DNA from: a virus
Length of the DNA: 24,128 nucleotides
Reading direction: 5' to 3' (one strand)
Virus record (IMG/VR): IMGVR_UViG_3300050034_000038
Location: 1-24,128 of that record
Part shown: positions 1 through 24,128 of the stretch, piece after piece
Layout: every line of letters starts with the position of its first letter
Position numbering within the stretch: position 1 is the first letter of the stretch
Translations under genes and position numbers: made by a program
The notes under the pieces: model-generated
Seen by the model: only the letters and a program-made list of their open reading frames with translations
Databases searched by the model: none
What the model was told of the DNA's origin: nothing

Positions 1-34
1 AACAACAAATAAATAAAGGCGGTGCTTAAAATGA
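1..34 (+). promoter_or_regulatory. Downstream end of a repeated early leader
   Basis: The first 34 bases match 904-937 exactly. That later copy is the leader and start codon of another cassette in this arm. The window therefore begins just downstream of a fifth promoter-leader cassette whose promoter lies to the left. The leader carries the AAAGGCGGTGCTT ribosome binding site seen in the other cassettes. Confidence 0.75.
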
Positions 35-204
35 TAAAAACAGCTTATTTAACAGTAGAGGATATTGATTACCTTAGATTTTTACTTGCAGATAGAAAAT
101 CATTTTTATTAACTGATAAGTCACAACCAACAGACTATGTAGAATTAAATGATTTGAAATGTATAGAATATGCGCTAGAATTAGCAAAAAAAGGAGTTGT
201 ATAA
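31..204 (+). CDS. Small hypothetical early protein (57 aa)
   Basis: This is a 57-residue soluble acidic/basic mixed protein with no recognised domain. The sequence looks alpha-helical (VEDIDYLRFLLADRK at the start, IEYALELAKKG at the end). I take the ATG at 31 rather than the GTG nine bases earlier, because the GTG lies inside the ribosome binding site AAAGGCGGTG. It is the first gene of a cassette and its last codons carry the AAAGGAG site for the next gene, which starts right after its stop. The position in a cluster of tiny promoter-led genes suggests an early host-takeover or accessory role, but nothing in the sequence shows a function. Confidence 0.75.
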   Translation: MIKTAYLTVEDIDYLRFLLADRKSFLLTDKSQPTDYVELNDLKCIEYALELAKKGVV

Positions 205-327
205 ATGGTAAATATTTCATTTGAAAAATTAAAAAGAGATTTAAAAAAAATGGGTTGGGGAGAAGTTGAAATTGAAGCAATAATATGCGCTGTTTGTAGA
301 GATGAAAAAATATATGTTACTGCATAA
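205..327 (+). CDS. Small hypothetical early protein (40 aa)
   Basis: A 40-residue reading frame starts at the ATG directly after the stop of the preceding gene, with AAAGGAG eight bases upstream inside that gene. The two are probably translationally coupled. The protein begins MVNISFEKLKRDL and contains a CAVC pair near its end, too little to call a metal site. No family is recognised. The canonical ribosome binding site and tight spacing support it as real despite its size. Confidence 0.6.
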   Translation: MVNISFEKLKRDLKKMGWGEVEIEAIICAVCRDEKIYVTA

Positions 328-346
328 AAAAAGGGAGGAATTAATT

Positions 347-505
347 ATGAAAAAGCAATCAAGAACTTGTCCTATATGTGGAAAAATTTACACAGATTAT
401 CCTGCTCTTTCTAGAACAGATAATTACACCGATATTTGTCCTCAATGTGGAATAAATGAAGCAATGGAAAAATACACCAATAAAGTATTCCTGCCAAAAC
501 ATTAA
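347..505 (+). CDS. Small zinc-ribbon protein (52 aa)
   Basis: The 52-residue protein has two CxxC knuckles, CPIC at residues 8-11 and CPQC at about 31-34, with a conserved-looking YPALSRTDN stretch between them. This arrangement is typical of small phage zinc-ribbon proteins. It probably binds one zinc ion, and its target is unknown. The ATG at 347 is chosen over upstream starts because AAGGGAGGAA sits seven bases before it. It is the last gene of the first cassette and is followed by a hairpin terminator. Similar short zinc-ribbon proteins are common in Firmicute phages, from general knowledge, but no specific role is assigned. Confidence 0.8.
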   Translation: MKKQSRTCPICGKIYTDYPALSRTDNYTDICPQCGINEAMEKYTNKVFLPKH

Positions 506-544
506 AGGCATGGATAAAAGGATTTAGTTTTGCTGAATAAATTA

Positions 545-570
545 AAGGTCCGTTTGGGCCTTATTTTTTT
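545..570 (+). terminator. Rho-independent terminator
   Basis: AAGGTCC-GTTT-GGGCCTT forms a seven-pair stem (one G-T wobble) followed by ATTTTTTT. It ends the first plus-strand cassette about 40 bases after the zinc-ribbon gene. Confidence 0.85.
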
Positions 571-610
571 ATCTTTAAACCCATTTTAACCCTGCAATTT
601 ACCCATTCAT

Positions 611-645
611 CCCCTGTTTACTTTGGTGACTATTCATGGTAATAT
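611..645 (+). promoter_or_regulatory. Early promoter A with internal operator
   Basis: The -35 TTTACT (617-622), a 17-base spacer and the -10 TAATAT (640-645) fit a vegetative sigma promoter. The quasi-palindrome GTTTACTTTGGTGAC (616-630) overlaps the -35 and the spacer. It is preceded by ACCCATTCATCCCCT, also present in copy D and nearly so in B. The leader then reads into AAAGGCGGTGCTT ahead of the gene at 686. Confidence 0.75.
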
Positions 646-685
646 GTATACATGGTAAACAAATAAAGAAAGGCGGTGCTTTCAA

Positions 686-829
686 ATGGAAAAAGAATAT
701 ATTGAAATGATGATAAAAAATTTAAATAAAAGTTTAGTTGAAGTTACAAGATTTATTGATGAAGTTAGCAGAAAAGCAATAGAAACTCAAATTACAATGT
801 ACAAAAATAGATTAAAGGAAATAAAATAA
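686..829 (+). CDS. Small helical hypothetical protein (47 aa)
   Basis: This 47-residue protein has no recognised family. Its heptad-like pattern of I/L/V/M residues throughout suggests one long helix or coiled coil, with many lysines and glutamates. The ATG at 686 lies a few bases after AAAGGCGGTGCTT. It is the only gene of its cassette: promoter A lies upstream and promoter B begins shortly after its stop. Such single-gene cassettes are the repeating unit of this arm. Confidence 0.7.
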   Translation: MEKEYIEMMIKNLNKSLVEVTRFIDEVSRKAIETQITMYKNRLKEIK

Positions 830-853
830 TAACTATCCAATACACCCATTCAT

Positions 854-888
854 CTCCTGTTGCAAAAGGTAACAGGAAGAGTTAATAT
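854..888 (+). promoter_or_regulatory. Early promoter B with internal operator
   Basis: The -35 TTGCAA (860-865), 17-base spacer and -10 TAATAT (883-888) form the promoter. The quasi-palindrome GTTGCAAAAGGTAAC is at 859-873, in the same register as in promoter A. No terminator is seen between the preceding gene and this promoter. Confidence 0.75.
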
Positions 889-933
889 GTATATATAGAG
901 AAGAACAACAAATAAATAAAGGCGGTGCTTAAA

Positions 934-1113
934 ATGAAAAAAATATTAACTTTTACTGAATACTTAATGGGAAACGCAAGTTACACAAAGTTACAAATTG
1001 CTTCAAAGGAAACACCTTACAAACAGTTTGTTATTGGAATGAAAGATGGTTCTGAAATTGCTATCGATATTGACACATATAAAAAGGTAAAAAATTATTT
1101 AGAAAGATGTTAA
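934..1113 (+). CDS. Small hypothetical protein (59 aa)
   Basis: A 59-residue protein begins MKKILTFTEYLMG, with a central segment (FVIGMKDGSEIAIDIDTYKK) that reads as two beta strands and a turn. No family is recognised. The start is the ATG at 934, after the shared AAAGGCGGTGCTT leader; the in-frame GTG at 925 is part of that ribosome binding site. It is first in a cassette with the membrane-anchored protein at 1146, 32 bases downstream. Confidence 0.75.
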   Translation: MKKILTFTEYLMGNASYTKLQIASKETPYKQFVIGMKDGSEIAIDIDTYKKVKNYLERC

Positions 1114-1145
1114 ATTCCCCAAATAAAAATTAGGAGGTAATTAAA

Positions 1146-1700
1146 ATGAAAAAATTATTAAAAATATTAAAAATTGCAGGTATCTCAATAGGCGGATTAT
1201 TTATATTCTTATGTATAATTGCTGTAGTAACCGCTCCAAAAACTCCTTTAACAAATGTAAAGGTGGCCAGTAAACCAAAGGTTGTTGCTAAGGCATTAAC
1301 TCCTTCAACAAATGTAAAGGTGGCCAGTAAACCAAAGGTTGTTGCTAAGGCATTAACTCCTGCGCAAATAGCGGCACAGAAAAAAGCCGCAGCTTTTAAA
1401 ATTTATTTAGCTAAACAACAAGCACAATATACTGCTTTCATAACTTGGTATAATTCCCAGGTAAACCCTAACACATACGAATGTGCAAGTTTAGACAGTT
1501 TAGTAAAAGCAAATTTAAATGATGCTTCAAGTTTTCAGTTTGTCTCTGCAACAACAGACGTTGATATAAATAGTACTTACTTTACTATTAAAATGGTATA
1601 TAGAGCAAAAAATGAATTTGGCGCTTATATCCTGCAAAATGTTTCAGCAAAAGCTGTAATGTCTACGAATGAAATTACAATAACTGGACAAAATAATTAA
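1146..1700 (+). CDS. Membrane-anchored exported protein with tandem repeat
   Basis: The N-terminus has lysines followed by a hydrophobic segment at about residues 10-30 (GISIGGLFIFLCIIAVVTA), a signal anchor. A lysine/alanine-rich linker with two identical 18-residue blocks (TNVKVASKPKVVAKALTP) follows. After an alanine/lysine helix there is a C-terminal domain of about 80 residues starting near YECASLDSLVKANLNDASS. That domain resembles small secreted domains found near mobile elements in Firmicutes, from memory and without a firm family name. The protein is probably held on the outer face of the cytoplasmic membrane, where it could act on the infected cell surface. A good AGGAGG site precedes the ATG, and a terminator overlaps the stop codon. 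Confidence 0.8.
   Translation: MKKLLKILKIAGISIGGLFIFLCIIAVVTAPKTPLTNVKVASKPKVVAKALTPSTNVKVASKPKVVAKALTPAQIAAQKKAAAFKIYLAKQQAQYTAFITWYNSQVNPNTYECASLDSLVKANLNDASSFQFVSATTDVDINSTYFTIKMVYRAKNEFGAYILQNVSAKAVMSTNEITITGQNN
1241..1354 (+). repeat. 57-bp in-frame tandem duplication
   Basis: Two copies of a 57-base unit (1241-1297 and 1298-1354) differ at only about one base (T versus C at the start of the AACAAATG block), and a 7-base partial third copy follows. The unit encodes 19 residues in the linker of the membrane-anchored protein. The near-identity indicates a recent duplication. Confidence 0.9.
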
Positions 1701-1721
1701 AGGGTTTAGGCCCTTTTTTTT
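1699..1721 (+). terminator. Rho-independent terminator
   Basis: AAAGGG-TTTAGG-CCCTTT stem with a run of eight T. It overlaps the stop codon of the membrane-anchored protein gene. The small gene at 1734 lies just beyond, so some read-through is expected. Confidence 0.8.
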
Positions 1722-1733
1722 AGAGGAGGTTTT

Positions 1734-1817
1734 ATGAATATTAAAATTCTTTTAGGAATTGTTTTATTCTTTGTATTATTAGTTGTTTCATCTGGTTATT
1801 GGTTGTTATATTTGTGA
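1734..1817 (+). CDS. Single-pass membrane peptide (27 aa)
   Basis: A 27-residue peptide consists almost wholly of hydrophobic residues (MNIKILLGIVLFFVLLVVSS followed by GYWLLYL), enough for one transmembrane helix. AGAGGAGG sits four bases before the ATG, a strong site that argues for real translation. It lies between two terminators and has no promoter of its own that I can see, so it would be read by leakage past the upstream terminator. The function is unknown. Confidence 0.6.
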   Translation: MNIKILLGIVLFFVLLVVSSGYWLLYL

Positions 1818-1838
1818 AGAGCAGAAATGCTCTTTTTC
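1817..1838 (+). terminator. Rho-independent terminator
   Basis: AAGAGCA-GAAA-TGCTCTT is a perfect seven-pair stem with a GAAA tetraloop followed by TTTTT. It starts at the last base of the TGA stop of the membrane peptide. Confidence 0.9.
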
Positions 1839-1867
1839 CTTTTAAACCCTTTAAATTACCCATAACT

Positions 1868-1902
1868 TGCTTGTTGCCATAGGTAACGCTCTATGGTATA
1901 CT
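1868..1902 (+). promoter_or_regulatory. Early promoter C with internal operator
   Basis: The -35 TTGCCA (1874-1879), 17-base spacer and -10 TATACT (1897-1902) make this the best consensus match of the set. The quasi-palindrome GTTGCCATAGGTAAC (1873-1887) is also its most symmetric early copy. Confidence 0.8.
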
Positions 1903-1945
1903 GTATATAGTAGCAAAGGGAAATTTAAAAAAGGCGGTGTTGAAT

Positions 1946-2104
1946 ATGAAAGTATCATATAAAAAATATTATCAATTCAAAGGAATGTTTACAGTAAGTG
2001 CTAAAATCGTTATGGTTCATCCAAGTGGAAGAATTTTATTAGACAATGGTGATACTGTTATAAAAATAAACACAAAATATTATGGTGTGGAGATGGGATA
2101 TTAA
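1946..2104 (+). CDS. Small hypothetical protein (52 aa)
   Basis: This basic 52-residue protein is rich in tyrosine and lysine at the start and in beta-type residues later (TVSAKIVMVHPSGRILLDNGD). It may fold as a small beta barrel, but no family is recognised. The ATG follows AAAAAAGGCGGTGTTGAAT, a variant of the shared leader. Its stop codon overlaps the next start (TAATG), indicating coupled translation. Confidence 0.7.
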   Translation: MKVSYKKYYQFKGMFTVSAKIVMVHPSGRILLDNGDTVIKINTKYYGVEMGY

Positions 2105-2250
2105 TGGAAATTGAAGAAATGGGTTTCGTTTCAAAAGAGGCAGCTATTTCTTGGGCCAATGAGCAAAAAGAATTAGATTCAAATTTCAGTTATTTCTTGG
2201 AAGGTTTCTGTTTTGAAGGTGACTATATGATTGGATATTATTTTAATTAA
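2104..2250 (+). CDS. Small acidic hypothetical protein (48 aa)
   Basis: A 48-residue acidic protein (MEIEEMGFVSKEAAISWANE at the start) with an aromatic C-terminus (GDYMIGYYFN). Its start overlaps the stop of the preceding gene by one base, and GGAGATGGG upstream supplies the ribosome binding site. No family is recognised. The acidic character next to a basic partner could reflect a complex, which is only a guess. Confidence 0.65.
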   Translation: MEIEEMGFVSKEAAISWANEQKELDSNFSYFLEGFCFEGDYMIGYYFN

Positions 2251-2271
2251 ACATCCAACTTACCCATTCAT

Positions 2272-2306
2272 CCCCTGTTTACTTAGGTAACGAATTATGG
2301 TATACT
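2272..2306 (+). promoter_or_regulatory. Early promoter D with internal operator
   Basis: The -35 TTTACT (2278-2283), 17-base spacer and -10 TATACT (2301-2306) form the promoter. The quasi-palindrome GTTTACTTAGGTAAC is at 2277-2291. The upstream TTACCCATTCATCCCCTGTTTACT matches promoter A almost perfectly. Confidence 0.8.
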
Positions 2307-2350
2307 ATAGATAGTGGAAGAGGGAAAAATAAGAAAGGCGGTGCTTATAA

Positions 2351-2539
2351 ATGAGAAAATCAAAATTAGATCAGAGTGTATGGATGGATGAAAATGGTGA
2401 CATAGCAAATGTAGAAAAAATAGTAAATGGAGGTTATTATGCAAGAACAGATAAATACGATTTCGAAGCTGAAGATGAAGAGGAAATGTCAAGAATTTTA
2501 AAAGCCTACGGATTTGAATTTAATGGTTATGAAAACTAA
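2351..2539 (+). CDS. Small acidic hypothetical protein (62 aa)
   Basis: A 62-residue protein has a charged N-terminus, a likely beta hairpin in the middle (IVNGGYYARTDKYDF) and an acidic stretch, EAEDEEEMSRILKAYGFE, near the end. Overall it is strongly acidic, a trait shared by many phage proteins that bind host enzymes or mimic DNA, though nothing here proves that. The ATG follows AAAGGCGGTGCTTATAA. It is first in a two-gene cassette driven by promoter D. Confidence 0.75.
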   Translation: MRKSKLDQSVWMDENGDIANVEKIVNGGYYARTDKYDFEAEDEEEMSRILKAYGFEFNGYEN

Positions 2540-2562
2540 AAAAAAATAAAGGAGTGTTAAAA

Positions 2563-2790
2563 ATGGAAAAGATAATTGCAAGAGTAAAAAATATAGTTGA
2601 TGTTATGGAAATTGGTACAAGAAATTTAGGTTCACAAGAAATGATTGATTTTTATAAAAGTGCATGGTGTAAAAGAGAATTAAATCAATTACATGCTTTA
2701 TTATTTGCTTTAGAATGTATAGACGAAAAGTTAGATTTATTTATTACTTATTCACCTTTAGAAGTACATGGATTGCAAGGTGTGGTATAA
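2563..2790 (+). CDS. Small helical hypothetical protein (75 aa)
   Basis: This 75-residue protein is predicted mostly helical, with two cysteines (SAWCKREL and LECIDEK) too far apart for a knuckle. No family is recognised. The ATG at 2563 is preceded by AAAGGAGTG at good spacing; the GTG nine bases earlier lies in that site. It is the last gene of the plus-strand arm and faces the late operon across the terminator at 2807-2863. Confidence 0.75.
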   Translation: MEKIIARVKNIVDVMEIGTRNLGSQEMIDFYKSAWCKRELNQLHALLFALECIDEKLDLFITYSPLEVHGLQGVV

Positions 2791-2806
2791 TAAAATGGTA
2801 ATCAGA

Positions 2807-2863
2807 CGCATATTCAGAAAAAAAATAACTCATGTTTGCCTCGTGAGTTATTTTTTTATGCGT
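2807..2863. terminator. Bidirectional terminator between the two arms
   Basis: The core stem AATAACTCATG / CGTGAGTTATT (2824-2834 and 2842-2852, loop TTTGCCT) is flanked by an A-run and a T-run, so it works on both strands. An outer ACGCATA/TATGCGT pair (2807-2813 and 2857-2863) extends it. It ends the plus-strand early arm and, from the other side, the late operon, overlapping the stop of the sigma factor gene. Confidence 0.93.
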
Positions 2864-3419
2864 TATATAATTTGTTCTTAATTCGTTTGTGCGCTTTGTT
2901 TAAAAGTCTGCTTACATAACTCTGTGAAAATCCTGTCATCTTTGCTATGTCTGGCTGATTAAATTCCTTCATATAAAGTTCTACTACAATTTTTTGCTTT
3001 GGTGGTATATTTTTTATTGCCTCTCTGATTGTCTCCTGCTCAATCCAATCTTGAACATTGTTATTACTTGAGAATTTATTTTGTATCAAATCCCACATAT
3101 CATAATCACTATCCATGTGGTTCTTCCCATAATTAGACAAGTCAGAAATTGGTACCGTCATTATTGTATGTCTTTGTGTTCTTAAAGCCATAAGAATTTC
3201 ATTTTGAATAATAAACCCGACATAAGAACTAAATTTTACATTTCTTTCTGGTTTAAAATGTTTTGCTGCTTTTGTTAAACCTAATAGGCAATGGCTTAAT
3301 ATATCATCATAATCTAAACTAGTTTTTAGTTTCCATCTTGCTGCAAAAAAGTGACCTAATTTATAATTATCCTCAATTAACTTAATTTGTTCTTTTGTTA
3401 GTGCCATTGCCTTTGCCAT
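2856..3419 (-). CDS. Phage sigma-70 family RNA polymerase sigma factor
   Basis: The 187-residue protein has a region 2-like block at about residues 35-80 (YDDILSHCLLGLTKAAKHF, then KFSSYVGFIIQNEILMALR), the core-binding and -10 recognition helices. A region 4-like helix-turn-helix lies at about 132-182 (QPDIAKMTGFSQSYVSRLLN) for -35 contact. It is short, as expected for alternative sigma factors lacking regions 1 and 3. AGGAGG lies seven bases before the ATG. It would redirect host RNA polymerase to chosen promoters. It is the last gene of the late operon, 14 bases after the holin-like gene, an odd place for a regulator. Its targets are not shown by the sequence; the duplicated leader elements are the best candidates. 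Confidence 0.88.
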   Translation of the reverse strand: MAKAMALTKEQIKLIEDNYKLGHFFAARWKLKTSLDYDDILSHCLLGLTKAAKHFKPERNVKFSSYVGFIIQNEILMALRTQRHTIMTVPISDLSNYGKNHMDSDYDMWDLIQNKFSSNNNVQDWIEQETIREAIKNIPPKQKIVVELYMKEFNQPDIAKMTGFSQSYVSRLLNKAHKRIKNKLYNA

Positions 3420-3433
3420 TATTTTTCCTCCTG

Positions 3434-3847
3434 CTATTTTTCTTTTGGTGTTTCTATTGGTGGTTCTTGTTTAATTTCTACTGGTGGTATTTCTAATTTC
3501 TGTAATGTATTTTCTTCCTCTGGTGTTGGTTCTGGTTCTACTGTCAAGGTTGCATTTACTTCTGGTGTTGGTGTTGGTTCTGGTTCTGGTTCTGGTGTTG
3601 GTTCTGGTATTGGTTCTGATTGGATAAAGTTAGTTACACCAGAATATAATCCAACTGCTCCAAGTCCAAGTTCTAATCCAAATATTCCAACTTGTGCAAT
3701 ATCCATATTTTTTATATAGAAATAACAAAGTATTTCTGCAATTACAATTGAAACAAATGGCATATATTTATTTGGTATTGCTGTCTGCTTCATTGCTTGA
3801 ACTAATGCAACAATTATTGGTAATAAAATGATTGAATAATTATTCAT
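3434..3847 (-). CDS. Putative holin with proline/glutamate-rich tail
   Basis: The 137-residue protein has three hydrophobic segments in its first 75 residues: SIILLPIIVALVQAM, then FVSIVIAEILCYFYI, then VGIFGLELGLGAVGLYSG. A cytoplasmic-looking tail rich in PEP and PTP repeats and glutamate follows (about residues 80-137). Three membrane segments and a position directly after the endolysin gene fit a class I holin that permeabilises the membrane at lysis. The start (LLPIIVALVQAMKQ) resembles Gram-positive phage holins from memory. The long Pro/Glu tail is unusual; holin tails are normally short and basic. AGGAGG precedes the ATG by eight bases. An alternative reading is a membrane anchor or spanin-like accessory. 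Confidence 0.7.
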   Translation of the reverse strand: MNNYSIILLPIIVALVQAMKQTAIPNKYMPFVSIVIAEILCYFYIKNMDIAQVGIFGLELGLGAVGLYSGVTNFIQSEPIPEPTPEPEPEPTPTPEVNATLTVEPEPTPEEENTLQKLEIPPVEIKQEPPIETPKEK

Positions 3848-3859
3848 ATCAAAATCCTC

Positions 3860-4807
3860 CTATTTTAAAAGTTTATCCCATGTTAATGTTCCAACAATTC
3901 CATCCGCTACTAATCCATTGAACTTCTGCCACAGTTTTACTTTGTCTGCTGTTATTTGTCCGAATATCCCATCAATAGCAGCGCCTACTCTAAATTGAAT
4001 TAATCTAGTTGGTACTGGTTCCGTATAAGGTAAACCACATAATGGTTTTGCAAATATTAATGCTGTTGTTTTTATACATTCTAAACCCCAAATTCCATCA
4101 ACTGTAATATCTTCAATTTGTTCAAATTGTTTTATTTTACTAATTGTTAGTGGACCTATTACACCATCTTTTACCAAACCTGCAAGTAGCATAATATTTA
4201 GATTTTTTTGAGCAGTATAAACAATTAAGTTCCCTGGTGTTATTGGAATAGGTGGAGTAATATTATTTAATACCGCTGTGTCAAAAATATCAAAACTTAC
4301 ATCATTGTAAATTCCATTTATTGTGCCAACTGATGAATATTGTATTCCTGCATATCCTCTGGTAGTAACTGGTAGTGTGTTTGGTTCTGGAACCCATATT
4401 TTATTTATTGCTATGCCAGTATGGTCTGCAATACTGTGAGGAGCATATATTATTAAATCAGAATTTTGCGCCATGAACTCTTTTATAAAACCATAATCTG
4501 TATTAATTATTATTTCATAATCTAAACAAGGTTTTAAATCTTGTTTTAAAACACCAACAGTTTTTATAAAATGTTGATACTCTGCTGTAGGGTCATTCGT
4601 TGCTGCAAAGTGATAAAATCCTACTAATAGACCTGCTGCCTTTGCACCTTGATATTGAGCAACCATTATTGGGTTAATATAGGATAGTCCTTCTGTGGCT
4701 TTTATATAAACCATTTGAATCCCATCATTTTTTACTTCTTCCCAATTTATAACAATTGTTCCAGAAAATACGTCTATTCCATGTTCATCTATAGCTTGAT
4801 AAGCCAT
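3860..4807 (-). CDS. Endolysin: GH25 lysozyme with peptidoglycan-binding repeats
   Basis: Residues 1 to about 185 are a glycoside hydrolase family 25 (Chalaropsis-type) muramidase: HGIDVF with Asp12, VYIKATEG, GFYHFA, and the catalytic DYE at 96-98. It should cut the MurNAc-GlcNAc bond of peptidoglycan. The C-terminal 110 residues hold two copies of a peptidoglycan-binding type 1 motif (VKDGVIGPLT/ITVDGIWG and AAIDGIFGQIT/LVADGIVGTLT). There is no signal peptide, so export depends on a holin, which fits the holin-like gene just downstream. GGGGGAG lies nine bases upstream of the ATG. Confidence 0.93.
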   Translation of the reverse strand: MAYQAIDEHGIDVFSGTIVINWEEVKNDGIQMVYIKATEGLSYINPIMVAQYQGAKAAGLLVGFYHFAATNDPTAEYQHFIKTVGVLKQDLKPCLDYEIIINTDYGFIKEFMAQNSDLIIYAPHSIADHTGIAINKIWVPEPNTLPVTTRGYAGIQYSSVGTINGIYNDVSFDIFDTAVLNNITPPIPITPGNLIVYTAQKNLNIMLLAGLVKDGVIGPLTISKIKQFEQIEDITVDGIWGLECIKTTALIFAKPLCGLPYTEPVPTRLIQFRVGAAIDGIFGQITADKVKLWQKFNGLVADGIVGTLTWDKLLK

Positions 4808-4808
4808 T

Positions 4809-5021
4809 TTATAATACTCCCCCTTCTTCTTCCATATCTGCTAATAATTCAAATATTTGCATATTGATTTTTGTAACTTTTTTCCTAAGTACCATAAATT
4901 CTAAGAATTGAGATTCAGTAATTTTGTCTACTCCCATCTTTTCAAAATCTTGTACTTTTGAAACACATAATTTTAATTTATCTCTTAATTCTTTTAATTG
5001 AAATTCTTTTTCTTTATCCAT
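4809..5021 (-). CDS. Small coiled-coil protein before the endolysin
   Basis: A 70-residue charged protein (MDKEKEFQLKELRDKLKL at the start) has a heptad pattern across most of its length, hence a likely coiled coil, and an acidic end (DMEEEGGVL). I take the ATG at 5021, preceded by GAGGAAG, rather than the ATG at 5039 that overlaps the end of the pump gene. The gap to the endolysin start is one base, so translation is probably coupled. Small helical proteins just upstream of endolysins occur in many Firmicute phages, some as tail or lysis accessories; no function can be fixed here. Confidence 0.7.
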   Translation of the reverse strand: MDKEKEFQLKELRDKLKLCVSKVQDFEKMGVDKITESQFLEFMVLRKKVTKINMQIFELLADMEEEGGVL

Positions 5022-5029
5022 AATCTTCC

Positions 5030-5347
5030 TCACTTGCATTTTATATTTAAAAATAGGACTCCTAAAATAATTAAAGAGATTGCTAATATTTTGGATATGC
5101 TTATTGATTCCTTAAATAACATAACTCCAATTATCGTTATTGCTACTGTCCCTATACCACTCCACAAAGCGTAAGCTAGTCCTACATCAATTTTATTAAG
5201 TGCGTAGTTAAAACATATTAAACTGATTGCATAAAACAAAATCATGAAAAAGGAGATTGTAAAACTTTTAAACCCATCAGACATTTTTGTTAATGTAGTT
5301 GATGCAACTTCAAATGCAATTGCTAAATACAATAATATCCAATACAT
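5030..5347 (-). CDS. Small multidrug resistance (SMR) family transporter
   Basis: The 105-residue, four-helix membrane protein matches the SMR/EmrE family in length and motifs. These include the membrane-embedded glutamate at residue 13 (AIAFEVASTTLTK, equivalent to EmrE Glu14 that couples proton and substrate), Trp62 in AYALWSGIGTV, and a C-terminal helix ILAISLIILGVLFLN. Family members work as antiparallel dimers that exchange protons for cationic drugs or guanidinium-type metabolites. The WSGIGTV motif favours the Qac/Emr type but does not settle the substrate. It has its own AAAAGGAG site and lies in line with late genes, 15 bases after a carbohydrate-binding-like gene. It is a cargo (moron-like) gene, unless the phage uses it in lysis. 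Confidence 0.93.
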   Translation of the reverse strand: MYWILLYLAIAFEVASTTLTKMSDGFKSFTISFFMILFYAISLICFNYALNKIDVGLAYALWSGIGTVAITIIGVMLFKESISISKILAISLIILGVLFLNIKCK

Positions 5348-5362
5348 TCTATTTTCTCCTTT

Positions 5363-6052
5363 TTAGTGAACAGGTTCTAATGATGATACTGTAAATGTAT
5401 CCCATTCATAAATACTAGATGCGATAGCACCTAAACCAACATAACCTGCTGTTGTAATATCTGAATCTGTAACTATAAACTGCCATTCAATTGGTTCTGA
5501 ATTTGAACTAATCCAATACTTACCAGATATTATATTTCCATTAACTTGAAGTTTTAACGATACCCATTGATTAACATACCAATTAAAATAACTATGTGCT
5601 AACATTGTTGATACTCCATTAACTCTTTTCCATAAACCAACTCCAGGATTAGTTTGAGAAACAAAAGGCGCTTGCCCTTCAATTACTGAATCTAGCATCA
5701 AGTAATAACAATTTTCGTATCCTGTCGTACCAGATGCTCTTGCTATAAGCCAGTTTGCTGTAGAATGGACATAATCTTCTTTAACTGATGATGAAATACA
5801 TATATCTGTTACACTTCCCACTTTATTCCAATATAATAAACCTAAAATATCGAAATCCATATGAGTTATTAGAACTTGATTCCCTGTTGCTCCTGGTTCT
5901 GATATTACTTCCCAATAATTAAAATCAGTTGTATTCCATGCAAATGTCCAATCATAAGGACCAACTCCGATTGCATATTCACTAAAATCTGTATAATATA
6001 AAATCTTTGGTATAAATGGTTGTTTCTTTACTATTGGTGTATAAAAAAACAT
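5363..6052 (-). CDS. Putative carbohydrate-binding tail or receptor protein
   Basis: This 229-residue protein is rich in aromatic residues and beta-type sequence. It has a pattern seen in concanavalin-like jelly rolls: a DFSEY...WTFAWNT opening, NYWEVISEPG, W.SLKLQVNGNIISGKYWIS, and a final GYVGLGA...YEWDTFTV. This pattern is shared with LamG/GH16-like sugar-binding modules. No catalytic ExDxE motif is visible, so a binding rather than cleaving role is likely. In context it is the last structural gene before the pump and lysis genes, a usual place for receptor-binding proteins. GAAGGTGAGATAAT precedes the ATG. The fold call is from motif reading only. Confidence 0.6.
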   Translation of the reverse strand: MFFYTPIVKKQPFIPKILYYTDFSEYAIGVGPYDWTFAWNTTDFNYWEVISEPGATGNQVLITHMDFDILGLLYWNKVGSVTDICISSSVKEDYVHSTANWLIARASGTTGYENCYYLMLDSVIEGQAPFVSQTNPGVGLWKRVNGVSTMLAHSYFNWYVNQWVSLKLQVNGNIISGKYWISSNSEPIEWQFIVTDSDITTAGYVGLGAIASSIYEWDTFTVSSLEPVH

Positions 6053-6067
6053 ATTATCTCACCTTCT

Positions 6068-6724
6068 TTATAATAAATAGCCTTTAACTATTACAGTTAT
6101 TTGTTCTGCGCTTTCTGGTGTATAAGTTGCTCCTGCAATTATTGCTATATATAATGTTGATGTTGAACTTAAAGTGCAATTTCTTAAAATTTCAGATTGT
6201 AATAATGTATAGCATCCCGAACCTTGAATAACTAACGTTGTTAAATTCTCAAACGTGCAAGCTCTTTTTAAAATGGTTTCTGAATAACTTGGGTCAAATA
6301 ATGCTGAATCTGTTAAATCTTGACCAGTTATCGAATCCGCTTTAAATAAATGAACTATTGGAGTTAATTTTATTGTTACACCTCCATTAGATGAAACAAG
6401 AGTTACAGAATTAATTTGAATTGCTCTACCTGCTACATCACCTAATCCAGAAAAATCTAAAACTGGTAAAGTTGTTAAACCATCACCATTAATAATTGAA
6501 TTTAATACATATGGTGTTGCATTTGCTGCTCTTGTAATTGATGAACTTATTTCAAATTCTGTTGGTCTTATATATTGCTGATTTAAACTTGTATTACCTG
6601 CAATTATGTTTAAATCTTCGTTCATTATTCCAACACTCTCACCAATTACGTTTAGATTTTCATTTATTTCTCTTAAATCAGAATCTTTGGTTGCATATCT
6701 ATTATCTGTTAATACTAATGCCAT
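6068..6724 (-). CDS. Putative tail-tip or fibre-like structural protein
   Basis: A 218-residue protein has an N-terminal helix of about 45 residues with a coiled-coil look (DLREINENLNVIGESVGIMN). A beta-rich domain follows, containing ATPYVLNSIINGDG and VTLVSSNGGVTIKLTPIVHLF, and the end is TVIVKGYLL. This short-helix-plus-beta-domain layout fits trimeric tail or fibre proteins or head/tail decoration proteins. I do not recognise the family. Its AAGGAGG site and tight spacing place it in the late structural operon. Confidence 0.6.
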   Translation of the reverse strand: MALVLTDNRYATKDSDLREINENLNVIGESVGIMNEDLNIIAGNTSLNQQYIRPTEFEISSSITRAANATPYVLNSIINGDGLTTLPVLDFSGLGDVAGRAIQINSVTLVSSNGGVTIKLTPIVHLFKADSITGQDLTDSALFDPSYSETILKRACTFENLTTLVIQGSGCYTLLQSEILRNCTLSSTSTLYIAIIAGATYTPESAEQITVIVKGYLL

Positions 6725-6751
6725 AATTTTAATCCTCCTTGATTCTTTATT

Positions 6752-7297
6752 TTAGCTTTCTATCCAGATAAACCTATATTCAATATTTAAAACATTTGTG
6801 TCTGAATCTCTTGTAAATAAAAATATAAATTGTGTTACTGGTTTGTCAATTCTTTCTATTCCATTTAAAATAGTTTTTGATGCAATTGGAACATTTTGTG
6901 CTCTTTCTGCATTTACCATATCAAAATCTTCTATGATTAACCCATCATTGTTAAATACTCCAGGAGGATTTTTAGAAAAAGTACATAATGGAGTATCTGA
7001 TATATTTCTATTAAGGTTTCTTACTGTATCTGGTGAAGTTGTAATTGGTGTTCCTGTGGTTAAACTTCCAGTATCTCCCTCTAATTTTCTGATTGAGAAA
7101 GTGTTATCATATGGAGTTAATGTCAAGCCCGATGTAATCATTTGTAGAGTTACATTTTCTGGGATTTCTAATAATAAAAGTTTTTGTGTTTCTCCACTAG
7201 CAAAGGTAAAATTTACTATCCCATTAAAAACTTTACCTTCCATTATATTGGAATGCATTCCATCTACATTTTTAAAAGTATTTAAACTTAAAGCCAT
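6752..7297 (-). CDS. Hypothetical late structural protein (181 aa)
   Basis: A 181-residue, beta-rich protein with no recognised family. Visible features are a start like other small tail proteins (MALSLNTFKNVDGMHSNI), a central asparagine/threonine-rich stretch, and a C-terminus of alternating hydrophobic residues (QFIFLFTRDSDTNVLNIEYR). It sits between two similarly sized proteins of the tail-tip region, with three bases to the next upstream gene. It is probably a virion component, inferred from position alone. Confidence 0.6.
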   Translation of the reverse strand: MALSLNTFKNVDGMHSNIMEGKVFNGIVNFTFASGETQKLLLLEIPENVTLQMITSGLTLTPYDNTFSIRKLEGDTGSLTTGTPITTSPDTVRNLNRNISDTPLCTFSKNPPGVFNNDGLIIEDFDMVNAERAQNVPIASKTILNGIERIDKPVTQFIFLFTRDSDTNVLNIEYRFIWIES

Positions 7298-7300
7298 TTT

Positions 7301-7642
7301 TTACGCCTCCACTACTGAAATATTTGATATTACACCGATTGAAATACCATAAATATCTGTATTAATTGTTGGGTCAAAATCAAATTCCATAGTTGCTCCA
7401 CTTGGTAATAATATCCCATTGTCTTTTGTTACTCCTATAACATTATTTAAGTAAATAGCATTCAAAGAATTATTCTGAATTGTAAGAACTTTTCTACCAA
7501 CTAAATTTGTATTATCAACTGCGCATATTTTTGTGGCTATTGTACTTAAGACTATTGTTGCCATAAGAGAACTAGGTGTTATAGTGGTTGGTATCGTAGT
7601 TATAGAACCGCTAAATATTACATTCGTGCCTGGTATAATCAT
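7301..7642 (-). CDS. Small beta-rich late protein (113 aa)
   Basis: The 113-residue protein has a threonine/isoleucine-rich start and a core that resembles small phage decoration proteins: VLTIQNNSLNAIYLNN, then GILLPSGATMEFDFD, where a capping loop of the kind 'preferred value, baseline' is common. Its neighbour at 7646 has a parallel core (LKCPAGTLIEFYTQNQITF), and the two may be diverged duplicates. Such pairs in phages often bind the virion surface or tail tip. The assignment is tentative. Confidence 0.6.
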   Translation of the reverse strand: MIIPGTNVIFSGSITTIPTTITPSSLMATIVLSTIATKICAVDNTNLVGRKVLTIQNNSLNAIYLNNVIGVTKDNGILLPSGATMEFDFDPTINTDIYGISIGVISNISVVEA

Positions 7643-7645
7643 AAT

Positions 7646-7948
7646 TTAATCCTCCCAAACAATTATTTGAACTGTTGCCCCCGAACCATCTGACATAAAA
7701 GTAATTTGATTTTGTGTATAAAATTCTATCAAAGTTCCTGCGGGACATTTAAGTCCATTTGTAGTCGATAAATCTGTTCTTCCTAACATATCTAAATATA
7801 AATTTCCAGTTAAAACCCATAATGAAACATTTGCATATGAAATTATTTCTGTTGTTAGAGCTGTGGTTACCACTAACCCTGCAATAATATTTTCTTGAAT
7901 TTTAAAATTCCCCGCATTTCTGTGTTCGGATTGTCCTACTGGTGCCAT
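7646..7948 (-). CDS. Small beta-rich late protein (100 aa)
   Basis: A 100-residue protein has a short polar start (MAPVGQSEHRNAGNFKIQEN) and then beta-type sequence with LYLDMLGRTDLSTTNGLKCP and a final GATVQIIVWED. Its PAGTLIEF segment parallels PSGATMEF in the next gene, so both probably share a fold. It follows the large Tal fusion gene by 21 bases and is part of the tail-tip cluster. No enzyme motif is present. Confidence 0.6.
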   Translation of the reverse strand: MAPVGQSEHRNAGNFKIQENIIAGLVVTTALTTEIISYANVSLWVLTGNLYLDMLGRTDLSTTNGLKCPAGTLIEFYTQNQITFMSDGSGATVQIIVWED

Positions 7949-7969
7949 AATATTTTCCCCCTTTTATTT

Positions 7970-10951
7970 TTAACTTGATGTTAGTCCTGCCTGTGCTCTT
8001 AATGATTTCCAGAATGAAGATTCTGGGTCAAAAACTACTGGTGAAGTTAATGCAACTAATTGACAACCATCTGCTAAGAATTTACAACTTGGATAATTCA
8101 CCCAATCACCAGTTAAATTAAATTCTAAATATAAAGTTCCTGTTGGAAGAGCATCTAAACTTAAAGCTTCCATTCTTTGCCATACATTAGGTTCTGTGTC
8201 ATTAATTACCATATTGCCTGTTGCTACTGGTAGACCACTATTTAATCTTGTTAATGTTGAATCGCAAGCATAAATTTGGAGTAATGCTGTGCCATTTGTA
8301 GTTGTCTCTGCAAATGCTGAAACATAAACAGTTGCACAATATGGACCATTTAATCCTTGCGCTGCTGCAAGTAAAACATATTGATATGGCATTGAAGTTG
8401 CGCTTATCACCGCTGCTTGATAATCATAAAGTGCTAATTGCGGATAAGCTACTAAAGTGTTTGCAGAATAAGTTGACAAAATTGAACCTGCTCCACCTCG
8501 CCATTGCCACCAAAACTTGGAACCATAACCTTTGTTTCCTGTAGTTGCTACATCTGCAAGAAAAACATAATCTGTTCCTCCTGTTGTTGCTGTAATATTT
8601 TCAAAACTAGGGTCAATAATTAAATTATTTGTATAATTTGCTCCCGACCAGATTCCCTGGTTTGCGCTCATTACTGCGGATAGTTCTCTAATTCTATTTC
8701 CATCTTGCGTAACTAATGGTTTGAAAGTTCCAAGAACTAACGTGTCATTTTCTGGGTCTGTGAAATGTCTATCTATTTCTATAACTCTTGCTGTTAAATA
8801 AAGCGGTGGCTCAAAAACATTGTCAATAACATCTACTGTATCTCCAAGTCTTACCTTTTCATGCTCAAGGCCGCTAATTCTTTCTAAATCTGCTATTTTC
8901 ATTTCATAGGTAAAAATTGGACTTGATACTGCTGCAAGTGCATTGTAAGTTCCTTGTAATATAACGTTTGGGTCTGTTTCACTTCCTGCATCATAAGTTC
9001 CCCATCTTTGCCTAGTTCCTCCACATCTTCCCCATAATAAAAGTGCTGCAGGGTCTGATAAGTATGCTTGACCTGCGGGTTTGTTTAATGGGTTTGTAGG
9101 AGTTGTCCAAACAACATTAGAAAACAGAATTCTTCCTGCTCCCGAACCTACGATTTGTTGGCTACTTCCATATCCCCAGAATGCTGTTTTTACTTGTGTC
9201 ATATCAACTTGCCTAACAACACTAGTTTCGTCTTTTCCGTACTCAAATCTTTTCCCTGTTATACTTCCTCTGCTTGCTAGGAAATCTATATATCTTCCTG
9301 TGATAACTTTTCCAGAAATGGACACTCTATATTGCAAATCTCCAGTTCCAAATGCTGTTATTAATGAATTAACTAAATCCATTTTATTTTGGATTTCCAT
9401 ATCTAATGTTGCTGTTCCTCCAACTGTGACTATTCCTGCGGTCCATCTGGCATCTATTAAAATTTGCGTTAATAATGTGAATGCTGTTTGTCCTACTTGG
9501 TAGTTGTTCCAGACTATCTCATCTAATAATTCCAGAACTTGATGTTCACAGAAAACGTCTTTATAAATATTCAGTTCATGGGTTTCGTTAATTATTTTTA
9601 TTTCGAATAATTGGAAGTACCCATCTAGATCCAAAAATGCCACAAGATTCCCTTCAACAACAAATTGTGCTTTTGGGTTCTCCGCAGGAATTGAAAATGA
9701 TAATGAGTTCTCAAGATTTAATTGTTCTAAATGGATTGCATTGTAAAATGGAGAGTCTAAGTCGGTTGCTGATAAAACTGCTAATAAATTTTCTGAACTA
9801 TCAAAAATTAATAAAGTATTTATCATTCTTACCAGACCTGGCAATCCTGGGACCACTATTGGTACTGGTGGAACATATGGACCTAATTGGGGAGTAACGT
9901 AAATACTTGTAGATTGTGGTCCGTTATCCCATCTAGTATTTGCATAAACATTAAATTGATAAGGTGTATTATTTGTAAGCCCTGTTGCTGTGTAGGTTGT
10001 TGTAGTTGAAGGTAAAGTGGATTCAATCTCCACACCATTTTTCAAAACATGGAAATAATATAAATTTGTATCTGGTAATTGTGGCCAGTTTAAAATTGCT
10101 GTGGTGTTTCCTGGTATTCCAGTAACTACTGGTGCTCCTGGAACCATCAATGCTGTTATTCCTGTTGCATCGCAAACATCCACATCCACATCAGTTGATG
10201 AAACTCCATAATATGAACCTGCCGCATTACCATCTGATGAAAATTGCCAAGTCCTCCATAAGTTTGGTTGGTTTGGTTCTGTTGTAATTCCATATCCTCC
10301 AAACAAATCGAAGTTAGAATTCGGATAAGTTGAGGGTGGTTGATTATAAACATAGTCTGGTGCTTTTGCTGCAAGCCATAATGGTACAACATTGGATATT
10401 GGTCCAAGTGTTGAATGAACTAATCCGTTCGGTTTTGCTGCATAAGTTTCCGCTACATATGCTGCTGAATATAACATGCAATTTCTGCCAGTTGCTGTTT
10501 TCATCCTATTAGCAAATGCTGCAATCCAGTTATATGCATTGTCATTTATTGGACTTGCAAAGGTTGCGGATATATCTTCAAAATCAATTACTGGAAATAA
10601 ATCCCCAAATTTCATAGACCCAAATCCGACTTGTAATTGTGTCATAAAATGGTTTGCCTCGAGAACTGCTGCTGCTGTTGTTACACCAGATACTGAAGGT
10701 TGGCAAAAATGATATGCACCAACTTTTATTCCTGCCGCTCTTGCTGCCGCTACATTTGCTGCTGTAAATCCTGCATCATCTATTGTTGTTGCTTGTGAAC
10801 ATTTCATGTAAATAAATCTAACTCCATGATTATAAGCAGTAACAAAATTTACTGGGTATTGCGTTCCTGCTGTTGATATATCAATTCCGTAAGTTAGACC
10901 TGGTCTACCCGATGCATCATACTCCTGGAAATATCCTACTGATTGTGGCAT
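7970..10951 (-). CDS. Tail-associated lysin: GH25-FnIII-Tal fusion
   Basis: The 993-residue protein has four parts. Residues about 18-275 form a GH25 muramidase domain: YGIDIS with Asp24, RFIYMKCSQA, VGAYHFCQP, catalytic DFE at 123-125, and WRTWQFSS near its end. Residues about 275-355 are a fibronectin type III domain (GAPVVTGIPGNTTAILNW, TTTTYTATGLTNNTPYQFNV). Residues about 370-800 match the phage tail endopeptidase/Tal-type minor structural protein (YKDVFCEHQVLELLDEIVW, RFEYGKDETSV, LRLGDTVDVIDN-like VRLGDTVDV). The last about 180 residues look like a CBM-type jelly roll (NLIIDPSFEN). It should form the tail-tip hub and locally open the cell wall during DNA entry. Putting the lysozyme at the N-terminus of Tal is unusual. 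It follows the Dit gene by 17 bases. Confidence 0.88.
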   Translation of the reverse strand: MPQSVGYFQEYDASGRPGLTYGIDISTAGTQYPVNFVTAYNHGVRFIYMKCSQATTIDDAGFTAANVAAARAAGIKVGAYHFCQPSVSGVTTAAAVLEANHFMTQLQVGFGSMKFGDLFPVIDFEDISATFASPINDNAYNWIAAFANRMKTATGRNCMLYSAAYVAETYAAKPNGLVHSTLGPISNVVPLWLAAKAPDYVYNQPPSTYPNSNFDLFGGYGITTEPNQPNLWRTWQFSSDGNAAGSYYGVSSTDVDVDVCDATGITALMVPGAPVVTGIPGNTTAILNWPQLPDTNLYYFHVLKNGVEIESTLPSTTTTYTATGLTNNTPYQFNVYANTRWDNGPQSTSIYVTPQLGPYVPPVPIVVPGLPGLVRMINTLLIFDSSENLLAVLSATDLDSPFYNAIHLEQLNLENSLSFSIPAENPKAQFVVEGNLVAFLDLDGYFQLFEIKIINETHELNIYKDVFCEHQVLELLDEIVWNNYQVGQTAFTLLTQILIDARWTAGIVTVGGTATLDMEIQNKMDLVNSLITAFGTGDLQYRVSISGKVITGRYIDFLASRGSITGKRFEYGKDETSVVRQVDMTQVKTAFWGYGSSQQIVGSGAGRILFSNVVWTTPTNPLNKPAGQAYLSDPAALLLWGRCGGTRQRWGTYDAGSETDPNVILQGTYNALAAVSSPIFTYEMKIADLERISGLEHEKVRLGDTVDVIDNVFEPPLYLTARVIEIDRHFTDPENDTLVLGTFKPLVTQDGNRIRELSAVMSANQGIWSGANYTNNLIIDPSFENITATTGGTDYVFLADVATTGNKGYGSKFWWQWRGGAGSILSTYSANTLVAYPQLALYDYQAAVISATSMPYQYVLLAAAQGLNGPYCATVYVSAFAETTTNGTALLQIYACDSTLTRLNSGLPVATGNMVINDTEPNVWQRMEALSLDALPTGTLYLEFNLTGDWVNYPSCKFLADGCQLVALTSPVVFDPESSFWKSLRAQAGLTSS

Positions 10952-10968
10952 TTATTTCACCTCTAGTT

Positions 10969-12936
10969 TTATAACCAATTTGGATAATACTGTATATCAA
11001 CTTGAATTGTTCCATCTGATGTTGGAACCAGGACATTGTCATCTTTTGGTAATGGAAAGAATGTACTTAAAATTGTTAATATTGACATATTTGTAGTTCC
11101 ATTCAAATAAACTATTTTCTTAACACAATCAAATAAAATAACATCTCCTGTATTAAAAGCATTTTGTGCATATAAAAAATCTCCTGTATTCTGGTTTAAA
11201 ATCTGGACATAAGTTGCTGCTGTCATTAATACAACTGTTATTTGGCAAAATATTGTTGCTGTTCCAATGTTTGAAATGCCTGTACTATAAAGCGCTAATG
11301 CTGAATCAAATGTTAGTTTTGCTACTCCATCTGCATCTACTGGCAATGGCCTACTAAATAAATTTGATATTACAGCTATTTCTAAGTCAGTTCTTGCTCT
11401 CTTGGTTGCTCTGAAATCATCGTAAATTGCGTTAACATAATAAGTTAAACCAGAAACTCCCAGGTAAGCATTGGGATATGAAGCCAATGTTGGAGCAGTT
11501 AGCACACTTGTTTTAATTGCTGAATATTGCAATTCATTTGTATAATCATAAACATCAATTTTTAAATATCCTGGTAAATTCCATCTAACTGCAACATAAT
11601 AAAATTGTCCTTGAACTGTTGCGGTTGGTAATTCTATAATTACTGAATCAAGAACTTTAGTGGTACCATTTACCATCTCAAAAGTTAAACTCTGTAATCC
11701 ATTTGTGAATGCTGTGCCATGAAAAATTACTAACCTATCTAATGCATTTGTGGAAGAATATGATCCCCAATCCAGAAGTGCACTATATGTGTCAGAAGTA
11801 GGATTCATTCTACTAAAAGTGAATTCTATAGTTCCTTGTTGCATCTGATTAAAATTTCTTAAATAAGATAAAAGTGGAATTGTTAAAACTTCGGGCGCTC
11901 TTGTAATTGCTCCAAGTACCCAACTAGTAACATAGTTATTTACTTCCAGTTGTAATCCATCAATCCAAAAAGTAACGTATTGAGTTACATTTGTAACCAC
12001 TTTAAATTTTATCTGTGTTGTGGTTGCGCTTGATGTAAAAGTGTAAATCATTCTAACAACAGGCCCACTTTCATTATTAATATTGAAAACTGTAGAAGTA
12101 TCTGTTGCTACTAAAACTGATGAGGAATTATATTCCAATACTATAAGTTCTAAAGTTGCCGCTTCATTTGCTATGCAATATAAAGACAAAGTATAAGTTG
12201 TACTTATTGATACTGGTACAAAATCAGATTGCCATCCTTCTCCAATTGCTGCTCCATCTGTTGAAATCTTCATGTCTAATACTCCATGAAATGTATGCTT
12301 TATATCTCTTACGAGTGTTGCCGACAATCCTATTGCTGCTGTTGTTCCATCTTCAAAACTTGATAAAGTAAATGATAATAAATTTGCTGTTCCTTCTTCT
12401 ATTGTTAAACCTTGATTAAAAATTGCGGGTTCGTATCTTGGTATCCCCGTTGCAATGTAACTTCCATCTTCTAAATATGCTGTGCTTGCTCTTGTGAATC
12501 CCGCTTGAAAACCATTTAATGTTAATTCATTTAATTCATTACTTGTAGAAAATGGGTGAGGTACTGTGAATGTGATTGTGCCAGTTCTAAAGGTTGTAAT
12601 TTGAACCGCAGGCGTTGCATCACTGATTATTGCTTGATAACTTTGTGTTGGGTCATCATCAAATATTAATGTTCCCATTCCCTGGGTTGCATCTAAAAAA
12701 TTTGCAACTAATTTTGTCTGCTCTTGAATTTCTTGAATTGTTTGTTGCTTTGCAATAAGAAAATCTATTACAAAAACCTTCATATTATATTCAGACCTTA
12801 CAAACAATTGACCTGGACTTCCTGGGATTTTAATAGTTACAATATCATTAGGAGGCAAGATTGTTCTTGTAACATTTTGTATAGAAATCAATAAATCCTC
12901 TGACCTTATTCCTCTAAAACTAAAACTAAAAGCCAT
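10969..12936 (-). CDS. Distal tail protein (Dit) with LamG-like extension
   Basis: The 655-residue protein starts with a Dit-like domain (about 1-150: MAFSFSFRGIRSEDLLI, QLFVRSEYNMKVFVIDFLIA, GMGTLIFDDDP, TGTITFTVPHPFS). A C-terminal section has the phage concanavalin-like signature (FTRASTAYLEDGS, PRYEPAI, LTIEEGTANLLS) and a second sugar-binding-like part (GTIEFTFSRM, SALLDWGS, KIDVYDYTNEL). Dit forms the hexameric ring that joins the tail tube to the tip. The extension makes it an 'evolved Dit' that may bind cell-wall sugars. AAGGAGG sits ten bases before the ATG at 12936; the longer frame upstream would overlap the tape measure gene. Confidence 0.85.
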   Translation of the reverse strand: MAFSFSFRGIRSEDLLISIQNVTRTILPPNDIVTIKIPGSPGQLFVRSEYNMKVFVIDFLIAKQQTIQEIQEQTKLVANFLDATQGMGTLIFDDDPTQSYQAIISDATPAVQITTFRTGTITFTVPHPFSTSNELNELTLNGFQAGFTRASTAYLEDGSYIATGIPRYEPAIFNQGLTIEEGTANLLSFTLSSFEDGTTAAIGLSATLVRDIKHTFHGVLDMKISTDGAAIGEGWQSDFVPVSISTTYTLSLYCIANEAATLELIVLEYNSSSVLVATDTSTVFNINNESGPVVRMIYTFTSSATTTQIKFKVVTNVTQYVTFWIDGLQLEVNNYVTSWVLGAITRAPEVLTIPLLSYLRNFNQMQQGTIEFTFSRMNPTSDTYSALLDWGSYSSTNALDRLVIFHGTAFTNGLQSLTFEMVNGTTKVLDSVIIELPTATVQGQFYYVAVRWNLPGYLKIDVYDYTNELQYSAIKTSVLTAPTLASYPNAYLGVSGLTYYVNAIYDDFRATKRARTDLEIAVISNLFSRPLPVDADGVAKLTFDSALALYSTGISNIGTATIFCQITVVLMTAATYVQILNQNTGDFLYAQNAFNTGDVILFDCVKKIVYLNGTTNMSILTILSTFFPLPKDDNVLVPTSDGTIQVDIQYYPNWL

Positions 12937-12937
12937 C

Positions 12938-14956
12938 TTAAATCGTACCTCCTTGAGACCTGTATTGAGATTGTTGCAACCTAAACAATTGTTGAGCAAT
13001 TGCTTTTATATCTGCCGCACTTCTCACTGTTAAACTTGGAATATTAAATTGATTTACAATTGATTGACCTTGCGCTGATGTTGCTTGATTATTTGATGAT
13101 GCAATTGTTGCTTTTGCTGTTATTGGTGCTGTTGATGTAGTAAGTGGTTGTTTAATTTGTCCCATTATCGGAGTTGCAAACTTAGCAACTGTGCTTTGAT
13201 ATTTTGGTACAAGTCCAGACATCGTATCTAAAGTTGCGTTTGCTTGGGTTGCCATATTTATAAATGAATCTTCTATTAACGTTCTTGGAGAACCGAACAA
13301 TCCTTTTTTAAATCCTGCCCATAAACTGGCTCCCATACTTTCTGCTTTACTCAGTAATTGACTAGGTAAACTTCCAATATAAGACAAAATTCGTGCGCCA
13401 ATTTGTACAATTTCTCCTGGTATTGCTGCAATTCCAGATGCAATTCCAGATGCAATATTTTTTGCTAAACTAATTGCCTTGTTATATGTGTTGCTCATCC
13501 AACTAGAAACGCCATTATAAACTGCTGAAAAATATGAAGTTACTCTTCCTGGTAATTGTGAAAACCAATTTATTATGTCATTATACATTGCTACTACAAA
13601 TGAACTTATTCTACCTGGTAAAGCAGCAAAGAAACTTATAATTGATGCTATTCCATTTATAACAAACTTTAATGCTGAACCAATTGCAAACCCAAACCAA
13701 TAAGCAATAGAATTTGGTAATTGTGCCATAAAAGTGCCAATTCTGCCAGGCAATGCTTCAAACCATAATATTATTCCATTTATCATTGTTGGTATTGTTT
13801 TTGCAAAGAAAACTACTATAGAATCCCATACTGAAACAACAACGGATTTTATACCATTCCACAAATTGATAAAAAATGTGCTTATTGATGACCAATTTTT
13901 TATTATAAGATAAGCTGCTACTGCAATTGCTGCAAATAATATCATCATTGGGCCCATTTCTAAAAGGAATAATGCTGCCTTTAATGCTCCGATTTGTAAA
14001 TCAAGCCATAAAAGAGATAATGCAGGTATTAATGCTGCAACTAATACTCCAGATAATGCTGCTAATATTATTTGTGTTTTTGTCGAAAATAAATTATTAA
14101 ATAATTGTCCTAGGGTTTTGCTCTTACTTACAATTGTGTCAAAAGAAGTAGCAATATTTGCAACTGTAGTTAAGATTCCTTTTATGGGTAAAGATGCGCT
14201 CAAAATTCCACCAATTTTTATCATTGCATCTGAAGCATCATTTTTAATTATTGTAAATTGTCCGTTTATTGTATTTGCCGCTTTCTGCATATCACCACCA
14301 TATTTTGCCGCCATTCCTGTTGTTAAAGCCGACATAACTTGTGCGGTAGTAATTGCTCCACTTGATATTGACTTGGTAAGTTGTGGACCTGTTTCATTAA
14401 ATTTAGCCTCAAGGATTCCCATTGCATCTACACCATCTAATCCCATTGATGTAAGTTGCTTTGCTGTTACTTTTCCTGTGGTATTTATTTTGCCAAGAAT
14501 CCCATCAACTGCATCCATTGCGGGTTTCCCTAAACCGACAGCGGATACTGCATTACCAACATCTTTCATTATTGGTACAACTTGTTGCGCATTGAATCCT
14601 AATTTTAATAATACTTCTGCTGAATTTTCTAAATCTGGTGTGCTAAAAGTGGACCCTTTAAATGCTGCCGCTAAACCAGAAACCATTGTGTTAGTTTTGG
14701 CAGCACTTCCTGTTAAATTATTTAATGCCAGGGTTACTGTTTGTGCGTTTGCGTACATTTTTATGCAAGCTGCGCCAAATCCTATTATTGCTGCGCCTGC
14801 TGCTAATACTCCAATTCCAATTTTTTGAGACATTGCTGTTGATTCAGCAGAAAATCCACCGACACTTTTACCTGCTCCAAGTAATCCACTATTTAATGAT
14901 GAAACATCTGCTCCAATTTTTACCATTAACTCTGCTACTGTGGCGATATTAATCAC
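12938..14956 (-). CDS. Tail tape measure protein
   Basis: The 672-residue protein opens like phage tape measures (VAELMVKIGADVSSLNSGLL). It has the typical tape-measure N-terminal domain (VTLALNNLTGSAAKTNTMVS, STPDLENSAEVLLKLGF), several hydrophobic helices in the middle (about 290-355), and three tandem blocks with LPGRI/LPGRV about 40 residues apart. It sets tail length and enters the membrane during DNA delivery. At roughly 1.5 angstroms per residue, from general knowledge, it implies a tail near 100 nm. The start is uncertain. The first in-frame candidate is GTG at 14956, but that GTG lies inside AGAGGTG, the only good ribosome binding site. It follows the chaperone frameshift region by eight bases. 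Confidence 0.9.
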   Translation of the reverse strand: MINIATVAELMVKIGADVSSLNSGLLGAGKSVGGFSAESTAMSQKIGIGVLAAGAAIIGFGAACIKMYANAQTVTLALNNLTGSAAKTNTMVSGLAAAFKGSTFSTPDLENSAEVLLKLGFNAQQVVPIMKDVGNAVSAVGLGKPAMDAVDGILGKINTTGKVTAKQLTSMGLDGVDAMGILEAKFNETGPQLTKSISSGAITTAQVMSALTTGMAAKYGGDMQKAANTINGQFTIIKNDASDAMIKIGGILSASLPIKGILTTVANIATSFDTIVSKSKTLGQLFNNLFSTKTQIILAALSGVLVAALIPALSLLWLDLQIGALKAALFLLEMGPMMILFAAIAVAAYLIIKNWSSISTFFINLWNGIKSVVVSVWDSIVVFFAKTIPTMINGIILWFEALPGRIGTFMAQLPNSIAYWFGFAIGSALKFVINGIASIISFFAALPGRISSFVVAMYNDIINWFSQLPGRVTSYFSAVYNGVSSWMSNTYNKAISLAKNIASGIASGIAAIPGEIVQIGARILSYIGSLPSQLLSKAESMGASLWAGFKKGLFGSPRTLIEDSFINMATQANATLDTMSGLVPKYQSTVAKFATPIMGQIKQPLTTSTAPITAKATIASSNNQATSAQGQSIVNQFNIPSLTVRSAADIKAIAQQLFRLQQSQYRSQGGTI

Positions 14957-14964
14957 CTCTTTTA

Positions 14965-15494
14965 TTATTTATTACTTGCATTTTGTTTTCTTATTCTGTC
15001 ATTTTCTTCTTCTATTTTAATATTTTTATATGCCATCCATTCTGTCAATTCTTCTGAACTTATCCTGGTCAACAATTCATTAACTGTGCATCCTAAAGTT
15101 TCTGCCATATCAAAATAAAACCTTCTTTCAGAATGCTCACTTAGTTTTTTGTTGCTGTTTCAACTGCATCAACATCAAGTCCAGAAATTCTTATAACTAC
15201 TTGTGCTATTCTTTCTAAGACTCCTCCGTTCTTTTCGTTTAAAACATTTCTATCGGTTGGCTCGAATATTAATTTTAATGTCTCTGGGTCATATGAACTT
15301 GTGATTGCTAAATCTGCATACATATTTTCAAAGTTCATTTTTCCTTTTTTATCCATTGCCTCTCCCATAACTAATGCTCTTTTTTTGCCTGTCATTGACT
15401 TAACTAAAATATCTACTTCCCATTCTGGAATATTGAGAATCTCTGACTTTATATCTTGGGCATTTAAAATTTTATCTCTTAAACTTTCACTCAT
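14965..15494 (-). CDS. Tail assembly chaperone, frameshift product (GT)
   Basis: A -1 shift at A-AAA-AAC (15150-15144), just before the zero-frame TAA, joins the 117-residue G protein to a 59-residue extension. The extension has no start codon of its own. It reads FYFDMAETLGCTVNELLTRI and then SSEELTEWMAY, the typical second-frame domain of Gram-positive phage tail chaperones. The total is about 176 residues. By analogy with lambda gpG/gpGT, the long form binds the tape measure and recruits tail tube subunits. It sits directly upstream of the tape measure gene, as expected. Confidence 0.85.
15141..15494 (-). CDS. Tail assembly chaperone, short form (G)
   Basis: A 117-residue helical, charged protein that ends at TAA one codon after the slippery site. 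It contains IPEWEVDILVKSMTGKKRALVM, typical of small tail chaperones of Firmicute phages. It would coat the tape measure before tube assembly. AAAGGAGAAAGCAA precedes the ATG. It is the first gene after the duplicated 116-base element and opens the tail block. Confidence 0.85.
   Translation of the reverse strand: MSESLRDKILNAQDIKSEILNIPEWEVDILVKSMTGKKRALVMGEAMDKKGKMNFENMYADLAITSSYDPETLKLIFEPTDRNVLNEKNGGVLERIAQVVIRISGLDVDAVETATKN
15144..15150 (-). other. -1 ribosomal frameshift slippery site
   Basis: On the minus strand, A-AAA-AAC fits X-XXY-YYZ in the correct register, with the zero-frame stop TAA right after it. The -1 frame then stays open for 59 codons. I see no strong stem-loop close downstream. 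Confidence 0.85.
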
Positions 15495-15529
15495 TTGCTT
15501 TCTCCTTTGCTTTTTATTTGTTCTACCTC

Positions 15530-15645
15530 AAATTTGCTCCACATATGCTCTACGTTCGATTTAGTTACCAAAGGTATTGGTAGCCAAGAAGTTTCAAACT
15601 ATCGTTTTACCATATTCAACCCAGGACATTACTCCATAAAAACCC
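15530..15645 (-). promoter_or_regulatory. Duplicated late leader element, copy 1
   Basis: This gene-free stretch aligns without gaps to 23392-23507, with about 91 of 116 bases matching by hand. The most conserved minus-strand blocks are TGGAGTAATGTCCTGGGT, ATATGGTA, AACTTCT, TACCTTTGGTAAC, AATCGAACGTAGAGC and GAGCAAATTT. It contains the quasi-palindrome GTTACCAAAGGTATT (15564-15578), related to the operator in the early promoters. It ends about 35 bases before the chaperone start. It may be a late promoter with operator, or a structured leader RNA. The strand is chosen because it precedes a minus-strand gene block. Confidence 0.75.
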
Positions 15646-15650
15646 TTTTT

Positions 15651-16271
15651 TTAAAATGGTCCGAATGAAAAACAATTCTGGTCTATATCGTTTGTACTTG
15701 AAAAATCTACTTTTTGCTGAATAACTCCATCTACTGCCGCATCTATATCGCCTTTGTCAATTATTCCCCAAACTCTCATTGTTGCACCTGCTGTTGCTAT
15801 ATTATAAAATTCTATGACAAAGTCATTATCTGCTATTAATGTTTTAGAAAAATAATCAGAGCCATCATAAAATTTACTTAAAGTTCCTGTCACATCTTTT
15901 AATCCTTGTGTTCTTTCTATAAATTGGTCACCAAAAATAGTTGAGTCAATGTTAGTTGCTGTCAAAACATAATCAAACTCATGTGCTTGAACTACTGGTA
16001 CTACTGGGAGATAACTTCCACTAACTGTTACAGTTCTAGCTGCTACTGTTAAAAATGTTATTATCCCTGCTAATCTATTTAAAGAATAAAGAGTTGATGC
16101 TTGAAGAACTCCTCCAACATAAACTTCAATTACTGAATTCATTCCCCAAACATTTTTGGTAGTATCTGTTATTTGATAATTTTCATTATCCGTTGTTGTT
16201 GTTGCTTGAGTTGTGAAAACTGTTTCAGTACTATAAGTTAGGACTTTGGCATTCTTACCTGCTATTGCCAT
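15651..16271 (-). CDS. Tail tube-like protein 2 (206 aa)
   Basis: The second of two tandem tail-tube paralogues. Its C-terminal half matches the next gene: TNIDSTIFGDQFIERTQGLKD versus TNIDVSVFGVTFVQRIQGLKD, then a shared DIDAAVDGVIQQKVD / DNDAAVDGAITTKID end. It also carries about 85 extra residues near its N-terminus (NVWGMNSVIEVYVGGVLQAS to YLPVVPVV), which look like an inserted beta domain. It may be an alternative tube subunit or a tail-tube decoration. AGGGAGGCG precedes the ATG. It is the last gene before the duplicated element. Confidence 0.75.
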   Translation of the reverse strand: MAIAGKNAKVLTYSTETVFTTQATTTTDNENYQITDTTKNVWGMNSVIEVYVGGVLQASTLYSLNRLAGIITFLTVAARTVTVSGSYLPVVPVVQAHEFDYVLTATNIDSTIFGDQFIERTQGLKDVTGTLSKFYDGSDYFSKTLIADNDFVIEFYNIATAGATMRVWGIIDKGDIDAAVDGVIQQKVDFSSTNDIDQNCFSFGPF

Positions 16272-16289
16272 TAGATTTTCGCCTCCCTG

Positions 16290-16688
16290 TTAAACTGCAA
16301 CTGTTGCGACTCCTGTACCATCTAAATCTATTTTAGTTGTGATTGCTCCATCCACCGCTGCATCATTGTCAATTTTATTAACTTTTACTTGTTGGCTATA
16401 AACAAGACCACCGCCATAATTTACTTGTATATATAATGCTGTATCATTAAGCCATGAAGATTGAATTGCTACTTGTCCGTTCGTGTCTGTTGGGTCTACA
16501 AATCCTGTTAATGTGTAAGTTGCATCTTTTAACCCTTGAATCCTTTGAACAAAAGTTACACCAAAAACTGATACATCAATATTAGTAGCAGATAATGGTA
16601 AATCTACTTCCTTTATTTGTGATACTACATGCCAAGTTGTATCATCTATTGAAACACTAACTACTGCGGATTTTCCTGGTAAAGCCAT
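16290..16688 (-). CDS. Major tail tube protein
   Basis: A 132-residue protein shares a core with the paralogue that follows it (TNID..FG..F..R.QGLKD.T.TL) and has the end DDAAVDGAITTKIDLDGTGV typical of phage tail tube proteins. Many copies would stack into the tail tube around the tape measure. I choose the ATG at 16688 (MALPGKS) because GGAGGTG lies six bases before it; the in-frame start at 16703 overlaps that site. It stands between the small zinc protein and the longer paralogue. Confidence 0.82.
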   Translation of the reverse strand: MALPGKSAVVSVSIDDTTWHVVSQIKEVDLPLSATNIDVSVFGVTFVQRIQGLKDATYTLTGFVDPTDTNGQVAIQSSWLNDTALYIQVNYGGGLVYSQQVKVNKIDNDAAVDGAITTKIDLDGTGVATVAV

Positions 16689-16708
16689 TAATAACACCTC
16701 CAAATATT

Positions 16709-16957
16709 TTAGGGTTCTATTACTTCCATATTCTCATCTATCTCATTGCCATTAAAAAATTCTTTCCCACAAATTAAACAATTCCAATGATCAGGCCCAC
16801 CCATTACTGTTAGATTGTTCCTTTGATTGATTGGGTGTTTGCATTCTGAGTTAGTTTCCTTTAACATTTCATCGCACAAAAGTGAAACAGTTTCGAGTTG
16901 TGCTTTGCAAATATAAACTTGTGATACTATTGTTCTCAAAATTGTATCGTTATCCAT
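16709..16957 (-). CDS. Small putative zinc-binding protein
   Basis: An 82-residue protein with a helical first half and a likely metal site: CKH at about residues 39-41 and WNCLICGKEF at about 58-67, giving a C-x-H ... C-x2-C set. Similar short proteins sit near tail completion genes in other phages, from memory. The function is unknown; it could be a structural chaperone or a small virion part. AGGAGGAG precedes the ATG, and it lies nine bases after the tail-terminator gene. Confidence 0.7.
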   Translation of the reverse strand: MDNDTILRTIVSQVYICKAQLETVSLLCDEMLKETNSECKHPINQRNNLTVMGGPDHWNCLICGKEFFNGNEIDENMEVIEP

Positions 16958-16966
16958 TTTCTCCTC

Positions 16967-17383
16967 CTATGTTTGCTGAAGCATTAATTCAAATCTTCCA
17001 CTTATTCTCCTGGTTTTTCCTGCATCGAATGTTTCCTTAATACTGGAACCTTCTCCATATCTGCAATAAACCAGGTTGTAATTTGAAATTGAAATATTTG
17101 TATAATCTAAGAGACCAATAATTTCATTCATTATTGTTTCCGCCTCTAGATATCCTGCGTATCCACTCCAAACATTTATGGTCATTGAAGTTTCTTTTCC
17201 TTGTCTATCAAAAGTATTAAATTTAGTTTCCGTTCCTTCTCCAATTTCCACATATGGTACTTGTTGTCCGACAGGGACAAAATCAAAAACACCAGTAATC
17301 ATTGCCATTAATGCCACGTTTCCTGTTAGAGTTGTCATTATTGCTTTTTGAATATCTAATAAACTTCCTCTGCCTACTGTCAT
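16967..17383 (-). CDS. Tail completion/terminator protein (DUF3168-like)
   Basis: The 138-residue protein has the pattern of DUF3168: LLDIQKAIMTTLTGNVALMA, a VPYVEIGEGTE block, TMTINVWS-like SMTINVWSGYAG, and a C-terminal FDAGKTRRISGRFELML. This family caps the tail tube and joins it to the head. It follows the HK97 gp10-like gene, the usual order for such proteins. AGAGGTGAG precedes the ATG. Confidence 0.88.
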   Translation of the reverse strand: MTVGRGSLLDIQKAIMTTLTGNVALMAMITGVFDFVPVGQQVPYVEIGEGTETKFNTFDRQGKETSMTINVWSGYAGYLEAETIMNEIIGLLDYTNISISNYNLVYCRYGEGSSIKETFDAGKTRRISGRFELMLQQT

Positions 17384-17395
17384 TTTTTCTCACCT

Positions 17396-17857
17396 CTAAC
17401 CATTTTCTAACTCTTTACAAATTTGTATCATTCCTGCTGTGAAATCTGATTGTTCTGCTTTCCATGCAGGAAATAAAAAAGGTTGTGCTGTTGTTCCTCG
17501 GATAGATATTGCTCTTGCGATTACATATTCCAATCCTGTCATTCCATGTCTTGATGCCCATCCTGCTAGTGCTGATGGTGGAGGGAAATGTGGTTTACTT
17601 CCATTTTCTATTGCTGCTGAGTAATCCTTTGTTGCTACAATGTCTGCCTCGAATCCTTTCTGCATTATTCTGGTTACAATCCCAGAACGAAGAAATCCTA
17701 AATCAGAAGGGGCCCTTCTTTTAGCATCTGTTTCAATTTTCAAAGCTGACTTAACTATTTGCTGAGCTACTTTTACTTCCTGCTCTGCAGATAGTTTATA
17801 AAATTTTGCTGCGCATTCATTTCCACCAATTACTGTAACAGTTACACTATCTGCCAT
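17396..17857 (-). CDS. HK97 gp10-like tail completion protein
   Basis: A 153-residue protein with the HK97 gp10/neck family layout: ALKIETDAKRRAPSDLGFLRSG, then YSAAIENGSKPHFPPPSALAGW, then TTAQPFLFPAWKAEQ. These proteins connect head and tail or complete the tail. I choose the ATG at 17857 (MADSVTV) because AGAAGGT precedes it and it follows the previous stop by one base; the frame opens further upstream inside that gene. Confidence 0.9.
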   Translation of the reverse strand: MADSVTVTVIGGNECAAKFYKLSAEQEVKVAQQIVKSALKIETDAKRRAPSDLGFLRSGIVTRIMQKGFEADIVATKDYSAAIENGSKPHFPPPSALAGWASRHGMTGLEYVIARAISIRGTTAQPFLFPAWKAEQSDFTAGMIQICKELENG

Positions 17858-17858
17858 T

Positions 17859-18200
17859 TTATTGACCTTCTTCCAAAGGTTTTGCATCTATAACATGAAC
17901 TTCTAATGGTTGGTCCTCGTAGCAAGTTGCTAAATATAAAACGTTCATTGTATGTCCAAATCCTGTAACATGGTCACCTTTTAAAATGTCAGTTCCTGGT
18001 GCCACATATAAAAGATATGATGTAACATCTAAATCTGCTCCCGCTTCAAGAATTGCTTTATCTCTAAAATCATCAAGCCTGCCTAGAACAGTATTTCCAA
18101 CTGGATAAACTTTGATAAATCCTCCGCTCCCATCTGGTGTTAGGGTTGGCCTCCTAACTAAAAAATCAAAATGTAATAATCTTTGAAAACTATTATCCAT
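17859..18200 (-). CDS. Head closure/connector protein
   Basis: A 113-residue beta-rich protein (SFQRLLHFDFLVRRPTLTPD, YLLYVAPGTDILKGDHVTGF, YLATCYEDQPLEVHVIDAKP) fits the small head-closure proteins that follow the first connector, such as the SPP1 gp16 type. The ATG at 18200 is chosen because TTTGGAG lies eight bases before it; an upstream in-frame GTG is too close to that site. It overlaps the end of the preceding gene by eight bases, so coupling is likely. Confidence 0.78.
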   Translation of the reverse strand: MDNSFQRLLHFDFLVRRPTLTPDGSGGFIKVYPVGNTVLGRLDDFRDKAILEAGADLDVTSYLLYVAPGTDILKGDHVTGFGHTMNVLYLATCYEDQPLEVHVIDAKPLEEGQ

Positions 18201-18645
18201 TATCATCACTCCAAAGGTCTACGTCTGGTGCTGTGCCTGGGTAATCAAATTCAGTCCTCTTGAACATTGGGTCAACCAGACTCTGGTCTTGTTCTGTTGA
18301 TGTTTTATCTGCTGTGAGAACTGCTCCACTATATGGCATTGCTGCTCTTGTTTTGTGCCAATTGGATTCATATTCTAGTTTGTCTGCCAATGCGATATAT
18401 TGTGCTGATTTTTGGCTGTAAGTTATTTTTGTTTTTCCAACTGCGGTATCAACTAATCTTGAATATTTACTTGCGATTGCGTTTGCACAATGATGGGCAA
18501 CTAACCATAAGTTGTTAGGGTCATCTAAAAGTGCGTTTATTTCCTCGTCATAAAGTAACGGGTCCACAGATAGTGTATCTCCAATTAATAATCTCACTTG
18601 GTCTTTGGGAATATTAAGAGGGTCTGTGTATGTCCACGTCATCAT
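18193..18645 (-). CDS. Head-tail connector (adaptor) protein
   Basis: A 150-residue helical protein (DQVRLLIGDTLSVDPLLYDEE, IASKYSRLVDTAVGKTKITYSQKS, YIALADKLEYE) typical of the phage head-tail adaptor that binds below the portal, gp6/gp15-like. The start at 18645 overlaps the stop of the small upstream gene (ATGA); a second ATG follows at once and either may be used. It opens the connector series, which runs in standard order to the tail tube. Confidence 0.82.
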   Translation of the reverse strand: MMTWTYTDPLNIPKDQVRLLIGDTLSVDPLLYDEEINALLDDPNNLWLVAHHCANAIASKYSRLVDTAVGKTKITYSQKSAQYIALADKLEYESNWHKTRAAMPYSGAVLTADKTSTEQDQSLVDPMFKRTEFDYPGTAPDVDLWSDDNG

Positions 18646-18794
18646 GCAACTTCAATAATTTTAGCTAATCCTTTTCTTGCCAGAGATTGTAATTCTTTTT
18701 CAGATAATCCTGTAATCACTTTTCCAGATTCTTTAAATTTTCCATTAAGTTTCATTCTTTTAGTGGTTACATATTTTTTCTCTTTATCAGCCAT
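18642..18794 (-). CDS. Small basic protein after the capsid gene (50 aa)
   Basis: A 50-residue protein: MADKEKKYVTTKRMKLNGKF, then SGKVITGLSEKEL and a helical end. Tiny proteins with a lysine-rich start and a KxNGKxxxxGxxI turn are common after phage capsid genes, from memory, and their role is unknown. AGGAGAAATTT precedes the ATG. Its TGA overlaps the start of the adaptor gene by four bases (ATGA), so it is firmly part of the operon. Confidence 0.8.
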   Translation of the reverse strand: MADKEKKYVTTKRMKLNGKFKESGKVITGLSEKELQSLARKGLAKIIEVA

Positions 18795-18813
18795 AAATTT
18801 CTCCTCCTTTTCA

Positions 18814-18844
18814 TTTTTTAAAAAGGTGGCTTTTTAAACCACCT
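18814..18844 (-). terminator. Terminator/attenuator after the capsid gene
   Basis: On the minus strand AGGTGG-TTTAAAAAG-CCACCT is followed by TTTTT. It begins about 12 bases after the capsid stop. It lies within a continuous operon, so it probably lowers rather than stops transcription, which would keep capsid mRNA in excess. Confidence 0.78.
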
Positions 18845-18855
18845 CTAAAAATTAT

Positions 18856-19848
18856 TTATGCTATACAAGCTGAGAAGAACACTCCTAAATCTGCGGATAT
18901 TAATTTACTATCAAATGCCATTTCAGCTTCGATTCTATCTGCGGATAAATGTTCCATTCTAAATGTTTTGATTCTGTTGCCTGCATTTCCTGCGCCTAAA
19001 TATCCTGTCCAAGAGAAAGTATAACCTGCGCTTGGTGTTAGAATTGATGGTCTTGGATTTGCGTAACAAAGTAATGCTGATTTTGTGCTGATGATAAAGT
19101 CAAAGACTCCCGTTGCTCCTTGAGCCGCTGAATTAAATGCGGAACGTGCAACCATTACATTGTCAACTTCAAATAATGCGGCAAGTATATCAGTTGTTAA
19201 AATACCTCTTTGAGTGTATTTAATTCTGTCTAGTATATCTGCGTTATTCTTTAATGCGTTAAAAACATATGGTGATAAAACTAATGTGTTTGGCGCAAAG
19301 CCAGTATTTTGTTCTATCTCTGTTCCTGCGTAAACTATATCCTCAATTGGATTTGAGTTTGCATTATCCCATTGTATGAATGAAGTTCCAGGTACTGCTG
19401 CTGCAGGGACACCTACTAAATCTGTACCCCAAACTGTAGTATGGAAATAGTTTGAAGCCCATACTCTTTCTCTTCTGATTAACAATTGTTGAGTTAACCA
19501 TTCTGTTCCATCTCTATCCATGTCTAGTGGAATATCAGCGTTTGCTCTTATCTGGTCATCCACATCCTTGTGCAACCCATACACATTTGCGAAGTAGGTA
19601 GGTGTATTGTCTATTGAATATCCACCGCCTGCTGTTTCAGTTCCTGCGGCTCTTAATTGTGCTTCATCTCTGAACCAATCTTCCTTACTGTAAGTGAAGT
19701 ATCTATCAGATTGTTTTGGTACAGGTATATTTGGGAATACCTGGCTTGCTACAAAATTATCTGCATCTTGAATATATGCGATTGAAATATTAGTTAGTGG
19801 CACGTTTACGTGGACATCTGACCTTAAAGGATTTGGCATAATCTTCAA
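18856..19848 (-). CDS. Major capsid protein
   Basis: The 330-residue protein has the strong signature of a siphophage major capsid family: VHVNVPLTNISIAYIQDADN, FVASQVFPNIPVPKQSDRYF, DWFRDEAQLRAAGTETAGGG, GLHKDVDDQIRANADIPLD. It forms the head shell, presumably with an HK97-type fold. It has AAGGAG at a good distance before the ATG, is preceded by a 115-base leader with palindromes, and is followed by a hairpin attenuator, both consistent with high expression. Its upstream neighbours, scaffold and decoration proteins, complete the head module. Confidence 0.95.
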   Translation of the reverse strand: MKIMPNPLRSDVHVNVPLTNISIAYIQDADNFVASQVFPNIPVPKQSDRYFTYSKEDWFRDEAQLRAAGTETAGGGYSIDNTPTYFANVYGLHKDVDDQIRANADIPLDMDRDGTEWLTQQLLIRRERVWASNYFHTTVWGTDLVGVPAAAVPGTSFIQWDNANSNPIEDIVYAGTEIEQNTGFAPNTLVLSPYVFNALKNNADILDRIKYTQRGILTTDILAALFEVDNVMVARSAFNSAAQGATGVFDFIISTKSALLCYANPRPSILTPSAGYTFSWTGYLGAGNAGNRIKTFRMEHLSADRIEAEMAFDSKLISADLGVFFSACIA

Positions 19849-19963
19849 CTCCTTGTTATTTTTGGTAGGTTATTAACCTCCAGATTTTTTTGTTTAAAAT
19901 TAAACAATCATATTTATTTTAAACATCATTCTTACATTTTGGTGCTATCAAAGTTAAAAAAAA
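19849..19963 (-). promoter_or_regulatory. Capsid gene leader with two palindromes
   Basis: A 115-base gap, the longest inside the head block. It holds a perfect 18-base palindrome TTGTTTAATTTTAAACAA (19890-19907, minus-strand reading) and a 13-base palindrome AGGTTAATAACCT (19867-19879), plus GGAGG well upstream of the real site. There is no T-run after the hairpins on the minus strand, so this is not a simple terminator. No clear promoter is visible. Confidence 0.45.
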
Positions 19964-20692
19964 TTATCCAAGAACAATAACTATAAATCCTGCGCCTTCT
20001 ACAAATGCAGTTACTGCGCTTGCTTTTATTGTTATTGTATCTGCTGCTCCAAATGTATTTAATGCTGTTACTGCTGTTCCTTCTATATCTGCTCCATAAG
20101 GAGTGCAAAGTGCACTTGTTAATGATAAAACTCCGCCTGTTACTTGTACTGCATCAATAAATGGAGAAATTGTCATTGCTTTTGCTGCGGTAGTTACTGG
20201 TGCAGCCATTACAAATGAAACTTTTTGGATTGACCCAACAAATCCAGGAGTATAAGCTGTAACTATATTCATTGCTGCTGTTATTGCGCTTAGTGTTACT
20301 GGAAATGATAGGATAGTTTTGGTATTAACACCGCCACCAATTCCTTTTGAAGTTAAACTAACAGCATGGATTTCATTAATTGCTCCGCTTTCTAAAGCGA
20401 TACCAATAACTGCTCCACTTGAAAAAGTTACTAATCTTCCTGTTGCATCTACTTGTAAGTTTTGGCCTGCGGTTACATTTCCGCCATAAACTGCATTACT
20501 TGTTCCTTCTATGGCTACATTTCCTGCCATATTAGCGGTTGGATTATCTTGGACAATTCCTATTGCATTTGCTCCAATGGTTGCTATATCCATTAATCCA
20601 GTTGATAATATTTGTACTGCATAGTATTGTTTTAAAGTCATATCGCTGTTACTGACAAACGTTTCGTTATATACCTTTATTTCAAATCCCAT
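19964..20692 (-). CDS. Capsid decoration protein (DUF2190-like)
   Basis: Residues 1 to about 110 match the DUF2190 capsid-cement type: YNETFVSNSDMTLKQYYAVQ, AIGIVQDNPTANMAGNVAIE, GNVTAGQNLQVDATGRLVTF, AVIGIALESGA. Residues about 120-242 form a second, beta-rich domain (TILSFPVTLSAITAAMNIV ... FIVIVLG) of unknown kind, perhaps exposed on the head surface. DUF2190 proteins clamp the capsid lattice. It lies between the scaffold and capsid genes, the usual place. Confidence 0.83.
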   Translation of the reverse strand: MGFEIKVYNETFVSNSDMTLKQYYAVQILSTGLMDIATIGANAIGIVQDNPTANMAGNVAIEGTSNAVYGGNVTAGQNLQVDATGRLVTFSSGAVIGIALESGAINEIHAVSLTSKGIGGGVNTKTILSFPVTLSAITAAMNIVTAYTPGFVGSIQKVSFVMAAPVTTAAKAMTISPFIDAVQVTGGVLSLTSALCTPYGADIEGTAVTALNTFGAADTITIKASAVTAFVEGAGFIVIVLG

Positions 20693-20697
20693 AGTTG

Positions 20698-22326
20698 TTA
20701 ATACCTCCCATCATGTTCGATTTTATAGTCTCTGTATATTTCTGGATTTTCTTCTAATGCTTGCACATAAGCTTGTTCTTTGGTCATTTTACCATCTGAC
20801 TTTGTAATTTTTTCTTTTGCAATTGCATTCATCTTTTGACTTGGACTTCCTGTTTCTCCCATTGCGGCAGAACCAATTTCCTTAAATATTCCGCTTTCTC
20901 TCAACTGTTCATTTGTAGATTTTAAAACAGTTTGAATTTTAGTTGCATATTCTGGGTTTATATCGTTAATCCCTTTTAGTACTGCTCCGAGTTCTAAAGT
21001 ATTAACGGATAAGTTTTTGTAAGATTTTGCAATTGAAACAAATTCACTTATCGCTTTTTCATCTTCCATCTTTTTAATGGTTACAGATAAAGATTTTGTA
21101 ATTGCTGCTTGATTTTCTTTTTCTTTCCATAAAGCAAGCAATGTCTTTTTCATATCTCTTGAAACCTTTAAACTGTCAATATCTGCCGCTTTCATTATCT
21201 TCATTCCTTGTTCGCCTCCTATAGATTTGTATAATGGTTTACCCATTTTTGCTACTGGTAATCCTCCAACTGGTGTATTTGGTTTTTCTGGTACACCTGG
21301 TTTTGCTGCGATTGTTGGTTTTGCTGCTGCTTGACCACCGAATGCACTAGTCTCTGGTTTTCCTGGTGTTGCTGCAGGCTTTGGCATATCTGGTGGTTGT
21401 GGAGAATTTGGTACTCCTGGTTGACTAAATTGTGATGTTGCAGTATCTGGGAAAGCTCCACCTTCTGCAACTCCTGGCTTATTTCCAAATCCTGCAACTG
21501 GTGCTGCTGCTGCATTAGTAACTCCTGCTAGTTGTTCTTGTCCTGGCATATTATCATTTGTTGAATCATCCACTAGTTCTGCTGAATCATCTATTTGCTC
21601 GTCACCTTGCGAATTAGATTCATCTAACATTTCCTGGCCAGAATCTTCTCCATCTTCACCTTCACCATCATCTTCCATATCTTCTTCTCCGCCATCTTCA
21701 TCTTCATCTTCGTTATCTTCTGAGCCATCTGAATATCCTGCTACTTGTGCAAGTCCTGCGAATACATCATCTGGTAGTTCATCTTTGTATGCCATTAATA
21801 ATTTGCAGGCTACTTCTGCTGCTTGTTGTGCCTCTGGTGAGACATCCATTTGTTTTAAAATTTTATCCATCAATTCTTGTTTTTCTAGGTTTGTGTCTGC
21901 AATTGATTTCATAACGTCTGTGATTATACTTTTGCTCACTTTAGTAATCCCCTCCTCTATTGCAATTTTATCGTTTTTAAAACTATGACCTTTTCCAATT
22001 AACTTATTTGCTGCTGATGATATTTTCCCACCAATCGTGGCCCATTGTCCTTCACTATAACCCCCACTTGCTTTTGCTCCTGGATGATTAAAATATGATA
22101 CTGCTGATGCAACATGAGCCTGGTCAATTGGATATTTGAAATGTGCGGGGTCAGCATATTGTGATGCCGATTGTGGTTTTCCTTTTGGCGGAGTTGCGTG
22201 GGCATTCGTAACATTATCAGCTTTCTTTATTTTCTCTGCGCTTTTAAAAATTAAGAACTTCTTTAAATTAGCGGCTTTTGGTACTAGTGAAACTTCCACC
22301 GCCTCTAAATCTCTTAAAATAGGCAT
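20698..22326 (-). CDS. Scaffold-like protein with N-terminal protease remnant
   Basis: The 542-residue protein opens with LRDLEAVEVSLVPKAANLKK, the segment that normally ends XkdF/S78-type prohead proteases. Residues about 55-115 resemble the DUF6582 type (YADPAHFKYPIDQAHVASAV, YFNHPGAK). A strongly acidic stretch (about 205-260) and a proline/glycine/alanine-rich region (about 265-355) follow. The C-terminal helical domain (about 370-542) ends with a motif typical of phage scaffolds (AYVQALEENPEIYRDY). It probably guides capsid assembly and is removed by the protease. GAGGAGG inside the end of the upstream gene serves its ATG, so translation is coupled. Confidence 0.8.
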   Translation of the reverse strand: MPILRDLEAVEVSLVPKAANLKKFLIFKSAEKIKKADNVTNAHATPPKGKPQSASQYADPAHFKYPIDQAHVASAVSYFNHPGAKASGGYSEGQWATIGGKISSAANKLIGKGHSFKNDKIAIEEGITKVSKSIITDVMKSIADTNLEKQELMDKILKQMDVSPEAQQAAEVACKLLMAYKDELPDDVFAGLAQVAGYSDGSEDNEDEDEDGGEEDMEDDGEGEDGEDSGQEMLDESNSQGDEQIDDSAELVDDSTNDNMPGQEQLAGVTNAAAAPVAGFGNKPGVAEGGAFPDTATSQFSQPGVPNSPQPPDMPKPAATPGKPETSAFGGQAAAKPTIAAKPGVPEKPNTPVGGLPVAKMGKPLYKSIGGEQGMKIMKAADIDSLKVSRDMKKTLLALWKEKENQAAITKSLSVTIKKMEDEKAISEFVSIAKSYKNLSVNTLELGAVLKGINDINPEYATKIQTVLKSTNEQLRESGIFKEIGSAAMGETGSPSQKMNAIAKEKITKSDGKMTKEQAYVQALEENPEIYRDYKIEHDGRY

Positions 22327-22328
22327 TT

Positions 22329-23357
22329 TTAATCCTCCTCACGAATGCCAAATCCTCCAACAGAAAATCCTGTATAATACCCATTCTTTACTTTCAACCA
22401 GGTATTAATATCTAAAATCTTTACCGATATTACCCAGGAACCTTGCATTACCTTTTGGCCATTAGTTACAAAATCTGCGGGTGCGATATAAGATTCGCAC
22501 ACTTCAGCAGGCGCAACTTTCTGATGACTATCTCCAACTGTCCTAGAATTTTCTAGGAAGAAATGAGCGGATTTCTCAATCTCATCCGGACTGATTGTAT
22601 CTCCATGCGCATCAATGGTATAAGGTTCCAACACAACACCTGTAACGATTTGTTGGTCTCCATCTTGTTTTACGATTTTGGCATAATATTCTTTCCTTAT
22701 CTTTTCTTTAATAATTGGTTTTTTTATTTCATCTGGCTTTTTTATTGCCTCATCTATCTGCTTTAATTTTCTTGCTAGTTCTCCACTATCTCCAAACTTC
22801 TTTATTGATACTGGATGAGGGAGCATAAAGTTTGCTTTTTCTTTCAAAATACTTTTTGCTGTCTTGCCAAGAGCAATTATGATCTTCGGGTTTGCTTCAT
22901 CTAATTCCTTATCTACCCAACTTTTCCATACTGCTGTTTCGCTAGAATATGGTTCTCTAACTTTTCCATTTCTATCTGTTAGGCAATTTGGCACAATATT
23001 TGTTATAAAAACATCACTCTTTTTTAATCCAAGCGGTCTTAGATACATATCGTTAAATGTTTTGCCAGTTGGACCCACTAAAGGTTCGTGTCTTGCTCCC
23101 TCTATCTCTCCTGGACTTGCACCCACGAATGCTACAATCGCATTGACCTTTCCTTTACTTGGAACACTTGGCTTAAATTCTTTTAGCATAAGATTTTCTT
23201 TAAATCTATTTGCTTTTGCATTTCCACCACTTCTTGGAATCGCAATATTCCTAATTTGAATATATTGTTGTGGTGTTACAATTTCTTGAAGGGTTTTTAA
23301 TACTGATTCCAAATATTCCCTTGAATGTTGTTTTTTGATTGGTTCAAGCTGTAACAT
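22329..23357 (-). CDS. Uracil-DNA glycosylase-like/prohead protease fusion
   Basis: Residues about 70-200 resemble family 4-type uracil-DNA glycosylases: GASPGEIEGARHEPLVGPTG (79-98), DVFITNIVPNC, IIALGKTAKSIL, and an HP pair at 181-182. After a charged linker (about 205-224), residues about 225-342 match XkdF-like (peptidase S78_2) prohead proteases: VTGVVLEPYTIDAHGDTISP, DSHQ with His278, and TGFSVGG with Ser332. The protease would mature the head. The glycosylase half might excise uracil or only bind DNA. The protease lacks its usual EVSLVP end, which instead begins the next gene. AGAAGGTG precedes the ATG, and the duplicated element lies directly upstream. Confidence 0.85.
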   Translation of the reverse strand: MLQLEPIKKQHSREYLESVLKTLQEIVTPQQYIQIRNIAIPRSGGNAKANRFKENLMLKEFKPSVPSKGKVNAIVAFVGASPGEIEGARHEPLVGPTGKTFNDMYLRPLGLKKSDVFITNIVPNCLTDRNGKVREPYSSETAVWKSWVDKELDEANPKIIIALGKTAKSILKEKANFMLPHPVSIKKFGDSGELARKLKQIDEAIKKPDEIKKPIIKEKIRKEYYAKIVKQDGDQQIVTGVVLEPYTIDAHGDTISPDEIEKSAHFFLENSRTVGDSHQKVAPAEVCESYIAPADFVTNGQKVMQGSWVISVKILDINTWLKVKNGYYTGFSVGGFGIREED

Positions 23358-23391
23358 TTTTTCACCTTCTCTTGTTTATTCGTACCCCTTT

Positions 23392-23507
23392 AAATTTGCT
23401 CTTAAAAGGCTCTACGTTCGATTACGTTACCAAAGGTACTAACACTCTAGAAGTTCTAAAGGAGAGTTCTACCATATTTCACCCAGGACATTACTCCAAA
23501 AGAACCC
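23392..23507 (-). promoter_or_regulatory. Duplicated late leader element, copy 2
   Basis: Gap-free counterpart of 15530-15645. It carries the quasi-palindrome GTTACCAAAGGTACT (23426-23440) and a second small palindrome TAGAAGTTCTA (23449-23459). It lies about 35 bases before the start of the glycosylase-protease gene and thus heads the head-module block. No good vegetative -35/-10 pair is seen on either strand. TGGAGT-N16-TATGGT on the minus strand is conserved in both copies and could be an alternative sigma promoter. Confidence 0.75.
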
Positions 23508-23516
23508 ACATTTGTA

Positions 23517-23675
23517 TTAATCAAACTCAATGGTAGACAATGGGATAATAACTTTATATTTTTCTTTGTGAACTGACTTAACAAGTTCGTATGATGGTTT
23601 TTTAAAAGTTTTAGCTTCATGGAAAAAATTGTGTATTATAAAAATACTGCAAGATAATCCAATCATTGTTATCAA
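23517..23675 (-). CDS. Small membrane protein (52 aa)
   Basis: A 52-residue protein with a hydrophobic start (ITMIGLSCSIFIIHNFF) and a charged end. The cysteine in GLSC could mark a lipoprotein, but the flanking residues are not a clean lipobox. I choose the TTG at 23675: AAAAGGAG, inside the end of the HNH gene, lies ten bases upstream, whereas the ATG further upstream overlaps the HNH frame and lacks a site. It is probably coupled to the HNH gene. The function is unknown. Confidence 0.5.
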   Translation of the reverse strand: MITMIGLSCSIFIIHNFFHEAKTFKKPSYELVKSVHKEKYKVIIPLSTIEFD

Positions 23676-23682
23676 AATTTTT

Positions 23683-23988
23683 TCACTCCTTTTTAAATTC
23701 TTCAAATTGTTCTCTCGTATTATTACCATACCCATATTGTTTATGGAATAATTTGTGTATGCTTGATAAAAGAGTTATGCCATTATCTATATTAAATCTG
23801 CATTTAATATCTGAATTATAACTGTTTAAATGATGTGCTACTAAATCACCGCTCTTTTTTATTCCTGTTATTTGACAAGTAAAATGGTCTCTTTCATAAA
23901 CTTTTCTTCTCCAAAAAGCATATCCTTCATCTCTTTTGTCTATATACATTTTTTCTCTTTGAATTGACGTAATGTTTGGATTGAACAT
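23683..23988 (-). CDS. HNH homing endonuclease-like protein, possibly N-truncated
   Basis: A 101-residue HNH protein: NPNITSIQREKMYI, AFWRRKVYERDHFTCQITG, VAHHLNSYNS with the HH pair at 52-53, DNGITLL with Asn69, and HKLFHKQYG with His78 and His82. This layout is common in phage homing-type nucleases that cut DNA and spread by gap repair. The zinc cysteines usual in this family are mostly missing. The reading frame stays open for 33 codons upstream of the ATG and encodes a fitting stretch (KEYRAKCRAVKLGKLNPMFN) but has no ATG, GTG or TTG start. Either an unusual start is used or the gene has lost its front end. Confidence 0.8.
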   Translation of the reverse strand: MFNPNITSIQREKMYIDKRDEGYAFWRRKVYERDHFTCQITGIKKSGDLVAHHLNSYNSDIKCRFNIDNGITLLSSIHKLFHKQYGYGNNTREQFEEFKKE

Positions 23989-24087
23989 CGGATTTAGTTT
24001 ACCTAATTTTACCGCTCTACATTTTGCTCTATATTCTTTTAAGGTGCTTTTTAAAATGAGAAATAATGGTACAAATAAGTGATAGCC

Positions 24088-24128
24088 CTATTCTTCTTCA
24101 AATGAAGTTCCTATAATGCAACGACATG
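24088..24128 (-). CDS. Possible C-terminal end of an upstream gene
   Basis: At the window edge one minus-strand frame reads CRCIIGTSFEEE and then stops at TAG (24090-24088). The acidic end is plausible for the last codons of the next head gene, such as the portal, but 13 codons are too few for an assignment. Confidence 0.3.
   Translation of the reverse strand, partial: CRCIIGTSFEEE

Follow-up and report, generated by a model that had tools for sequence, protein, structure and literature searches.

Why should similar stretches of DNA stand in front of two different late genes of one phage? The window analysed here, which is the whole virus record of 24,128 bp, holds two such copies (W1 and W2), and related copies are present in a sister phage (L004, IMGVR_UViG_3300049716_000002). 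An earlier note on this DNA had offered a late promoter or a structured leader RNA as possible explanations. The late promoter proved to be the best-supported reading, with an element that is non-coding, lies upstream of late genes at gene boundaries, is kept in the sister and has rigid internal spacing, while the structured leader RNA found no support in folding, covariation or Rfam. Judging from comparative sequence analysis, we consider it reasonably probable that the locus is a duplicated DNA element for late transcription, probably a promoter with activator sites.

Two similar copies lie inside one late gene array

The minus strand of the window carries the late genes in the order head, tail, lysis and then a sigma factor gene, and the small plus-strand genes at 1-2800 look early. 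The element copies and the genes that follow them are:

15513-15645, minus strand: copy W1 of the element, preceding the gene of the tail assembly chaperone; the sister site is empty
15141-15494, minus strand: tail assembly chaperone (phrog_344), downstream of W1
23375-23507, minus strand: copy W2 of the element, preceding the UDG/S78_2 protease gene; two tandem copies occupy the corresponding position in the sister
22329-23357, minus strand: UDG-superfamily domain plus S78_2 (XkdF-like) protease, the head maturation protease, downstream of W2

The segments 15530-15645 and 23392-23507 align without a gap and are identical at exactly 91 of 116 bases, as had been counted by hand. The similarity runs further, to 133 bp with 77% identity (15513-15645 against 23375-23507, E 1.3e-24). 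All three identical blocks named in the earlier note were found on the minus strand, and its distance of about 35 bases to the ATG also holds, with W1 ending 35 bases before 15494 and W2 34 bases before 23357. No third full copy was found within the window. Ahead of the HNH gene, a possible partial copy, which would be the third, gave p~0.007 against W1, yet other window segments did equally well; the segment 23992-24031 (minus strand), upstream of that gene, bears a weak likeness to the 3' end of the element (TAGAGC..TGT.GAGC) that is not significant across the window.

Both copies are intergenic, co-directional with the late structural genes and immediately upstream of them. W1 belongs to the tail module, where it is flanked by the chaperone gene and by the gene of a 206-aa protein (15651-16271), which, by its position, we judge to be the major tail protein. 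Going upstream from W2, one meets first a small ORF, next an HNH gene and, at the contig edge, what appears to be the 3' end of a MuF head morphogenesis gene; portal and MuF genes likewise precede the position of the element in the sister. The idea that the element heads both late gene blocks therefore had to be given up: W1 and W2 are both internal to one co-directional late array, and W2 does not open a head block, since the putative MuF end, the HNH gene and the small ORF are upstream of it.

Several other features of the window were recorded. The HNH gene (23683-23988, minus strand) adjoins W2, and no counterpart was found in the sister. The protease gene at 22329-23357 is one ORF, with the uracil-DNA glycosylase superfamily domain ahead of the S78_2 (XkdF-like) protease domain, and is 85-87% conserved in the sister. 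Directly after the major capsid gene, a hairpin followed by a T-run was read by eye at 18820-18845 (minus strand), and the sister has a similar post-capsid hairpin with arms that are altered yet still complementary (also read by eye); the window's hairpin is likely a partial terminator. On the plus strand, ORF 1146-1700 contains a 57-bp tandem duplication (98%) at 1241-1354.

The sister phage has a tandem pair at one site and an empty second site

Related capsid proteins were found on 133 contigs; 80 of these were kept, and a single one is close, namely L004, with a capsid protein 85% identical to that of the window (next best relative, 58%). Two tandem copies (~3386-3515 and ~3520-3655) stand before its orthologous protease gene, so that the earlier expectation of related copies ahead of late genes in sister phages was borne out. 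No copy was found before its tail chaperone gene, where the 205-aa and chaperone genes are 24 bases apart; set against this empty site, the extra W1 DNA of the window starts directly behind the stop codon that ends the preceding gene. In the sister, the upstream late genes, portal and MuF, are without an element copy, and the element is thus not the sole late control.

Over the full aligned length, W1 and W2 are more alike than the cross-phage pairs, and the same is true of the two sister copies (SA and SB). Because the copies within a genome are the most alike, they likely arose by lineage-specific duplication or gene conversion.

Beyond the window and the sister, no copy was found in 50,697 phage records, in plasmids or in IMG/VR pattern scans. 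Loose-pattern scans returned 14 and 8 contigs, all of them except the sister weak by profile. One pattern match, in L086, was set aside; translated by eye, it looks like a piece of an HNH gene, and its profile score was not significant. As for copies in host genomes, one genome scan by capsid protein yielded only a 43% relative.

Repeated DNA near the head genes was also seen in the distant relatives L058, L037, L033, L060, L062, L066 and L082. When translated by eye, these repeats read as the peptides KHGxHDQKxHGxWA and KAKFxSRSEAGxYAAHIRW, at more than one place per phage. The repeats that we read in the wider phage group are mostly coding and not promoter-like.

An extra copy where the sister site is empty, the tandem copies and the A-rich AAATAAA-like junctions, which could permit microhomology insertion, would suit a small mobile or selfish DNA element without regulatory function, spreading from one gene boundary to another. 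We regard this as quite improbable, however, since terminal inverted repeats are absent, no copy was found in the other phages, plasmids or IMG/VR contigs searched, and conservation is blockwise, with fixed spacing, at a position common to both phages. A MITE or small transposon was rejected because these repeats are lacking and the element was not found in unrelated contexts or replicons.

Two conserved blocks flank a spacer of constant length

All four copies consist of a 5' block of ~46 bp, a middle of 25 bp and a 3' block of ~36 bp. At the small depth of two phages and four copies, identity amounts to 63-80% in the 5' block, 77-86% in the 3' block and 36-64% in the middle. The 5' block and the middle are gapless throughout, and the element core has a single indel, of 1 bp, which falls between GGTAAC and AATCGAACGTAG. 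As cross-phage gene identity is 68-80% at the nucleotide level, the conservation of the blocks is roughly that of coding DNA, while the middle has diverged in sequence but not in length. In the window, the parts are:

15602-15647, minus strand: W1 5' conserved block (TGGAGTAATGTCCTGGGT...ATGGTAAAAC), 63-80% identical to the other copies
15577-15601, minus strand: W1 middle, free sequence of fixed 25 bp, 36-56% identical to the other copies, gapless
15542-15576, minus strand: W1 3' conserved block (TACCTTTGGTAAC..AATCGAACGTAGAGC), 77-86% identical to the other copies
23464-23509, minus strand: W2 5' conserved block, 70-80% identical to the other copies
23439-23463, minus strand: W2 middle, free sequence of fixed 25 bp, 36-56% identical to the other copies, gapless
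23404-23438, minus strand: W2 3' conserved block, 77-86% identical to the other copies

In W2 and SA, the alignment shows four TGG triplets in the 5' block, at positions 2, 12, 25 and 36; AGG replaces the last of them in SB and the first in W1. GAGC-N7-GAGC closes the 3' part (in SA the first copy is GGGC). The spacings of both repeats are near one helical turn, as would be expected of DNA contacted by proteins on one face, and the rigid spacing of the blocks points to a DNA element that is read by protein.

Such a site might also serve another process, as a replication origin or iteron cluster, a packaging (pac) site, or a partition or recombination site, and the TGG and GAGC repeats, with their roughly helical spacing, could be iteron-like. 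We give this explanation little credence, because two or more copies stand immediately upstream of late start codons, the element is not AT-rich relative to the genome, and the sister has no recognised terminase gene beside its copies.

Coding and RNA structure signals were not found

A duplicated gene-end remnant or a small conserved peptide gene could be suspected from a frame that is open through the 5' block in 4/4 copies (..SWVKYGRTLL) and from a plus-strand frame that is open through W1 and W2. In the plus-strand frame, however, differences are spread flatly over the codon positions (10/12/9), synonymous codons number 1 against 20 non-synonymous ones, and a 1-bp indel and stops break the frame in the sister copies. 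Both frames were rejected as coding on account of flat codon positions and broken sister frames. This explanation, which we hold to be highly improbable, is already largely refuted by the sequence comparison.

The structured leader RNA would be transcribed from an upstream promoter and would affect the late mRNA in cis, for instance as a riboswitch-like element, a put/nut-like antiterminator or a ribosomal leader. W1 and W2 do lie between genes on the transcribed strand, ~35 nt from the start codon, the element has long conserved stretches, and TACC-N3-GGTA could pair as a small hairpin. On the other hand, the gene-strand folds of all four copies are no better than those of dinucleotide shuffles (z +0.4 to +2.1), and the RNAalifold consensus of -4.8 kcal/mol compares with -3.9 +/- 2.4 for column shuffles. 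Rfam gave no match, even at permissive settings, and an unconserved middle of constant length is unlike RNA loops. The check for folding and compensatory changes that had been suggested thus returned no stable fold and no compensatory pair among the four copies; with four sequences, and for pseudoknot-free folds of the RNA by itself, this amounts to lack of support and not to proof. We consider a leader RNA unlikely.

A candidate late promoter and its putative reader

The remark that a vegetative promoter is not evident was confirmed by a promoter scan that covered sigma-A sites: neither W1 nor W2 has a standout sigma-A promoter. No recognisable -35/-10 pair was found in the element either. 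The lack of a standout sigma-A promoter is expected of a late promoter that needs a phage factor, and promoters that depend on an activator or on a phage sigma factor need not have a recognisable -35/-10.

We infer transcription initiation by the element, as well as its start site and its reader. A double-stranded-DNA module of this kind would control late transcription as a late promoter with activator or sigma recognition sites, acting in the minus-strand direction from W2 into the protease-capsid genes and from W1 into the tail genes. Proteins would read the ~46-bp upstream block and the ~36-bp downstream block, held apart by the 25-bp spacer. Within the lineage, the module would have been copied to another gene boundary, and in the sister it would have been doubled in tandem; the added copies would make for stronger expression of the structural genes that follow. 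The reader may be the phage's SigK/SigE-like sigma factor and/or a protein that also binds the palindromes of the early promoters. This candidate late control element is new and very lineage-restricted; a "new class" of promoter is not claimed. The putative sigma factor reader is encoded as follows:

2856-3419, minus strand: phage sigma factor with Sigma70 regions 2 and 4, candidate reader of the element

Its nearest NCBIfam models are SigK and SigE, with scores far below their cut-offs, and it is 33% identical to a sigma factor of Bacillus phage Goe8. The gene is the last in the lysis cluster, a distal place that is odd for a factor acting before the late genes and that is easier to reconcile with positive feedback than with first activation. 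In the sister, a SpoIIID-like gene (L004:1616-1897) lies between the portal and MuF genes.

The early region of the window contains four repeated promoter-leader units of ~115 bp on the plus strand (586-700, 829-943, 1843-1960 and 2247-2365), each with an operator-like palindrome and a common AAAGGCGGTG ribosome site; at least two of the four have a sigma-A-like -35/-10. The palindromes and the related sites in the element are:

616-630, plus strand: early-unit palindrome GTTTACTTTGGTGAC
859-873, plus strand: early-unit palindrome GTTGCAAAAGGTAAC
1873-1887, plus strand: early-promoter palindrome GTTGCCATAGGTAAC, overlapping the -35 TTGCCA, with TATACT 17 bp on
2277-2291, plus strand: early-promoter palindrome GTTTACTTAGGTAAC, overlapping the -35 TTTACT, with TATACT 17 bp on
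15564-15578, unstranded: palindrome-like site GTTACCAAAGGTATT in W1, 2 mismatches to GTTACC-N3-GGTAAC
23426-23440, unstranded: palindrome-like site GTTACCAAAGGTACT in W2, 2 mismatches to GTTACC-N3-GGTAAC

With a pattern chosen post hoc (GTTACC-N3-GGTAAC, at most 2 mismatches), a plus-strand scan of the window found 5 sites against 0.5 expected, three of them in early promoter units, two in W1 and W2 and none elsewhere; the fourth early unit has the palindrome with three mismatches. In a symmetrised matrix built from the four early sites, W1 and W2 rank next, and in the unsymmetrised matrix their sites reach 9.6 bits, below several unrelated sites. Local alignment of the early units with the late elements gave nothing convincing besides the palindrome. 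These matches are no more than suggestive of one regulator common to the early promoters and the late element; if that regulator is real, early shut-off and late activation would be linked. A fuller version, which we think doubtful, would make the element a duplicable composite late promoter/enhancer of ~120 bp, used by the SigK/SigE-like sigma factor and by an early-promoter repressor sharing GTTACC-N3-GGTAAC, so that one protein would work an early-to-late switch from scattered sites in a sporulation-linked phage.

Comparison with known systems

Late transcription of the SPO1 type runs on phage sigma factors, and known promoters of SPO1 consist of short -35/-10 pairs. The present phage resembles SPO1 in encoding a sigma factor and in having late genes without evident sigma-A promoters, and differs in that its element is far longer and has no recognised -35/-10 pair. 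The antitermination sites put of HK022 and nut of lambda are duplicate cis elements, one per operon. However, put works as folded RNA, whereas no RNA structure was found in the element described here.

Phage-borne sporulation regulators have been proposed to alter host sporulation (PMC10294663), and the SigK/SigE-like sigma factor of the window and the SpoIIID-like protein of the sister recall them; a role at phage late promoters is not described in the available text of that source. The late promoters of some Gram-positive phages are still unrecognised, as for the late genes of Staphylococcus phage K (PMC11598898), and the element offers a repeated, well-bounded and rigid candidate. Together with the empty orthologous site and a candidate sigma gene that the phage itself carries, it makes the late-promoter question testable with synthetic reporters.

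Phage Mu has several late promoters (Plys, PI, PP and Pmom) that are activated by protein C (PMC4461284). The likeness lies in several activator-dependent promoter copies ahead of late genes, with a non-consensus -35/-10. In Mu, C uses short sites directly ahead of a weak sigma-70 promoter (PMC4461284), whereas the present element, likened to them from sequence, spans ~120 bp and is built of two long blocks around a spacer. In phi29, proteins p4 and p6 govern the early-to-late switch at promoters A2b, A2c and A3 (PMC3100819), and one regulator on inverted repeats at early and late promoters resembles the palindrome seen here. The early and late promoters of phi29 lie in one compact region (PMC3100819), while the early and late sites in the window are more than 13 kb apart. 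By analogy, and with no membership of either system claimed, the element may work like the multi-copy late promoters of Mu and perhaps like the p4 switch of phi29.
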